Shown here one piece after another: positions 1 to 64,000 of a stretch of DNA of 64,000 nt. The position numbers and the translations under genes were made by a program. Position 1 is the stretch's first letter. Each line of letters opens with the position of its first letter. Below the pieces are notes generated by a model that searched no databases, was not told the origin of the DNA, and saw only the letters and a list, made by a program, of their open reading frames with translations. This DNA comes from Ruminococcus sp. (lineage in GTDB: Bacteria > Bacillota > Clostridia > Oscillospirales > Ruminococcaceae): assembly GCA_017525915.1 (NCBI GenBank), contig JAFXSC010000022.1:310001-374000 (forward strand), written 5' to 3'.

Positions 1-1113
1 ACTTATACCGTTGATTTTCTCCTTGTGCTCGTTCTGAATATGAGCGTGATATTCCAGTCCTGCTTCGGCGGAGTGCATTTCTCGGTGAAGCACTATATCA
101 CTGCTATCGTTGCCATTGCTGCCTGCCGCGGAGGTTATCTCCTCTGCCGCGACTACCGCTGGCTTCAGAGAAAGAAGAAATACTTCTACATAGGCATAGG
201 AATATGTATGCTGCTCATTCTGACGCTCACCGGCAGCAGAAGTATGTGGATATCCATTGGCTCGTCAACTATACAGCCTTCGGAGTTCATGAAGCCTCTG
301 TTCATTCTCGCCTGCGCGACCTCAGTTACCGAACAGCTCAACAAGAAAAAGGTGCTCATATTCAATGTAGTCTATGAGAATATCACGCTTCTCGGACTGA
401 TGCTCGCAATATGCCTGCTTCAGTGGTGGTGCCGCGATCTCGGAAGTCTTCCGACGTTCATGGGCATATACATATGCGGCTTCCTTCTGAGGATATGTTA
501 TCCCAAAGCCAAGTTCTCGAAGAAAACCTTCATTACTGCCGGCATTGGTTTGATGATCGTTGCACTGATTGCTATAAAGCTCGCTCCGGACTACGTTCAG
601 GAGCGTCTGCACTCCGATATCTGGAATGATCAGGACGGCAGCGGCTATCAGCAGTCTCAGGCTCTCATCGGCATCGCAAACGGCGGCTGGATAGGCAAGG
701 GTCCCGGTCAGGGCGCTCTCTGCAATGTTTTCGCTCATGACAACGATATTGTATTCGCTACTGTATGCGAGGAATGGGGACTTCTCTACGCGCTGATGAT
801 GATATTCGTTCTGCTCATAATGATGGCTGTACCGCTTATCGTACCGCCGCGCTCATACTACCACGCAACTATGGCTGCCGGTGTATGCGCCGCATTCACG
901 GTTCAGACTGCGCTGAACATCTTCGGTTCTTGCAACATGATACCGTTCACAGGTGTTACTATACCGTTCATATCCTCGGGTGGAAGCTCAATGCTCGTCA
1001 GCGGATTCATGGCAGGTATGCTTATCGCTGCAGTATCACCTTCCCTTAAAGAACCGAAGCTCAGACCTGCAAGGCCAGCCATTCCTGCTCCGGCATGGAG
1101 GTATCAGAGATGA
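1..1113 (+). CDS. FtsW/RodA/SpoVE-family peptidoglycan polymerase (5' truncated)
   Basis: SEDS-family integral membrane protein that polymerises lipid II glycan strands together with a partner class B PBP. The reading frame is open to the first base of the window, so the true start lies outside; a GTG at 25 is only an internal candidate. It is polytopic. The family hallmark near the C-terminus reads PFTGVTIPFISSGGSS, and an upstream conserved block reads GSSTIQPSEFMKP. The stop overlaps the start of the PBP gene (ATGA), so the two are translationally coupled, the usual SEDS-PBP arrangement. FtsW, RodA and SpoVE cannot be told apart from this fragment; pairing with a short PbpA-like PBP favours a RodA/PbpA-type elongation pair. 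Confidence 0.9.
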   Translation, partial: TYTVDFLLVLVLNMSVIFQSCFGGVHFSVKHYITAIVAIAACRGGYLLCRDYRWLQRKKKYFYIGIGICMLLILTLTGSRSMWISIGSSTIQPSEFMKPLFILACATSVTEQLNKKKVLIFNVVYENITLLGLMLAICLLQWWCRDLGSLPTFMGIYICGFLLRICYPKAKFSKKTFITAGIGLMIVALIAIKLAPDYVQERLHSDIWNDQDGSGYQQSQALIGIANGGWIGKGPGQGALCNVFAHDNDIVFATVCEEWGLLYALMMIFVLLIMMAVPLIVPPRSYYHATMAAGVCAAFTVQTALNIFGSCNMIPFTGVTIPFISSGGSSMLVSGFMAGMLIAAVSPSLKEPKLRPARPAIPAPAWRYQR

Positions 1114-2495
1114 AAAGTATCAGACGATGCCAGCACATAATGAGCGTGTTTCTTGTCCTCTTCATTGCGGGAATGGTAACGCTCGTCGTAAAAATACAGC
1201 GTGAATCCTCCTTCTACATGATGAATTCGCGTGAGCACAAGCTCGGTATGGTATACGACAGGAACGGTGATATCCTCTATGATGGTACGCTTGAAGAAGG
1301 CGATACGAGCAAATACCCTGCCGGTCATTTCGTTGACGTCGGCAATATAATAGGCGATGACAAGGGACAGATGTCCAACACTCTCGTTGCCAGAAATCTC
1401 GACAAGCTTAACAATTACAGCTTCTCGGAAGGACTTGTCAGCCAAGGCGGCAAGGCGGCTATCTATACCACCCTCGACCACAAGGCAAATCAGGCAGTAT
1501 ACAACGCATTCTACGGTAATGACGGCTGTGCGGTCGCATATAATTACATAACCGGAGAGATCCTCGTTTCAACAAGTCTCCCCTCTGTTGACATCACCAA
1601 GGGCTATGACGATATTGACAGCTTCCGCAGCGGCACACTGCTCTCAAAAACGCTACGCAGAACAGTTCCCGGCTCGACGCAGAAGGTATCGACTGTGCTC
1701 TCAGCCCTCGAAATAATGGGCGCTGACAAGCTCCTCGCCAAGAGCTTTACCTGCACCGGAAAATACATTAACAAGGACGGAAAGGAGATTGACTGCCACG
1801 AGATATACGGCGGTCATGGCACTCTGAACCTCCAGCAGGCTGTTGAGAAGAGCTGTAATCCCTATTTTGCACAGCTCATAGAGGACCCTGACCTTCCGCT
1901 CTCCAAGCTCATATCCCAGTACCGCAAGCTCGGCTATGCCGTTAATGATGACGCCCCCGGGTATTTCAGCATTGATGGTATCGAATGCGAAAAAGCTTCC
2001 ACCACTCTCACCGACCCGTACGACTTCCAGACGCAGTGGGGCTGCATCGGTCAGGGCGATACACTTGTAAGTCCTGTACAGCTTATGATGTGGCAGAGCG
2101 CAATCGCAAACGGTACCGGAAAAATGACCATGCCCCACCTGATAAGCAAGGTCACTGACGTAAAGGGTAAAGTCAAAGAGACCGCTTCTGTCAACCATTC
2201 GGGAAGGCTGTTCTCAGCAGATACAGCCACTGCGATGAAGCAGATACTCCGTACAAACGGTGCGAACAACTATTCCTACCTGATATACGGCTACGATCTC
2301 GCGATCAAGAGCGGTACTGCACAGGTAGAAGAGGGCAACAAGGAAAACTCCCTGCTCGTTGGCTTCGTTGACGATCCTGACTTCCCTGTCGCTTTCTGCG
2401 TAGTTGTCGAGGACAGAAACAGTACCTATGTGAAACCGGAATACATCGTTCAGGTCATGCTCGATTCGCTCTCTGCTGATATCAAGACCGAATAA
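1110..2495 (+). CDS. Class B penicillin-binding protein (PbpA/PBP2-like transpeptidase)
   Basis: D,D-transpeptidase that cross-links peptidoglycan outside the membrane. An in-frame ATG lies at 1095, but a GGAGGT sits at about 1096-1101, eight bases before the ATG at 1110, so 1110 is preferred (461 aa). There is one N-terminal membrane anchor (about residues 8-25). The three transpeptidase motifs are present: STQK (S189, K192), SCN at about 248-250 and KSGT at about 400-403. At about 460 residues it is a short class B enzyme without a PASTA tail. The 4-base overlap with the SEDS gene upstream indicates that they are co-translated as a complex. Confidence 0.92.
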   Translation: MKSIRRCQHIMSVFLVLFIAGMVTLVVKIQRESSFYMMNSREHKLGMVYDRNGDILYDGTLEEGDTSKYPAGHFVDVGNIIGDDKGQMSNTLVARNLDKLNNYSFSEGLVSQGGKAAIYTTLDHKANQAVYNAFYGNDGCAVAYNYITGEILVSTSLPSVDITKGYDDIDSFRSGTLLSKTLRRTVPGSTQKVSTVLSALEIMGADKLLAKSFTCTGKYINKDGKEIDCHEIYGGHGTLNLQQAVEKSCNPYFAQLIEDPDLPLSKLISQYRKLGYAVNDDAPGYFSIDGIECEKASTTLTDPYDFQTQWGCIGQGDTLVSPVQLMMWQSAIANGTGKMTMPHLISKVTDVKGKVKETASVNHSGRLFSADTATAMKQILRTNGANNYSYLIYGYDLAIKSGTAQVEEGNKENSLLVGFVDDPDFPVAFCVVVEDRNSTYVKPEYIVQVMLDSLSADIKTE

Positions 2496-2561
2496 TTCTG
2501 TTATATTTAACAAATATTAGCTTTCTTATTTGTGTACATCAACAAATTTGACAAAATTCCC

Positions 2562-2590
2562 TTGTATATTTTTTGCAATAATGGTATAAT
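2562..2590 (+). promoter_or_regulatory. Sigma-A-type promoter of hpf
   Basis: TTGTAT (2562-2567), 17-bp spacer, TATAAT (2585-2590), about 50 bases before the hpf start. The leader after it contains a small hairpin (TTAGC/GCTAA) just before the AAGGAGG ribosome binding site. The remainder of the 2496-2641 gap is AT-rich with nothing else recognised. Confidence 0.7.
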
Positions 2591-2641
2591 ATAACCATAA
2601 AGTTATGCTTTAGCTTTGCTAAGGCTTAAAGGAGGACTACT

Positions 2642-3169
2642 ATGAAAACTACTATTACAGCCAAAAAAATGCAGATACCGCAGAACTTTACAGAATACGC
2701 AGAAAAAAGGATCGATTCAAGACTCGGAAAATTCTTCGGCGATGACGCTGATGCAAAGATCGTTATCGCTGAGGTCAAGACACAGATTGTGCTCGAGCTT
2801 ACAGTCAGGTACAACAGCATGATTTTCCGCGCAGAGCGCTCAGCTGAGGACAAGTACGTTGCCCTCGATGATGCAATAGATAAGATCATCAGACAGATCA
2901 GAAAGAACAAGACCAAGGTCGAGAAGAAACTCAAGGATACAGCTTTCAAGGAGGCATTCGCCTACCCTGTTCCCGATACTGTAGACTACGAAGTCGTTAA
3001 GCATAAGAAGTTCAAGCTCCGCCCGATGAGTGTTGACGAGGCTATACTCCAGATGAATATGCTCGACCACGAATTCTTCATGTTCACGAATGGTGATACA
3101 GGTCTTATCAACGTCGTATACAAGCGCGACGACGGCAATTATTCAGTTCTTGAGCCGGACAACGGCTGA
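2642..3169 (+). CDS. hpf: Ribosome hibernation promoting factor, long form
   Basis: Binds the 30S decoding region and dimerises 70S ribosomes into inactive 100S particles in stationary phase or starvation. The 175-aa length and two-domain structure match the long HPF of Firmicutes. The N-terminal RaiA/S30AE domain covers about residues 1-100. A charged linker (RKNKTKVEKKL) and a C-terminal dimerisation domain of about 60 residues follow, the latter with the typical KHKKFKLRPMSVDEAI. A strong AAGGAGG precedes the ATG. The gene stands alone between its own promoter and a hairpin terminator. Confidence 0.93.
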   Translation: MKTTITAKKMQIPQNFTEYAEKRIDSRLGKFFGDDADAKIVIAEVKTQIVLELTVRYNSMIFRAERSAEDKYVALDDAIDKIIRQIRKNKTKVEKKLKDTAFKEAFAYPVPDTVDYEVVKHKKFKLRPMSVDEAILQMNMLDHEFFMFTNGDTGLINVVYKRDDGNYSVLEPDNG

Positions 3170-3185
3170 CATCACATCAAAACTT

Positions 3186-3207
3186 ATGCCGGACTTTTGT
3201 CCGGCAT
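3186..3207 (+). terminator. Hairpin terminator after hpf
   Basis: Perfect 9-bp stem ATGCCGGAC/GTCCGGCAT with a TTTT loop, followed by ATTGATTATT. The T-tract is interrupted, so some read-through into the LUD gene is possible. Confidence 0.65.
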
Positions 3208-3227
3208 ATTGATTATTGGAGGTAATC

Positions 3228-3899
3228 ATGGATATCAACAAAAAAACGGCACTTGAAAAGCGCATCATGGCAGTCGGCGAAAAGCTGAAAAAGAATAACA
3301 TGGAGTTCTACTACGCTGAAACAGCAAAGGACGTTCGCCCTATCGTTGAAAAGCTCATGCCGGAGGGCTGCACTGTCACCCACGGCGGCTCTGTAAGCAT
3401 GACGGAATGCGGTATCAGGGAGCTTCTCGCTTCCGGAAGATACAACTATCTCGACCGCTCAAAGGCTGCAACTGCCGAAGAGGTTAAGCAGATATACCGC
3501 AGTGCCTTCTCCGCCGATGTGTTCATTTCAAGTGCAAATGCAATAACCGAGGACGGCGTCCTCTACAATGTTGACGGAAACAGCAACCGCATCGCCGCTA
3601 TCGCTTACGGTCCGGATTCTGTTATTATCATCGCCGGATACAACAAGATCGTCCGCGACCTTCATGAGGCAGAGCTCCGCGTAAAGACGGAAGCGGCTCC
3701 TCCGAACTGCGTAAGGCTAAGCTGTGATACCTACTGTGCAAATGCCGGCGAATGTGTGTCTCTCAGCAAGGCTTCGCACCAGATGTCGGACGGCTGCTCC
3801 GGTGACGGAAGGATCTGCTGCAATTACCTCATCTCCGCACAGCAGAGGCACAAGGGACGCATAAAGGTCATCATCGTCGGCGAAGAGCTCGGGTATTGA
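3228..3899 (+). CDS. LUD-domain protein (LutC/YkgG-like, DUF162)
   Basis: The LUD family includes the LutB/LutC lactate-utilisation proteins. Most clostridial members are stand-alone and of unproven substrate. The start is ATG 3228, seven bases after GGAGGT; a frame extension to TTG 3216 would run through the ribosome binding site. The 223-aa protein has the LUD core (THGGSVSMTECGI, then DVFISSANAITEDG and NRIAAIAYGP). Its C-terminal cysteine cluster (CDTYC, GEC, GRICCNYL) corresponds to the CxTGxCxxCxSPxRICN metal or Fe-S-like motif of this subfamily. It is followed 3 bases later by the CotH lipoprotein gene, so they are probably one transcript. Function beyond family membership is not inferred. 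Confidence 0.82.
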   Translation: MDINKKTALEKRIMAVGEKLKKNNMEFYYAETAKDVRPIVEKLMPEGCTVTHGGSVSMTECGIRELLASGRYNYLDRSKAATAEEVKQIYRSAFSADVFISSANAITEDGVLYNVDGNSNRIAAIAYGPDSVIIIAGYNKIVRDLHEAELRVKTEAAPPNCVRLSCDTYCANAGECVSLSKASHQMSDGCSGDGRICCNYLISAQQRHKGRIKVIIVGEELGY

Positions 3900-3902
3900 T
3901 AT

Positions 3903-5597
3903 ATGCAGAAGTACAAAGTTAAAACCAAACTCGCAGCACTCCTTGCCGTATTCTTTTCACTGACCTCCGCAGGCTGTTCGTCGGGCGGCGGCAGCAGTTC
4001 CATCGAGCTTCCCACGTTTGAAGCTGAGGATACGACCGAAGCAACTCAGGGCACTTCCGCTGAGACTACGACCAGAAAGCTCGCCGTCACCACAGAACCC
4101 CAGACTGTGAAGGCTACTGAACCTGCTCCTGCAAAGACTGGTTCAATGCCGGTAATATCTATCAATACAAAGAATACTGCCAGCAGCGCCCTCAGATTTG
4201 TCACTGAGCCTGTTGCAGGTCATGTTTCACACGCCATATCTACATGGACTCCCGGTTATGTTATACCTCCCGAGCCTTACTACGAAGCCTGTACGATAAC
4301 TGTTACCGATACCGACAGTACCGTCCTTCTTGATTCCGAAGAAGCTGACGTCAAGGTCAGGGGTAACTGGACAACTACCTACGATAAAAAGCCGCTGAGG
4401 ATAAAATTCAGCCAGAAGCAGTCCATGCTCGGACTTAATGACGGCGCTGAGTGTAAAAACTGGGTGCTTCTTGCGGAATACAAGGATTACTCCATGCTCC
4501 GCGACAAGACTGCACTTTCCATTGCACGCGAGATCCTCGGCAGTGACGGCCTTTACGCTTCCGATGCCGCCCTTGCGGAGGTATACATCAACGGAAACTA
4601 CTGGGGCGTTTACCTTCTCACCGAGTTCCAGCAGGTAAACAGTGACCGCGTGGATATAACAAAGCCCAAGGACGGCTACGGCGGTACCGATATAGGCTAT
4701 TTCCTTGAATTTGACGGATACTATTCCAACGAAGACGCGCTGCACAGCTTCCTGCCGGACTATCACGGCAACGCTCCCCTCTCCCCCTACGACGGCAATG
4801 ACGGAAGCGGCAGAAAAGTAAAGTGTCTTAGTGACGGCAGCAACCCGTATAAGGAAGATGTAGGTATCACTATAAAAAGCGATATCAATTCTCCCGAGCA
4901 GAGAGATTTCATTGAGAATTACATAAACGGTGTTTATGCGATAATGTACAATGCCGCATACTACGGCGAAGCTTACGTTTTCACAGATGACATGAAGACC
5001 ATAAAGGAGGCTCCTGAAATGTCTCCGGAGGACGCCGTCAAGGCTGTTGTCGATGTGGATTCACTTGCCGATAGCTATATCCTGAACGAGCTTTTCTGCG
5101 ATGCAGACCTCTACTGGTCGAGCTTCTTCATGGACGTTGATTTCGGAGAGGGTGGAAGCAAAAAGCTCCGTTTTGAAGCACCGTGGGACTTCGATTCCGC
5201 ACTCGGCAACAAGGATCGCTGTGCCGACGCTCAGGGCTTCTACGCGGCAAATGAACTCTATGACGTAAACGATACCTATATCTCTGTCAATCCGTGGCTC
5301 ACCGTTCTCATGTATGAGGACTGGTTCCAGAATATAATCAAGGACAAGTGGACTGCCGCATACGACGGCGGCGTTATCACGCGTGCGCTCGACGATATCA
5401 GCAGCGACAGCACTGTACATGAGAAGGCTTTCGCAGACAACTACAAGAAATGGCGTAACAATACCACCACAAGCGATGTCAGCTCCGAGCTGTGCTATAA
5501 GGCTCTGCATTGCAGCACAGAAAAAGAAGCGGCTGATTATCTTGCGGATTGGCTTTCAAAGCGTGCCGGTTTCATGAACGAGCACTGGCACAAATAA
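3903..5597 (+). CDS. CotH-family lipoprotein (putative secreted protein kinase-like)
   Basis: CotH domains are atypical secretory-pathway kinases first known from Bacillus spore coats. Many copies occur in cellulosomal ruminococci, often fused to dockerins. Here a lipoprotein signal peptide ends in LTSAGC (Cys25), so the protein should be anchored outside the membrane. A Ser/Thr-rich linker covers about residues 26-90. The CotH core follows, with RGNWTTTYDKKPLRIKF, LLAEYKDYSMLRDKTAL and the putative metal-binding APWDFDSALGN. No dockerin or CBM is present. The gene starts 3 bases after the LUD stop with no clear ribosome binding site, suggesting coupling. It converges with the dockerin-bearing GH44 gene and shares a terminator with it. 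Kinase activity and target are not demonstrated for this branch. Confidence 0.85.
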   Translation: MQKYKVKTKLAALLAVFFSLTSAGCSSGGGSSSIELPTFEAEDTTEATQGTSAETTTRKLAVTTEPQTVKATEPAPAKTGSMPVISINTKNTASSALRFVTEPVAGHVSHAISTWTPGYVIPPEPYYEACTITVTDTDSTVLLDSEEADVKVRGNWTTTYDKKPLRIKFSQKQSMLGLNDGAECKNWVLLAEYKDYSMLRDKTALSIAREILGSDGLYASDAALAEVYINGNYWGVYLLTEFQQVNSDRVDITKPKDGYGGTDIGYFLEFDGYYSNEDALHSFLPDYHGNAPLSPYDGNDGSGRKVKCLSDGSNPYKEDVGITIKSDINSPEQRDFIENYINGVYAIMYNAAYYGEAYVFTDDMKTIKEAPEMSPEDAVKAVVDVDSLADSYILNELFCDADLYWSSFFMDVDFGEGGSKKLRFEAPWDFDSALGNKDRCADAQGFYAANELYDVNDTYISVNPWLTVLMYEDWFQNIIKDKWTAAYDGGVITRALDDISSDSTVHEKAFADNYKKWRNNTTTSDVSSELCYKALHCSTEKEAADYLADWLSKRAGFMNEHWHK

Positions 5598-5607
5598 CCG
5601 GTAATAC

Positions 5608-5639
5608 AATACGGGCGCACATAACAGTGCGCCCGTATT
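5608..5639. terminator. Bidirectional terminator between CotH and GH44 genes
   Basis: Perfect 13-bp stem AATACGGGCGCAC/GTGCGCCCGTATT with a six-base loop, lying between two convergent genes. A T-rich stretch follows on the plus side. The GGGCGCAC/GTGCGCCC core recurs in the terminator at 13402-13422. Confidence 0.8.
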
Positions 5640-5656
5640 CATGTTTCTATTCTCTT

Positions 5657-8062
5657 TTATGCGGGAAGTTTGGGGATTATACCAAGCTTATACTGCTGTA
5701 TCGCAAGAGCGTCCTTGTTGGTCACGCCGTCGCCGGTATTCTTGACGTCACCGTTCTTTACGCCCTTTGCTGTGATGCCGTCAGGTCTGCCCTCACCGTA
5801 CTTGTCAGGATTTGTTACAGCCTGCATTATGAGCACTGCGTCTGCCATGTTGACATCGCCGTCACAGTTGGCATCGCCGTATACAACATCGTCCTCACTG
5901 CTGCCTGACGAAGGATCGGTAGGATCCTGTGCGCCTTCAAACTCATATACCATTGTGATGTAGTTATAGGTCACTGAAACGTCTGCGCCCTTATTGTCGT
6001 TCGTGGAGGACTTCCACCAGTCCTGAAATTCGATATAGGTATCCTTAACGGTCGCAGGCTCGTCTTCAAGATTTGTAGTTTCATCTATCGGGATAGTGAA
6101 TGTGCCGTCAAATACAACTACATTATCAGCAGTTCCTCCGCCGTATGAGAAGGACTTGCTTCCCCAGTGAGAAACACCGTCAGCGGTAACGAGCTTGTTG
6201 AAGCAAAGACCGCCGCCGCCGCCGTACCAGGTCGCTCCGGAGGTGCAGCTTGCTGTGGTATTGATGATTATCTTTTTGAGAGCTGTAACATCTTCGATTG
6301 GTATCATAGGAAGACCGTTCACTGACTTTTCAAGATCATCAAAAACGAACTTGACTTCCTTTGTTGTGATGTTCGGTGCCTCATAGAGCTTTTCATCAGT
6401 TGCCTTGTCCGAAATAACAATCTGTGCAACTGAAAGCGGAGGAAGCTCAACCTCTATCTTATCTCCTGAAAGGTCGTTCTGTACGTCGATAACGCGGATA
6501 TCGCTGTGGTCGGAAGTAATAGCGTATACAACAGCGCTCTTGTAATCGGAAGCGCCGCCGCTTATTGCTATCTCAGCCTTCTGGGTCTTTGTCAGATCCT
6601 TGTTGGAGAGGACTACCTTCACCTTTGAGGTATCGTCATCGTCTATAGAAGCAAATGCTGCTGCTAGTGAGAGATCCTCGGTAGATGTGCTGACGAGCTT
6701 GTTGCCGAATGCTGAGCCCTTGCCGTCATAATTGGTGTAGAGGTTGATTGCAGACTCAACGAAAGGACACTCGGAAAGTGTTCCCCAGTAAGTTGCGAAG
6801 TAAACATTGTTGAGTGCAAAAGCTCCGAGAGCCTCTGCTTCTGCGATACCTGTCCTTATGTCCTTGCCTGTAACCTTCTCGTTGGCAATATTGCCGAGGT
6901 TGTACTCGGATACCGCAAGCTTCGTGCCAGGATAATACTTCTCAATGGACTCCTGAAGCCTTGTGAGGAACGGGAAGTATGCAGCTCCCCACGGCTGGAG
7001 CCAGCTGTTCTCTACATAAGTCGGGTCATAAAGGCTTCTTGCTGCCTGGAGGATATCGTCATTTGAGTTTATGCCCTGTGAATAGTAATGAACATCGAAC
7101 ACATCGAGAAGACGCTTGCCGCTTTCTGTCTCAGCCTTCTTCATCTGCTCAAGGTAGTAGTCAACGAACCATGTATAGTTAGACTTGACTGCCGTCCATT
7201 CCTCATCAGTGTATTTGCCTGTGACTGCACCGGTCGCCTTGTCCTTTATCTCGGAACCGTCGCCACAGTTCATACACGGAAGCATTCCCCAGAAGGCAGG
7301 TCCGAAGATCTCAGCATCGGGATCAACGTCCTTTACTACCTTTGCGAGCTCTATCGACTTGCCGATGAGCTCAGTGCTGGAGACCTCATCGGGGTGGAGA
7401 TAAGGGTGAGTATCGTTCCAGAGAACAGGCTCATTATCAAGGCTGTAAGCCTGGATACCTGCATCAGTTTTAGCACCGCCGAGCTTCTGGACAAGATAAT
7501 TCACGAATTCGTCCATATAAACAACGCCGTCAGTGAGGTCGGGCTCGAGGGAAAGATCGCCTTCCTTCTTGAATTCGACCTTGTTCCAGCGCGATGAGGG
7601 AGCTGTCTGATCTGCTGTAACGTCTCCGGCCTTGTCTGCTGCAACATAGCCAGCCATCTGAAGGGTCGCAAGCTTGTACGCAATCTTGTTCTTCACGCCT
7701 ATCTGAGAGAACTTACGGGGTGCAGCAGCAGGACCTTCTGTGGAATCGCCCTGATTTGTGTCTGAGCTGTTGTGCCAGTCCTCACCGGCGTTGGACCAGT
7801 TGGTCTCCCAGTTGTAGCCGGTAAAGCGGTTGCCGCCCTGACGGATAGCGTTTACTGTAACGTTCTTGACGCTTGACGAATCAAAAGCGTTAACGCCGTA
7901 GATATAGGGGCTGATATCCTTCTTTTCAGCGGTGAGGTCAACGCTGACTTTCATAGAGTAGCTTTCGCTGCCCTCTGCTGACGCGCCCGATGAGGGTACT
8001 AGGGCTGCGTTCGAGATCGCGCAGATTCCGGCAAGGAATCCCGCAAAGCTTCTTTTTACCAT
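5657..8062 (-). CDS. Cellulosomal GH44 endoglucanase/xyloglucanase with CBM and dockerin
   Basis: Secreted glycoside hydrolase family 44 enzyme; the family cleaves beta-1,4-glucans, often xyloglucan. A signal peptide spans about residues 1-30. The GH44 catalytic domain is about 40-560, with the expected acid/base Glu in SLDNEP (E211) and nucleophile Glu in AVSEYNLG (E386). A beta-rich module at about 575-715 (WYGGGGGLCF, EFQDWWKSS) resembles the Ruminococcus CBM found behind GH44 enzymes (CBM76, from memory). Residues about 727-801 are a dockerin with two calcium-loop repeats, GDANCDGDVNMADAVLIMQ and GDVKNTGDGVTNKDALAIQ, which attach it to a scaffoldin cohesin. The start has AAAGGAG eight bases upstream. 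It sits 36 bp after an XRE regulator on the same strand, probably in one operon. Confidence 0.92.
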   Translation of the reverse strand: MVKRSFAGFLAGICAISNAALVPSSGASAEGSESYSMKVSVDLTAEKKDISPYIYGVNAFDSSSVKNVTVNAIRQGGNRFTGYNWETNWSNAGEDWHNSSDTNQGDSTEGPAAAPRKFSQIGVKNKIAYKLATLQMAGYVAADKAGDVTADQTAPSSRWNKVEFKKEGDLSLEPDLTDGVVYMDEFVNYLVQKLGGAKTDAGIQAYSLDNEPVLWNDTHPYLHPDEVSSTELIGKSIELAKVVKDVDPDAEIFGPAFWGMLPCMNCGDGSEIKDKATGAVTGKYTDEEWTAVKSNYTWFVDYYLEQMKKAETESGKRLLDVFDVHYYSQGINSNDDILQAARSLYDPTYVENSWLQPWGAAYFPFLTRLQESIEKYYPGTKLAVSEYNLGNIANEKVTGKDIRTGIAEAEALGAFALNNVYFATYWGTLSECPFVESAINLYTNYDGKGSAFGNKLVSTSTEDLSLAAAFASIDDDDTSKVKVVLSNKDLTKTQKAEIAISGGASDYKSAVVYAITSDHSDIRVIDVQNDLSGDKIEVELPPLSVAQIVISDKATDEKLYEAPNITTKEVKFVFDDLEKSVNGLPMIPIEDVTALKKIIINTTASCTSGATWYGGGGGLCFNKLVTADGVSHWGSKSFSYGGGTADNVVVFDGTFTIPIDETTNLEDEPATVKDTYIEFQDWWKSSTNDNKGADVSVTYNYITMVYEFEGAQDPTDPSSGSSEDDVVYGDANCDGDVNMADAVLIMQAVTNPDKYGEGRPDGITAKGVKNGDVKNTGDGVTNKDALAIQQYKLGIIPKLPA

Positions 8063-8081
8063 AGTTTTACTCCTTTATTAT

Positions 8082-8098
8082 TGCGCTTTCAGAGCGCA
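8082..8098 (-). other. Intercistronic hairpin between regulator and GH44
   Basis: 6-bp stem TGCGCT/AGCGCA with a five-base loop, starting right at the regulator stop codon and ending about 20 bases before the GH44 start. It has no T-run, so it is more likely an mRNA processing or stability element than a terminator. Confidence 0.4.
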
Positions 8099-9007
8099 TT
8101 ATTTACTGTCATTTGTGTTCCTGAAGGGTGCTCTGTTCCATATGTCTATGTCCGGTTCACGGCAGGTGAGGAAGTTGACGAGGGACTCAGCTATCGTAAG
8201 AACTGCCACAAGAGGGATATTGTGGACATAACCATAGATCGGGAATGGCTCCCCGCCGGTATCGGCAGTGAGCTCCCACATGATGCCGAATCTCACAAGG
8301 CGCTCAACAATGTCGGATACGACCTCGGGGTCGATGCCAAGCTTTTTGGAGAGGCATTCCTTGGTGAGTATAAAGTTTCTTCCGAGGGTCTCCGCGTAGC
8401 ATATTATCCTTAAAGCCTTCTCATCTGCAAGTATTCCGAAAAGCTCAAGTATACGCGGCTGAACTCTGAAATAGCTGTTAATGCCGTTTTCCGGTATCCT
8501 TATGAAACAGGCGTACTGCATATCCTGGTTGAGCCTTGCGAATGCAAGCTCATGGTCAGTTCTGAGATGGGCGAACGTTTCGTTTGCGAACGCCTCGGGG
8601 AAGCGTATAGTCTCGGGAGGGGTGTTGAGGTTATACGCGCTCAGGATACTGTAAAAATGCTCGATGACGAATCTTCCGCGGTCGTCTGCCGGAAGCTTCT
8701 GCACTTCGTCCGCTGCTGAGATGTTTACATCAACTCTGCCGTCCTCGTCCCTGAGTCCGAAAAGGACATCAAGCGAGACGTCAAGTACCTTTGAGAGCTG
8801 AGGGAGCAGTTCACAGTCAGGGTAACTGCCCTTTTCCCATTTAGATACAGCCTGCGGAGTTACCATCATTGCGGAGGCGAGCTGGCTCTGGGTCATGCCT
8901 GCCTTTTTTCTGTATTTCACAAGATTGCTGCTGAATTTCATTTCCATTGCAAGAACATCCTCTCCGGAATATACCCGCTCGGAAGATACTCTGCTCTGCT
9001 TTTTCAT
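8099..9007 (-). CDS. XRE-family transcriptional regulator next to GH44
   Basis: 302-aa cytoplasmic regulator. A lambda-repressor-type helix-turn-helix lies at about residues 27-80 (KKAGMTQSQLASAMMVTPQAVSKWEKG without gaps, listed here as two parts: KKAGMTQSQLA and MVTPQAVSKWEKG). The rest resembles a winged-helix or sensor region and I cannot name it. The 9007 start has a poor ribosome binding site. An in-frame ATG at 8947 is preceded by GGAGAGG and would give about 282 aa, still with the whole HTH. The gene is directly upstream of the GH44 gene, suggesting that it controls this cellulosomal enzyme and itself. It is more than an Xre domain alone, since about 220 residues follow the HTH. Confidence 0.8.
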   Translation of the reverse strand: MKKQSRVSSERVYSGEDVLAMEMKFSSNLVKYRKKAGMTQSQLASAMMVTPQAVSKWEKGSYPDCELLPQLSKVLDVSLDVLFGLRDEDGRVDVNISAADEVQKLPADDRGRFVIEHFYSILSAYNLNTPPETIRFPEAFANETFAHLRTDHELAFARLNQDMQYACFIRIPENGINSYFRVQPRILELFGILADEKALRIICYAETLGRNFILTKECLSKKLGIDPEVVSDIVERLVRFGIMWELTADTGGEPFPIYGYVHNIPLVAVLTIAESLVNFLTCREPDIDIWNRAPFRNTNDSK

Positions 9008-9033
9008 CGTTCACACTCGCTTTTCACTTTATG

Positions 9034-9062
9034 ATTATATGATATCACATTCAGCGGTTGAA
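9034..9062 (-). promoter_or_regulatory. Promoter of the XRE-GH44 operon
   Basis: On the minus strand: TTCAAC (9062-9057), 17-bp spacer, TATAAT (9039-9034). The -10 is perfect and the -35 weak, as expected for a promoter needing an activator. Confidence 0.55.
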
Positions 9063-9102
9063 TACAAGCAAGGCATTCTTTGCGGGATAAAACTTGCCGT
9101 TG

Positions 9103-9128
9103 ATTAATAAACCACCGGTTGTATTAAT
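9103..9128. repeat. Palindrome upstream of the XRE-GH44 promoter
   Basis: Imperfect inverted repeat: ATTAATAAACC and GGTTGTATTAAT around ACC (one bulged base). It lies about 40-65 bp upstream of the -35 of the XRE-GH44 promoter and just beyond the terminator of the preceding gene. It is a candidate operator; the alternative is a chance AT-rich palindrome. Confidence 0.4.
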
Positions 9129-9169
9129 TGTAACATAAAACGGTAAAAATTACAATAGCACAAGAAAAA

Positions 9170-9191
9170 AAGGCGTGGATCATCACGCCTT
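9170..9191 (-). terminator. Terminator of the DUF6514-like gene
   Basis: On the minus strand AAGGCGTG, loop ATGATC, CACGCC followed by eight Ts; it starts seven bases past the stop codon. A textbook intrinsic terminator. Confidence 0.85.
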
Positions 9192-9197
9192 CTTTAT

Positions 9198-9500
9198 TCA
9201 TATTGCCGCACAGAGATACCCGAGAGCCTTCGTATACAGCTGCTTCGGACGCGCTCTTGCGTTTATCAGCATCTCTGCAAAGTCAACCGCGTCCTCGATA
9301 TTCCGTGAGAAGTCCTGTATCGTCTCCTTCTCACCGGTCGAACGCTCCTCCGCCTCGATACCGTAGGTATGTACCTCCTCGCCGCCGAACCACGTTCTTC
9401 CGGCAACAACTCTGTATATGACCTTATTGTCGCCATACACCTCCATGTACACCGTACGGTCGCGGACGACCTTTTTCAGCCTTCTTCTGAACCCGAACAT
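9198..9500 (-). CDS. Small conserved protein, DUF6514-like
   Basis: 100-aa soluble protein with a clear GAAGGAGGAG ribosome binding site, its own promoter and its own terminator, so it is a real gene. A basic N-terminus (FGFRRRLKKVVRDR) is followed by a small beta-rich core with YRVVAGR and HTYGIEAEER, and a helical tail. This resembles the short clostridial DUF6514 proteins (tentative, from memory). Function unknown; no catalytic motif is visible. The gene is monocistronic. Confidence 0.7.
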   Translation of the reverse strand: MFGFRRRLKKVVRDRTVYMEVYGDNKVIYRVVAGRTWFGGEEVHTYGIEAEERSTGEKETIQDFSRNIEDAVDFAEMLINARARPKQLYTKALGYLCAAI

Positions 9501-9551
9501 ATTTCTCTCCTCCTTCTGGTCATCGGCGCACTTCCGCGCCTCTACAAATGA

Positions 9552-9580
9552 ATTATACCACAGGGAGAAGCCTGTGTGAA
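9552..9580 (-). promoter_or_regulatory. Promoter with embedded palindrome, DUF6514-like gene
   Basis: On the minus strand TTCACA (9580-9575), 17-bp spacer, TATAAT (9557-9552). The spacer is almost filled by the palindrome CACAGG-N6-CCTGTG (9559-9576), a likely repressor or MerR-like site because it lies between the -35 and -10. Confidence 0.6.
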
Positions 9581-9636
9581 CGGGTCAAGCTTAGCATATT
9601 ATGTATTATAATATCGCATAAGGTCGTATAAATGTA

Positions 9637-10326
9637 TCACTCGATATCATTTATCTCCATGAATATCCTCTGCATCTGGATATCCGTTTCTGCTATCCGC
9701 TCTGCACACTCCCGGAGCTCCTGAGATATCTCGGGAGTAATGGAAGCGGACGGCTTGTATTTGAGCTGATGCTCAAGGCTCGCCCAGAAGTCCATAGCCA
9801 TAGTCCTTATCTGTATCTCAACGGGCGCAGTCTGCTTGGTCGTTGAAAGGTACACAGGCACGTTCACTATCATATGATAGCTGCGGTATCCGCTCGGCTT
9901 CGGATTTGCGATATAATCCTTCTGCTTGATAATGGTCAGGTCATCACGTCTTCCGAGCATCTCCACGATAGCGTAGATATCGCTGATGTAGTAGCAGGTC
10001 ACTCTTATGCCTGCCATATCGAGAAGGTTCTTCCTCGCAGATTCTGTTGTAAGCGGAAGTCCCTTCTTCTGGAGCTTTCCGATTATCGACTGCGGAGATT
10101 TCAGTCTGCTCTCGATGTTGTGTATCGGGTTGCGCTGAAACTTGACGTTGAATTCCCCGTCAAGTATATTCAGGTAGGTACGGACAGTCTCTATCGCCGA
10201 GTCGTAAAGATGCTGGAGCTGTAGAAACTCATAGAAAGTCTGGGCAAACTGCTCCTTCATCGACTCGTTGTTCCCTATCGCGGGAAGATAGTCCATGACC
10301 TCAACATAAAAATCTTTTTCGCTCAT
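9637..10326 (-). CDS. Small alarmone synthetase (RelP/RelQ-type GTP pyrophosphokinase)
   Basis: Transfers pyrophosphate from ATP to GDP or GTP to make (p)ppGpp. At 229 aa it has only the synthetase fold; the HD hydrolase, TGS and ACT domains of long Rel are absent. Typical motifs are RLKSPQSIIGKL, DMAGIRVTCYY, NPKPSGYRSYHM and the catalytic VEIQIRTMAMDFWASLEH. The NPIxxIxxRLKSPxSI block is closer to RelP/YwaC than RelQ. AAAGGTGA precedes the ATG. The gene follows the TPM lipoprotein by 36 bp and may be co-transcribed. These synthetases are usually controlled by cell-wall stress sigma factors; no such signature is visible here. Confidence 0.9.
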   Translation of the reverse strand: MSEKDFYVEVMDYLPAIGNNESMKEQFAQTFYEFLQLQHLYDSAIETVRTYLNILDGEFNVKFQRNPIHNIESRLKSPQSIIGKLQKKGLPLTTESARKNLLDMAGIRVTCYYISDIYAIVEMLGRRDDLTIIKQKDYIANPKPSGYRSYHMIVNVPVYLSTTKQTAPVEIQIRTMAMDFWASLEHQLKYKPSASITPEISQELRECAERIAETDIQMQRIFMEINDIE

Positions 10327-10362
10327 ATCGTCACCTTTTCTCAGAGCGGAAGCTTTGTATTA

Positions 10363-11283
10363 TCAGCCGCTCAGTGCTTCTGCCATTGTACGCGCGGCAG
10401 CTTCGTATTCACCGGCTTTTGCGCTTGTATTTGCCTTTTTCAGCGCTGCATCAACGCCGGAAGGGACCGTGTCTTTTGAATGTATGATGACAGTATTGCT
10501 GGCTGAGTCTATCATCGCCATAATACCGCCGTCCTTGCAGCGGCGTGCGTAATACTCCTCGAGTATCTGCTCGTTTGACTTGCCCGTTGAGTTTGAAGTG
10601 ATAAGGATAGCGTTCTTTCCGCTGCCTTCCGAAAGTATACGCTCTATCTCTCCGCGCTGCTGTGCGCTGAGTATCCCTGCGTTGTCAAAGATATACTCCG
10701 GACAGTTCTCGCCGAGCCTAAGCAGTCTGAGTATCGCATTCCTGTAATTGCCTTCAACTATCTCGGACGTCGCCCAGTAGAAGGCTTCGTTCTTTGCCTC
10801 GGCAGTCACATAGGTCTCACAGCTCCCTGTAAGATATAGTATGTCGTCGCCGGTGTCGTTATTAATCAGAAGCAGAAATCCGCTGCCCCTTCCTTCATAG
10901 ATATCGTCATAGGCAGCCGCGGCATAGTCATAAGGCGACTTTCCCTCAAGTTTGTCGGTGGTGACCACAGCCGCATTTATCAGATATTTATCAAACAGCA
11001 TTGCTGCATAGTCGTTGCATTCGTTGTATACGTCCTGCGAGAGTATTTTTGCCTCGTCATAGACATATTTGCCTGCTGTCGGTGTGATCTCATGCTTTGA
11101 GGGCTCTATTTCGGGAGCAGTGACCTTTTCGGTCATTCCCTCCGTCGTGAGCTCCGCGGTCGCGGTCGGTGCAGTTGCCGGAGCAGGCTTCTCACTGCCA
11201 GATGAGCTCTTTTTCAGCGAACATCCGCAGCCTGCAACAGCTATCGATATCAGCAGCGCTGAACAGAAAATATTTTTTTTCAA
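10363..11283 (-). CDS. Lipoprotein with two TPM-type domains
   Basis: 306-aa extracytoplasmic lipoprotein. The lipobox AVAGC places the lipidated Cys at residue 19, followed by a Ser/Thr/Pro/Ala-rich linker to about residue 65. Two tandem regions resemble TPM (PF04536) folds: the first starts at YVYDEAKILSQDVYNE, the second at YIFDNAGILSAQQRGEIERI. TPM domains occur in YgcG-like and photosystem II repair proteins, some with phosphatase activity, but the bacterial lipoprotein role is unknown. The start is TTG (AGGA nine bases upstream); no ATG is available in frame before the signal peptide. The gene is divergent from ogg with overlapping promoters. Confidence 0.8.
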   Translation of the reverse strand: MKKNIFCSALLISIAVAGCGCSLKKSSSGSEKPAPATAPTATAELTTEGMTEKVTAPEIEPSKHEITPTAGKYVYDEAKILSQDVYNECNDYAAMLFDKYLINAAVVTTDKLEGKSPYDYAAAAYDDIYEGRGSGFLLLINNDTGDDILYLTGSCETYVTAEAKNEAFYWATSEIVEGNYRNAILRLLRLGENCPEYIFDNAGILSAQQRGEIERILSEGSGKNAILITSNSTGKSNEQILEEYYARRCKDGGIMAMIDSASNTVIIHSKDTVPSGVDAALKKANTSAKAGEYEAAARTMAEALSG

Positions 11284-11301
11284 AAAAATCAGTCCTAACT
11301 C

Positions 11302-11330
11302 TTGTATTATCTCTTATATTTTAGTATAAT
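11302..11330 (+). promoter_or_regulatory. Promoter of ogg
   Basis: TTGTAT (11302-11307), 17-bp spacer, TATAAT (11325-11330). It overlaps the opposing promoter of the TPM lipoprotein. Confidence 0.65.
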
Positions 11331-11346
11331 TTAATAGAAAAATCAA
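11318..11346 (-). promoter_or_regulatory. Promoter of the TPM lipoprotein
   Basis: Minus strand TTGATT (11346-11341), 17-bp spacer, TAAAAT (11323-11318). Its -10 lies inside the spacer of the ogg promoter, so polymerase cannot occupy both. Confidence 0.65.
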
Positions 11347-11389
11347 GTACATCAAAGAATTTTCACAGAATTTTTATCGGAGTGATGAT

Positions 11390-12211
11390 ATGGATTACAG
11401 CATAAGACCCGACGGTATACTTCTTTCCGAACCCGACCTCGACCTTAACGAGACTCTTGACTGCGGACAGGCTTTCCGCTGGACCAAGACAGCCTCCGAC
11501 TACGAATGTACATATGAGGGCAGCTTTCTCAACAGCAGGCTTGTTATTTCGCAGCTCCGTCCGGGAGAATTCCTGCTTCACGGCGTGAGCGAGGAGGAGT
11601 TTCTCGGAAAGTGGCTCTCTTACTTCGACCTTGATACAAACTACTCCGAACTGAAGCGGCAGTTCTCGGAAGACGAAACACTCTCAAAGGCTTGCAGCTT
11701 TGCAGGCGGTATAAGGCTTCTCAGGCAGGACAGCTGGGAATGTCTCGTTTCCTTCATCATTTCCCAGAACAACAATATACCGCGCATCAAGGGCATAATC
11801 GGAAGGCTCTGCGATAAGTACGGCGGACGTTTTCCGGAAGCTGAGGAACTTGCTACGGAAACTCCTGACACCCTCGCTTATCTCAGGAGCGGTTTCCGGG
11901 CTAAGTACATCTGCGATGCTTCTTCACGGACAGCCGCAGGTATCACTTCCCTCTCCGGGATTGCTGAAATGCCCATAGACAGCGCAAGGAAAGCCCTCAT
12001 GGAGATAAAGGGTGTCGGTCCTAAGGTCGCGGAATGCGTTCTGCTCTACGGTATGCACAGGACCGAGGCTTTCCCGATCGACGTGTGGATAAAGCGCGTG
12101 CTCGCCGCTTACTATCCGGACGGCTTCCCTGAATACGCTGCGGAAAACGCAGGCATAGCCCAGCAGTACCTTTTCCACTACATAAGAAGTATTTCCGGCA
12201 GGACTGAATAA
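11390..12211 (+). CDS. ogg: 8-oxoguanine DNA glycosylase, OGG1 type
   Basis: Bifunctional base-excision repair enzyme that removes 8-oxoguanine and nicks the abasic site. The N-terminal OGG_N domain is about residues 1-110. The helix-hairpin-helix GPD domain has MEIKGVGPKVAECVLLYG, whose Lys matches the catalytic lysine of OGG1 (K249), and the catalytic Asp in FPIDVWIKRVL. The cysteine motif of endonuclease III is absent, as expected for OGG. GGAGTGAT precedes the ATG. It is followed by a small membrane protein gene and an AraC regulator on the same strand. Confidence 0.93.
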   Translation: MDYSIRPDGILLSEPDLDLNETLDCGQAFRWTKTASDYECTYEGSFLNSRLVISQLRPGEFLLHGVSEEEFLGKWLSYFDLDTNYSELKRQFSEDETLSKACSFAGGIRLLRQDSWECLVSFIISQNNNIPRIKGIIGRLCDKYGGRFPEAEELATETPDTLAYLRSGFRAKYICDASSRTAAGITSLSGIAEMPIDSARKALMEIKGVGPKVAECVLLYGMHRTEAFPIDVWIKRVLAAYYPDGFPEYAAENAGIAQQYLFHYIRSISGRTE

Positions 12212-12235
12212 TCATCCCCCGGGCGTCAATACTCT

Positions 12236-12256
12236 CTCCGAATACATTTTCGGAGG
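12236..12256 (+). promoter_or_regulatory. Hairpin enclosing the ribosome binding site of the 83-aa ORF
   Basis: 7-bp perfect stem CTCCGAA/TTCGGAG with loop TACATT; the 3' arm contains the GGAGG of the downstream gene. It could limit translation initiation. Confidence 0.5.
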
Positions 12257-12261
12257 TAATT

Positions 12262-12513
12262 ATGATAAAAGGCGTAAACAGAAGAATAATCGAGATAAAG
12301 ACAAACGACAGCGCATATTTCGAGAGGGCTGTCCTCTGCCTCAGACCGCATATCCTTGAACTTCCCGAGGAGGTTGCAGAGGAGGAAGCTTCACGCTATG
12401 TGGCGATGATAATGCCGGAATATTCCGCCGTAAAAAAGCACCGCCTGAAATACCTCCGCGCGGCGCTTATCCTGTCGGCAGCAGTTATACTGCTGATAAT
12501 TTTCCTGAAATAA
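12262..12513 (+). CDS. Small tail-anchored-like membrane protein, unknown
   Basis: 83-aa protein with GGAGG six bases before the ATG. About 60 cytoplasm-like charged residues (LPEEVAEEEASRYVAMIM) precede a single C-terminal hydrophobic helix, LRAALILSAAVILLIIFLK, running to the end. No family recognised. Its ribosome binding site lies in a hairpin. It sits between ogg and an AraC regulator with short gaps, so co-transcription is likely. Confidence 0.65.
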   Translation: MIKGVNRRIIEIKTNDSAYFERAVLCLRPHILELPEEVAEEEASRYVAMIMPEYSAVKKHRLKYLRAALILSAAVILLIIFLK

Positions 12514-12541
12514 CGCCAATCCACCAAGAAAGGACATTACT

Positions 12542-13387
12542 ATGGAGCAGGATCACAGCAATACAAAAAGGCTGATATGCACCCCGAGCCCTAACGCAAG
12601 GAACGCCTTCTTCTACATTCAGGAGGCAGGCACGATAAGGACTTCCGATGCGACAGCCGCACAGCGTGAAAACCTTGAATCCTTCCTGTTCGTTGCCGTT
12701 GCAGACGGTCACGGCGAACTCAGCTACGGCGGCGAGAGCTTTGCGCTCTCCAAAGGCGACTGCTTCTTCATCGACTGCCGCGTACCGCATTACTACAAGT
12801 GCTCGGACCGTGAGCCTTGGGAGCTTATGTGGGTACACTTCAACGGCAGCACCTCACAGCAATACTACGAATACTTCATCTCACAGTCGCGCAACGTTTT
12901 CTCTCCGGCTTCATTTGACCGCGTTATAGCCGCAATAAGTGAGATGATATCGCTGAACGAACAGAATGCGCCCGATGCAGAGATAATCACTTCTAAACTC
13001 ATAGTTGAATTGCTGACGGTCGCTCTGACCTCTGGCAGCAGCGAAAAGCACTACGACTCTGCACTGCGCCAGAAACTTAGTGCCGTACACAGGTACATTT
13101 CCGAGCATTTCAGCGAGGATATCTCCCTTGAAGGTCTCTCATCAGAGTTCTACATAAGCAAATTCTACCTGACAAGAGAGTACAAGAAGATCTACGGAAT
13201 GACGATATTCCAGCACCTAATCAACGCCCGGATAAACTACGGAAAACAGCTTCTCCGCTTTTCTGAACGCTCGGTCGAGGAGATAGCACACCTGTGCGGC
13301 TTCAACGACCAGAGCTATTTCGCAAGGCAGTTCAAACGCTCCGAAAACCTCACCTGCTTCGCCTACCGCAAGAAATGGCGTGACTGA
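12542..13387 (+). CDS. AraC-family transcriptional regulator with cupin sensor
   Basis: 281-aa one-component regulator. The N-terminal cupin/AraC ligand domain covers about residues 15-160 (GHGELSYGGESFALSKGDCFFID, quoted in parts: GHGELSYGG and LSKGDCFFID). The C-terminal AraC DNA-binding domain is about 180-281 with both helix-turn-helices: ISLEGLSSEFYISKFYLTRE and VEEIAHLCGFNDQSYFARQF. AraC regulators with this layout usually control sugar or polysaccharide utilisation genes, but no transporter or glycosidase is adjacent and the target is unknown. AGAAAGGA precedes the ATG. Confidence 0.9.
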   Translation: MEQDHSNTKRLICTPSPNARNAFFYIQEAGTIRTSDATAAQRENLESFLFVAVADGHGELSYGGESFALSKGDCFFIDCRVPHYYKCSDREPWELMWVHFNGSTSQQYYEYFISQSRNVFSPASFDRVIAAISEMISLNEQNAPDAEIITSKLIVELLTVALTSGSSEKHYDSALRQKLSAVHRYISEHFSEDISLEGLSSEFYISKFYLTREYKKIYGMTIFQHLINARINYGKQLLRFSERSVEEIAHLCGFNDQSYFARQFKRSENLTCFAYRKKWRD

Positions 13388-13401
13388 AGCATACATCAGA
13401 A

Positions 13402-13422
13402 AGGGCGCACATTGTGCGCCCT
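13402..13422. terminator. Bidirectional terminator, AraC regulator / ligA
   Basis: Perfect 9-bp stem AGGGCGCAC/GTGCGCCCT with loop ATT and a T-rich 3' side, between convergent genes. It shares its core with the terminator at 5608-5639. Confidence 0.75.
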
Positions 13423-13435
13423 ACATTTTATACAT

Positions 13436-15382
13436 TTACGCTTCCAGCAATGCCTTAAATTCTTCCTCGGTGATGATGCTTACTCCGAGAGATTTCGCGG
13501 TCTTGTTCTTGGTCGAATTTGAAGCAGAGTCGTTATTGATGAGGTAATCGGTTTTCGAGGTCACAGACGATGCGACCTTTCCGCCGTTCTGCTCGATAAA
13601 GCTTTTCAGCTCACTGCGGTTTTTCCATATGGTAACAGAGCCGGTAATAACAAAGGTCTTTCCTGCAATACCAGAAGCCATATCGACCTCCGCTGCCTGA
13701 ATTATATCAAGCTCAGCAACAAGGTCGTTGTACTCTTTAAGGAAAGCTTCATCGGAAAAGCAGCGGACGTATTCACTGGCAAGCACTTCGCCGATGCCGT
13801 CTATCGCGGTCAGTTCCTCCGCAGTCAGTCGTGGCAGCTCTCCTGGAGTCTTATAGAGTGCACAGATAATCCTTGATGCCGCCCTTCCGATATTGGGTAT
13901 ACCGACAGCATACAGCACACGGCTGAGCTCTGTACGGCGAGAAGTCTCGATAGCCTCGATGAGCTTTGCATAGGACTTTTCGCCGAAGCCTTCGAGCGAG
14001 GTTATCTTCTCCTTGTGGTCGGCAAGGTGGTAGAAATCGCGGTAGTGTGATATGCAGCCCTCGCTGACAAGCGTCTCGATAGTTGCCGTAGACATTCCCA
14101 CAATGTTCATAGCGTCACGCTGGACGAAATGCTCGAATTTCCCTATGTGCTTCGCAGCACACTCAGCATTGGTGCAGATAAGCGTATCAGTGCCGTCCGT
14201 GCTTTTTATCTCAGTCCGTCCGCCGCATACGGGACAGACTTCCGGTATGTCAAGGCTGTCCGAGCCGGTCTTGTTTTCGAGTATCTGAGGGATTATCATA
14301 TTCGCCTTGTAAACGGTAACGGTATCGCCCTCACCGAGCTTCAGCTGTCTGACAATGCTGACATTATGCACCGATGCCCTCGAAACGGTAGTTCCTTCAA
14401 GCTCGACCGGCTCAAAGACAGCGACAGGATTGAGCAGACCCGTCCGGCTCGCTGACCATTCCACTCTGATGAGCTTTGTATCAGCAGTTTCATCGCGCCA
14501 CTTGAACGCTATCCCGTTTCTCGGAGCGTGGGAGGTCTCGCCGAGGCTCAGACCGTAGGCAACATCTTCGAGCATGAGTACAAGTCCGTCGGAGGGAAAT
14601 TCGTTTTGCTCTATCATGCCCTCAAATCTCAGGACTTCGTCTCTTATGCCGTCTGCGTCCGTGACAACACCGTATACGGTCTGGAAGCCCATAGTGCTGA
14701 GCCATTTCAGGCGCGAAGAGAAGGAGTTGTCGTTCAGTCCGTCAGCCGATACAAGGTTGAAAGCAAAGAAGTTCACTCCACGCTCGGCAGTGACCTTAGG
14801 ATCAAGGTTGCGTACCGTTCCGGCGCAGAGGTTGCGTGGGTTTTTGTACTTTGCCCCTTCATCGGCAACGGCATTCACCTTCTCGAAATCCTTGTAGGTG
14901 ATAAGAGATTCCCCGCGGACGACAAGTTTTCCGGCAAAGGGAATGCGTGAGGGTATCCCCTTCATGTGAACAGCGTTTGATGTGATATCCTCGCCGTCCT
15001 CTCCGTTTCCGCGTGTTACCGCCTGCACGAGCGAGCCGTTCTCATAGGTGAGTACGAGCGTAAGACCGTCGAGCTTCCAGCTCAGAAATCCCTTGTTCGT
15101 GCTGAGCCATGCCGCAAGCTCATCAATGCTTTTCGTCTTGTCAAGGGACAGCATTTTAGACTCATGTCTGACTTTTTTCAGCGAAGATGCGACTTCAAAG
15201 CCCACCTTCTGCGTCCGGCTGCCGCTGAGGACTATGCCGGTCTCCTTTTCGAGCCTTTCAAGCTCGTCGTAAAGAGCATCATACTCGTGGTCGCTCATTA
15301 TCTCCTCGCCAGTATTGTAGTACGCTGAGGCGGCTTTTTCAAGGAGGGCATTGAGCTCTTTCATTCTTGCTGTTTTATCCAT
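13436..15382 (-). CDS. ligA: NAD-dependent DNA ligase, divergent LigA
   Basis: Seals nicks using NAD+. Domains in order: Ia (short) and adenylation domain with the AMP-accepting lysine in SWKLDG (K103); OB fold; four-cysteine zinc finger (CPVCGG and CTNAECAAK); helix-hairpin-helix repeats; C-terminal BRCT (about 570-648). Oddities compared with E. coli LigA as remembered: the residue two before the AMP-lysine is Ser instead of Glu (E113). Motif IV reads DGLVLML where DGVVIKV carries an essential Lys (K290). RGDG is RGNG, and AGDVIP is ANMIIP. Motif V (IAFKW) keeps its Lys. This looks like a distinct clostridial LigA branch. It may not be the only ligase in the genome. GAAGGT precedes the ATG. 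Confidence 0.9.
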   Translation of the reverse strand: MDKTARMKELNALLEKAASAYYNTGEEIMSDHEYDALYDELERLEKETGIVLSGSRTQKVGFEVASSLKKVRHESKMLSLDKTKSIDELAAWLSTNKGFLSWKLDGLTLVLTYENGSLVQAVTRGNGEDGEDITSNAVHMKGIPSRIPFAGKLVVRGESLITYKDFEKVNAVADEGAKYKNPRNLCAGTVRNLDPKVTAERGVNFFAFNLVSADGLNDNSFSSRLKWLSTMGFQTVYGVVTDADGIRDEVLRFEGMIEQNEFPSDGLVLMLEDVAYGLSLGETSHAPRNGIAFKWRDETADTKLIRVEWSASRTGLLNPVAVFEPVELEGTTVSRASVHNVSIVRQLKLGEGDTVTVYKANMIIPQILENKTGSDSLDIPEVCPVCGGRTEIKSTDGTDTLICTNAECAAKHIGKFEHFVQRDAMNIVGMSTATIETLVSEGCISHYRDFYHLADHKEKITSLEGFGEKSYAKLIEAIETSRRTELSRVLYAVGIPNIGRAASRIICALYKTPGELPRLTAEELTAIDGIGEVLASEYVRCFSDEAFLKEYNDLVAELDIIQAAEVDMASGIAGKTFVITGSVTIWKNRSELKSFIEQNGGKVASSVTSKTDYLINNDSASNSTKNKTAKSLGVSIITEEEFKALLEA

Positions 15383-15410
15383 AGTTATACCTTCCGTTCA
15401 GATAAAATAT

Positions 15411-15434
15411 GAGGGACTGCTTCTGCAATCCCTC
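15411..15434 (-). terminator. Terminator of the FkbM gene
   Basis: 10-bp stem with one mismatch, GAGGGATTGC/GCAGTCCCTC on the minus strand, loop AGAA, followed by ATATTTTATC. It lies between the FkbM stop and the ligA start. Confidence 0.6.
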
Positions 15435-15440
15435 GCTTTG

Positions 15441-16505
15441 TTATAATACAGCGTAAAGGTTCGTCTCCCATGCAGGTATATAGAGCTGATGCCTGATATA
15501 CAGCTTGTATGAGGGATTGAGGGTCTTTATCAGCAGGGGGAGCTCGAAGATATCCTCATTCCTGTGGTAGAGTGATATCATAAGCTTCGGAGCGTGGTGA
15601 GCTATGCACTGTGCCGCTCCCCATATCGCCTCGCGCTCAAAGCCCTCGACGTCCATTTTAATTATTGTTGCCGCTTTTTTGCCGAGTATACTGTCAACTG
15701 TAAGAGCTATGACGGTATTCTCAGAATCGGCTGAGATAGCAGACTGTCTGCCAGCCTTTGCCGCAAATGGAAGCTCACCGTCCTTGCACCATGCCGCCGC
15801 ATTATAGGCATAGACATGGTTCATACCGTCAACGAACCTCGCAAGCTTGCGGAAATTCTTCTTGTCCGGTTCAAAGGCATAGACTGCGGCATACTTGCCG
15901 TAGGTATATTCAAGCAGTTCTTTTATGGTATCGCCGTTGTATGCACCGAGGTCAACATAGAGCTCGTTAAGACCCGGACGGATTATTTTCTTGTATATCT
16001 CAGCCTTTGTCGAAGTGACTGCTGAGAGATATTCTATCTTGCCGCTGATCTTGAAGTTGAGTATATTGGCATAGACCTTCCGAGAATAATCATCGGCAAG
16101 GCTGTCATAGACCTTCTGTATCTTATCGGCGTTGTCCTGACAGTATTCATAGGTGAATATGCCCTGTCCGACAACGGGAACGTCCGGCACATACAGGGTA
16201 TGTCTTGAAGCTATATCCTGTATCTTATCGACTATCTCCTGATAGCCGGCAGCAAACGCGAGAACTACTACAAAGTCATCGACAGCTTCCTCTATCTCGG
16301 CAAGCTTATGTACGCGGAAGCCCTCGAAGGAGTGACCTCTGACGAAATCGTCGCTTGCAAAAATGCCGGATACAGCAATTTCCATCTGCCTGAAAACGGA
16401 CATTATTTTCAGTGCGCCGTCACCCATACCGTAAATGAATATCGGGCGCTTTTCAGCCTTGAGCCTTTCCCAGCAGGACTGTTTTTCTGTTATGAAGGAT
16501 AGCAT
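15441..16505 (-). CDS. FkbM-family methyltransferase
   Basis: SAM-dependent O-methyltransferase-like protein, typically modifying glycans or secondary metabolites. Residues about 1-140 form a Rossmann-like segment (PIFIYGMGDGALKIMSVF) sometimes seen before FkbM domains. The FkbM domain (about 165-330) has the SAM-binding LYVDLGAYNGDTI, the acidic AVYAFEPDKKNF and IIKMDVEGFEREAIWGA. AGGTGATATA precedes the ATG. The gene is 15 bp downstream of the PH-like gene, likely an operon. Substrate not predictable here. Confidence 0.85.
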   Translation of the reverse strand: MLSFITEKQSCWERLKAEKRPIFIYGMGDGALKIMSVFRQMEIAVSGIFASDDFVRGHSFEGFRVHKLAEIEEAVDDFVVVLAFAAGYQEIVDKIQDIASRHTLYVPDVPVVGQGIFTYEYCQDNADKIQKVYDSLADDYSRKVYANILNFKISGKIEYLSAVTSTKAEIYKKIIRPGLNELYVDLGAYNGDTIKELLEYTYGKYAAVYAFEPDKKNFRKLARFVDGMNHVYAYNAAAWCKDGELPFAAKAGRQSAISADSENTVIALTVDSILGKKAATIIKMDVEGFEREAIWGAAQCIAHHAPKLMISLYHRNEDIFELPLLIKTLNPSYKLYIRHQLYIPAWETNLYAVL

Positions 16506-16520
16506 TATATCACCTGCTGA

Positions 16521-16931
16521 TCAAATAATATCGAAATCGTTGCTGGTATCAACATCGTCATAGTGGTCGTGGAAGTTTATCATATCCCTGCCTCTGATGC
16601 CATACTTGTCGCGCATGATATTGAGATATTTGTCGAGGAGCTCAGAGACCTGACGTACATTCTTGATGCAGTGTATCTCCTTGGAAGGAGTATCAGCATC
16701 ACGGCTGTAAATGATGATCGAGCCGCATTTGAACATTCTCTGGAAGAACGGGAACCTTACCTTCTTATCAGTTATCTTGTAAAGGTCGATCTCGTCCTCA
16801 TCAACACTCAGGAAGCCGGTCCTTGTTATGAATTTTGTTTCTGTGAGAAAATATCTTGTGAATGAGATAGGCAGACCGAAAAGGGTACGTTTCTTATCTG
16901 TCCAGACATATGCGAATTCATCTTTTTTCAT
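16521..16931 (-). CDS. PH-like (bPH) domain protein
   Basis: 136-aa protein whose core (TDKKRTLFGLPISFTRYFLT, then TGFLSVDEDEIDLYKI and GSIIIYSRDADTP) matches bacterial pleckstrin-homology-like domains that bind membranes or partner proteins. There is no transmembrane helix. The C-terminal tail is rich in His and Asp (FHDHYDDVDTSNDFD), possibly metal-binding or merely disordered. GGAGGT precedes the ATG. It is the first gene of a probable PH-FkbM transcript. Confidence 0.7.
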   Translation of the reverse strand: MKKDEFAYVWTDKKRTLFGLPISFTRYFLTETKFITRTGFLSVDEDEIDLYKITDKKVRFPFFQRMFKCGSIIIYSRDADTPSKEIHCIKNVRQVSELLDKYLNIMRDKYGIRGRDMINFHDHYDDVDTSNDFDII

Positions 16932-16975
16932 GTATAATTACCTCCATCCGGCTGAAATTCAGGTTTTACATACTT

Positions 16976-17004
16976 ATTTTATCACATAACAGGAAAATAG
17001 TCAA
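16976..17004 (-). promoter_or_regulatory. Promoter of the PH-FkbM operon
   Basis: Minus strand TTGACT (17004-16999), 17-bp spacer, TAAAAT (16981-16976), 45 bases before the PH start. Confidence 0.7.
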
Positions 17005-17019
17005 GTTTTTTATTTGTAC

Positions 17020-17061
17020 TTAGTGCATACTGTATAGTTAGCTTCCTTTAATTAGTGCATA
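17020..17061. repeat. Two direct copies of TTAGTGCATA
   Basis: TTAGTGCATA at 17020-17029 and again at 17052-17061, 32 bp apart (about three helical turns), just upstream of the -35 of the PH promoter and about 57 bp upstream of the rpsO -35. A nine-base copy (TTAGTGCAT) lies upstream of glgB at 46198-46206. Candidate regulator sites. Confidence 0.45.
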
Positions 17062-17117
17062 TTATACACCCGGGAAAACCGAAGCTGTCAATTTTCTGAA
17101 TTTTTTCAAAAAAGCCC

Positions 17118-17146
17118 TTTACAAATGCGGAATTATATGATATAAT
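17118..17146 (+). promoter_or_regulatory. Promoter of rpsO
   Basis: TTTACA (17118-17123), 17-bp spacer, TATAAT (17141-17146). Strong sigma-A consensus for a ribosomal protein gene. Confidence 0.8.
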
Positions 17147-17152
17147 ATTATC

Positions 17153-17233
17153 ACCGTGTACTTGGACATGGGCTTGTCCTCATTATCACCCTGCTCTGAG
17201 TTGACGGAATATATTTATTATGAGGTGCTTTCA
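17153..17233 (+). promoter_or_regulatory. 5' leader of rpsO, possible S15 autoregulatory RNA
   Basis: About 80 bases of leader with the hairpin GGACA/TGTCC (from 17164) and a CTCA/TGAG pairing after it. S15 represses its own mRNA in many bacteria through structurally diverse leaders. I see structure but cannot match a named leader class. Confidence 0.35.
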
Positions 17234-17500
17234 ATGTTACTGAAAGATGAAAAGACAGCCGTAATCGAGGCTAACAGAACTCACGAGAATGACACAGGAT
17301 CTCCTGAGGTGCAGATTGCTATCCTTACAAGAAGGATCAACGACCTTACTGCTCATCTCAAGACCCACAAGAACGACCACCACTCCAGAAGAGGTCTTCT
17401 CAAGATGGTTGGTCACAGACGTAACCTTCTCGCTTATCTCAAGAAGAAGGACATCAACAGATACCGTGCTGTTGTAGAGAAGCTCGGTCTCCGTAAGTGA
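17234..17500 (+). CDS. rpsO: 30S ribosomal protein S15
   Basis: 88-aa primary 16S rRNA-binding protein of the small-subunit platform. It matches S15 throughout: [39 protein letters not shown] and [12 protein letters not shown]. The frame is open back to 17156, but ATG 17234 (GAGGTG eight bases upstream) gives the normal S15 N-terminus. It is followed by pnp, the conserved rpsO-pnp order. Confidence 0.97.
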
Positions 17501-17513
17501 TCATACGTTCATG

Positions 17514-17542
17514 AAGGCAGAGGGGGCATCCCCTTCTGCCTT
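17514..17542 (+). terminator. Terminator between rpsO and pnp
   Basis: 13-bp stem (AAGGCAGAGGGGG with CCCCTTCTGCCTT, one G-U pair) and loop CAT, followed by TACGTCTTTCT. A strong hairpin with a weak T-tract, so partial termination is likely. Confidence 0.65.
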
Positions 17543-17564
17543 TACGTCTTTCTCACAAACAGAT

Positions 17565-17648
17565 GCAGCTATGGCTTTTAGCATTAAACTGTGGCTCATA
17601 GGCACGCTTATCCTGTTATGCGCCAGAGTTTATTGCTAAAGCCGCTGC
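17565..17648 (+). promoter_or_regulatory. Long imperfect RNA hairpin in the rpsO-pnp intergenic region
   Basis: An 84-base segment folds end to end. Paired blocks from the outside are GCAGC/GCTGC, GGCTTT/AAAGCC, AGCA/TGCT, AAACT/AGTTT, TGGC/GCCA and CATA/TATG, separated by small bulges, mismatches and a 2x2 loop. It ends about 20 bases before the pnp ribosome binding site. In E. coli a comparable pnp leader hairpin is cut by RNase III and then destabilised by PNPase itself. The same role here is inference. Confidence 0.6.
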
Positions 17649-17678
17649 TAAAATTCTATATTTTACAGGAGGTATTTT

Positions 17679-19793
17679 ATGTTCGAGAATTACAGAAAAT
17701 TTGAAACTACCTATGCCGGAAGACCTCTCGTTGTAGAGACAGGCAAGACCTGCGGTCTTTCTAACGGCTCTTGCTGGGTAAGATACGGCGAGACAGTAGT
17801 TATGGCTAACGTTACTGCAAGCGCAAAGCCCAGAGAAGGCGTTGACTTCTTCCCGCTCTCAGTTGACTACGAGGAGAGACTCTACTCCGTAGGCAAGATC
17901 CCCGGAAGCTTCACAAAGAGAGAGGGAAAGCCCACTGAAAAGGCTATCCTTACTTCCCGCTGCGTTGACAGACCTATACGTCCCCTTTTCCCGAAGGATA
18001 TGAGAAACGACGTTTCCGTTGTTATGACTGTCCTTGCTGTTGAGCCTGACAACTCACCCGAGATCACAGGTATGATAGCTACTTCAATCGCTATCTCTAT
18101 TTCCGATATCCCGTGGAACGGTCCTATCGCCGGCATCAACGTTGGTCTCGTTGACGGCGAGATCGTCCTCAACCCCACTCTCGAGCAGAGAGCAAAGACA
18201 GACCTTGTACTTACCGTTGCCGGTACAGCCGAAAAGATCGTTATGATCGAGGCTGGCGCTAACGAGGTTCCCGAGGACACAATGCTCGAAGCTATCCTCA
18301 AGGGTCATGAGGAGATCAAGAAGATGGTCGCTTTCATCAGCGATATCCGTTCACAGATCGGCAAGCCCAAGTTCGCATTTGAGTCAATGGAAGTTGACCA
18401 CGATATGTTCGATGCTATCGAGGCTTTCGCAAGCGACAGAGTAAAGTTCGCTCTTGATACAAACGACAAGAATGTCCGCGACGAGAGACTTGCTCCTATC
18501 GTTGACGATATTCACGCTAACTTTGATGAGAAGTACCCCGAGCAGATCGCTATGATCGACGAGTGCATCTACAAGCTCCAGAAGAAGATCGTCCGCAACT
18601 GGCTTTACGAGGGCAAGCGTGTTGACGGCAGAGGTATCGACGAGATCCGTCCTCTTGCTGCTGAAGTTGGTCTTCTCCCCAGAGTTCACGGCTCAGGCCT
18701 TTTCACAAGAGGTCAGACACAGGTTCTCACTATCGCTACACTCGGTCCTGTCAGCGACGCTCAGAAGCTCGACGGTCTCGATGAGGAAGATACCAAAAGA
18801 TATATGCACCAGTACAACTTCCCGAGCTATTCAGTCGGCGAGACCAAGCCCAGCAGAGGTCCCGGACGCCGCGAGATCGGTCACGGTGCGCTCGCTGAGA
18901 GAGCTCTTGCTCCTGTTATCCCCTCTGTTGAGGAATTCCCCTATTCATTCAGACTTGTTTCCGAGGTTCTCTCCTCCAACGGTTCAACATCACAGGGCTC
19001 AATCTGCGGTTCTACCCTCGCACTCATGGACGCTGGCGTTCCGATAAAGGCTCCCGTTGCAGGTATCTCCTGCGGTCTTATCACTAAGCCTGACAGTGAT
19101 GAATTCATGACAATGGTAGATATCCAGGGCCTTGAGGACTTCTTCGGCGACATGGACTTCAAGGTCGGCGGTACTCACAAGGGAATCACTGCTATCCAGG
19201 TAGATATCAAGGTCGACGGTCTTACTCCTGCTATCATCAAGGAGGCTTTCGAGAAAACAAGAAAGGCTCGTATCTATATCCTCGACGAGATCATGCTGAA
19301 GGCTATTCCTGAGCCCAGAGCTGACGTCAGCAAGTACGCTCCCAAGATGCTCCAGACAAAGGTTCCCGTAGACAAGATCCGTGAAGTTATCGGTTCCGGC
19401 GGAAAGGTCATCCAGAAGATATCCGCTGACTGCGATGTAAAGATCGACATCAACGATGACGGTAACGTATTCATCAGCGGTATCAACGGCGAGAATGCAA
19501 GAAAGGCTCTCCAGATCGTTAATACTATCGCCTTCGGTCCCGAGGTAGGCGCTCTTTACAGAGGAAAGGTAGTAAAGACTATCGAGATTGGTGCATTCGT
19601 TGAGATCGTTCCCGGAGTTGACGGACTTGTACACATCTCCAAGCTTGACAAGTCAAGAGTTGAAAAGGTGGAGGACGTTGTTACCGTAGGCGACGAGATC
19701 GTTGTTAAGGTTCTCGGCTATGACCGCATGAACCGCCTCAACCTCTCACGCAAGGACGCTCTTGCTGATATCGAAGCTAAGCAGAATAAGTAA
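17679..19793 (+). CDS. pnp: Polynucleotide phosphorylase
   Basis: Trimeric 3'-5' phosphorolytic exoribonuclease of the degradosome. The 704-aa protein has two RNase PH domains (about 10-230 and 310-540) with an alpha-helical linker, then KH (IREVIGSGGKVIQKI) and S1 (GALYRGKVVKTIEIGAFVEI) domains. The catalytic half carries GTHKGITAIQVDIKVDGL and the GPGRREIGHGALAERAL block. AGGAGGT precedes the ATG. Codon use is strongly biased, as for highly expressed genes. Confidence 0.97.
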   Translation: MFENYRKFETTYAGRPLVVETGKTCGLSNGSCWVRYGETVVMANVTASAKPREGVDFFPLSVDYEERLYSVGKIPGSFTKREGKPTEKAILTSRCVDRPIRPLFPKDMRNDVSVVMTVLAVEPDNSPEITGMIATSIAISISDIPWNGPIAGINVGLVDGEIVLNPTLEQRAKTDLVLTVAGTAEKIVMIEAGANEVPEDTMLEAILKGHEEIKKMVAFISDIRSQIGKPKFAFESMEVDHDMFDAIEAFASDRVKFALDTNDKNVRDERLAPIVDDIHANFDEKYPEQIAMIDECIYKLQKKIVRNWLYEGKRVDGRGIDEIRPLAAEVGLLPRVHGSGLFTRGQTQVLTIATLGPVSDAQKLDGLDEEDTKRYMHQYNFPSYSVGETKPSRGPGRREIGHGALAERALAPVIPSVEEFPYSFRLVSEVLSSNGSTSQGSICGSTLALMDAGVPIKAPVAGISCGLITKPDSDEFMTMVDIQGLEDFFGDMDFKVGGTHKGITAIQVDIKVDGLTPAIIKEAFEKTRKARIYILDEIMLKAIPEPRADVSKYAPKMLQTKVPVDKIREVIGSGGKVIQKISADCDVKIDINDDGNVFISGINGENARKALQIVNTIAFGPEVGALYRGKVVKTIEIGAFVEIVPGVDGLVHISKLDKSRVEKVEDVVTVGDEIVVKVLGYDRMNRLNLSRKDALADIEAKQNK

Positions 19794-19801
19794 TTAATGA
19801 G

Positions 19802-19824
19802 AACGCTGCCATTACGGCAGCGTT
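19802..19824 (+). terminator. Terminator of pnp
   Basis: Perfect 9-bp stem AACGCTGCC/GGCAGCGTT with loop ATTAC followed by TTTTGC, eight bases after the stop codon. Confidence 0.9.
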
Positions 19825-19883
19825 TTTTGCTAAAACGGCATAAGTGCTATACAATAATAATTACAGGAATGCTGGTGAATGAT

Positions 19884-20540
19884 ATGAATAAAGAATGGTC
19901 TGAACTGAATAAGACGATGCAGGCTAAAATCAAAAAGAGGGACTCTTTTCCTGACTGCATGAATACACTGTTTGAATTGCGCAATAAGCTCATGCAGACA
20001 ATAATATCATTCAAAAATGACCTGTCCAGAGAGGACTTTAATGCGATACCTTTCATAAAAGCGGACGGTTATCACAGTAAGACTGTCGCATATTCGCTGT
20101 GGCATATTTTCAGGATAGAGGATATCGTTGCACATACACTGATCAATTGCGATGAACAGGTATTCTTCTCAGGCAATTATCAGAAGCGAATCAGCTCTCC
20201 GATCATAACGACTGGAAATGAGCTTGTAAAGAACGAGATTTCCGAGTTTTCAAAGCAGTTGGATATCAACGGGCTGTATTCATATATCTATGAGGTCAGA
20301 GAAAGCACAGAAGCTATACTCCGCGATATGCCTTTTGAAAGGCTCAGACAGAAAATATCCGTGGAGCGCAGAGATGTACTTCAAAAAATGAATGTCGTGA
20401 GCAGTAACGAGAACGCCGCGTGGCTAATTGACTATTGGTGCGGCAAAGATATCCGTGGCTTGATACAAATGCCGTTTTCAAGGCATTGGATAATGCATAT
20501 TGAAGCAAGTCTGCGTATTAAGGATAAAATAAGGCGCTGA
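19884..20540 (+). CDS. DinB/YfiT-like putative metalloprotein
   Basis: 218-aa four-helix-bundle protein of the DinB superfamily, whose members are often thiol transferases or of unknown function. Two helices carry the spaced histidines expected for a metal site: AYSLWHIFRIEDIVAH and PFSRHWIMHIEASL. The frame extends back to 19797 through the pnp terminator, so that start is rejected. ATG 19884 has GGTGA eight bases upstream. Lower GC and more rare codons than pnp suggest weak expression or acquisition. Monocistronic, with its own terminator. Confidence 0.72.
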   Translation: MNKEWSELNKTMQAKIKKRDSFPDCMNTLFELRNKLMQTIISFKNDLSREDFNAIPFIKADGYHSKTVAYSLWHIFRIEDIVAHTLINCDEQVFFSGNYQKRISSPIITTGNELVKNEISEFSKQLDINGLYSYIYEVRESTEAILRDMPFERLRQKISVERRDVLQKMNVVSSNENAAWLIDYWCGKDIRGLIQMPFSRHWIMHIEASLRIKDKIRR

Positions 20541-20552
20541 CCGCAAACAAAT

Positions 20553-20578
20553 GCCCCGAAGCAATATGGCTTCGGGGC
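20553..20578. terminator. Bidirectional terminator, DinB-like gene / V-ATPase operon
   Basis: 10-bp perfect stem GCCCCGAAGC/GCTTCGGGGC with a six-base loop and T-runs on both sides (TCATTTTTT on the plus side), between convergent genes. Confidence 0.9.
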
Positions 20579-20588
20579 TCATTTTTTA

Positions 20589-21239
20589 TCAGTGATAGTT
20601 ATGCTTCTGCTTTAGCACCATATCCTTGACCTTCATGAGCGAAGTAGTGGTGCTTCTCTCGTTCTCGGAGAGCTTCATCGTGATGAACTTGATAGTCTCC
20701 TCATAATCCGGTATCATGATGTGCTCGAGAGCGTTTACACGGCGGCGGGTCTTTTCTATCTCGTCCGCCATAAGCTGACACGCCTTTTCAACCTCCGCAA
20801 GCCTTATCATCTTCGGAAAGACCTCGCTCAGTGCCTTTACTGCACCGTCAAGGTCAATGGAGGTGAAAGCAGTACCATAGGAATAGATGTCATTTGCATC
20901 GCTTGTACGGTATTTCGGGTCAAAGACCGGTATCATGACGCTCATGACGTTCTTCTCGCCGACTTCAAGCTCGACCTCCTGCTTCGGTAGCATAAGTGCA
21001 GTTTCAAGCATCTCGCGCTGCATAACAGAACCTGCAACAGCCATATAACGGTCAGCCTCAGCGATAGCAGTCTCGACCTCGCTGCGGAGCTGACGGTTCT
21101 CCTTAATCAGTATCATGAACTGCCTCATAAGCTCATCGCGCTTGTCTTTGAGCAGCTTATGTCCCCGGCGTGCGGAAACAAGCTTGGCTTTGAGCTTGCT
21201 GAGCTCCATTCGCGTGGGGTTCACGTTAAGTCTTGCCAA
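20589..21239 (-). CDS. atpD: V/A-type ATPase central stalk subunit D
   Basis: Rotor axle that turns inside the A3B3 head. The 216-aa protein is mostly coiled coil, with a typical N-terminus (LNVNPTRMELSKLKAKL) and C-terminal helix (ALEHIMIPDYEETIKFI). The start codon is TTG 21239 with GAGGTGAG upstream; no nearby in-frame ATG restores the conserved N-terminus. Last gene of the operon, 10 bp after atpB. Confidence 0.93.
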   Translation of the reverse strand: MARLNVNPTRMELSKLKAKLVSARRGHKLLKDKRDELMRQFMILIKENRQLRSEVETAIAEADRYMAVAGSVMQREMLETALMLPKQEVELEVGEKNVMSVMIPVFDPKYRTSDANDIYSYGTAFTSIDLDGAVKALSEVFPKMIRLAEVEKACQLMADEIEKTRRRVNALEHIMIPDYEETIKFITMKLSENERSTTTSLMKVKDMVLKQKHNYH

Positions 21240-21249
21240 TCAGCTCACC

Positions 21250-22626
21250 TCATTTCTGAGTGTCGTAATACTTTGTAAGGTATTCTTCCCTGATACGGCG
21301 CAGCTCACTCCTTGGGAGAAGCTTCAGCAGCTCCCATCCGATAGAAAGCGTATCCTCGATGCTTCGGTCATTTTCAAAGCCCTGTGAGACGTATCTGCGC
21401 TCGAATTCATCGGCAAACTTTGCATAGAGAAGGTCGGTAGGAGTGAGGGCTGCCTCACCGAGAACTACCATGAGCTCCTTCGCGTCCTTTCCTCTTGCGT
21501 ATGCGGAGAAGAGCTGGTTCATCGTATCCGAATGGTCGGCACGGGTCTTGCCCTCGCCGATACCCTTATCTTTAAGTCTTGACAGGGACGGAAGAACGTC
21601 CACAGGTGGATTGATTCCCTTGCGGTAAAGCTCACGCGAGAGGATTATCTGTCCCTCTGTGATGTAGCCGGTAAGGTCAGGGATAGGGTGGGTCTTGTCG
21701 TCCTCGGGCATGGTGAGAATTGGTATCATGGTGATACTTCCCTCTTTGCCCTCCTGACGTCCTGCACGCTCGTAGATAGTTGCAAGGTCGGTATACATAT
21801 AACCAGGATAGCCGCGGCGTCCGGGAACTTCCTTTCTCGCAGCCGATACCTCACGAAGAGCGTCCGCATAGTTGGTGATATCTGTGAGTATAACAAGAAC
21901 GTGCATACCCTTTTCAAATGCAAGATACTCCGCAGCAGTAAGTGCCATTTTAGGAGTTGCAAGTCTCTCGATAGCGGAATCGTTCGCAAGATTTATGAAC
22001 AGCACTGTTCTGTCAATCGCGCCTGTTGACTTGAAGCTCTGAACAAAGTATTCCGATTCCTCGAAGGTTATGCCCATTGCGGCAAATACAACGGCAAACT
22101 GCTCGTCCTTGCCGCGTACCTTAGCCTGACGTGCTATCTGAGCGGCAAACTGAGCGTGCGGAAGTCCGCTCGCCGAGAATATCGGGAGCTTCTGTCCTCT
22201 TACGAGGGTATTCAGTCCGTCAATTGCCGAAACACCGGTCTGTATGAACTCCTGCGGGTATCTTCTTGCGACCGGATTCATCGGAAGTCCGTTTACGTCC
22301 ATACGCATATCCGGGATTATCTCTGGACCGTCGTCGATAGGACGTCCCATACCGTCAAAAACTCGTCCGAGCATATCCTCGGAAACGCCGAGCTCCATCT
22401 GATGACCGGAGAATACCACGCTGCTGTCCTTTAAGTTGATACCGGCAGCATTCTCGAAAAGCTGTACAAGCGCATTCGTGCCATCTATCTCAAGCACGCG
22501 GCAGCGCCTTTTCTCGCCGTTTGAAAGTCTGATATCGGCAAGCTCGCCGTATGTGACGTTCTCAACGTCCTTTACGAGCAGCAGAGGACCTGCCGCTTCT
22601 TCAATAGTTCTGTATTCTCTTGGCAT
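21250..22626 (-). CDS. atpB: V/A-type ATPase non-catalytic subunit B
   Basis: 458-aa regulatory nucleotide-site subunit of the A3B3 hexamer. It carries the B-family signature [18 protein letters not shown] and TIYERAGR, and lacks a functional P-loop as expected. The start ATG shares one base with the atpA stop (TAATG), giving equimolar translation of A and B. Confidence 0.96.
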
Positions 22627-24395
22627 TAGTCCTTCTCCCTTCTCAGCAGGTCATCGAGCTCAGAGGATATCTCAACTGATACCGCGCTGAATTCGCGGTC
22701 GGTGTCAGCTTCCGGTACATACTTGAAACGTCCGATCTTTTCACGGACAGGAAGTCCGGATATCTCCTCTATATCGGCACCCTTCTTTATTGCTTCGGCA
22801 GCCTCATCGTTGAAATTGAGTATCAGCTTCATCATGTAGAGCTGCTTTTTAAGGCTGGTATATGTATCGACCTCATGGAATGCGAGCTGGTGGAGAAAGT
22901 CCTCACGGATAGAACGTGCAGTCTCCATTTTGAGGCGGTCACCTGCGGAGAGAGCGTCCATACCGATAAGCTTAACTATTTCCTTCAGCTCGGATTCATC
23001 GTGAAGAATTGCCATGAACCTTGCTCTATCCTTCATCCAGTCAACAGAAACGTTGTTATCATACCACTTGGCAAGAGAATCCGCATAGAGGGAATAGCTC
23101 GTGAGCCAGTTTATAGCCGGGAAGTGTCTCTGGTAGGCGAGGTTTGAATCAAGTCCCCAGAAAACCTTTACGATACGGAGAGTTGCCTGCGAAACAGGCT
23201 CAGAAATATCACCGCCGGGAGGCGAAACTGCGCCGATAACGGAAAGTGCACCTTCCCTGCCCTCTGTCCCGTTGGAAATGACTCTGCCCGCACGCTCATA
23301 GAACTGAGCGAGACGGCTTCCGAGGTAGGCAGGATAGCCCTCATCGCCGGGCATTTCCTCAAGACGTCCCGACATCTCACGGAGAGCCTCAGCCCAGCGT
23401 GAAGTCGAATCAGCCATAAGTGCAACGGAATAGCCCATATCACGGTAATACTCTGCAATGGTGATACCGGTGTAAACGGAAGCTTCACGCGCTGCAACAG
23501 GCATATCCGATGTATTTGCGATAAGCACGGTACGCTCCATGAGCGATTTGCCCGTGTTCGGATCTATAAGCTCCGGGAACTCGTTGAGAACGTCGGTCAT
23601 TTCGTTTCCGCGCTCGCCGCATCCGATGTACACGATTATATCAGCATCAGCCCACTTTGCAAGCTGGTGCTGAGTTACGGTCTTGCCGCTTCCGAAAGGT
23701 CCGGGGATAGCCGCAACGCCGCCCTTTGCTATCGGGAAAAGGCAGTCAACTACTCGCTGCCCCGTTACAAGAGGCATATCCGGGGAGAGCTTCTTCTTGT
23801 AGGGTCTGCCGCGGCGTACCGGCCATTTTTGTATCAGGGAAAGCTCCCTCTCGCCGTTTGCTGTCGTGACCACGCATACAGTCTCATCGGCGTGGAATTC
23901 GCCGGACTTTATTGTTTTCACCTTGCCCTCAACGCCGTTGGGGACCATGATCTTATGGAGAACGATATCCGTTTCCTGAACGGTACCTATGATATCACCG
24001 CCGACTACCTTGTCGCCTTCCTCAACGGCAGGCTCGAACTTCCATACCCTGTCCCTTTTGAGAGAGGGCACTTCAACGCCTCGCTGGAGACTGTTTCCGG
24101 CGACCCTGCGGATATCATCGAGCGGACGCTGTATACCGTCGAAGATACTGCCTATAAGCCCCGGTCCGAGCTCAACGCTCATAGGCTCACCTGTGGACTC
24201 CACCTGCTCGCCTGTTCCGAGACCGGAGGTCTCCTCATAGACCTGCACTGAGGCACGGTCGCCGTGCATCTCGATTATCTCACCGATAAGCCTTTTATTG
24301 CTGACGCGGACAACGTCAAACATATTAGAGTCCCTCATTCCCTCTGCGACAACGAGAGGACCCGAAACCTTTACTATTGTACCTATGCTGCTCAT
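22626..24395 (-). CDS. atpA: V/A-type ATPase catalytic subunit A
   Basis: 589-aa catalytic subunit. The P-loop is GPFGSGKT (about residues 231-238), preceded by the bulge domain specific to V/A-type A subunits (about 110-190). [11 protein letters not shown] and the [20 protein letters not shown] block (20 residues) are present. In this organism it probably pumps ions at the expense of ATP or works in reverse, depending on the gradient. Confidence 0.97.
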
Positions 24396-24416
24396 TGGGT
24401 ATCATCAGCCTCTTTT

Positions 24417-24728
24417 CTAATTGAGTATATCTGAGCCTACTGCCTTTTCGACCGCATCATGCAGCGACCTCATGCCCTCTCCGGTATTGCCTTCTATCGC
24501 AGGGATAAGGACTATCGCCGGCAGTCTGCTGCTTCTGTATTTATTTATCGTATCGCTGACGAGAGCCGCCGCTGGCTCTGTTATATATATCACGGCAAAA
24601 TCAGTTGCGGCAAGTCTTGTCAGAAGCTTTTTTATGCGTTCCGGTTCTGTTTCACAGAACACAGAAAGTCCGAGTGCAGCAAAGCCGGAAACGCTTGCAC
24701 TGTCACCGATAACGGCTGCCTTATACAT
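24417..24728 (-). CDS. atpF: V/A-type ATPase stalk subunit F
   Basis: 103-aa small rotor subunit that binds subunit D. It has the typical start (YKAAVIGDSASVSGFAALG) and ATDFAVIYITE in a Rossmann-like fold. The start overlaps the atpC stop by 8 bases. Confidence 0.88.
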   Translation of the reverse strand: MYKAAVIGDSASVSGFAALGLSVFCETEPERIKKLLTRLAATDFAVIYITEPAAALVSDTINKYRSSRLPAIVLIPAIEGNTGEGMRSLHDAVEKAVGSDILN

Positions 24729-25656
24729 AGAGCTTCCTCATCCTTTCCGTGATAGTATCCCTGTCAGTTCCGCATTCCTTGCAGACTGTTAGTATACGGA
24801 GATTTTTCAGTTCCGCTTCCTTTGCAATATAGTAGGCAGCGAGCGGTTCAACTCCGAAAGCCTGCATCCTTGCACTCTCAGCGTGTTCAACGATTATATC
24901 ATCGCACCATTTCTCAAACTGAGCCGGCGACTCGCGTAGAAGCTTCACAGCCTCGTTGTATGGAGTGGCCTCGAGCTGTCTGAGAAGTCCGTCAGTACCG
25001 GAAAGTGCAGCCCATATGAGAAATTCCCTGTCAAGCTCGGAACTTCCGCATATCGCACGTTCAAGGAAATGCCGTGGTTTCTGCATCAGACTGCACCTGT
25101 ATGCGGTCTTGATGTCCGCGCAGACTGTCGTAAGAACGGCAAATCTTTTCATGAAGTCATTTCCGAGATCATCGGCGCTTTTCTGCATGGCAGCAAGCGC
25201 AGCCTTGTCTATAATCGAATCCGAAAGCTGACCGTCAAGAGTGCGTGTAGCAAGCTCATACGCATCATCGGCAGCCTCCCGCATATAAGCTGGAAGAGTA
25301 TCATAGTCCTTCGAGGTAAAAGCCGCGTCGATCTCGCTATAGTTTACATTCGACGGTGAAACGCAGCAGCCTGACACTTCCCTGCCGGAAAGCTTGGACT
25401 TCAGAACAGCCTTAAGGTTGTGGAAATCGTTCCGGTAGAGCAGAATCTTCAGCGTCTCATTGCCGGGAGCATAGCTGGTGAGCAGTCCCCATACCTCCTC
25501 CATAGTCTTCGGGAAGGAAAGCTTTGAATCGAGGAGCGTTCTCATATCTGAAAGCGCAGATGTACCGATAAGCTGGTCTATATCGCTGTGTGTGAGCAGA
25601 CCGCTCTCCATAGCCTTTACAGCTGCGACAGCGCTTGCGTATTCTGTTGCGCTCAT
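24721..25656 (-). CDS. atpC: V/A-type ATPase subunit C (V0 d-like)
   Basis: 311-aa socket that joins the D-F shaft to the membrane ring. It is all-helical with the three-fold repeated bundle of the family (EYASAVAAVKAMESGLLT; ERAICGSSELDREFLIWAA). AGGTGATAAG precedes the ATG, 8 bases after the atpE stop. Confidence 0.88.
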   Translation of the reverse strand: MSATEYASAVAAVKAMESGLLTHSDIDQLIGTSALSDMRTLLDSKLSFPKTMEEVWGLLTSYAPGNETLKILLYRNDFHNLKAVLKSKLSGREVSGCCVSPSNVNYSEIDAAFTSKDYDTLPAYMREAADDAYELATRTLDGQLSDSIIDKAALAAMQKSADDLGNDFMKRFAVLTTVCADIKTAYRCSLMQKPRHFLERAICGSSELDREFLIWAALSGTDGLLRQLEATPYNEAVKLLRESPAQFEKWCDDIIVEHAESARMQAFGVEPLAAYYIAKEAELKNLRILTVCKECGTDRDTITERMRKLYV

Positions 25657-25664
25657 CTTATCAC

Positions 25665-26258
25665 CTACCTGAATAATTCCCTTGCAGCGGTATCTCTTAC
25701 CGCATCGCGTTCCGCTTCAAGAACAGCCCTGAACGAGCAGTTCTCGGAGATATTGCCGTACTGGAGAACGAAGCCGTCCGGGATATCGGCAGGTTTGCCC
25801 GATATCCTGACAGTACATCCAGCTTCAGCAGCAGCTCTGCTGATATTCTCCGCAAAGTCTGAAGGCTGCCTTGCAAGATCCCGGCTGCCGAGCCATACTG
25901 TGCCTTCGCCGCTTCTGAGCTTTGATGTTATGAGCCTCGTGAGCATTGAGAAGTATTCCTCAGCCGGAAGTGAAACGAGCTTCTTTACTGTATTGTCGAT
26001 CGCTCGGTCAATCTGTGCGACCTTGAATTCGAGTATTCTTCTTTTCATAGCAGCATCGACAGAATTGCAGGAATTCTCATAGTCACGGGCGGCGGATTCC
26101 GCTGCCTTTTTGATATAATCTGAATAAGCCTTTTCCGCATCAGCCGCAGCCTGCTTATTTATCGCACTTACTTTACTCGCAGCCGAGCTCATAAGCCTGT
26201 CTTCATTTTCCTTCTGCTGGGTTGAAATGATGTTGATTATTTCGTCAAGTCCGGACAT
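25665..26258 (-). CDS. atpE: V/A-type ATPase peripheral stalk subunit E
   Basis: 197-aa stator subunit. A long N-terminal coiled coil (ENEDRLMSSAASKVSAINKQ) is followed by a globular C-terminal domain that binds the A3B3 head. It pairs with the small coiled-coil subunit encoded by the first gene of the operon. GGAGGTG precedes the ATG. Confidence 0.88.
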   Translation of the reverse strand: MSGLDEIINIISTQQKENEDRLMSSAASKVSAINKQAAADAEKAYSDYIKKAAESAARDYENSCNSVDAAMKRRILEFKVAQIDRAIDNTVKKLVSLPAEEYFSMLTRLITSKLRSGEGTVWLGSRDLARQPSDFAENISRAAAEAGCTVRISGKPADIPDGFVLQYGNISENCSFRAVLEAERDAVRDTAARELFR

Positions 26259-26274
26259 AATCCACCTCCGACGA

Positions 26275-28714
<2,440 letters not shown>

Positions 28715-28747
28715 ATATCACATCACACTCCTTAATATCAGGTAATT

Positions 28748-29056
28748 TCAGAAGAATTCAGCTATGATACGGTCAACTGCTGATACCATGTTCTTTTCAG
28801 ATGCAGCTCGTATCCTGTCAAGCTCTTCATCGCAGTCAGCCTCAGCCTTTTTGGTGTATTCCTTAAGCCTGGCATCATATTCGCTTCGCATTCTATGAGC
28901 CTCGGCAGCTGCATCGCCGAGCTTTTTCTGTATAGTTTTTGAAGCCCTGATCTCAGCCTCGCTGACAAGCTCATCGCTTCGTACACGGGCATCGGCGTTC
29001 TTCTGTTCAAGCTCCGCCTCAGCTGAGAGTATTCTGTTCACAGCTTCAGACGCCAT
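28748..29056 (-). CDS. V/A-type ATPase peripheral stalk small subunit (AhaH/NtpF-like)
   Basis: 102-aa, almost entirely charged coiled coil (ILSAEAELEQKNADARVRSD), the partner of subunit E in the peripheral stalk. The frame is open to 29140, but ATG 29056 has GGAGGGAT directly upstream and removes an unlikely leader. First gene of the nine-gene operon, order (H)-I-K-E-C-F-A-B-D. Family assignment rests on coiled-coil character and position. Confidence 0.8.
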   Translation of the reverse strand: MASEAVNRILSAEAELEQKNADARVRSDELVSEAEIRASKTIQKKLGDAAAEAHRMRSEYDARLKEYTKKAEADCDEELDRIRAASEKNMVSAVDRIIAEFF

Positions 29057-29073
29057 ATTATCCCTCCTCAATA

Positions 29074-29090
29074 AATGACCGTTGGTCAAT
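29074..29090. promoter_or_regulatory. TGACC-GTT-GGTCA operator-like palindrome
   Basis: Perfect 5-bp arms TGACC and GGTCA around GTT, in the V-ATPase leader just downstream of the -10 of the proximal promoter. A related half-site (GTTGGTC on the minus strand) lies just downstream of the -10 of the distal promoter (29192-29198). TetR-like spacing, regulator unknown. Confidence 0.45.
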
Positions 29091-29099
29091 CTTATATAT

Positions 29100-29128
29100 A
29101 TTTTAGCACCGTTCCCCGGATTTGTCAA
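29100..29128 (-). promoter_or_regulatory. Proximal promoter of the V-ATPase operon
   Basis: Minus strand TTGACA (29128-29123), 17-bp spacer, TAAAAT (29105-29100), 44 bases before the first ATG. Confidence 0.85.
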
Positions 29129-29152
29129 GTGGAAACGCAAAAAAATACAAAA

Positions 29153-29177
29153 GGGAGCTATTCTACAGACAGCTCCC
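29153..29177 (-). terminator. Intrinsic terminator between two tandem promoters
   Basis: Minus strand GGGAGCT, 11-base loop, AGCTCCC, then TTTTGTATTTTTTT. It lies about 25 bases downstream of the distal promoter start region and upstream of the proximal promoter. It may end the aspS-Nudix transcript, or act on the distal promoter transcript. Confidence 0.8.
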
Positions 29178-29205
29178 CATTGAAGTTTATTCGACCAACA
29201 AATAA

Positions 29206-29234
29206 ATTATATCACATTCAGTACAGATTGTCAA
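29206..29234 (-). promoter_or_regulatory. Distal consensus promoter ahead of the terminator
   Basis: Minus strand TTGACA (29234-29229), 17-bp spacer, TATAAT (29211-29206): a perfect match. A transcript from here would meet the terminator at 29153-29177 after about 65 bases. Confidence 0.8.
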
Positions 29235-29265
29235 GTATTTTTTGCAACCTTACAGAATTTGCCGC

Positions 29266-29724
29266 TCAGACGCCGAATATCTCAAATTCCTCAGGTCTGA
29301 GGGATATCGAACGGTAGCCGCCGAGTTCAAGGGTATTGTTCCTGTCGGCGATATAGGCATTCAGTATAGCACGGCTCATATTCGTGATATCAGGGCGCTT
29401 CACCGCTTCCTCCGGCGTAAGCAGCAGCACCTCGCTGTTCTCGTAGCCATCCGACACGGGCTCGCCAGATACATAGCCAAGTCTGAATACAACGCACCAC
29501 TGGTCGCGCTTGAACTGTATCGAGAATACAGATTTAGCCTCTACAGTGACCTTCGTTTCCTCGTAAAATTCCCTTGCAACAGCCTGTGTGGGAAGTTCTC
29601 CCTCCTTGACATAGCCGCCGGGAATGAGTATCCTGTCCTTTGCCTGACCGTAGGTGTGGCGGACGAAAAGTATCCTGCCGTCTATCTCGAGTATGCCGCA
29701 GACCGCGTAATACCGGTTACTCAT
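29266..29724 (-). CDS. Nudix hydrolase
   Basis: 152-aa Nudix-fold pyrophosphohydrolase. The box reads GGYVKEGELPTQAVAREFY followed by EET, keeping the metal-binding Glu residues. The usual Gly after EEx is Lys (EETKV). Substrate unknown; N-terminal NRYYAVCGILEIDGRILFV suggests a nucleotide or nucleotide-sugar enzyme. The frame extends upstream inside aspS; ATG 29724 overlaps the aspS stop by eight bases, giving coupling. It is the third gene of hisS-aspS-Nudix. Confidence 0.85.
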   Translation of the reverse strand: MSNRYYAVCGILEIDGRILFVRHTYGQAKDRILIPGGYVKEGELPTQAVAREFYEETKVTVEAKSVFSIQFKRDQWCVVFRLGYVSGEPVSDGYENSEVLLLTPEEAVKRPDITNMSRAILNAYIADRNNTLELGGYRSISLRPEEFEIFGV

Positions 29725-31495
29725 CTTCTTTATTCGTAACGGCAATGCCGAGCGCTGAAAGGCTTTCGGCGTCCACAAACGAAGGACATTCAGACATGAG
29801 CTCACTCGCATTCTGTACCTTCGGGAATGCCGTAACATCGCGGAGGCTGTCAGCCTTGCACATTATCATTGCGAGACGGTCAAGACCGATTCCCATACCA
29901 CCGTGAGGCGGTGCAGCATAGCGGTAAGCATCAACAAGGAAGCCGAATTTAGCCTGTATCTCCTCATCGGTCATACCGAGAGCCTCGAACATTCTCTGCT
30001 GGAGCTCAAAGTCGGTGATACGCATAGAGTCGCTTGAAAGCTCAGTGCCGTTGAGAACGAGGTCCCATGCCTTTGCACGGACATTTGCCGGGTCAGTGTC
30101 GAGGTATTCGAGACACTCCTCCATAGGCATAGTGAAGGGGTGATGTGCAGCTACCCATGTATTGCTGTCCTCGTCAAACTCAAAGAACGGCATTTCGGTT
30201 ATCCAGAGGAAGTTGTACTTATCCTCGGGGATAACTCCGAGACGCTTTCCGCAGATAAGACGGAGAGCACCGAGTGTTGAAAGGACGGTCTTTGTCCTGT
30301 CGGCGCAGATGAGCACGAGGTCACCTTCCTTAGCATCAAGCGAAGAGCATATCTTTTCAAGGTCGCCCTCAGCAAGGAACTTCTTGAACGAGCAGTTAGG
30401 CTCGTCAGCCCAGCGTATGTAGGCAAGCCCCTTTGCCCCGATACCCTTTGCGTGTTCAACGAGCTTGTCTATCTCCTTGCGGGTATACGTTGCCGCACCG
30501 TCCTTTACATTGATAGCGCGTACTGTACCACCGGCTGCAACAGCATCCTTGAATACAGGGAAATCTATATCCTTCACGGCATCTGTAATGTCGTTTATCT
30601 CGAAACCGAAGCGTGTATCCGGCTTGTCAGAGCCGTAGCGGTTCATAGCGTCCGCAAATGTTATCCTCGGAAGCGGAGTAGGTACGTCCACGCCCATTAC
30701 TTCCTTGAACACGCGCTGAATGAAGCCTTCAACACACTGCTGGATATCCTCAGCGTCAACAAAGGACATTTCGAGGTCTATCTGTGTGAATTCCGGCTGT
30801 CTGTCGGCACGGAGGTCCTCATCGCGGAAGCAGCGTGCAAGCTGGATATAGCGGTCGTAGCCTGCTATCATGAGGAGCTGCTTGTATATCTGAGGAGACT
30901 GCGGCAGAGCGTAGAACTTGCCCTGATGAACTCTGGAAGGTATAAGGTAGTCTCTTGCGCCCTCGGGAGTGGACTTCATCATCATAGGAGTCTCTATCTC
31001 AAGGAAGCCGTTCTCGTAGAAGTATTCGCGCGTAACTTTTGCTATCTCGTGGCGCTTGATGATATTCTCCTGCAAGGGTGCCCTTCTGAGGTCAAGATAG
31101 CGGTATTTCAGCCTCAGCTCGTCGTTGACCTTTGAATCGCTGACTATCTCGAAGGGAGGTGTCTGAGCCTTTGCAAGTATTCTGAGGTCGGTAACAAATA
31201 TCTCGACGTTGCCGGTCTTGAGCTTGTCATTCTTGCTCTCACGCTCGCGCACCTCGCCCTTTGCCATTATGACAAATTCGCTCCTGCACGAAGCTGCTTT
31301 ATCAAAAATCGCCGGATCGGTAGTCTCGTTGAAAAGAAGCTGTACAACGCCTGTCCTGTCCCTGAGAACGAGGAATATAACTCCGCCTTTGTTCCTTATC
31401 CTGTCAACAAATCCGCCGACAACGACCTCGCTGCCTATTTCAGACACGTCACCGCAGTAATGCGTGCGCTTCAGACCCTTCATACTGTCTGCCAT
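29717..31495 (-). CDS. aspS: Aspartyl-tRNA synthetase, bacterial type
   Basis: 592-aa class IIb synthetase. An N-terminal OB anticodon-binding domain precedes the catalytic core, with motif 2 (QIYKQLLMIAGYDRYIQLAR), the bacterial insertion domain (about 290-420) and motif 3 (PPHGGMGIGLDRLAM). The frame is open to 31552 inside hisS. ATG 31495 (GGGGAGG nine bases upstream, one base after the hisS stop) fits. The organism may use it also for tRNA-Asn; not determinable here. Confidence 0.96.
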   Translation of the reverse strand: MADSMKGLKRTHYCGDVSEIGSEVVVGGFVDRIRNKGGVIFLVLRDRTGVVQLLFNETTDPAIFDKAASCRSEFVIMAKGEVRERESKNDKLKTGNVEIFVTDLRILAKAQTPPFEIVSDSKVNDELRLKYRYLDLRRAPLQENIIKRHEIAKVTREYFYENGFLEIETPMMMKSTPEGARDYLIPSRVHQGKFYALPQSPQIYKQLLMIAGYDRYIQLARCFRDEDLRADRQPEFTQIDLEMSFVDAEDIQQCVEGFIQRVFKEVMGVDVPTPLPRITFADAMNRYGSDKPDTRFGFEINDITDAVKDIDFPVFKDAVAAGGTVRAINVKDGAATYTRKEIDKLVEHAKGIGAKGLAYIRWADEPNCSFKKFLAEGDLEKICSSLDAKEGDLVLICADRTKTVLSTLGALRLICGKRLGVIPEDKYNFLWITEMPFFEFDEDSNTWVAAHHPFTMPMEECLEYLDTDPANVRAKAWDLVLNGTELSSDSMRITDFELQQRMFEALGMTDEEIQAKFGFLVDAYRYAAPPHGGMGIGLDRLAMIMCKADSLRDVTAFPKVQNASELMSECPSFVDAESLSALGIAVTNKEDE

Positions 31496-31496
31496 A

Positions 31497-32831
31497 TTAC
31501 TTATCCTCCCCTGTGAATGCAAAGAGCGGATTGCTTCCGTCGTCCATTGCATTCATCATCTTATTGAAATATATTTCCTCGAAAACGGTCTCGAATTTGT
31601 TATCAAGACTGACAACGGTCTCCTCGCCGCTTTCCATTTCCTTAAGCTTAGCCTTGCCTTCGGTGAGTTCATTGTCACCGAGCACCATTGTGAAAGCCGC
31701 ACCTATCTTGTTGGCATACTTCATCTGAGGCTTCAAGCCCCTCTGCATGAGGTCGAACTCTGCAAAATAGCCGAATTCCCTGAGCTGTGAGGAAAGCTCC
31801 ATAGCTCTTTCGAGTGCAGCATCGCCCATCGTTGCAAAGTAGATATCGCACTTCTTCGGCGAGAGGAATTCGCTCCCCTGCTTGTCCATGACAAGCAGAA
31901 GTCTTTCAAGTCCCATTCCGAAGCCGAGAGCCGGGACGTGCTGACCGCCGAGCTGCTCGATAAGTCCGTCGTACCTACCGCCGCCGCATACAGTTCCCTG
32001 TGCGCCTATCTCAGTGGTGACAAACTCGAAAACGGTCTTGGTATAGTAGTCCAGACCGCGGACTATCTTCGGGTCAACGGTATAAGAGATGCCGAGCTTG
32101 CCGAGATACCCCTTGAACTTCTCGAAGTGGTCGCTGCATTCCTCGCAGAGATAATCAAGAATTACTGGAGCGTCCTTGGCGATTTCCTTACAGATAGGGC
32201 TCTTGCAGTCGAGAATTCGCATCGGATTCTTTTCAAGCCTCTCCTGACAGGTCTCGCAGAGTTCTTCCTTTCTTGCTTCAAAATAAGCCCTGAGTGCCTG
32301 GTGATACTTCGCACGGCATACCGGGCAGCCTATAGAGTTCACACGGAGCTCGATATTCTTTATTTCAAGGCGGTCAAGTATCTTCTTTGCAAGGGAGATC
32401 ACTTCCGCGTCAGCAGCCGGTGAAGGACTTCCAGCCATTTCCACACCGAACTGGTGAAATTCACGGAGACGTCCAGCCTGCGGTCTTTCATGGCGGAAGC
32501 AAGAGGTCACATAGTATACCCTCTGCGGAAGAGCTTCATTCAGCAGACCGTTCTGGAGCATAGCGCGTATCGCACCGGCTGTACCCTCCGGACGTAGAGT
32601 GAACTTGGTCTCCTTGGCGATAACTGTATACATCTCCTTTTGAACCACGTCTGTTGTCTCGCCCACAGAACGCAGGAAAAGGTCGGTATTTTCGAAGGTA
32701 GGGGTGCGTATCTCGCCGAATCCGTAACTCTCAGCTGTCTCCCTCGCTACCTTTTCAACGGTGTGCCACTTGTGCGCGTCACGGGGAATTACGTCCTCCG
32801 TACCGTTGGGACGTTTAATGTTTATTGCCAT
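31497..32831 (-). CDS. hisS: Histidyl-tRNA synthetase
   Basis: 444-aa class IIa synthetase. It has GTEDVIPRD near the start, the motif 2 arginine region (RPEGTAGAIRAM), REFHQFGVEMAG, the histidine A motif GGGRYDGLI and motif 3 GFGMGLERLL, then an anticodon-binding domain. A CxxCxxxxHxxLRAYFxxRxxxLCxxCQxRL insertion (CPVCRAKYHQAL, CETCQERL, CEECSDHF) adds six or more cysteines, as in some clostridial HisRS. No T-box was seen in the 87-bp leader. Operon with aspS. Confidence 0.96.
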   Translation of the reverse strand: MAINIKRPNGTEDVIPRDAHKWHTVEKVARETAESYGFGEIRTPTFENTDLFLRSVGETTDVVQKEMYTVIAKETKFTLRPEGTAGAIRAMLQNGLLNEALPQRVYYVTSCFRHERPQAGRLREFHQFGVEMAGSPSPAADAEVISLAKKILDRLEIKNIELRVNSIGCPVCRAKYHQALRAYFEARKEELCETCQERLEKNPMRILDCKSPICKEIAKDAPVILDYLCEECSDHFEKFKGYLGKLGISYTVDPKIVRGLDYYTKTVFEFVTTEIGAQGTVCGGGRYDGLIEQLGGQHVPALGFGMGLERLLLVMDKQGSEFLSPKKCDIYFATMGDAALERAMELSSQLREFGYFAEFDLMQRGLKPQMKYANKIGAAFTMVLGDNELTEGKAKLKEMESGEETVVSLDNKFETVFEEIYFNKMMNAMDDGSNPLFAFTGEDK

Positions 32832-32888
32832 AAGTTTTCAAGCCTTTCGTAAAAATTAAACAGATATGCCAAATTGCCATAACATGAA

Positions 32889-32912
32889 AATTGTCCCAAT
32901 AAAGGGACAATT
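32889..32912 (-). terminator. Terminator of the MgsA-like gene
   Basis: Perfect 9-bp stem AATTGTCCC/GGGACAATT with a six-base loop and TTTTC on the minus strand, seven bases after the stop codon. Confidence 0.8.
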
Positions 32913-32918
32913 AATCGT

Positions 32919-33320
32919 TCAGATACCGGGGGTTCCGACCTCGCGCCAGTCAAGATCGCCTCTTTCAAGGGCAAGTATCAGCGGCTCGGCGGTCGCGATG
33001 TTTGTTGCGACAGGCACATTATGGACGTCGCACAGCCTGAGAAGATTCATGCCGTGGTAGTCGGTAGCCTTGGGGTTTATGGGATCTCTGAAAAAGAGGA
33101 GAACATCGACTTCGTTGCATGAAAGCAGAGCCATTATCTGTTCAGCTCCGCCCTGCCCGCTGAGATATCTCTTTATAGGAAGTCCCGTCGCTTCGCTTAC
33201 CTGCTTTCCGGTGGTATTGGTCGCTATGAGCGTGTGCTTGGAAAGAATACCGCAATATGCGCTGCAGAACTGCACCATAAGCTCTTTCTTGGCATCGTGC
33301 GCGATTATTGCAATCTTCAT
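32919..33320 (-). CDS. Methylglyoxal-synthase-like protein with altered active site
   Basis: 133-aa MGS-fold protein. Methylglyoxal synthase converts dihydroxyacetone phosphate to methylglyoxal and phosphate. The N-terminus (KIAIIAHDAKKELMVQF) and the phosphate-binding TNTTGKQVSEATGL match. However, the segment carrying the catalytic Asp71 in E. coli (GGDQQ) reads GGAEQ. The loop around His98 (DPLNAVPHD) reads DPINPKATD, so both catalytic side chains seem replaced. ATG 33320 is chosen for its GGAGAGAGG. The minD neighbour is usual in Clostridia. It may be an inactive or repurposed MGS domain, for example a ligand sensor. Confidence 0.75.
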   Translation of the reverse strand: MKIAIIAHDAKKELMVQFCSAYCGILSKHTLIATNTTGKQVSEATGLPIKRYLSGQGGAEQIMALLSCNEVDVLLFFRDPINPKATDYHGMNLLRLCDVHNVPVATNIATAEPLILALERGDLDWREVGTPGI

Positions 33321-33370
33321 AAATAACATCCTCTCTCCGATTAAGGTGATAATATAGTAAAATATGAGCT

Positions 33371-33397
33371 GCGGCAGTATATAACAGCTGCTGCCGC
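33371..33397 (-). other. Hairpin between minD and the MgsA-like gene
   Basis: 7-bp stem GCGGCAG/CTGCCGC with a 13-base loop, followed on the minus strand by AGCTCATATTTTACT. It could be a weak terminator or a processing site. Confidence 0.45.
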
Positions 33398-33420
33398 GAG
33401 GATAAATTGCTTCTGAACTG

Positions 33421-34155
33421 TCAGTTATTGAAGGTGAGCTTTACGAATTCTCCGCCGAGTCTCTTGGAAATGGCGTCAAATGCTCTGAGTGCCTCGGAAT
33501 CAGCCGGTATAGGATTACCCTTTCCGGTAGCAACGGTCATCTTGAAATCATCGGGTATAACGCCGATGAGCTGTATGCCGACCTTGTCGATGATCTCATC
33601 GAGGTTGGCAACGAGTGAATGACCAATGACCCTCTTGCTTACCTTGTTGATGATAAGTCTCTGGCTCTTGTTTCCTCTGTTATAGAATTCATCGGACATA
33701 AGGCTTGCATCGCGGATGCAGACAGGATCCGGTGTGGATATAACAAGTATGAGATTCGACTGCTGAACGATATCAAATACATGCGAGTTGATACCTGCAC
33801 CTGTATCTATGATGATGTACTCATAATACTTCTTTAAAGCGCTGCATATATCAGCGATCTGTTCTGCACTTACAGGAGTAAGCGTCTTGGGAGCGCAAAG
33901 AAGGCTAAGGTTGCTCGCCATAGGTACCTGTGCAACAGCATCAAGAGCTTTTCTCTTACCGTTGAGCACTTCACCGAGGTCATGCTGAATGCTGTTCTCC
34001 ATACCGAACATGATATCAAGACATCTGAGTCCGAAATCAAGCTCGATGATAAGCGTACGGTGTCCCTGTTTTGCAAGGGCATAGCCAAGACCGGCACAGA
34101 CAGTAGATTTACCAGTACCGCCCTTTCCTGAAGTTACCGCGATGATTTTAGCCAT
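33421..34155 (-). CDS. minD: Septum-site determining ATPase MinD
   Basis: 244-aa deviant Walker A ATPase that places the division septum by recruiting MinC to the membrane. The P-loop SGKGGTGKST is at about residues 9-18. LIIELDFGLRCLD and YIIIDTGAGI are the A' and B motifs, with ELDFG where DxDxG is usual. The C-terminus (RLGGEFVKLTFNN) is short and not clearly the amphipathic membrane-targeting helix of classical MinD. The frame extends 54 codons upstream, but ATG 34155 has GGAAAGGA. No minC or minE is adjacent, so it could also be another MinD/FleN-type ParA ATPase. Confidence 0.82.
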   Translation of the reverse strand: MAKIIAVTSGKGGTGKSTVCAGLGYALAKQGHRTLIIELDFGLRCLDIMFGMENSIQHDLGEVLNGKRKALDAVAQVPMASNLSLLCAPKTLTPVSAEQIADICSALKKYYEYIIIDTGAGINSHVFDIVQQSNLILVISTPDPVCIRDASLMSDEFYNRGNKSQRLIINKVSKRVIGHSLVANLDEIIDKVGIQLIGVIPDDFKMTVATGKGNPIPADSEALRAFDAISKRLGGEFVKLTFNN

Positions 34156-34273
34156 TTCATTTCCTTTCCGATATCCGCAAGCCAGAGCAGTATAGCTGCT
34201 GAACGGCACCGGACTCTGCAAAAATATAAAACGTATACGCGGCACACACTGCCGCAATAATACTCTAATATAT

Positions 34274-34302
34274 ATAATACCACAAAATGAAGCTTTTGTC
34301 AA
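34274..34302 (-). promoter_or_regulatory. Promoter of minD
   Basis: Minus strand TTGACA (34302-34297), 17-bp spacer, TATTAT (34279-34274), about 120 bases upstream of the minD ATG. Confidence 0.7.
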
Positions 34303-34871
34303 AGATGTTTTTAGCAATAATTATAAAATTGTGAAAGTAAACGCATTTTACTGTTTGGTATTGTGCAATTTCACCAAATAAATTCATATTTTGTCTCAGA
34401 GCGCTCTGTCCGGGTTTTTACTGAATGCCTTTCCCTCCAATAATTTTACCATATCCACAGCCCTTTGTCAAGAGGAATCCGACCATATATTGCTGAATTA
34501 TAAGCGGCATTCCAAACATCATACCGCCCATTGAAACATACATCAGAACCGCAAAAAATCCGGAGAAACTATGAGCCTGCGCTCCATCATGGTTATTTCC
34601 TCTTCTGCACATTTCATTCAGGTCAAGTTGAAATGTATCACTCCGGTTTCTCCTTTCGTATGTGTAATGGGAAGGCACTTCAAGCCGTCCGTCAGTATTC
34701 CGCATTTTTCTTCGATTGTTAAGTTTGTGCGGATATTCCCACAACAATAAATCATCACAGAACAACAGATATCATTAGTATCAGCTAACGGTTATAAATG
34801 AAAGCAGTGACATTTAGCATCATCTAACTTGAATGTATTATATATACACTGGTTAATTTTAAGCCGTACTA
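34303..34871. other. 569-bp AT-rich intergenic stretch, no confident gene
   Basis: It lies between the divergent minD and MoxR genes. A 115-codon minus-strand ORF (34418-34765) lacks a ribosome binding site and recognisable homology. Its last 40 residues are hydrophobic (FFAVLMYVSMGGMMFGMPL), so a small membrane protein is possible but unproven. A promoter-like TTGACA-N17-TAAAAT on the minus strand (34471-34443) lies inside that ORF and is followed by the palindrome CAGAGCGCTCTG (34399-34410). Base composition differs from the flanking genes. Confidence 0.5.
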
Positions 34872-34900
34872 TTGCAAAAGTGTAAATAAAGTGTTATAAT
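34872..34900 (+). promoter_or_regulatory. Promoter of the MoxR operon
   Basis: TTGCAA (34872-34877), 17-bp spacer, TATAAT (34895-34900), about 31 bases before the MoxR start; ACAGGAG serves as the ribosome binding site. Confidence 0.75.
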
Positions 34901-34930
34901 GATACTTATAAAGGAAACAGGAGATGCAAT

Positions 34931-35890
34931 ATGAACAATAATTACTATTCAAACCAGATCAGTTCAATTGTGAACGAGGTCAAAAAAGCCGTTATAGGCA
35001 AGGACGCCATTATCATCAAGGTTCTGCTCGCTGTTCTGAGCAAGGGTCATATCCTTATCGAGGATATCCCCGGTGTCGGCAAGACTACTCTCGCTCTCGC
35101 CTTCTCGAAGGCTCTTTCGCTCGAGCACAACCGTATGCAGTTCACTCCGGACGTTCTCCCCTCCGATGTTACCGGCTTTTCAGTATATAACAAAGTCAAC
35201 GGCAGATTTGAGTTCCGTCCCGGTGTAGCTTTCTGCAACCTTTTCCTCGCAGACGAGATAAACCGTACTTCAAGCAAGACGCAGTCCGCCCTACTCGAGC
35301 TCATGGAGGAAAAAAGCATTACTGTTGACGGCAACACCTACAAGCTCCCGGAGCCCTATACAGTCATCGCAACGCAAAACCCTATCGGTTCTGCCGGTAC
35401 TCATAACCTCCCCGATTCCCAGCTTGACCGTTTCATGATAAAGCTGAGCATGGGATATCCTGATTTCAACGGTGAAGTCGCTATCCTCAAGGCAAAGTAC
35501 AACACCAATCCCCTTGATTCAGTCTGCTCAGTTGCTGATGCTTCATTCATCATGGAGCTTCAGGAATATATATCCAATATCTACGTTGACGACCGCATCT
35601 ACGAATATATAGTTGCTCTCGCAGCCGCAACGAGAAATCATCCCCTCGTAAAGCTCGGCGTAAGTCCCCGCGGTACTCTCGCACTCATGCAGATCTCCAA
35701 GGGCATCGCAGTTGCTATGGGAAGAGATTACGTCATTCCAGACGATATTAGCTATATCTGCTCTGACGTCTTCGAGCACCGCATCATACTCAACTCAAAG
35801 GCAAAGCTCTCGGACGCTACGCCTGCCGGCATAATCTCGGAGATACTCCGTACGGTACCTGTTCCCGGCATTTCAGAGCCCAAAAGGTAA
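34931..35890 (+). CDS. MoxR-family AAA+ ATPase
   Basis: 319-aa AAA+ chaperone. Walker A is GVGKTT (about residues 45-50), Walker B FLADEINR, and sensor 1 VIATQNP. The C-terminal lid carries GVSPRGTLALMQISKGIA. MoxR proteins activate or assemble partner complexes, often through metal or von Willebrand-type partners. It is the first of four genes with DUF58, transglutaminase and DUF308 proteins, a common bacterial module of unclear role. Confidence 0.93.
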   Translation: MNNNYYSNQISSIVNEVKKAVIGKDAIIIKVLLAVLSKGHILIEDIPGVGKTTLALAFSKALSLEHNRMQFTPDVLPSDVTGFSVYNKVNGRFEFRPGVAFCNLFLADEINRTSSKTQSALLELMEEKSITVDGNTYKLPEPYTVIATQNPIGSAGTHNLPDSQLDRFMIKLSMGYPDFNGEVAILKAKYNTNPLDSVCSVADASFIMELQEYISNIYVDDRIYEYIVALAAATRNHPLVKLGVSPRGTLALMQISKGIAVAMGRDYVIPDDISYICSDVFEHRIILNSKAKLSDATPAGIISEILRTVPVPGISEPKR

Positions 35891-35896
35891 GAAGCC

Positions 35897-37090
35897 ATGC
35901 TGTTGACAAAGCTTCTCTTTCTTCTGCTCATAATAATATGCTCTTTCTTCTATATTCTCTATGTGTGGGATTTTGCACTGGTTCTGCTCATCGTTATTAT
36001 CAGTCTGCCGATTGTGATGTTCATTACGACGCTCATCGCCAAGAAGTCTATCCACGCACAGTTCGCACTCCAGAGCGGCAGCACCGAGAAAAACAATAAT
36101 TTTATGGTTCAGCTCTGCCTGACCAACAACAGCATTTTCGCTATCGGTAAAGCAGAGGCGCATATTGAGTATTACAATATCTTCAGCGACAGCATTTCCT
36201 CCTTCGATATATATATGCCTATACAGCCGCGGAATACACAGAGGGTCACTTTCAGCCTCAGCTCACAGTACTGCGGTCAGGTATTTGTAAGATCAGCGTA
36301 TATCAATATCTACGACCCGCTGAGACTGTTCCGCTTCCGTACCTGCAAGGGAGTTACCGCTTCACTTGCAGTCACTCCGGAAATCCACGAGATAGATGCT
36401 GCGGTCGCCGAAAACTGCATCATTGATGAGGAAAGCGAACACTTCTCCGAAAACAAGCCCGGTGATGATCCCTCCGAGGTATTCAGTCTCAGGGAATACT
36501 CTCCCGGCGACAAGCTGAACAGGATACACTGGAAGCTCAGTTCCAAGAAGGATGATTTCATAGTCAAGGATTACAGCCTCCCGATAGATGCTCCTGCGCT
36601 GATATTCGTGGACCTCAAATGCTATGAGGATTCGCCTTCAACGCTCCCGGTATTCGATACCATAATCGAGACCTTTGCTTCGCTCTCGCACTTCATGATT
36701 AGCAATGAGCGTATGCACAAACTCGTTTACTACAACGCTGTCCAGGGTAACTTCATACAGAGGCTCATCACAGACTTTGAAAGCCTTACCGCCGCTGTCA
36801 ATGAGATGATAACATCGTTCAGCGACAATCTGTACAGCGGTGATCCGACTGCTTATCTTGCGGAAAAAAGCTTCGGGACCATTTCATCATTTACGTTAGT
36901 TTCCTCTGAAAAGGACGGCAAGACTTCTGCTTTCATTGCTGATGAGATCAGCGCCGAGATAAAGAACGCGCTTATCATAGTCCCTTTCGCAGACAGCCGT
37001 TTCACAGCTCCGGAATCAGGAGATAACATGAAAACTATCCCTGTCATTGCCGGACATATCTCCGCTTCTATAAAGGACATAGAGTTATAA
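35897..37090 (+). CDS. DUF58 membrane-anchored protein
   Basis: 397-aa protein with two N-terminal membrane helices (about residues 3-45), an extracytoplasmic-like beta region, and the DUF58 signature at about 200: REYSPGDKLNRIHWKLSSKK. DUF58 shares a vWA-like fold and almost always accompanies MoxR; the pair may form a chaperone acting on envelope proteins. The stop shares one base with the start of the transglutaminase gene (TAATG). Confidence 0.88.
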   Translation: MLLTKLLFLLLIIICSFFYILYVWDFALVLLIVIISLPIVMFITTLIAKKSIHAQFALQSGSTEKNNNFMVQLCLTNNSIFAIGKAEAHIEYYNIFSDSISSFDIYMPIQPRNTQRVTFSLSSQYCGQVFVRSAYINIYDPLRLFRFRTCKGVTASLAVTPEIHEIDAAVAENCIIDEESEHFSENKPGDDPSEVFSLREYSPGDKLNRIHWKLSSKKDDFIVKDYSLPIDAPALIFVDLKCYEDSPSTLPVFDTIIETFASLSHFMISNERMHKLVYYNAVQGNFIQRLITDFESLTAAVNEMITSFSDNLYSGDPTAYLAEKSFGTISSFTLVSSEKDGKTSAFIADEISAEIKNALIIVPFADSRFTAPESGDNMKTIPVIAGHISASIKDIEL

Positions 37091-39687
37091 TGAAAAAAAG
37101 AACGGTAAACAACAACGGTATCACTATCTGTGACAGCATTGTCATGTCTGTCCGGAAAAAAAGGACCGATGTCCGGACGCTTACCGCCGTGCTTATTGCC
37201 ATATCCGGCTATATTGCGGTGATAATGTCGTTCCTTGGGATGTTCAGTCTGCAATTCAGTGCCTTTCCGCTGATAGCAGCCGCCTTTATCTTCTCCGCCT
37301 TCTATATCACGCTGACGGTCATCAGCAAGAAGGCACTCTGGATATACGCCGCCTCGATACTTGTGTTCGCCGGAGCAGCCTATAAGTTCCGCCGGACCTT
37401 GACGCTCGGATTCAAGTTCGTTTACAATGTCATCTACCGCCAGTCCTACCACACTGACGTGGCTTACTACAAGGACCTTGAACCGGACGATGAACGCAAA
37501 GCTGTCACGATACTGCTTATATTCGGGATATGGCTCCTCGCATCTGTGATATACTATTTCACTATCGGCCGTCCTAACCCGATACTTCCCCTTCTCGTTA
37601 CCTTCCCCGTTGTCGAGATAGGGCTCTATAACGGCATTGAGATACCGATCATCTGGGGAATGCTCGTTATCGCATACTGGCTCGCGCTTCTCGCAATGTC
37701 AACTATCGACGTCGGTGAGTACATCGGCGGTACCGGAGGCTTCGTCAGAAAGGACGACCTGTTCTTCCCGAAGCGTCAGATGAAGCTCAAAGTCACTGAG
37801 CGCTGCGGTGCATTCGTTATCGCTGTCGTTATGGCGATATCCCTCGGTGCTATGGCTTATATTAAGTCAACAGGCTATGAGCGTAGCGAGAAGCTCGATC
37901 AGAAACGGCGTGACCTGAGCACAGCTTTCAACGAGTTTTCCTTCAACGATCTCAGCGCAAGCCTTGGACGCATCTTTGAAGCACTCGGCTTTGACTTCAT
38001 GCGTGACAAGAGCCGTCTCGGAAGCAATGACAGCATATCCTACGACAATGAGGTCGAGCTTGTCGCTGCCTTCTCCGACAGATGCAACGGCGCTGTTTAC
38101 CTCAAGAACGAACATAACGCCATCTATAAGGACAGTAAGTGGAGCAGTCTGAGCAGCAGTGCATACGAAAGCCATGCCTATAAGAGCGCTGAAACAAGTG
38201 CGATCAAGCCCGGTGAGTATTACGGTCTTCTTGCTTCTGCGATCTACCCGGAAAGAAATGAGATTCTTGTCACTGTTAAGCCAAAGTCGGAGAATCCGGA
38301 ATACTACGTCCCCTATGGCACTCTCAACCGCGGCTCTCTTGGCTATAAGGAAGATGCTGTGACCATTGATTCATCTGCGGCTGAGCAGACCTACCGCATT
38401 GCTTATATGAGCTCGACCGATGTGCTCGATTCGCTTTCATACACACCGTCTACTATCTATTCCTTCGATGACACATATAATGCTGTCAAGAGCTACGGCG
38501 GTTTCGACTCATTCACAGCTTATTACGGTGAACCTGTTGATTCTGTCGAACAGAGGGAATATAACTACCGCGGCTTTGTTTACAGCAATTATCTGCAAAT
38601 ACCGGACACACCTGAAATGAAAGCGGTCAGAAAGACTTATTCAGATGTGCTCCGCGGCTGCACCGAACACTCCAGCAACAAGTTCAAGATCGCTACGCTC
38701 TACGCTATCAAGGAAAAAATGAGCAGTGACACGACCTACACGCTCTCACCGGGACGCACTCCGATGAGCCGCGATTTCGTCAATTACTTCCTGCTTGAAA
38801 ACCATAAAGGGTACTGCGTACACTATGCCACATCAGGCGTAATGCTTGCAAGAATGGCCGGAATCCCTGCGAGATATGCTTCCGGCTACGTCGTAGTCGG
38901 TTCGGATTTTGACAATGCCAAGAAAGACTTCGGCGGTTCCTATATACTGAATATCAAGGACAGCCGCAGTCACGCATGGGCTGAGGTATATCTCGACGGA
39001 TTCGGCTGGGTGCCGTTTGAATTCACTTCCGGATACAGCGAGAACGCTATACAGTCCGGCAGACAGCAGAATCAGAACGGCACCAGCACAAGCACTACCA
39101 CCGCGCTTACAACTACGGTCACGACTACAAAGAATCCCGCAGTTACAACTTCCGCTTCTCCACGTCAGACCGCTACAACACTTCCCGGCGGCAGCAAAGT
39201 CACAACCTCCGCCGCATATACTCAGCCTACATCAGGCAGCAGCAAGGGATTGCCGACAGCGGTCAAGGTGCTGATACTCGCCGTTCTCATAATAGCCGCT
39301 GCCGTGTCCGGAATACTTATCCGGCGGAAAATGATGCTCATCAAGCGTGAACGCAGCTTCACGACCGGTACTCCCGGTGAACGTATCGGCGAGATCTACG
39401 CCTACGCTCTCAGCCTTCTCGGAATTCTCGGCGTAACAAAGGGCGATGCCAGCTATACCGATTTTGCAGATTCGGTTGAAGAACAGTTCGCCGGTAAGCT
39501 GTTTGAGAAAGGTACATTCCGAAGGCTCATGGACATTTCGCTCGGCTCGGCATTCAGTCCCGGAAACGCATCTGATGCAGAAATATCCGACTGTATCAGT
39601 ACGGCACGTTCAATTGCTTCAAGGATCTATGAGGAAGCTTCCTTCAAAGAAAAGCTTTCCCTGAAATATTTCAAAGTATTGTACTAA
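37090..39687 (+). CDS. Membrane-anchored transglutaminase-like protein (TgpA-type)
   Basis: 865-aa protein. There are about five N-terminal membrane helices (to residue 260), then a large extracytoplasmic part. The transglutaminase-like core is at about 560-650: catalytic Cys in NHKGYCVHYATSGVMLARMA and catalytic His in DSRSHAWAEVYLDG, with the Asp in the following strand region (WVPFEFTSGY lacks an obvious one). A Thr-rich linker (about 655-715) and one more membrane helix (KVLILAVLIIAAAVSGILI) lead to a cytoplasmic C-terminal domain of DUF4129 type. Such proteins may cleave or cross-link peptides in the cell envelope. MoxR-DUF58 genes precede it. Confidence 0.88.
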   Translation: MKKRTVNNNGITICDSIVMSVRKKRTDVRTLTAVLIAISGYIAVIMSFLGMFSLQFSAFPLIAAAFIFSAFYITLTVISKKALWIYAASILVFAGAAYKFRRTLTLGFKFVYNVIYRQSYHTDVAYYKDLEPDDERKAVTILLIFGIWLLASVIYYFTIGRPNPILPLLVTFPVVEIGLYNGIEIPIIWGMLVIAYWLALLAMSTIDVGEYIGGTGGFVRKDDLFFPKRQMKLKVTERCGAFVIAVVMAISLGAMAYIKSTGYERSEKLDQKRRDLSTAFNEFSFNDLSASLGRIFEALGFDFMRDKSRLGSNDSISYDNEVELVAAFSDRCNGAVYLKNEHNAIYKDSKWSSLSSSAYESHAYKSAETSAIKPGEYYGLLASAIYPERNEILVTVKPKSENPEYYVPYGTLNRGSLGYKEDAVTIDSSAAEQTYRIAYMSSTDVLDSLSYTPSTIYSFDDTYNAVKSYGGFDSFTAYYGEPVDSVEQREYNYRGFVYSNYLQIPDTPEMKAVRKTYSDVLRGCTEHSSNKFKIATLYAIKEKMSSDTTYTLSPGRTPMSRDFVNYFLLENHKGYCVHYATSGVMLARMAGIPARYASGYVVVGSDFDNAKKDFGGSYILNIKDSRSHAWAEVYLDGFGWVPFEFTSGYSENAIQSGRQQNQNGTSTSTTTALTTTVTTTKNPAVTTSASPRQTATTLPGGSKVTTSAAYTQPTSGSSKGLPTAVKVLILAVLIIAAAVSGILIRRKMMLIKRERSFTTGTPGERIGEIYAYALSLLGILGVTKGDASYTDFADSVEEQFAGKLFEKGTFRRLMDISLGSAFSPGNASDAEISDCISTARSIASRIYEEASFKEKLSLKYFKVLY

Positions 39688-39700
39688 GGAGGTACTTAAA

Positions 39701-40240
39701 ATGAAAGCAGACAATTCCGGTTTTATCGCAAAAGGCCTTGCATACCTTATCTGCGGCGTTCTCATCGGCTTTTTCCCCGGTATAATCTCCTGGATATTCT
39801 ACATCATCGGCGGAATAATCATTCTCAGCAGCGTTTTAATGCTGATAACCGGCGCAAGCAGCGGCATGGACGGCACACTTGTTGGCGGAACTATTGCCGG
39901 CATAATAGTCGGAGTGATAGTCCTGCTGCTCCCTCGCATCATCTCAGTAGGCATACCGATCGCCGCTGGCATAATATTTATAATATCCGGTGTTTCAAGG
40001 CTTTACAAGTCGATAAGGGCAAAGGAAGATTCCGGCAACCTTAAAACAGCCGGCATCGTTTTTGGTGCGCTGCTCACAGCATTCGGCGGATTCCTCCTGT
40101 TCAATCCTTTCAAGGCAAGCAGGATAATCTGCCTGATAATCGGTCTTATGCTAATCGCACTCAGCGTACTCAATTTCTACGCTGCACACCTTCTTCACCA
40201 GAGGAACAAGAATGCAGTCCCCGATACCATAGACGTCTGA
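39701..40240 (+). CDS. DUF308/HdeD-like membrane protein
   Basis: 179-aa protein with six hydrophobic helices in three hairpin pairs (GLAYLICGVLIGFFPGIISW; IAGIIVGVIVLLLPRI; IVFGALLTAFGGFLLFNPF), the DUF308 pattern of HdeD. HdeD is linked to acid resistance in E. coli, but the role here is unknown. AAGGAGGTA precedes the ATG. Last gene of the MoxR operon. Confidence 0.85.
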   Translation: MKADNSGFIAKGLAYLICGVLIGFFPGIISWIFYIIGGIIILSSVLMLITGASSGMDGTLVGGTIAGIIVGVIVLLLPRIISVGIPIAAGIIFIISGVSRLYKSIRAKEDSGNLKTAGIVFGALLTAFGGFLLFNPFKASRIICLIIGLMLIALSVLNFYAAHLLHQRNKNAVPDTIDV

Positions 40241-40254
40241 ACATTACAAAAGAA

Positions 40255-40281
40255 AACGGCTGTACAGATCGTACAGCCGTT
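40255..40281. terminator. Bidirectional terminator, DUF308 gene / glgA
   Basis: Perfect 11-bp stem AACGGCTGTAC/GTACAGCCGTT with loop AGATC, then ATTTTTATG on the plus side and TTTCTTTTG on the minus side. Confidence 0.88.
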
Positions 40282-40285
40282 ATTT

Positions 40286-41704
40286 TTATGAATTCATGAG
40301 TTCTTTATAGTTCTCGATGTAGATATCAGCTGAAGCCTTCCAGCTGTAATCACAGTTCATCGCGTTTGTGATAAGTGACTCCCACGCCGGCTTATCGTCA
40401 TACACGCTCTTTGCTCTGCGTATAGCGTCAAGCATATCATTAGCGTTGTATGTCTTGAAGTTGAAACCGTTTCCGTTAGCACCGCCGTTGTCACGGACAG
40501 TGTCTCGCAGACCGCCGGTCTCACGGACGATCGGGATAGTACCGTATCTCATCGCTATAAGCTGAGCAAGTCCGCATGGCTCACTCTGCGAGGGCATCAG
40601 GAACATATCCGAACCTGCATATATCTTGCGCGAAAGCTCAGGTACAAAGCCGAGAGTAACAGATACTCTGCCGGGATAACGTGCAGCCATCTCGCGGAAG
40701 AAATCTTCATATATCTTCTCACCTGCGCCGAGAACGGCAAACTTCATGCCCATTCCCACGATCTCCTCAAGAACGCAGCGTATGAGGTCAATGCCCTTAT
40801 GATTGACGAAACGAGTAACGATACCGATTATTGGCTCGTCGCCCTGTTCAAGCCCGAGCATTTCACAGAGTGCCCGCTTGCATTCAGCCTTTCCGCTGTG
40901 GTTAGATGCGGAGTAGTGTCCGGAGATTGCCGGGTCAGTCTCAGGTGAATACAGCTCAGTGTCTATGCCGTTGAGAATGCCGCGTAGCTTATACTGCTTT
41001 GTTACAAGTATACGGTCAAGGCCATGTGCATACCATGGGTCAAGTATCTCCCAGGCATAGCTCGGACTTACCGTTGTTATACGGTCGGCTGCCTCGATAG
41101 CGCCCTTCATCATATTGATGTAGCCGTCATACTCCAGAATATTGGCATTGTACATCGGTATACCCATGACTTCGTTGAGTATCTCCTTGCCGTATTTGCC
41201 CTGATACTCGATGTTGTGGATAGTAAAGACGTTCTTTATGCCGTCATATCCCTGCTGATACTTGTAATAAACATTGTAATACACCGGGATAAGAGCGGTC
41301 TGCCAGTCGTTCGAGTGAATAATATCAGGCTTGAAGTCGATATACTTCAGCATTTCGAGCACTGCTCTGTCGAAGAATACAAATCTTTCACAGTCATCGT
41401 AGAAGCCGTAAAGACCGTCACGAGAGAAATAATACTCGTTGTCGATGAAATAATAGGTTATGCCGTTCCATTCAGATTCAAAGATGCCGCAATACTGTTT
41501 GCGCCAGGAAACATCGACCGTCATATTCTTCACGAAGGTCATTTTCTCGCGGAATTCCGGGCTTATGCTCTTATAGAGCGGTATAACGATACAGCATTCA
41601 TGTCCGGCAGCATTTATGGTCTTTGGCAGCGAGCCTACAACGTCAGCAAGTCCTCCTGAGGCTGCGAACGGTACGGCTTCGCTTGAAGCAAATAATATTT
41701 TCAT
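40286..41704 (-). CDS. glgA: Glycogen synthase (ADP-glucose type)
   Basis: 472-aa GT5 enzyme that elongates alpha-1,4-glucan from ADP-glucose. The N-terminus reads SSEAVPFAASGGLADVVGS: the KTGGL motif, whose Lys15 binds ADP-glucose in E. coli, is ASGGL here. Other GT5 motifs are intact: HSNDWQTALIP, FTIHNIEYQG, GIVTRFVNHKGIDL, SQSEPCGLAQLIAMRYGTI and ETGGLRDTV. GGTGATC precedes the ATG, 15 bp after glgD. The Lys to Ala change was verified in the codons (GCA GCC TCA). Confidence 0.93.
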   Translation of the reverse strand: MKILFASSEAVPFAASGGLADVVGSLPKTINAAGHECCIVIPLYKSISPEFREKMTFVKNMTVDVSWRKQYCGIFESEWNGITYYFIDNEYYFSRDGLYGFYDDCERFVFFDRAVLEMLKYIDFKPDIIHSNDWQTALIPVYYNVYYKYQQGYDGIKNVFTIHNIEYQGKYGKEILNEVMGIPMYNANILEYDGYINMMKGAIEAADRITTVSPSYAWEILDPWYAHGLDRILVTKQYKLRGILNGIDTELYSPETDPAISGHYSASNHSGKAECKRALCEMLGLEQGDEPIIGIVTRFVNHKGIDLIRCVLEEIVGMGMKFAVLGAGEKIYEDFFREMAARYPGRVSVTLGFVPELSRKIYAGSDMFLMPSQSEPCGLAQLIAMRYGTIPIVRETGGLRDTVRDNGGANGNGFNFKTYNANDMLDAIRRAKSVYDDKPAWESLITNAMNCDYSWKASADIYIENYKELMNS

Positions 41705-41719
41705 AGCTGATCACCGCCA

Positions 41720-42841
41720 TCAGATCTTTCCGTCCTTACCGATATACAGCGGATAGGTATCTGAGCCTGTCAGCACCTTCTCACTGCTTATCTCAACATT
41801 CTTATCAGTTATTACAGAGGAAATATTGCACTTGCTGCCGACCTTTGTGCTCTGGAGGAGGACGCAGTTCTTTACGACTGTGCCCTTACCGACCTTAACA
41901 CCGCGGAACAGTATAGAATTCTCAACTGTACCCTCGATGATGCAGCCGTCAGCGATGAGGGAGTTCTTGACATTGGATTCGAGACCGTACTTAACAGGAC
42001 CGTTGTCGCCTATCTTTGTGTAGACAGGGAGAGAGGGCTTGAAAAGTGCATTTCTCTTATTGGAATCAAGCAACATCATGCTTGCCTGGAAATAACTCTG
42101 TACACTGTCTATCCTTGTGAAGAAATCCTTGTGCTCATATCCCATGATGTGATACTCGTCCTTCTTGCCCTGGAGGATCTCACGGGTAAAGCTGTACTGA
42201 TTTCGGCTTGCAGCTTCAAAAACTATCTTCTTGAGGAAGTCCTTGCTGATTATAAAGCTTTCGAGCCAGAGGTTGCATTCACCCGAAATCTGCGGGTTTA
42301 CGAGAACGTCCTTGAGGCGGTTGTCCTCAGAGAATTCGAGGATAGTCGCGCAGGAATTCTTCTCGCTGTCATACAGTCCCTTGCTGTAAATGAGAGTAAT
42401 ATCAGCTTCGTTGGACATATGCTGCTTAAGGATAGGATTGAAGTCTATCGTTGTGATGATATCACAGTTTGACATGATGACATACTTTGCGGAAGAATGC
42501 TCAACGAAGCTCCATACATTGTTCAGAGCATCGAGCCTTCCCTTGTATATACCACCTGTCTGGCTGTATGGCGGAAGCAGATGCAGACCGCCCTTCTTAC
42601 GCGAGAGATCCCAGTCGCGTCCTGATCCGAGGTGATCGAGGAGCGATCCGTAATTCGACTTTGTTATTACGCCGACCTCCGCAACACTCGAATTCACCAT
42701 GTTCGACAACGGAAAGTCGATAAGTCTGTAACGTCCCCCGAAAGGTATTGAACCCATAGTCCGCTGCTTTGTGAGCTCGCTGACATATGAATCGTGCATA
42801 CTTGCAAATATTAGTCCTAATACATTGTAATTTACGCTCAT
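41720..42841 (-). CDS. glgD: Glucose-1-phosphate adenylyltransferase regulatory subunit GlgD
   Basis: 373-aa subunit that, in Firmicutes, forms heterotetramers with GlgC and raises its activity. It keeps the fold ([20 protein letters not shown]) but lacks the catalytic GGxGxRL loop at the N-terminus (YNVLGLIFASMHDSYVSELT), so it is probably non-catalytic. The C-terminal left-handed beta-helix has hexapeptide repeats (GVKVGKGTVVKNCVLLQSTK). CGGAGGAG precedes the ATG. Confidence 0.94.
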   Translation of the reverse strand: MSVNYNVLGLIFASMHDSYVSELTKQRTMGSIPFGGRYRLIDFPLSNMVNSSVAEVGVITKSNYGSLLDHLGSGRDWDLSRKKGGLHLLPPYSQTGGIYKGRLDALNNVWSFVEHSSAKYVIMSNCDIITTIDFNPILKQHMSNEADITLIYSKGLYDSEKNSCATILEFSEDNRLKDVLVNPQISGECNLWLESFIISKDFLKKIVFEAASRNQYSFTREILQGKKDEYHIMGYEHKDFFTRIDSVQSYFQASMMLLDSNKRNALFKPSLPVYTKIGDNGPVKYGLESNVKNSLIADGCIIEGTVENSILFRGVKVGKGTVVKNCVLLQSTKVGSKCNISSVITDKNVEISSEKVLTGSDTYPLYIGKDGKI

Positions 42842-42857
42842 ACTACAACTCCTCCGA

Positions 42858-44084
42858 TCAGATATTTTCTCCGATTATCTTCTTTGGCTCAACTACCTTG
42901 TTCTCGGAAACAGTTACGTTATGACCGACTACTGCTATGCCCCAGTCATCACGGTTCTCGATAGTCTCAGGGCTTGCGCCTATCCTTGCGCCACCCTCAA
43001 CGATGCAGTCCTCGCCGACAATGGCATACTCAACAACTGCGCCGGACTTTATGACTGTGCCGGGCATGATGATACTGTAATTGACAGTAGCGCCCTTCTC
43101 GATAGTAACACCTGAGAATACGATTGAAAAATCAACAGTTCCGTCGATAGTGCTGCCTTCTGATATCATGGAGTTCTCGATATTTGCATTATCACCTATG
43201 TACTGCGGAGGCTTGTTGCTGTTTCTTGAATATATCTTCCAGTTCGGGTCATAAAGGTCAAGCGGAACGCTCGGGCTGAGAAGATCCATATTAGCCTCCC
43301 AGAGTGAATCAAGAGTTCCTACGTCCTTCCAGTAGCCCTCGAACTCATATGCAAAAAGTCTCTGCTTATCGCGCAGCATCGAGGTGATGATGTCCTTGCC
43401 GAAGTCCTTGGACCACGGCTCACCGCGGTCACGCTTGGCATTGGCATCCTGCTCGTTCTCGATGAGGTACTTGCGGAGCTTATCCCAGCTGAATACATAA
43501 ATACCCATTGATGCGAGAGTGGACTTCGGAACCTTCGGCTTCTCAACGAAGTCGATGACCTGATTCTGCTCGTCGCATATCATGATACCGAAGCGTGAAG
43601 CCTCAGCCTTCGGCACGTCGATAACGGATATAGTGCAGTCAGCGTTGTTTGCAACATGGAAATCCACCATCTTTGAATAGTCCATCTTGTAGATATGGTC
43701 ACCGCCGAGAACTACGATGTACTCGGGGTCATATCTCTCAATAAAACGCATATTCTGATATATAGCGTTAGCAGTTCCCTCATACCACGAAGCGCCTGCC
43801 TGTGTCTCATACGGCGGAAGGACATGAACGCCTCCGTTCATCTTATCAAGATCCCACGGCTGACCGTTGCCGATATACTCATTGAGCACAAGCGGCTGAT
43901 ACTGGGTGAGAACGCCTACGGTATCAATACCGGAATTGGTGCAGTTTGAGAGAGGGAAATCTATGAGTCTGTATTTGCCGCCGTAGGGTACGGCAGGCTT
44001 AGCTACGTTTTTAGTCAGTGCATACAGTCTGCTTCCCTGACCGCCGGCAAGGAGCATTGCAACGACTCTCTTCTTTGTATTCAT
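42858..44084 (-). CDS. glgC: Glucose-1-phosphate adenylyltransferase catalytic subunit GlgC
   Basis: 408-aa enzyme making ADP-glucose from glucose-1-phosphate and ATP. The nucleotide-binding loop is [20 protein letters not shown], followed by [13 protein letters not shown], the metal Asp in [13 protein letters not shown] and the sugar-binding VEKPKVP. The C-terminal beta-helix is allosteric. It sits 35 bp after glgB and 16 bp before glgD. Confidence 0.96.
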
Positions 44085-44119
44085 ATAATTCCTCCTAAGT
44101 TGTTGGTGTTAAGACTGCT

Positions 44120-46087
44120 TCAAGCCTTTCTGGTGCGCTTTGCACGGGGCTTGGAGGCTGTATCTGCTGATTCTTCAGCCTTCGGTGCTCTGTGTTTTAC
44201 CGGAGAATACTTCAGGTAGATAACCGAGAGCGGAGCAAGGGTCATGGAAATGCTCTCATCAAATCCGTGCATACCTATTGAATCGGACTTGAAGGACTTC
44301 TCGGTTATGCCGGAGCCGCCGAATTCCACAGCGTCGGTATTGAACACAAGCTTGTACTTGCCCTTCTGCGGAACGCCGATCCTGTAATCGCGGCGCTCAA
44401 CGGGAACAAAATTGCATACAGTTATGAGCTCTTCACCGTTGTCATCAATACGTCTGAAAGCGATAATGCTCTGCTTATAATCGTCATTGGAGATCCAGCT
44501 GAATCCGCTCCATGAGTCGTCATTCTCCCAGAACGGTGAGTTTTCGATATAGAACTTATTGAGCTTTTCCGAGAATTTCAGAAGATTCCTGTGCGAATCG
44601 AAATTCATGAGATCCCAGTCGAGCTGCGACTTGTAATTCCACTCGTTCATCTGACCGAATTCCTGTCCCATAAAGAGGAGCTTCTTTCCGGGATGAGCCA
44701 TCATATAAGCAAGGAAAGCGCGGTAAGAGGCAAATTTCTGTTCATATTCGCCGGGCATTTTGTTTATCATCGAGCATTTTCCGTAAACTACCTCGTCGTG
44801 TGATATCGGGAGGATATAGTTCTCGGAAAACGCATAAAAGAACGAGAATGTGAGCTTGTCATGATTAAAGGCACGGTATATCGGGTCAAGGGACATATAG
44901 CTGAGCATATCGTTCATCCAGCCCATGTTCCACTTGAAGTTGAAGCCGAGACCGCCGATGTCGGTAGGCTTTGTAACGAGAGGCCATGCAGTTGACTCCT
45001 CGGCGATCATGAGAGCGTCGGGGTGCTTCAGGAAAACAGCTTCGTTAAGGCGCTTCAGGAACTCAACAGCTTCAAGGTTCTCGTTGCCGCCATAGATATT
45101 TGCAGCCCATTCTCCGTCGCGCCTGTCATAGTCAAGATAGAGCATCGAAGCAACAGCGTCAACGCGGAGACCGTCAACATGGAACTCGTCGAACCAGTAA
45201 TTAGCGCTCGAAATGAGGAACGAGCATACCTCTGCCTTTCCGTAGTCGAAAACGCGGGTGCCCCACGCCTTGTGCTCTTTCTTGCGGTCGTCCGTATACT
45301 CATAGCAGCAGGTTCCGTCAAACTCATAGAGTCCTGCCTCGTCCTTCGGGAAGTGTGCAGGCACCCAGTCGAGAATGACGCCAACGCCGTTCTCATGGAA
45401 CATATCGACCATTTTCCTGAAATCGTCAGGAGTACCGTATCTCGAAGTAGGAGCAAAGTAGCCGGTAACCTGATAGCCCCACGAGCCGTCAAACGGATAC
45501 TCCGTGAGCGGCATGAATTCAACATGGGTATATGACATCTTTTTCAGATAAGGGATTATCTCCCTTGCAAAAGTTACATAATCAAGGAATATATCATCGC
45601 CGTAGTTCTTCCACGAGCTGAGATGCACCTCATAGATATTGACAGGGCTCTTGTAGATGCTCTTGTCCTTCTTCTCCTCATACCAGCGGAAATCGCTCCA
45701 TTCAAAACTGCTCTCGAAAATCTTGGAAGCAGTTCCGGGGCGTGTCTCGAAATGAGGGGCGTAGGGGTCGGCTTTCAGCAAGATCTTTCCGTCCTTGGTT
45801 TCAATGCTGTACTTATATGCATCAAACTGTGCAAGGCCGGATATTTCCGTCTCCCATACTCCGTCAGAAATGATCTTCATGGGATTGACGCTTCTGTCCC
45901 AGTTGTTGAAATCGCCGACAACAGAAACGCTCACTGCATTAGGAGCCCAGACGCGGAAGGTGAAGTAATGTCCCCTTCCCCTCTTTCTGGAATGAACGCC
46001 GAAAAACTTATATGCTTCATAATTCTTACCCTGATAGAAAAGGTAAAGCGGAAAATCATTAGGGTTTGTTATATTATTAACTGCCAT
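44120..46087 (-). CDS. glgB: 1,4-alpha-glucan branching enzyme
   Basis: 655-aa GH13 enzyme introducing alpha-1,6 branches. The N-terminal CBM48 (about 20-130) precedes the catalytic barrel, with the nucleophile Asp in FHVDGLRVDAVASM, the acid Glu in LMIAEESTAW and the ISHDEVVYGK motif. The C-terminal tail after about residue 630 (KHRAPKAEESADTASKPRAK, then RTRKA) is basic, Ala/Lys/Arg-rich and unlike a folded domain. AAAGGAGGT precedes the ATG. First gene of glgB-glgC-glgD-glgA. Confidence 0.96.
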   Translation of the reverse strand: MAVNNITNPNDFPLYLFYQGKNYEAYKFFGVHSRKRGRGHYFTFRVWAPNAVSVSVVGDFNNWDRSVNPMKIISDGVWETEISGLAQFDAYKYSIETKDGKILLKADPYAPHFETRPGTASKIFESSFEWSDFRWYEEKKDKSIYKSPVNIYEVHLSSWKNYGDDIFLDYVTFAREIIPYLKKMSYTHVEFMPLTEYPFDGSWGYQVTGYFAPTSRYGTPDDFRKMVDMFHENGVGVILDWVPAHFPKDEAGLYEFDGTCCYEYTDDRKKEHKAWGTRVFDYGKAEVCSFLISSANYWFDEFHVDGLRVDAVASMLYLDYDRRDGEWAANIYGGNENLEAVEFLKRLNEAVFLKHPDALMIAEESTAWPLVTKPTDIGGLGFNFKWNMGWMNDMLSYMSLDPIYRAFNHDKLTFSFFYAFSENYILPISHDEVVYGKCSMINKMPGEYEQKFASYRAFLAYMMAHPGKKLLFMGQEFGQMNEWNYKSQLDWDLMNFDSHRNLLKFSEKLNKFYIENSPFWENDDSWSGFSWISNDDYKQSIIAFRRIDDNGEELITVCNFVPVERRDYRIGVPQKGKYKLVFNTDAVEFGGSGITEKSFKSDSIGMHGFDESISMTLAPLSVIYLKYSPVKHRAPKAEESADTASKPRAKRTRKA

Positions 46088-46111
46088 GATCCTACCTCCT
46101 TTGCTCTTTCT

Positions 46112-46140
46112 ATTTTAACAGATTTACCAGAATTATTCAA
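46112..46140 (-). promoter_or_regulatory. Promoter of the glgBCDA operon
   Basis: Minus strand TTGAAT (46140-46135), 17-bp spacer, TAAAAT (46117-46112), 25 bases before the glgB start. The TTAGTGCAT motif seen near rpsO recurs about 58 bp further upstream (46198-46206). Confidence 0.7.
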
Positions 46141-46264
46141 GCTTTTTCGCAAAACGGGTCAAATTTTCAGACGATACACTAATTTTACCGCAGGTTATTA
46201 GTGCATTTTGACATATTTCTTAAAAGCTATTGCCGATGACCTTTGTTAATATGCACACATTGCA

Positions 46265-48505
46265 CTATTTTGTTCTTTTCACTCTGATGCCAAGAACAGT
46301 TACATCATCAGGCCTTGAATTCTGGTTGAAGACATCGGATTTTGCCGCTGTCTCCTCTACGATATGCTGTACATCACTGCTCTCTCTGAGGAGTTCCCTG
46401 ATGTAAAGATACTCGCTCTCACTTATGCCGTCAGAGCACATAATGATTATGTCTCCGTCCTCAAGGACCTCGCTGCTGAAATACGCTTCCGAACGTTCAT
46501 AAATGCCTATCGGGAAGGTCGGAGCTGCAACTCTGACTACCCTGCCGCGCCTGCTGATGAGAGTTGCTGCCGCACCGGATTTTATCATCGTCATCTCGCA
46601 GGTATCAAGGTCTATCCTTAGTGCATCGAGCGTTGCAAAGCTCTCCTCATGGGATTTTGTCACCATTATCGAATTTATCAGCTTTATAGCGGAACAGCAG
46701 TTCACTCCGCTGCTAACGAGTTTCCTGAACATCCGCACGACTATCCGCGATTCGACCGCTGCATTTCTGCCGCTTCCCATACCGTCTGACAGTATGACAT
46801 AGCTTGCACCGGTGCCGTCACTGAACACCGTTGAGGTGTCGCCGCTCTCGGGAGCGTGTCCTGCTGACCGCGTTGAAGAATAGACCTCGATTGTATATTC
46901 CGGCTGTTCAAACAGCCTTACCCTGACCTCCCTGCCCGAATCGACCGGTTCGGCTGAGGAGAGGGATATCCGGAGCTCGTCCGACACAAGGTCGCATATT
47001 CTCGATATCCTGTCAGGTGACTCGCTGCTGACGAAATACAGTTCGATAACGAGCCTGTTGGTGCTGTTGTAGTAAGCTATCGCACTTTTGTGAGGAATGC
47101 TGAATTTTCTCAGTTTCTCACTGACCTGCCGGCTTACTGTATCTGAGTACCTAACGTCAAGCCGCTGACCGGCTGAGTTTATCATCTCCTCGATTACTCT
47201 TATCTGCTCGAAAAGCAGGCTCCTGCTCTCCGAAAAGCGCATCTCGAGCAGCTTCTTCATCGCCTTTTCCTGTACAAGCTCCTCCGATATCTCAAGGAGG
47301 TCGTCAGCTCTCATACACCCGGCAAGCTCGTCCGGAAGCCGCACAGGCGCATTCTCCGCTGCCCTTGTCAGTTTGCGGAACCCTCTCGCGGTAAGATCAT
47401 AGTTGTTCTTCCAGCAGTTGAGACGCCGGAAGCACCGTGTGCAGACCTGCCGGCTTAACTCTCCGGCTGCATCAGCAGGATCGCTTTTCCTTGTAAGCAA
47501 TTCTGATATCCTTCCGGATTCTGCTCTGACTTCACCTATCGCGTCAGAGAGAAAACCAAGACGGGCGCTCATAAGTTCAGGAAGTGCCGACGGTGCGCTG
47601 CTCCCCGTAATTATCCATTTATCGGAATACAGCGGAGAAACGGCGATGAACAGGAGCGATCCGGAGGCTATGTTGATAATGCTGAAAATGCCGTTCTCCG
47701 TCATTCCTGTCAGTATCATCAGCATGAACGCAACTACGGTAAATACAAACGCTGCCGCTGCAGTGCGCCTGCCGCTGAAATAGCCAGCGATAAATCCGGC
47801 TGCCGGAAGCAGAACTACGGTCATGCCAATTTCAGGTGATGCAAGAAATGCTCCGCAGGCAGTCAGCGAACCGCAGAGCACTCCCCCGGTGCTCCTGTAA
47901 AAATAAGCTGCACCGATAGTTACAGCGCTGCCGATCACAATACCTGCGTTGAGTGCCGGAATGTCAGCGGAGCAAAGTGCTGATACCGTGACCGTATACA
48001 CGACAGAATATGCTAAGCCTCCGCCTACGGAAAGGTCTATCACTGCCCGCTTTCTGAATCCACGGAGTATCAGCGCGGCTGAATAAGCACAGAACCCGGA
48101 TATCACGCCGTAGAACACATAGAACAGCAGCTTGTACAGAACCTCTCCTATCAGTGCCGAAACTGCCGCGCCAGATATGAATATCGCCGAGCTGACGGTC
48201 ATGCCGCAGTTCCGCGGCTCGTCCGCACTGTCGAAGAACAGCTTGACGATAAGGACGATTATCATGGACGATATCTTCACGATGTTGCGTCCGACATTCC
48301 CTGCTGCTATGCTATGTATAAGACTTCCCGTAAGGACTGCCGGCGTGAAAGGAAGGCTCAGTGCTCCGGCAAGCGAAATATCGGCAAACGAAGCCGCTCC
48401 TGCAAGTGTTGAATCCGACAGCATATACCCTGCAAGAAGCGACAGAATGAACCCGCCTATGACCTCAGCGGCACTGCTGTCAGTGAGCTGGCCTGTTTTT
48501 ATCAT
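46265..48505 (-). CDS. spoIIE: Stage II sporulation protein E-like membrane phosphatase
   Basis: About 746-aa protein. In Bacillus SpoIIE dephosphorylates SpoIIAA to activate sigma-F in the forespore and binds FtsZ. The N-terminal half has about ten hydrophobic helices (to residue 310). A central coiled/cysteine region (CTRCFRRLNCWKNNYDL) follows, then a C-terminal PP2C-type domain with YVILSDGMGSGRNAAVES (metal-binding Asp) and GDIIIMCSDGISE. The frame runs to 48535. The ATG at 48505 has GGTGA five bases upstream, while upstream ATGs lie too near the -10. Presence suggests genuine or residual sporulation ability. Confidence 0.88.
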   Translation of the reverse strand: MIKTGQLTDSSAAEVIGGFILSLLAGYMLSDSTLAGAASFADISLAGALSLPFTPAVLTGSLIHSIAAGNVGRNIVKISSMIIVLIVKLFFDSADEPRNCGMTVSSAIFISGAAVSALIGEVLYKLLFYVFYGVISGFCAYSAALILRGFRKRAVIDLSVGGGLAYSVVYTVTVSALCSADIPALNAGIVIGSAVTIGAAYFYRSTGGVLCGSLTACGAFLASPEIGMTVVLLPAAGFIAGYFSGRRTAAAAFVFTVVAFMLMILTGMTENGIFSIINIASGSLLFIAVSPLYSDKWIITGSSAPSALPELMSARLGFLSDAIGEVRAESGRISELLTRKSDPADAAGELSRQVCTRCFRRLNCWKNNYDLTARGFRKLTRAAENAPVRLPDELAGCMRADDLLEISEELVQEKAMKKLLEMRFSESRSLLFEQIRVIEEMINSAGQRLDVRYSDTVSRQVSEKLRKFSIPHKSAIAYYNSTNRLVIELYFVSSESPDRISRICDLVSDELRISLSSAEPVDSGREVRVRLFEQPEYTIEVYSSTRSAGHAPESGDTSTVFSDGTGASYVILSDGMGSGRNAAVESRIVVRMFRKLVSSGVNCCSAIKLINSIMVTKSHEESFATLDALRIDLDTCEMTMIKSGAAATLISRRGRVVRVAAPTFPIGIYERSEAYFSSEVLEDGDIIIMCSDGISESEYLYIRELLRESSDVQHIVEETAAKSDVFNQNSRPDDVTVLGIRVKRTK

Positions 48506-48546
48506 TGTTATCACCATTCTTTCTTTATATGACATTGACGAAAACT

Positions 48547-48580
48547 ATTATACCACTATCTGTCGGCGATATATGTCGAT
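48547..48580 (-). promoter_or_regulatory. spoIIE promoter with two Spo0A-box-like sites
   Basis: Minus strand -10 TATAAT (48552-48547) with no good -35. Upstream, TGTCGGC (48561-48567) and TGTCGAT (48574-48580) on the plus strand match the 0A box TGTCGAA at five or six of seven positions and are 13 bp apart. This is the layout of Spo0A-activated spoII promoters (inference). Confidence 0.45.
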
Positions 48581-48642
48581 ATCAGTCTGCTGATAAAAAT
48601 GGTTAAGCATTTCATACGGAAGAGTTTTCCGGTGCATGACAA

Positions 48643-48669
48643 AAAGCCCCGGAGAAATTCCGGGGCTTT
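48643..48669 (-). terminator. Terminator of the aroA-aroC-DUF4364 operon
   Basis: Perfect 11-bp stem AAAGCCCCGGA/TCCGGGGCTTT with a five-base loop; on the minus strand it runs into TTTTTGTC, 17 bases after the DUF4364 stop. Confidence 0.85.
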
Positions 48670-48686
48670 GTTATCATCCAGTTTTT

Positions 48687-49280
48687 TCAGTTATCCGTAA
48701 GGTCATACGACGGCTCCTCGTTGGAAAGTGCAAGTTCTATGACCTTGCCGTAAAATCCCGAAGGATTGAGAAGTATCCGCTCGCCTATGACCTTTGCCTG
48801 CGCCATGTCAGGTGCAAACAGCTTCATATCCATAAGGTCGCAGTCGGTGTCAAGGCACCTAACTCGGACATAGCATCCGCTCTCGTCCGGGATATACTCG
48901 ACCTTGATCTCCTGCTCAGCCTTACGCCTTGCAAAATATCTCAGCGCCGCAAGAACAAGCTTGTCCCGGTAGGACTTCGGGGCATATTTTTTGAGCTGCT
49001 TTGCACATTCAACACCCTTCTGACAGAGGGAATAAACCTCTGCTCCGGAAGCACTGACCGTCTTTTCGATAAGGCCGTTTTCAAGCAGATAGCCTATTGA
49101 ATCCTGATAGCTGAAATAGTTCACGAAGCCGGTGCTCATAGCTATCTCGTAAAGGTGATCCGGCTCGACCGGCTTAGTGATCCTGTACAGCAGATGACAG
49201 ATGAGTATATTAAGGGTCGCAAGATCCTTAACCTCAGTATCTGCAAGCTCGGTCATTTTTCTGATATTTTCTTCCTGCAT
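48687..49280 (-). CDS. DUF4364 family winged-helix-like protein
   Basis: 197-aa soluble protein. The N-terminus (about 20-90) resembles a winged helix: LNILICHLLYRITKPVEPDH, YQDSIGYLLENGLIEKTVSA. The C-terminal half is an alpha/beta region of unknown role. DUF4364 is widespread in Clostridia with no known function. AAGGTGAG precedes the ATG. The gene follows aroC by 9 bp and shares its terminator. Confidence 0.8.
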   Translation of the reverse strand: MQEENIRKMTELADTEVKDLATLNILICHLLYRITKPVEPDHLYEIAMSTGFVNYFSYQDSIGYLLENGLIEKTVSASGAEVYSLCQKGVECAKQLKKYAPKSYRDKLVLAALRYFARRKAEQEIKVEYIPDESGCYVRVRCLDTDCDLMDMKLFAPDMAQAKVIGERILLNPSGFYGKVIELALSNEEPSYDLTDN

Positions 49281-49289
49281 TTTCTCACC

Positions 49290-50321
49290 TTAACAGAAGT
49301 TCGGGTAGTCGATCATCTGAGAAAGAAGCGCGATATTCACAGCCGCCTCAACAGAAGCAACTGCTGCCGGGACGGTACAGGTCTCGCGCTCGCCGCTGTC
49401 TCCGGTACTACCGACAGGACTGAACGCAACCTTGAGAGTTACCGGCATTCCGGAGGAGATACCGCCGAGTATACCGCCGTGATGGTTGGTATGGGAAGCG
49501 AGATATCCGCGGTCGTTGAGATAGAAGCGGTCATCGCTCTGACTTCCGAGCATTGATGCCGAGCGGAAGCCAGCACCGAATTCAAGTCCTGTAACTCCGG
49601 GGATACCGAATATCAGCTGCGCGATGTTATTTTCAAGTCCGTTGAATACCGGTGAACCGACACCGGCAGGTACATTAACACAAGCACATTCAACAACGCC
49701 GCCGAGGGATTCACCGGCTACCTCTGCCCTTCTGATATCCTCGAGCATTGCCCAGCCCCTGCGGTCATTGATAACGGGAAAGCGTTTGATCCTGATGCTT
49801 CTGACGCCGTCACGGGTGATGTTGACAGGGTCAAAGGGATTGTCCTTCAGACCGTGTATGCTGGCTATATGAGCGCCTGTATAAATCCCTCTGCGTTCGA
49901 GTATCTGTGCACAGATAGAGCCGGCAAAGCAAAGAGGTATGGTCATCTTCTGCGAGAAGTTTCCCCTGTCCTTGAAATCGCTGAAATCGCGGTACTGTAC
50001 TGCGCCGGTATAGTCAGCATGACCGCACCTTGCAGTCGGATCAGTGTGTACCTTGGGCGTTGGCTTTGCAGGTACATTCTGAACAAAGGCACAGAGAGGC
50101 GCACCTGTCGTTCTTCCGGAAGAAATACCGGAAAGTATGTGCGGAACAGCATTTGCCGCTTCGGTACGTATACCGATATTCCGCCTTGCCATGAACTTTG
50201 TGAGTTCATCTGTATCTATGTATTCACCGGAAGGCAGATCGTCGATAGTGACTCCTATGGCAGGTCCGTCCGACTCTCCGAAGATAGAAATTGATATCCT
50301 GTTATTCCAGAACGATGACAT
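49290..50321 (-). CDS. aroC: Chorismate synthase, divergent active site
   Basis: 343-aa FMN-dependent enzyme that converts EPSP to chorismate. The frame extends to 50390 inside aroA, but ATG 50321 (CGGAGGT upstream) gives the normal MSSFWNNRISISIFGES start. Deviations: GESHG is GESDG (the His is catalytic in studied enzymes), RPGHADYTG is RCGHADYTG, and RGGGHFSGRLTAPL is KDRGNFSQKMTIPL. The C-terminal NHHGGILGGISSGMP and GSQSDDRFYL are close to normal. The start lies 20 bases inside aroA, so they are coupled. It may be a functional variant or a decayed copy. Confidence 0.85.
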   Translation of the reverse strand: MSSFWNNRISISIFGESDGPAIGVTIDDLPSGEYIDTDELTKFMARRNIGIRTEAANAVPHILSGISSGRTTGAPLCAFVQNVPAKPTPKVHTDPTARCGHADYTGAVQYRDFSDFKDRGNFSQKMTIPLCFAGSICAQILERRGIYTGAHIASIHGLKDNPFDPVNITRDGVRSIRIKRFPVINDRRGWAMLEDIRRAEVAGESLGGVVECACVNVPAGVGSPVFNGLENNIAQLIFGIPGVTGLEFGAGFRSASMLGSQSDDRFYLNDRGYLASHTNHHGGILGGISSGMPVTLKVAFSPVGSTGDSGERETCTVPAAVASVEAAVNIALLSQMIDYPNFC

Positions 50322-51528
50322 TTGCCTTACCTCCGAGATATGTATAGTCCCTGAAAAAGTCGGGGTATGATTTTTCGACCGCTTCTGCACCCTTTATGGT
50401 AACTCCGTCAGCGATGCGTGTAGCAGCTATCGCAGCTGCCATTGCTATACGGTGGTCGCCGGCACTGTCAACAGTACCGCCGTGCATATTCCCGGTCGGC
50501 CGGATAATAAGTCCGTCCGCCGTAACACTTACATCACCGCCGAGAGCATTGAGCATTGCGGCAGTTGTAGAAAGGCGGTCACTCTCCTTGATGCGGAGCC
50601 TTTCTGCGTTGTATATCACCGACTCATCGCTTCCGAATGCGGCAAGTACGGCAAGTGCCGGCACAAGGTCGGGTATATCCGAGCAGTCAGCCCTGAAACA
50701 GCCAACGCTGCCGCTGCTGCACGATTCTTTCACTATATCGGCTATGCGCCTGTCACCCTGAACGCTGTCAGCGAGAAGATTGTTTATCCTGACATCAGAG
50801 CCGAGTGCATTCGCAACAAAATAGAATGCAGCCTGCGAGTAATCGCCCTCGATAGTTTCGTCGTGAGGAGTATACTTCTGACCGCCGGGGATATGGAAAC
50901 CGTTCTGTGTTTCGTCAACGGTGATACCGTACCTTCTGAGCATATCAAGAGTGATATCGACATACGGTCTTGATTCAAGGTGAGATGTGAGCACTATCTC
51001 CGAATCTTCTTCAAGCAGAGGGAGTGCAAAAAGCAGACCTGTAACGAACTGTGAGGAGACATTTCCTTCTATCTCGTACCTTCCGCCGTTAAGTCTTCCG
51101 GAAAGCCTGTAAGGCATCGAGGAGGTAACGAATGTAACACCGTTTTTGCCGAGTTCGCGGAAGTAGATATCTATCGGGCGCTGCGGAAGCCTTCCCCTGC
51201 CGGAGAACACGCTGTCAGCACCAAGAGCCGCAGCAACAGGCAGTACGAATCTGAGTGTCGAACCGCTTTCACAGCAGTCAATATCAGCCTCAGAAGGGAC
51301 GGCAGCAATGCCCTTGGCAGCTATCCTGTCGCCTTCAACGGAAAATGAAGCGCCGAGAGCCGTCATAGCACCTATCGTAGCCTCAATATCCTTTGACATC
51401 GTTACTCCGCTTATAACTGAGTTCCCATCGGCAAGTGCCGCACATATGAGAGCTCTGTGAGCGCAGCTTTTTGAAGCCGGCACACTCAGTTCGCCGCAAA
51501 GAAGCGAACCTCCTGTCAGAATATCCAC
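50302..51528 (-). CDS. aroA: 3-phosphoshikimate 1-carboxyvinyltransferase (EPSP synthase)
   Basis: 408-aa shikimate pathway enzyme, the target of glyphosate. Active-site motifs are intact: PASKSCAHRAL, ESGSTLRFVLPVAAAL, SSQFVTGLLFALPLL, EGDYSQAAFY, RIKESDRL and DHRIAMAAAIA. The start is GTG 51528 with TGGAGGAA upstream. It is expressed from a consensus promoter with a terminator-like hairpin in the leader, suggesting attenuation. Confidence 0.95.
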   Translation of the reverse strand: MDILTGGSLLCGELSVPASKSCAHRALICAALADGNSVISGVTMSKDIEATIGAMTALGASFSVEGDRIAAKGIAAVPSEADIDCCESGSTLRFVLPVAAALGADSVFSGRGRLPQRPIDIYFRELGKNGVTFVTSSMPYRLSGRLNGGRYEIEGNVSSQFVTGLLFALPLLEEDSEIVLTSHLESRPYVDITLDMLRRYGITVDETQNGFHIPGGQKYTPHDETIEGDYSQAAFYFVANALGSDVRINNLLADSVQGDRRIADIVKESCSSGSVGCFRADCSDIPDLVPALAVLAAFGSDESVIYNAERLRIKESDRLSTTAAMLNALGGDVSVTADGLIIRPTGNMHGGTVDSAGDHRIAMAAAIAATRIADGVTIKGAEAVEKSYPDFFRDYTYLGGKANVIVLE

Positions 51529-51570
51529 TAAAATTCCTCCATTGAGCAGCCGGTAAAGTATATACAGACC

Positions 51571-51603
51571 CGAAAAATAGACCGCTCTGCTGCAAAAGCG
51601 GTC
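51571..51603 (-). promoter_or_regulatory. Attenuator-like terminator in the aroA leader
   Basis: Minus strand GACCGCT, ten-base loop, AGCGGTC, then TATTTTTCG, between the promoter and the aroA start. The loop carries GCAGC, which could instead pair with GCTGC near the ribosome binding site. Regulator or ligand unknown. Confidence 0.6.
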
Positions 51604-51627
51604 AATGATGCTGCAAAATCTATTAAC

Positions 51628-51656
51628 ATTATACCATGGAGCGCGTCCCGTGTCAA
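51628..51656 (-). promoter_or_regulatory. Promoter of aroA-aroC-DUF4364
   Basis: Minus strand TTGACA (51656-51651), 17-bp spacer, TATAAT (51633-51628): a perfect consensus about 100 bases upstream of aroA. Confidence 0.85.
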
Positions 51657-51701
51657 GATTTTATTTCATATCCGCGCGAAATTGTCTCCGTACATAAAAA
51701 T

Positions 51702-51739
51702 ACAGCCATAAGGTCTGCATGGGCATTCCTTATGGCTGT
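51702..51739 (-). terminator. Terminator of the sigma/anti-sigma operon
   Basis: Perfect 12-bp stem ACAGCCATAAGG/CCTTATGGCTGT with a 14-base loop, followed on the minus strand by ATTTTTATG, 12 bases after the stop. Confidence 0.85.
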
Positions 51740-51751
51740 TATGCTGTTTCT

Positions 51752-52813
51752 TTATTCTACCGGTACTTTTCCGAGCCTGCGCTCTGAATAGTCTGTGTGT
51801 ACGTCATATTCGCTGACTTCTACTTCGATCCTGCCGACCTTCCAGTTATCTGTACCTTCGGGGACAATGTGCATCGACACACCATAAGCCGTTTCAATAC
51901 CATTATACTCAACGCGAAAATACCTTGTGTAGCAGAATGCTCCGCTGTCACCTTCGTATTCCCACAGCTCACCGAGTATATCATTCAGCTCAGGCGCTTT
52001 ACTGTTCACTGCCCTGAGGTCTTCTGACGCATAAAGCGCACCGTTATACTCGATTATCCCGCAGGAGTTGCTGACATCCGGTATGCAGGCACCGGGTTCA
52101 TATCCGCTCATGTCTCCGCTGAACTGAATAATAGTCTCAGGCGCGGTGAAATATCTTCCGTAATAAGCCTTCATTTCCGAAATATTGCCAAATCTCGCGT
52201 CTTCGAGCTTATAGAATCTCTCGTTGGTGTATATTCTGCCGTTCTCAAGCTTTACTCTGGCATATGCCTCCGGAGCGTATGTGCCATCGTCCTCGCAGTC
52301 ATAAAGCCAGAATTCCAGCGTTTCATCAGTGTTCAGCTTATCATCTGCAAGGAAGTCGTTCCGGTCACGGAAAACAGCAAAGAATTCGTCATACACAGCC
52401 TTCATCTCGTTCGGTGTGAGCTTCATATCCGCACTCTGCTGAGTTGTTATCTGCTCCTGCGGAACTATGAACTCAGCCTCATCAGTCACCTGTGCCGCCG
52501 GTGACTTTACCGCTGAACCCACACCGTTATTCCTGCTGAGGAGGGCAAATGTTCCTGCACCTCCGGCAATGACTGCGACCGCAGCAGCCGCGCAGAGCGG
52601 TCTGTGCCATACGGGACGGTGATAGCGTTCAACACCCTCTACTACCTCGGTATTCTGATCGTTTAAATCAGTCTTTTTCATTTTGTTGTACTTCTTCTCA
52701 CTCATTGACAGTACCCTCTTTCTTGTTTTGTCATCGTCCGAAGAAAAAAGAACCAGTTCACCGATGATATCATCATCAGCGTTTTTCAGTATGTCGAGAT
52801 TAATATCTTTCAT
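51752..52813 (-). CDS. Putative anti-sigma factor, single-pass membrane protein
   Basis: 353-aa protein. A charged cytoplasmic segment (residues 1-70, with DDDKTRKRVLSMSEKKYNKM) precedes one membrane helix (LCAAAAVAVIAGGAGTFALL, about 73-92) and a large extracytoplasmic domain of unknown fold. Its start overlaps the stop of the ECF sigma gene by four bases (ATGA), the usual sigma/anti-sigma layout. The cytoplasmic part is not a ZAS zinc anti-sigma domain, so the assignment rests on context and topology. Common in ruminococci. Confidence 0.7.
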   Translation of the reverse strand: MKDINLDILKNADDDIIGELVLFSSDDDKTRKRVLSMSEKKYNKMKKTDLNDQNTEVVEGVERYHRPVWHRPLCAAAAVAVIAGGAGTFALLSRNNGVGSAVKSPAAQVTDEAEFIVPQEQITTQQSADMKLTPNEMKAVYDEFFAVFRDRNDFLADDKLNTDETLEFWLYDCEDDGTYAPEAYARVKLENGRIYTNERFYKLEDARFGNISEMKAYYGRYFTAPETIIQFSGDMSGYEPGACIPDVSNSCGIIEYNGALYASEDLRAVNSKAPELNDILGELWEYEGDSGAFCYTRYFRVEYNGIETAYGVSMHIVPEGTDNWKVGRIEVEVSEYDVHTDYSERRLGKVPVE

Positions 52814-53379
52814 AGCAAGTCCTCCTTGATACCTCGTTGAATAAGGAACTCTTTCAGCTTCTCAGCAGCGCGTTTGCTCCGCATACGGACAGCGGATGGC
52901 TTCATAGAGAGCAATCTTCCTATCTGGCGCGAATTCCGGTTATAGTAGAACTTCTGGATAATTATGGTCGAATCCGGCTCACCGAGAGCCTTTATGCAGT
53001 CCATCATGATACGCCTCAGTTCCGCGTTTTCACTGTCGGTAACCAGGTCATCTTCAGCACGAAGCTCCGGCGAATTCTCGTCGTCAACAGAAAACGTCAT
53101 ACCTGTTCGGCGCGATAGTTTTCTGTAATGATCAATGCTTATCCGTTTTGCAACAGTGCCGATATAGCCCTTCAGATCTCCGGAATCGTCCCCATCATCG
53201 AAGCTGAGGAAAACCTCCGCGAAAATATCGCTGATACATTCCTCGACATCTTCACTGCCTGCGTTCCGGAGACGATTGTAGGCTACTGCACGCACATAGC
53301 TATAATACTCATTAAACAGCCTTTCGTGGGCTTCTTCTGGAGCATTTCTGAGCAATGCACTGTATTCGCTGCCCGTCAT
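52810..53379 (-). CDS. ECF RNA polymerase sigma factor
   Basis: 189-aa sigma-70 family member with only regions 2 and 4. Region 2 has NEYYSYVRAVAYNRLRNAG and DVEECISDIFAEVFLSFDD; region 4 has DSTIIIQKFYYNRNSRQIG and MKPSAVRMRSKRAAEKLKEF. GAGGAGGGGA precedes the ATG. A hairpin sits 29 bases upstream. It controls the downstream membrane anti-sigma gene and probably other genes; no target promoters could be defined here. Confidence 0.93.
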   Translation of the reverse strand: MTGSEYSALLRNAPEEAHERLFNEYYSYVRAVAYNRLRNAGSEDVEECISDIFAEVFLSFDDGDDSGDLKGYIGTVAKRISIDHYRKLSRRTGMTFSVDDENSPELRAEDDLVTDSENAELRRIMMDCIKALGEPDSTIIIQKFYYNRNSRQIGRLLSMKPSAVRMRSKRAAEKLKEFLIQRGIKEDLL

Positions 53380-53407
53380 CCGTTCCCCTCCTCTGAGATT
53401 TGTGAAT

Positions 53408-53429
53408 GATACCCTGGCGCCCGGGTATC
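53408..53429 (-). other. Leader hairpin before the ECF sigma gene
   Basis: 7-bp stem GATACCC/GGGTATC with an eight-base loop, 29-50 bases upstream of the sigma start and just before its ribosome binding site. The inverted repeat may equally be a DNA operator. Confidence 0.4.
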
Positions 53430-53508
53430 GGTGAAGCTTCCATGGCCGCTTTCACTATTTACATTCGCAGACAATGCCGTAAGTGTCACAGGTAATCAAA
53501 AAAAATAA

Positions 53509-53533
53509 AAGCCATAGGCTTAGCCTATGGCTT
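53509..53533 (-). terminator. Terminator of the exopolysaccharide operon
   Basis: 10-bp stem AAGCCATAGG/CCTATGGCTT with a five-base loop followed on the minus strand by TTATTTTTTTTT, 13 bases after the stop. Confidence 0.9.
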
Positions 53534-53545
53534 GAATGTGCGTTA

Positions 53546-54238
53546 TCAGACTTTCTCCGGCGTAAGGGCATATCTGTCAAAGATACCGTCCGAAAGCTCT
53601 ATCGCCTCCGGCTTGACCTTCTTGCTGATGATGTCCCAGTTGGGCTTTCTCGAACTGTTGTTGTGAGCATCACTGCCGAAAGTAAAGCGCTTATCGCTCG
53701 CTGTGATCTGCTTGGCAAGCTTCTTTTCGCTCCAGCTTGTAAACGCCTCGTTGTTTATCTGCATAACAGATTTGGTCGAGAGTATCAGTTCCATCTCATC
53801 CTTATTGTAATACCTCAGGTAACGATGAACGTGCGCGAGCATTATCTTAAGCTTGTACTCGGCATGGATATTGTATATCTCCTCGGCCATCCACTTCTCG
53901 TACGCTCTGTAAGGCAGCTCAAGAAGTATCATCTTCGTGCCCTCAACAGCAAGCTTCTCTATGCCGGGCACCTCAGAGATACCGTGCTCAATGGCGACCT
54001 CAGCGCCGAGGACAATATTCTTTATGGCTGCTCTGTCCTTGATCTCGTCAAAGGCAGCCTGACGCTTTCTGAGAAAGCTTTCGACCGAGGCTTCCCTGTG
54101 AGCGTAAAAATGCGGTGTAGCAATTATTCTTTCAATTCCTTGTTCCTTTAGTGTCTCTATCATCTCAAGTGATGTTTCTGCATCGCTTGCACCGTCGTCA
54201 ATACCCGGAAGTATATGGCAATGGTATTCTGTTCTCAT
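53546..54238 (-). CDS. CpsB/CapC-type PHP tyrosine-protein phosphatase
   Basis: 230-aa manganese-dependent phosphatase that removes phosphate from BY-kinase tyrosines. PHP metal ligands are visible: YHCHILPGIDDGA, ATPHFYAH, GAEVAIEHG, LAHVHRY and FGSDAHN. Compared with the usual LAHPERY, the loop reads LAHVHRY. The start overlaps the kinase stop by four bases, tying it to that kinase. Confidence 0.9.
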   Translation of the reverse strand: MRTEYHCHILPGIDDGASDAETSLEMIETLKEQGIERIIATPHFYAHREASVESFLRKRQAAFDEIKDRAAIKNIVLGAEVAIEHGISEVPGIEKLAVEGTKMILLELPYRAYEKWMAEEIYNIHAEYKLKIMLAHVHRYLRYYNKDEMELILSTKSVMQINNEAFTSWSEKKLAKQITASDKRFTFGSDAHNNSSRKPNWDIISKKVKPEAIELSDGIFDRYALTPEKV

Positions 54239-55743
54239 TTTGCAACAGCCTCTTGTTCATCGTTATCATCGGACTCAGGTTTCCTGCCGTAACCGTAGCC
54301 GTAACCGTATCCCTTCTTGTAATAATACTTGTTCTTGTACTTGTACTTGTAATATCTTCCGCTGTGCTTTGTCTTGACGTCATTCATGATGAAGCCGAGC
54401 ATATTCATCTGCGCGAACTCTATCTTCTTGTTTGCCGCTTCAACGTCGTCCGTTGTGGTCTTACCATATCTGAGGACCAGTACGATACCGGAGATGTACT
54501 TTGCAAGCTCCATAGCATCTGTAACTATATTTACAGGAGGTGTATCAATAACGATCGTTGAATACTCAGTGCTGAGCTTGTCAAGTATAGCGCCCATCTG
54601 CTCGGAAGCAAGCAGCTCCGAAGGGTTAGGCGGGATAGGACCCGATGTCATTACGTCAAGGTTCTCCATAACGTTCTTCTGGATGCATTCCTCAACCTTC
54701 TTCATCTTACTGATAGCAGAAGAAAGTCCCTTCTTGTTCTTCAGACCGAATACTTTATGCTGTGTGGATTTACGCATATCCGCATCTATAAGGAGGACCT
54801 TGTTGCCGCCCTGAGCGAGAGCAATAGCGATATTGGCAGATGTTGTGGATTTTCCCTCGCCGGGATTAGGTGAGGATACTGCGAAAATCTTCCTGTCCAC
54901 CGTTGAAAGTGAGAAGGATACGTTTGTACGGATTGACTTGTAGCTCTCAACGATATTGAACGGAACATCCTTATCCGTAAGCTTTACATGATCGTCCTCA
55001 TCGGACTCTTTCTTCTTTCTTTCGCCGAACTGCTGGATCTCTCCGAGAACAGGCTTCTTGTAGTGCTGTGCTACATAGTCGGTATCCTTAACTGTGCTGT
55101 CGAAGAAGTCGATAAGGATAATAACGAGACAGGTAAGGAAAAGTGCCGCAACTGCTCCGAGGATAGTATTCTTGGTCTTGTTCGGAGCAACAGGATTATT
55201 GTATACCTTTGCCTCGTCGATAGTATTGATCGAGCCGACGCCTACTGCCTTTTCAACATATTCCGGTGCAACAAGTGCGAGGTCGTTGCATACAGCAGCG
55301 GAAACCTTGGCGTTCTTGGTTGTAGCTGTGACCTTTATAGCTGAAGTGTCCTGAACCGATCTTATTCCTAAACAGCCGCGTATTGCGCCGGGAGAGACCT
55401 TGCCGTTTGCAGCGCCGAAGCAATCCTTAAGAACGTCAGCATCAAACTGCTTTGCAAGCTCCTCGCCTACTGCTGTGAGAACGGCGTCGTCCTTAAGTAC
55501 CTCCATGTATGTATTAACAAGCTGCTTGGAATTGCTGATGCTGTTGTAACTGCTTGCAGAACTTTCTACGATACCGGTATAGCTCTGTACATACATCGTT
55601 ACATGAGAGGAATATTTCAGCGGCATTACGAATTTGGAATAGCTGAAAGCCGCTGCTGCCCCCGCAATAGTGAGCAGAACGATCAGAAGGAGCTTTTCCT
55701 TGAGAAGAATGAAAATATCCTTGATTGAATAACTGTTGTCCAT
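54235..55743 (-). CDS. Fused Wzz/BY-kinase (CpsC-CpsD type)
   Basis: 502-aa bacterial tyrosine kinase that controls capsule or exopolysaccharide export and length. The Wzz domain with two membrane helices (about 17-36 and 192-212) is fused to the kinase. Walker A is PNPGEGKST (about 292-300), A' is LLIDADMRKS and B is TIVIDTPPV. The C-terminal tyrosine cluster (about 460-490) is unusually rich: RYYKYKYKNKYYYKKGYGYG, then YGYGR, the expected autophosphorylation site. In most Firmicutes CpsC and CpsD are separate proteins. Confidence 0.93.
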   Translation of the reverse strand: MDNSYSIKDIFILLKEKLLLIVLLTIAGAAAAFSYSKFVMPLKYSSHVTMYVQSYTGIVESSASSYNSISNSKQLVNTYMEVLKDDAVLTAVGEELAKQFDADVLKDCFGAANGKVSPGAIRGCLGIRSVQDTSAIKVTATTKNAKVSAAVCNDLALVAPEYVEKAVGVGSINTIDEAKVYNNPVAPNKTKNTILGAVAALFLTCLVIILIDFFDSTVKDTDYVAQHYKKPVLGEIQQFGERKKKESDEDDHVKLTDKDVPFNIVESYKSIRTNVSFSLSTVDRKIFAVSSPNPGEGKSTTSANIAIALAQGGNKVLLIDADMRKSTQHKVFGLKNKKGLSSAISKMKKVEECIQKNVMENLDVMTSGPIPPNPSELLASEQMGAILDKLSTEYSTIVIDTPPVNIVTDAMELAKYISGIVLVLRYGKTTTDDVEAANKKIEFAQMNMLGFIMNDVKTKHSGRYYKYKYKNKYYYKKGYGYGYGYGRKPESDDNDEQEAVAK

Positions 55744-55764
55744 ATATCAGAAAGTCCTTTCATT

Positions 55765-57699
55765 TCAGCTTGCCGCACCGACAAGCAGATATTTCTTATT
55801 GAATTCATCAGGAGTTATGAAAGTGGGCACCATTTCATGAAGAGCCTGTATTGCGATATCATCATTATTCTGCATTGCTGCATCACGCAGTCTTCTCAGA
55901 TCCTCGATGAACTTATCGGCGTCAATATCTATCTGTTTACCTATGAAAATGAGCTTGTTCTTTGTCTTCTGGAGTCCCTCCTCATTCATAAGGAGCTCCT
56001 CCTTGATCTTCTCACCGGGACGAAGTCCGGTGAATTCGATCTTGACATCTTTATAGGGGACCTTGCCGTACATTCTGATGAGATTCTCAGCAAGTGCAAC
56101 GATACGGACAGGCTGTCCCATATCGAGGACGAATATCTCGCCACCGTGAGCGATGGCAGCTGCCTCAATTACAAGGCTGACTGCCTCCGGGATTGTCATG
56201 AAGTAGCGGATGATATCCGGGTGAGTTACAGTAACAGGCTTGCCCTGTTCTATCTGACGCTTGAATATCGGTATTACCGAACCGTTCGAGCCGAGGACGT
56301 TTCCGAAGCGTGTCGTCACGAATTCGGTACTGCAATTCTCCTGCTGTGAGAGGTACTGTACTATCATCTCGCAGCAGCGCTTTGAAGCGCCCATGACGTT
56401 GGTGGGATTAACCGCCTTGTCGGTGGAGATCATGACGAACTTCTCGCATCTGTGGAACTGTGCAAGGGTCGCAGTATTGAAGGTGCCGATTACGTTGTTC
56501 TTTATAGCCTCCATCGGGCTCTCCTCCATGAGAGGAACGTGCTTGTGGGCAGCCGCATGGAAAACGATATCGGGCTTATATCTTGTGAAGAGCTGATTCA
56601 TACGGTAGTAATCACGGACGGAAGCTATCTTCGTTACGAGATTGAGGTCGCTGCCGTACTCCATTATGAGCTCCTGCTGGATATCATAGGCATTATTCTC
56701 ATATATATCAACGATAATTACCTGCTTCGGGGAATACTTTGCGATCTGACGGACGAGCTCGGAGCCTATCGAACCGCCGCCGCCTGTTACCATGCAGACC
56801 TTTCCGCTTATGAAATCACGGATGTCCTTATTGTCAAAGCGTATCGGCTCGCGTCCGAGAAGGTCCTCGACCCTGATATCGCGGACGTGGCTGAGGAGAG
56901 TCGTATGCTCATCATCGAAAATGAGATTGCCGAGGAAGGGTATGACCTTTATCGGAAGCTTTGTGTCTGAGCATATATCAAGGATACGCTTTCTCTCGTC
57001 CTCAAGGCATGAAGGTATGCAGAAAACTATCTGCTCTATCTCAAACTCGGAGATATACTTGTTTATTTCAGCAGTCGTACCGACTATCTGGACGCCCTCG
57101 ACTGACTTACCGATCTTGCTTCGGTCGTCGTCTATTATGCACATCGGCTCGAACATAGCTGGTCCCTTGTCTTCACTGTAAGGCGAATTCTTCGCATTGT
57201 TCAGCTCGGAAAGGAGCATCTGGCAGGCGTGACCGCCGCCAATGACCATAGTTCTTATGTATTTCGACTCTTTTTTACCAGCGTTGGTGAGATCTATAAA
57301 GGTACACTTGAACAGAAATCTGAACATACAAACGCCGCATATTGCTACGAGCGCATGGAGCATAGCGTATCTCAGAGGAACATCACCGTGAAGTATATAA
57401 GTAAATATACAAGAGAACGTGATACCGAGCGTTATGCCGTTAACACAGGAAAGGTAGTCCTTTTTGTTGAAATACCGCCAAAGCTTGTTATACGCACCGA
57501 AGATGGCAAGACCGGCAAGGCAGGTAAAAACAGATACGCCAATACTTGAGGCGAGCTGGCGGTTCGTAAGGCCGTCTTTCAGAGCATCAAGCACAAAATC
57601 AGATATCAGAGCTGCAACTGTCACAATAAACGCGTCGGCTATCGCAAGCATCAGCTTGCGGTATTTAAATTTCTGCAATACTAATTTCAATAAAACCAT
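55765..57699 (-). CDS. Membrane UDP-sugar 4,6-dehydratase (CapD/PglF-like)
   Basis: 644-aa protein. Four N-terminal membrane helices (about 15-135) are followed by a CoA-binding-like Rossmann domain (about 145-260). The extended SDR dehydratase domain starts at CMVTGGGGSIGSELVRQIA (about 299), with the catalytic STDKAVNPTNVMGASKR. The Tyr of classical SDR enzymes is Met, as in CapD/PglF. It makes UDP-4-keto-6-deoxy sugars for surface glycans. The annotated ATG is only one base after AAAGGA; TTG 57690 would fit the ribosome binding site better. Confidence 0.93.
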   Translation of the reverse strand: MVLLKLVLQKFKYRKLMLAIADAFIVTVAALISDFVLDALKDGLTNRQLASSIGVSVFTCLAGLAIFGAYNKLWRYFNKKDYLSCVNGITLGITFSCIFTYILHGDVPLRYAMLHALVAICGVCMFRFLFKCTFIDLTNAGKKESKYIRTMVIGGGHACQMLLSELNNAKNSPYSEDKGPAMFEPMCIIDDDRSKIGKSVEGVQIVGTTAEINKYISEFEIEQIVFCIPSCLEDERKRILDICSDTKLPIKVIPFLGNLIFDDEHTTLLSHVRDIRVEDLLGREPIRFDNKDIRDFISGKVCMVTGGGGSIGSELVRQIAKYSPKQVIIVDIYENNAYDIQQELIMEYGSDLNLVTKIASVRDYYRMNQLFTRYKPDIVFHAAAHKHVPLMEESPMEAIKNNVIGTFNTATLAQFHRCEKFVMISTDKAVNPTNVMGASKRCCEMIVQYLSQQENCSTEFVTTRFGNVLGSNGSVIPIFKRQIEQGKPVTVTHPDIIRYFMTIPEAVSLVIEAAAIAHGGEIFVLDMGQPVRIVALAENLIRMYGKVPYKDVKIEFTGLRPGEKIKEELLMNEEGLQKTKNKLIFIGKQIDIDADKFIEDLRRLRDAAMQNNDDIAIQALHEMVPTFITPDEFNKKYLLVGAAS

Positions 57700-57739
57700 T
57701 CCTTTTCAGCTGCAATAAGGTAGATACACATACAATCAA

Positions 57740-57768
57740 AGTATAACATCATTTGTTCAATATGTCAA
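57740..57768 (-). promoter_or_regulatory. Promoter of the exopolysaccharide operon
   Basis: Minus strand TTGACA (57768-57763), 17-bp spacer, TATACT (57745-57740), about 40 bases upstream of the dehydratase start. Confidence 0.8.
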
Positions 57769-58034
57769 TTCGCACAGCTTTATTTTGTTAATTCAGACAA
57801 ATCGTCAGTTTTTACGACAGTAAAACTATATACTATTTTTATATGGAAATAGTCTTTTGTATATATCACATCACATATTACGTTTCGTATATGCACAGAT
57901 TGCCGATTTTCCCCAGTATATAGCACTTCTCACAGTGTGTGTTAATCTTACGGAATCGCTGTTCCGGGGATGCTGAAGCGCCGGATCTCTCTGTCTGCCG
58001 GAATGATGTCCGGTCGTAAATTTGTGCTTACTGC
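57769..58034. other. AT-rich intergenic stretch between divergent operons
   Basis: 266 bases without a convincing gene, between the exopolysaccharide promoter and the kinase-exporter promoter. A 22-codon ORF (57970-58038) lacks a ribosome binding site and overlaps the -35. Nothing else recognised. Confidence 0.6.
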
Positions 58035-58063
58035 TTGACAAATCCTGCCGCTCATGTTATCAT
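58035..58063 (+). promoter_or_regulatory. Promoter of the kinase-peptidase-exporter cassette
   Basis: TTGACA (58035-58040), 17-bp spacer, TATCAT (58058-58063), 70 bases before the leader mini-ORF. Confidence 0.8.
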
Positions 58064-58072
58064 AGTAAAGGT

Positions 58073-58131
58073 ACGGCAGGCGGCTCGGAGCTGTCCTGCC
58101 GTTATGTATTACGCCGTCTTTAAGAGGCGGC
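58073..58131 (+). promoter_or_regulatory. Two-hairpin leader of the cassette
   Basis: Hairpin 1 is ACGGCAGG/CCTGCCGT (58073-58080 and 58095-58102). Hairpin 2 is GCCGTCT/AGGCGGC (58113-58119 and 58125-58131, one G-U), whose 3' arm contains most of the ribosome binding site of the mini-ORF at 58133. No T-run follows either, so translational control is more likely than termination. Confidence 0.55.
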
Positions 58132-58132
58132 A

Positions 58133-58153
58133 ATGAAGGCTGTGATAAAATGA
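58133..58153 (+). CDS. Leader mini-ORF MKAVIK overlapping the kinase start
   Basis: Six-codon ORF with AAGAGG five bases before its ATG and a TGA that overlaps the kinase ATG (ATGA). The kinase itself lacks a good ribosome binding site, so this mini-ORF probably delivers ribosomes to it by translational coupling. Confidence 0.45.
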   Translation: MKAVIK

Positions 58154-58881
58154 TTACCCGAAACTATAAAATAGCCGGAAAGGTCGTTGAGATATCGTCT
58201 CTGCTCAATGATGTTCACGATTACTGTGCTGACTACCTTACCGACGAACCTGCTGATTACTCCGTTGTGACTTCGATGGACGATATTGTTTTTGAACGCG
58301 AAAAGTCCGCGCACGAAAATGAGCTCGAAGGCAGACCTGTCCATTATTATCCGGACGGCTACCTTGAGGAACTTGCGGTATACCGTAAAATCGCCGATAA
58401 AATGCTCGACTATGACACGATACTCTTCCACGGCTCGGTCATTGCAGTTGACGGTCAGGGGTATCTTTTCACTGCCAAATCAGGCACAGGAAAATCCACC
58501 CACACAAGTCTCTGGATGAAATACTTCGGCGATAAAGCCGTTATGGTCAACGATGACAAGCCTCTCCTTGCTGTCACTGAGGAAGGCGTTACTGCCTACG
58601 GTACACCTTATAACGGCAAGCACAGGCGCGGCGCAAATATTTCAGTTCCGCTGAAAGCGATATGTATTCTCACAAGAGCTGAGAATAATTCAATTGCTCC
58701 CGTCCTGCCGATACAGGTCTATCCCCTGCTCATACAGCAGGTGAACCGTCCCGCTGACCCTTTGAAGATGCAGAAAACACTTGAACTCGTCGACAGACTT
58801 TCAGAAAAGACAAAGCTGTACAAGCTCGGCTGCAACATGGATATCTCCGCAGCCGTTACCGCATATGAGGGAATGAGATGA
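58150..58881 (+). CDS. HPr-kinase-like P-loop protein
   Basis: 243-aa protein related to the C-terminal domain of HPr kinase/phosphorylase. The P-loop is AKSGTGKSTH (about 109-118), with VMVNDDKPLL as the following acidic motif (D135, D136) and FHGSVIAVDGQGYLFTAK before it. It lacks the HPr kinase N-terminal domain and shows no homology to PTS context. HPr-kinase-like enzymes of this kind occur in peptide maturation clusters, for example a lasso-peptide serine kinase, which is the reason to suspect a peptide-modifying kinase here. The adjacent genes are a peptidase and an exporter. No sugar phosphotransferase gene is nearby. Confidence 0.8.
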   Translation: MITRNYKIAGKVVEISSLLNDVHDYCADYLTDEPADYSVVTSMDDIVFEREKSAHENELEGRPVHYYPDGYLEELAVYRKIADKMLDYDTILFHGSVIAVDGQGYLFTAKSGTGKSTHTSLWMKYFGDKAVMVNDDKPLLAVTEEGVTAYGTPYNGKHRRGANISVPLKAICILTRAENNSIAPVLPIQVYPLLIQQVNRPADPLKMQKTLELVDRLSEKTKLYKLGCNMDISAAVTAYEGMR

Positions 58882-59318
58882 CGAAATTTGAAGATATTAT
58901 CGAACGTGACGGCAAGCTTATTTACACCAACGTCGGAAACAGTATGCGTCCCCTGATACGTCAGGACAAGGACCTTCTCATTATCGAAAAGCCGTACGGC
59001 AGACTGAAAAAATATGACGTTCCGCTCTATAAGCGTGACAACGGGCAGTACGTCCTCCACAGGGTACTGAAGGTACGGAAGAACGACTATGTTATCTGCG
59101 GCGACAACCGTTACAAGAAGGAATACGGCATCTCCGACCGCCATATCATCGGCGTTCTCACTGCGGTCGTCCGCGACGGCAAGGAAGTTTCCGTCGATAA
59201 CAGAAAATACAGACTTTATGTGCATCTCTGGTGCGGCATTTTCCCGCTGAGAGCGCTTATACTCTGGACAGCAGCGCTCCCGGGACGTATCAGAAGAAAA
59301 CTCGCAAGGAGGGCTTGA
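58878..59318 (+). CDS. S24/S26-type signal-peptidase-like protein
   Basis: 146-aa protein with the signal peptidase core: catalytic Ser22 in TNVGNSMRPLI, a His61 in YVLHRVLKV where bacterial SPase I has Lys (a Ser-His dyad as in SipW/ER type), and the CGDNRYKKEYG box. A hydrophobic C-terminal segment (WCGIFPLRALILWTAALPG) may anchor it. It begins 4 bases before the kinase stop (ATGA overlap) and is followed by the mini-ORF and the ABC exporter. It may release or trim the exported peptide. Confidence 0.82.
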   Translation: MTKFEDIIERDGKLIYTNVGNSMRPLIRQDKDLLIIEKPYGRLKKYDVPLYKRDNGQYVLHRVLKVRKNDYVICGDNRYKKEYGISDRHIIGVLTAVVRDGKEVSVDNRKYRLYVHLWCGIFPLRALILWTAALPGRIRRKLARRA

Positions 59319-59362
59319 TGTGTTCAGTTCAGTTTACAGCGATGTGTCCGGCATATGCCTGA
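59318..59362 (+). CDS. 14-codon mini-ORF MCSVQFTAMCPAYA (candidate peptide or coupler)
   Basis: ATG 59318 overlaps the peptidase stop (TGATG) and has AAGGAGGGCTTG directly upstream, one of the best ribosome binding sites in the window. The ORF ends at TGA 59360-59362, two bases before the ABC exporter candidate start at 59364. The product has Cys2 and Cys10. Either a very short exported peptide or a coupler for the exporter, which lacks its own ribosome binding site. Confidence 0.45.
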   Translation: MCSVQFTAMCPAYA

Positions 59363-61085
59363 TATGGGAATACAGGCCATGAAGAACAATGCTACAAAAT
59401 GGCTTTTTGATGTACCAAAAAAGAAAAAGCTCTATATACTGTTACTCTCGCTGATCCAGGCGGTCTACGGCGCAAGCGGAGTGTTCTATGCGATACTTCT
59501 CCGAAGTCTCGTAGATTCCGCCACTAAACATGATTCCAATGCTTTCTGGTTCTACGCACTTGCGATCATGCTGCTCGTTCTCGGTCAGATTCTTCTCCGT
59601 GCTGTCATACGCTGGCTCAATGAGCTGTCAAAAGCTACATTTGAGAATATCTTCAAGCAGCGTCTGATGTCCAATATCCTCCGCAAGGATTTCGGCAGCG
59701 TGAACGCGATACACTCCGGCGAATGGCTCAACCGCCTCACAAACGACACTGTTGTCATTGCGGAAGGATATGTCGAGATAATTCCCGGTATTGTCGGAAT
59801 GGTTGTGAAGATGGTCAGCGCACTCATCATGATGATAGCGATCGACTGGCACTTTGCCTGCGTTCTCCTGCCCGGCGGAGTGCTGATGCTCGTCCTGACC
59901 TACATCTTCCGCAAGGCTATGAAGAAGCTCCACAAATCTGTTCAGGAGAACGACGGAAAGCTCAGGATATTCCTTCAGGAACGCATCAGCAGCATGATGA
60001 TCATTCGCTCATTCGCTACTGAGGACGAGACCGAAGCAGAAGCGGTCAGCCGCATGAAAGACCATAAAGATGCCAGAATGAAGCGGAATCATTATTCCAA
60101 TCTGTGCAACATAGGTCTCGGCTTAGCTATGAACGGTATGTACCTGTTCGGCGTCGCCTACTGCGGCTACGGCATACTCAAAGGCAGGATCACTTTCGGT
60201 ACGCTTACCGCAGTTACACAGCTCATTTCGCAGATACAGGCGCCTCTTGCAAGCTTATCCGGATACCTCCCGAAATTCTACGCGATGACAGCAAGCGCTG
60301 AGCGTCTCATGGAGATAGAAGATTTCGCAGATGACTGTGAAGGCACTCCAAAGGATATCTCAGAGGTCAGAGAGTTCTATACAGGAAGGCTCGCATCGTT
60401 CGGTCTTAAAAATGCTGATTTCACCTATTATCCGGCAGTTGAAAGCATCAACGCTCTTTCAAAGGAGGCGATGCCGACTGTTCTGAATAATATCAGCATC
60501 GATATCCGGAAGGGCGAGTACGTCGCGTTTATGGGACACAGCGGATGCGGAAAATCAACTGTTCTCAAGCTACTGATGAGCATCTACAAGCTCGACAGCG
60601 GTGAGCGATATATCACCGAGACGGACGGAACGGTCAAGCCGCTCTCCTCGGAATGGCACAGGCTTTTTGCATATGTTCCGCAGGGCAATCAGCTAATGTC
60701 CGGAACGATACGCGACGTTATAGCATTTGCCGACAAGTCTGCTGCCAATGACAGCGAACGCATCGGGAAGGCTCTGACAATAGCCTGCGCTGACGAATTC
60801 ATTTCAGGTCTTGAAAACGGCATAGATACCCAGCTCGGCGAGCGCGGAACGGGTCTCTCCGAGGGACAGATGCAGAGAATTGCGATCGCAAGGGCTATAT
60901 TCAGTGAAAGTCCAATTCTTCTTCTTGATGAATCAACAAGCGCTCTCGATGAACTCACTGAGAAAAAGCTTTTGCAGAACCTTAAAAACATGACCGACAA
61001 GACAGTAGTCATCGTTACACACCGCACTGCAGCTCTTGCAATCTGCGACAGAACCATTGATTTCACAGGCCTCATATCCAAATAA
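59355..61085 (+). CDS. ABC exporter, fused membrane and ATPase domains
   Basis: 576-aa half-transporter of the peptide/lipid exporter type. About six membrane helices (to residue 310) precede the nucleotide-binding domain: Walker A GHSGCGKST, signature GLSEGQMQRIAIARAI, Walker B ILLLDESTSALDE and H-loop VTHR. No C39 peptidase domain is present, so leader removal, if any, would fall to the adjacent S24/S26-type protein. ATGs at 59355, 59364 and 59379 are possible; none has a strong ribosome binding site, and the mini-ORF upstream may supply ribosomes. A terminator follows directly. Confidence 0.9.
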   Translation: MPDMGIQAMKNNATKWLFDVPKKKKLYILLLSLIQAVYGASGVFYAILLRSLVDSATKHDSNAFWFYALAIMLLVLGQILLRAVIRWLNELSKATFENIFKQRLMSNILRKDFGSVNAIHSGEWLNRLTNDTVVIAEGYVEIIPGIVGMVVKMVSALIMMIAIDWHFACVLLPGGVLMLVLTYIFRKAMKKLHKSVQENDGKLRIFLQERISSMMIIRSFATEDETEAEAVSRMKDHKDARMKRNHYSNLCNIGLGLAMNGMYLFGVAYCGYGILKGRITFGTLTAVTQLISQIQAPLASLSGYLPKFYAMTASAERLMEIEDFADDCEGTPKDISEVREFYTGRLASFGLKNADFTYYPAVESINALSKEAMPTVLNNISIDIRKGEYVAFMGHSGCGKSTVLKLLMSIYKLDSGERYITETDGTVKPLSSEWHRLFAYVPQGNQLMSGTIRDVIAFADKSAANDSERIGKALTIACADEFISGLENGIDTQLGERGTGLSEGQMQRIAIARAIFSESPILLLDESTSALDELTEKKLLQNLKNMTDKTVVIVTHRTAALAICDRTIDFTGLISK

Positions 61086-61088
61086 AAC

Positions 61089-61110
61089 AAGGCTCCCATA
61101 CGGGAGCCTT
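61089..61110. terminator. Bidirectional terminator, ABC exporter / hisE
   Basis: Perfect 9-bp stem AAGGCTCCC/GGGAGCCTT with loop ATAC, then TTATC on the plus side and TTGTTTTATT on the minus side; four bases after the exporter stop. Confidence 0.85.
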
Positions 61111-61113
61111 TTA

Positions 61114-61452
61114 TCATGTATTCTTGTCAACGGTATGGAACTTCTTGAGGTTGCCAATCTTCTCGTTTCTCTCGTCGAGAACCTTCTCAACGTCTGTCCA
61201 TTCAAGTCCCTGATTGGCGCAAAGCACCATAACGTGATAGAGCAGGTCATTTATCTCGTTCATGAGTTCGTTGTTGTCGCCGTTCTTCGCTGCGATAACG
61301 GTCTCGGTAGCTTCCTCGCCGACCTTCTTGCATATCTTGTCGATCCCCTTGTCAAAGAGATAGCAGGTGTATGAATTCTCCGCAGCAGTACCGTTCTCAT
61401 ACTGCTTCTTTCTCTCCTTTATAACTTCAAAAATCTCCTGATAAACGTTCAT
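61114..61452 (-). CDS. hisE: Phosphoribosyl-ATP pyrophosphatase
   Basis: 112-aa MazG-fold enzyme, second step of histidine synthesis. It has [20 protein letters not shown] followed by EATE and [16 protein letters not shown]. It starts four bases before the end of hisI (ATGA overlap). Confidence 0.95.
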
Positions 61453-61802
61453 ATTTCATTTTCCTCCGTATTGTATATTTCATTAAAGAAGCAGCTGTAA
61501 CTGCCGGTGTGACAGGCTGCTCCGGTCTGCTCAACGTTCACGAGAAGCGTGTCGTTGTCACAGTCGCCGTATATGGATACCACCTTCTGAACGTGTCCGG
61601 AGGTAGCTCCCTTATTCCAGTATTCCTGACGTGAACGGCTCCAGAACCATGTGTAGCCGGTCTCGAGGGTCTTTTTCAGGCTCTCCTTGTTCATATACGC
61701 GAGCATGAGAACTGTTTTCGTGTTGACCTCATAGCATATTGCCGGGATAAGCTCGCTCTTAACGAAGAACTTATCGAGGTCATTCAGGTCTATCTTTACC
61801 AT
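61449..61802 (-). CDS. hisI: Phosphoribosyl-AMP cyclohydrolase
   Basis: 117-aa zinc enzyme, third step of histidine synthesis, with [31 protein letters not shown] and the zinc-binding [17 protein letters not shown] 61802 has GGAAGGCGG upstream and is preferred to ATG 61817. hisI and hisE are separate genes here rather than the fused HisIE of many bacteria. Confidence 0.95.
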
Positions 61803-61818
61803 TTTTCCGCCTTCCATA

Positions 61819-62217
61819 TCAATAGTCTATCCACCACTCCGGCGTTATCTCGCCGAGAGTTATGACCTTGCCCTTGCTGTAATCGAGCATTATCTCGATA
61901 TCCTTGTAGCTCCCGGGCATGAGCTGCACCATAAGCTCCCGGCAGGCTCCGCAGGGAGCACCTTTGCCCTCAACAGGAGGTATGCACAGCAGCCGTGCTA
62001 TCTCGTTATCGCCGTTGGTTATCATGTTGAATATCGCATTCCTCTCGGCGCAAATGCCAAGTGTGGAACAGGTGTCGATGCAGACACCGGTGTATATCTT
62101 TCCGGACTTGCTGAGAACTGCCGCAGAGACTTCTCCGGCGGTAACATATTCAGATACGCGGCGCGGTGCGAGCACCGCCTTTGCCGCCGCGTACATTTCT
62201 TCCCATATCTTATCCAT
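61819..62217 (-). CDS. Cytidine-deaminase-like protein within the his operon
   Basis: 132-aa zinc deaminase-fold protein with the proton-shuttling Glu in [10 protein letters not shown] and zinc Cys in [10 protein letters not shown]. It resembles the blasticidin-S/cytidine deaminase group. It starts 3 bases after hisF and ends 17 bases before hisI, so it is embedded in the histidine operon, which is unusual. Pyrimidine salvage is the default inference. The substrate is not predictable. Confidence 0.85.
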
Positions 62218-62220
62218 AGC

Positions 62221-62976
62221 TTACCTCACAATAACGCCCTTGCCGCGGCAGTAGTCCTTGACCTGTCCCACGGTGAGCTCTTTGAAGTGGAATAGTGAAG
62301 CCGCAAGCGCAGCTGTTGCTCCTGTCTTCTCAAATACCTCGTAGAAATCGTTTATCTTGCCTGCACCGCCGCTTGCAATGACAGGTATCGAGCAATTGTC
62401 GCAGACTGCCTTCAGCATGGGAATGTCGAAGCCCTCCTTGGTGCCGTCAGCATCAATGGAGTTGAGGCATATCTCCCCTGCCCCAAGCTTTTCTATCGTG
62501 TGTACCCACTCGATGAGGTCGAGCTTCATATCGACCCTTCCGCCGTTGATATAGACGGTCCACTTATTGTCAGCGACCTTCTTCGCGTCAATGCCGACAC
62601 ATATGCACTGACTTCCGAAGATGTCAGCACCGTCCTTTATGAGCTGCGGATTCTGCACAGCCTGAGAGTTCACGGATACCTTGTCGGCTCCGGCTCTGAG
62701 CGCCTCGCGGATATCGTCAACTGTCTTGATGCCTCCGCCTACTGTCAGCGGAACGAATACCTTCTTTGCAGTATCGCGCACCACATCAAGGAACACACCG
62801 CGCCCCTCAAATGATGCCGTGATATCGTAGAAAACTATCTCGTCCGCGCCCTGTTTATTATACTCGGCAGCGCACTCGACCGGGTCACCCACGTCGCGCA
62901 CTCCTTCAAAATTCACGCCCTTGACTACCTTGCCGCTCCGCACGTCAAGGCAGGGGATTATTCTCTTTGCAAGCAT
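62221..62976 (-). CDS. hisF: Imidazole glycerol phosphate synthase subunit HisF
   Basis: 251-aa TIM-barrel cyclase, joining glutamine-derived ammonia to PRFAR with partner HisH. Catalytic Asp residues are in [19 protein letters not shown] (Asp11) and [12 protein letters not shown]-like [23 protein letters not shown] is the C-terminal phosphate site. AGGAGGCTG precedes the ATG. hisH is not in the window. Confidence 0.96.
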
Positions 62977-62994
62977 TTTTCAGCCTCCTTATTA

Positions 62995-63396
62995 TCATCG
63001 TTCAAACGGCTTATTGAATGAGCCTATCTCAATAAGATTGCCCTCGGGGTCAGCTATATAGCATGTACGCTGTCCCCAAGGCTCTGTTTCAGGTTCCAGC
63101 ACAGGTACAGCGCCCTTTTCAACTGCCTTCCGGAACTGTTCGTCTACCTCGTCAAAGGTATCAACGTACAGCGCAAGCTCAGTGTGACCATTCAAGCCCT
63201 TGATATACTCATACTTTCTGCCGGTCATCTTCTCAAAATCCCTGCGTTCGTAGAGCAGGAACAGCGTTCCGTCCTTTATCAGATACACGTTCGAGGTGTC
63301 CTCGTCCTCCTTTATCTCAAAGCCGAGGACGTCCCTGTAAAAGCGTATCATTCTGCCCATCTCCTCAACAAACAACCCGAAACCGTCAAGTCTCAT
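62995..63396 (-). CDS. VOC-family (glyoxalase/dioxygenase fold) protein
   Basis: 133-aa vicinal-oxygen-chelate protein with two paired beta-alpha-beta-beta-beta units: MIRFYRDVLGFEI at the start and IADPEGNLIEIGSF at the end; Glu and His metal ligands are plausible (GHTELALYV). Members act as glyoxalases, dioxygenases or antibiotic-binding proteins. GGTGTAAGGA precedes the ATG. It sits 18 bp before hisF, apparently in the same transcript but without functional link. Confidence 0.82.
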   Translation of the reverse strand: MRLDGFGLFVEEMGRMIRFYRDVLGFEIKEDEDTSNVYLIKDGTLFLLYERRDFEKMTGRKYEYIKGLNGHTELALYVDTFDEVDEQFRKAVEKGAVPVLEPETEPWGQRTCYIADPEGNLIEIGSFNKPFER

Positions 63397-63409
63397 TCCT
63401 TACACCGCC

Positions 63410-64000
63410 TTAGTTTTCTTCCATGTATACCTTATGAGTGCGGAGCTTTTCAACGAAGTCCGTAAACCTGCCGTCCTCGATGACACTCGCGCTGATAAAG
63501 GGAAAGCGCTCCGCTATCTGCTCATTAGTCATTGTCTTGTAGAAGTTCCTCGGCAGATCATGGTGAAAGGTTCCCCCGAAGGTGTTCCCTGCCGATGAGC
63601 CAGGCGAGCTGACCTCCTCCTCGACCTGCATACTGCCGTCACGGGCAATGACGATGCTCTTGACCGTCGTCTCCTGCGCCGGTTCAAAATAGAAGTGCGA
63701 AATAACGGTATCCGACGGTCTGAAATGAAGTCCTTGCTCCGACGCGAAGTTCTCCGCAAAAGAGTCAAAGCTTCCGCGAATCAGGGTATCATTCTTTTTC
63801 AGCAGAGCTTCAAGCTCCGGCGTCATATCAATATGCGTCACGGAATCCGGAAGAATAAGCTCCCGGAGCGTTCTGAGCTGCAATAGGAACGCCGTATCTA
63901 TTTCTGTGTATCCGTAGTCGAGCTTGCATTTGAGCGTATCCTCGATGAACAGCGAAATATCCTGCGGAAAACTCCGCTTAGCCTCAACTCTGCCGAGAAA
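63410..64000 (-). CDS. Leucine-rich-repeat/BspA-like C-terminal fragment (5' truncated)
   Basis: The frame is open to the right edge of the window, so the start lies outside; a TTG at 63883 is only an internal candidate. The visible 196 residues begin with FLGRVEAKRSFPQD. A single leucine-rich-repeat-like unit (RTLRELILPDSVTHIDMT) is followed by LIRGSFDSFAENFASEQGLH, typical of the unit after BspA-type LRR blocks in clostridial surface proteins. The rest is unassigned. No signal peptide is visible because the N-terminus is missing. Confidence 0.6.
   Translation of the reverse strand, partial: FLGRVEAKRSFPQDISLFIEDTLKCKLDYGYTEIDTAFLLQLRTLRELILPDSVTHIDMTPELEALLKKNDTLIRGSFDSFAENFASEQGLHFRPSDTVISHFYFEPAQETTVKSIVIARDGSMQVEEEVSSPGSSAGNTFGGTFHHDLPRNFYKTMTNEQIAERFPFISASVIEDGRFTDFVEKLRTHKVYMEEN

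Follow-up and report, generated by a model that had tools for sequence, protein, structure and literature searches.

A kinase, peptidase and exporter cassette of Ruminococcus as the probable central unit of a split LPP-like peptide maturation system

Introduction

The closest described counterparts of the locus reported here are the linear polyphosphorylated peptides (LPPs), a RiPP family presented by Popov et al. (Nat Commun, May 2026; PMC13381572). In the available part of that paper, the reference system is lppA-K-B-S-D-N of Paenibacillus alginolyticus, and LPP systems are defined by an HprK-like kinase, a discrete RRE, a peptidase of the SpI type, an NTP-transferase, an MsbA-like exporter and precursors with a YxxP motif. 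The loci often lie within capsule loci, the kinase adds several phosphates to Ser3, and the peptidase requires the RRE (PMC13381572, same part). The biological role of LPPs is stated there as unknown, and the strings Ruminococc, Clostridi, Oscillospir and Lachnospir are absent from the main text. Paeninodin-type lasso peptide clusters likewise encode an HPr-kinase-like kinase, an NTP-transferase and an RRE (available text of PMC13381572 and PMC7533575), and among the prochlorosins one enzyme, ProcM, serves many precursors (available text of PMC10783134).

The DNA analysed here, called the window, is a stretch of 64,000 nucleotides from Ruminococcus sp. It carries a kinase, a peptidase and an exporter gene, which an initial annotation had read as a candidate peptide system of no recognised class. 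The proposed role in peptide maturation and export was right in kind, and a conserved small ORF accompanies the cassette in relatives. The classification did not last, as the combination matches the kinase-peptidase-exporter half of an LPP-like system, of the family published in May 2026 (PMC13381572, in its available part). We propose, with a probability of roughly 0.8, that the cassette forms the core of an LPP-like RiPP maturation and export system, the remaining parts of which lie dispersed across the chromosome. Genes are abbreviated as A (precursor), B (RRE), K (kinase), S (peptidase), D (exporter) and N (NTP-transferase).

Results

The cassette and its surroundings

The following features were assigned in the window:

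53546..57699, minus strand: divergent capsule genes (CpsB/CapC, Wzz + AAA, Polysacc_synt_2), neighbourhood outside the cassette
58035..58063, plus strand: promoter-like site TTGACA-17-TATCAT with extended -10 (11/12 consensus matches)
58073..58147, plus strand: 5' leader, predicted to fold into two strong RNA hairpins
58150..58881, plus strand: LppK-like peptide kinase of the HPr kinase fold, 243 aa (HMM matches, motifs, AlphaFold2)
58878..59318, plus strand: LppS-like leader peptidase of the signal peptidase I type, 146 aa (TIGR02228 best, conserved residues)
59379..61085, plus strand: LppD-like MsbA-type ABC exporter (PF00664, 9.6e-35; PF00005, 5.7e-26)
61089..61110, no strand assigned: terminator-like hairpin between the cassette and convergent his-like genes (scored on the minus strand)

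That the kinase, peptidase and exporter genes constitute one plus-strand cassette with a promoter and a terminator, as first annotated, largely holds. The 11/12-consensus site and the terminal hairpin are present, but promoter-like sites of this kind are no commoner across the region than expected by chance. The convergent minus-strand genes at 61114-62976 are presumably hisE, hisI, a cytidine deaminase gene and hisF. The kinase matched TIGR04249 ScmC (E 1.3e-7) as well as models of HPr kinase, none of the matches reaching the curated cut-off; a Walker A sequence (GTGKSTH) and NDDKP are conserved, and the AlphaFold2 model (pLDDT 95.2) has the HPr kinase/PEPCK fold. The best model for the peptidase was TIGR02228 (E 1.5e-5, below the curated cut-off), and its S22, H61 and D76 are invariant across 35 aligned rows. 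The start of the exporter was set at 59379 by alignment with a relative (G010), and no peptidase domain was found among its Pfam matches. None of the three ORFs is truncated, and their catalytic residues are conserved.

The 5' leader folds with an MFE of -34.4 kcal/mol (z -4.1), which none of 200 shuffles equalled, and the hairpin pair is possibly an attenuator or a relic of an ancestral operon. By eye, its first hairpin is like the hairpin 3' of a precursor gene on another contig of this genome (C41). The only ORF between the peptidase and exporter genes, at 59319-59362, encodes 14 aa and has a strong ribosome-binding site.

Kinase loci in related genomes

A kinase search matched 25 of 60 genomes, own genome included, and 31 of 60 genomes of the genus, one of these by a fragment (G009). 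A profile scan of named genomes yielded at least 589 relatives, the best 80 of which were used, and the nearest kinases among the matches listed belong to Ruminococcus-type MAGs, many of rumen source. In all, 107 kinase loci were compared, 27 from the genome samples and 80 from the profile scan, a few species being represented more than once. Neighbouring genes were identified with profiles built from the relatives found here and with thresholds that we set ourselves; on that footing, the 77 loci flanked on each side by 2.5 kb or more had, within 6.5 kb, B in 64, S in 57, D in 47, N in 36 and A in 31. The window cassette is among the 13 of these loci that lack B. The commonest gene orders in the 107 loci were KBSDN and AKBSDN (12 each).

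The initial annotation had asked whether a small ORF regularly lies between peptidase and exporter. Not one of the 107 gene orders compared shows this arrangement, and the 14-aa ORF of the window is absent in G010. The annotation had also reasoned that homologous cassettes devoid of any conserved small ORF, together with a kinase that clusters with ordinary PTS or HPr genes elsewhere, would speak against a peptide system. A small precursor ORF was in fact found with the cassettes, mostly upstream of the kinase gene, sometimes downstream and often far off. Two more distant kinase loci (L053 and L054, in G048) carry an RRE, an exporter and a CxxxCxxC protein, which we take from its motif to be radical-SAM/SPASM-like; they perhaps represent a related RiPP type.

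Precursor peptides

The short precursors of the relatives share the leader YxxPEMEIIxFdxEDVITTS, followed by short, variable tails. A profile built from 11 peptides detected 12 precursors in the own genome (E <= 3.8e-8), all outside the contig of the window (444,591 bases). After removal of one row (L146) and of precursor matches with E >= 1e-3 (L130), 59 unique precursors remained, and the alignment pattern fits 58 of them. Its final position is Ser in 57, with Thr at the two preceding positions in 45 and 47; in one pattern-fitting exception the Ser follows a residue further on, and the 59th peptide is without the Phe yet ends in TTS. Because the pattern itself fixes Asp and V/I and the search profile contains TTS, both favour the EDVITTS block, and the one informative point is the difference between the Ser and the two Thr before it. 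As the LPP kinase modified Ser, and not Thr or Tyr, at the corresponding site (PMC13381572, available part), the near-invariant Ser that closes EDVITTS is a candidate phospho-acceptor.

Y..P occurs in 37 and P.{6}F in 40 of the 59 precursors. The leader motif of the Bacilli LPPs (YxxPxVLxHQxIxFETxxS, or Px9Fx[T/A]) was found in 0/59, and for this reason we call the system LPP-like and not a strict LPP member. The WxxP motif of paeninodins was also found in 0/59, which bears on the possibility that the cassette tailors a lasso peptide, as in paeninodin. Such a role would account for the HPr-kinase-like kinase, the NTP-transferase and the RRE, all common to paeninodin-type clusters (PMC13381572 and PMC7533575, available text). 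Besides lacking WxxP, the system has a leader peptidase of the signal-peptidase type, and the lasso B2 peptidase model PF13471 had no match in the own genome and matched only 4 of 60 genus genomes, two over the cut-off; a lasso role is highly improbable. In one genus genome, a PqqD match lies beside a PF13471 match (G019:C1:511100-511692), and this pair is probably a lasso cluster that coexists with the LPP-like system there.

Co-occurrence and dispersal

Precursors (E <= 1e-5) were present in 30 of 30 genus genomes with a full kinase and in 5 of 30 others (G005, G016, G023, G032 and G061), the genome with the kinase fragment being scored as negative (Fisher 5e-12, ignoring shared ancestry). 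In the order sample, with a kinase threshold of E <= 1e-20, precursors were present in 26 of 40 kinase-positive genomes versus 2 of 107 others (p 1e-16, likewise ignoring shared ancestry); the remaining 14 kinase-positive genomes had no precursor at E 1e-5.

The precursors usually lie away from the kinase. Counted among the matches listed, with those weaker than E 1e-5 left out, the genus sample held 135 precursors, 124 of them in kinase-positive genomes; 22 of the latter lie within 10 kb of the kinase gene and 102 lie farther off or on another contig, which makes remoteness the norm. Of the 30 kinase-positive genomes, 23 had one or more remote precursors, and 19 of 35 genus kinase genes have a precursor within 10 kb. 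Assembly breaks do not account for the dispersal, because in G035, an assembly of about three contigs, three of four precursors share the 3.6-Mb contig of the kinase gene yet are separated from it by over 1.2 Mb, even if that contig is circular.

Remote parts of the system

The own genome has a single kinase gene, one strong (C42) and one weak (C50) peptidase match, two RRE (PqqD) genes (C41 and C37) and two NTP-transferase genes (PF14907; C41 and C32). Neither an RRE, an NTP-transferase nor a precursor gene was found in the 20 kb surrounding the cassette, nor an RRE anywhere on its contig. Hence the remark of the initial annotation that no RRE or conventional precursor is visible was accurate for the locus and did not extend to the system, since an RRE belongs to it (64 of the 77 well-flanked loci) and both RREs and all 12 precursors are encoded on other contigs. 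With one kinase and one strong peptidase match, and with precursors and RREs remote, we infer that the enzymes act in trans.

On C41, A, B and N stand in a row. The N protein is 61, 59, 57, 55 and 50% identical to proteins of clusters with the order B-N-K and at most 47% to others, and the three best outside matches of B (68, 68 and 65%) are all in B-N-K-order clusters. This RRE also weakly matches the lasso RREs 6jx3 (E 0.0012) and 5v1u (E 0.025). The kinase tree places the window kinase in an 11-member clade (SH-aLRT 98) whose other members are four loci of B-N-K order, which are most of the clusters so arranged, three of B-K-S-D order, two from G010, and L070. Together, the affinities of C41 B and N and of the window kinase point to the split of one ancestral operon, and the plainest history would be that it broke into A-B-N and K-S-D. 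Gene order and kinase tree are not fully concordant, as the kinase of G035 lies outside the clade despite the order B-N-K-S-D. The order of the presumed ancestral operon is kept in L155, which reads C5-A-lipoprotein-B-N-K-S, the fetched stretch stopping before any exporter. In G025 no other gene of the system accompanies the kinase in 20 kb, and B, S and N are on another contig.

A split could also mean decay, the cassette being an unused K-S-D half that was separated from RRE and precursor, and the scattered precursors being relics or belonging to another process. The bare 20 kb around the cassette fit this, as does the nearest row to the window kinase in the tree (L070, support 80), which keeps kinase and peptidase and has no adjacent exporter. 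On C26, moreover, one precursor of the own genome is followed by an RRE frame broken by an early stop. Yet the three cassette ORFs are intact in length and catalytic residues, two RRE genes and 12 precursor ORFs remain in the genome, and remoteness from the kinase is typical of precursors in kinase-positive genus genomes (102 of 124 listed). We consider a decaying remnant improbable. The C26 precursor (G000:C26; L066 4246-4371) is a near copy of that on C41, and the unit with its RRE-like frame is a duplicated A-B unit in decay.

C5-domain proteins and lipoproteins

Nine of the 12 own precursors begin 15-70 nt 3' of a large gene on the same strand. Six of these nine genes encode a domain here called C5, two encode LRR proteins with no C5 match and one is an unclassified large ORF. 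The C5 domain is C-terminal and about 200 aa long (L110 5528-6175 and 21 further alignment rows); this region had no Pfam match over the cut-off in three carriers tested, and its model (pLDDT 84.0) has no clear structural relative. In the genus sample, a C5 domain ends within 250 nt upstream of 72 of 135 listed precursors, with no such end for the other 63, and a precursor follows within 250 nt of 72 of 105 C5 domains (the best 105 of 120 rows). The reverse order, a C5 domain starting within 250 nt behind a precursor, gave 0 cases in this sample. C5 was present in 25 of 30 kinase-positive versus 3 of 30 other genus genomes, and 21 of 37 precursors in the profile-scan loci (best 80 of at least 589) come after C5.

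This pairing, like the distance of 102 of 124 listed precursors from the kinase, could indicate that the EDVITTS peptides are not substrates of the cassette but occur in the same genomes as short proteins or as regulators of a leader-like kind. Against this, a precursor lies within 10 kb of 19 of 35 genus kinase genes and within 6.5 kb of the kinase in 31 of 77 well-flanked loci; the peptides are built like RiPP precursors, with variable tails behind a YxxP leader and a conserved Ser, and an RRE is present. We regard this alternative as very unlikely and take the peptides as probable substrates of the LPP-like cassette.

Lipoprotein-like ORFs also accompany the system. The fetched loci held 56 of them, 13 with a tail of the LPxxP type and 43 without. 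All 13 of the former but 7 of the latter were no more than 700 nt away from A, B or K, a comparison biased by the choice of loci for A-, B- or K-type genes. The lipoprotein sometimes shares the ELPxxP-like C-terminus of the precursor. In L133 and L139 the two C-termini are almost alike, and in most other pairs inspected they are unlike; a comparison of tails in 12 loci (p 1.5e-4) is exploratory, the tails having been chosen and cut by eye after the agreement was seen.

Discussion

By analogy with the work on Bacilli LPPs (PMC13381572, available part), a PqqD-type RRE (C41 or C37) would bind the YxxP leader of a short precursor from one of the 12 genes on other contigs, and the HPr-kinase-like enzyme (58150-58881) would phosphorylate the Ser closing EDVITTS. 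The RRE would then present the precursor to the signal-peptidase-like enzyme (58878-59318), which would remove the leader, an NTP-transferase (C41 or C32) may attach another group, and the ABC exporter (59379-61085) would export the short, hypervariable tail. Several points count against an LPP-like system. LPP cleavage needs the RRE, and the RRE is remote here; the Bacilli leader motif was found in 0/59 precursors; 5 of 30 kinase-negative genus genomes have precursors, whereas 14 of 40 kinase-positive order genomes had none at E 1e-5; 63 of 135 listed precursors lack a C5 end upstream; and the family matches of kinase and peptidase fall short of the curated cut-offs.

Since many precursors stand directly behind a large, typically secreted C5 protein, and lipoproteins are further partners, a role of the mature peptide at the cell surface, together with the C5 protein encoded directly upstream, is probable. 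This surface role, which derives from the present data alone, is the most novel and the least certain step of our reading. A more specific version is tentative and, in our view, rather doubtful: one LPP-like cassette may phosphorylate and export a fleet of peptides, each dedicated to the C5 protein that precedes it, and the peptides and tailed lipoproteins may hold or regulate those surface proteins, perhaps on the capsule. If so, these RiPPs would be dedicated partners of large surface proteins, not released antibiotics.

If the LPP-like reading is true, gene-cluster mining overlooks most members of the family, as 102 of 124 listed genus precursors are away from the kinase. The pairing of many precursors with C5-domain and LRR proteins would then be a first clue to LPP function, of value because the role is given as unknown (PMC13381572, available part). 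The question would become testable in common Clostridia of rumen and gut, with a single leader motif and a small set of genes.

Comparison with known systems

The system resembles paeninodin-type lasso clusters in its HPr-like kinase, NTP-transferase and RRE, and the paeninodin kinase phosphorylates a Ser, as proposed for this one; the system differs in having no B2 peptidase match in this genome and in carrying YxxP, not WxxP. With the prochlorosins it shares a single maturation enzyme for many precursors. Prochlorosin precursor genes are scattered, as here, and prochlorosins involve lanthipeptide chemistry, the Nif11 family and enzymes unrelated to those of this cassette.

The LPP systems are closest. 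The window cassette has the HprK-like kinase, by fold and P-loop, the MsbA-like exporter and a putative archaeal-type SpI leader peptidase with Ser-His-Asp, its TIGR02228 match being below the cut-off. LPP systems do not need the lasso leader peptidase B2, and PF13471 is unmatched at E <= 0.001 in the own genome. A discrete RRE and an NTP-transferase exist, but elsewhere in this genome, and the precursors are short, with YxxP leaders and variable C termini; capsule genes lie next door. In contrast to LPP systems, the discrete RRE is not encoded with the peptidase, the NTP-transferase is not in the cluster, the parts are split over several contigs, and 12 precursors face a single kinase. The leader here has a P, an F seven residues on and EDVITTS, versus Px9Fx[T/A]. 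The pairing with C5 proteins and tailed lipoproteins has no mention in the available part of PMC13381572. What is new in the present system is the splitting of the cluster, the dispersal of the precursors and their partnership with C5 proteins and lipoproteins.
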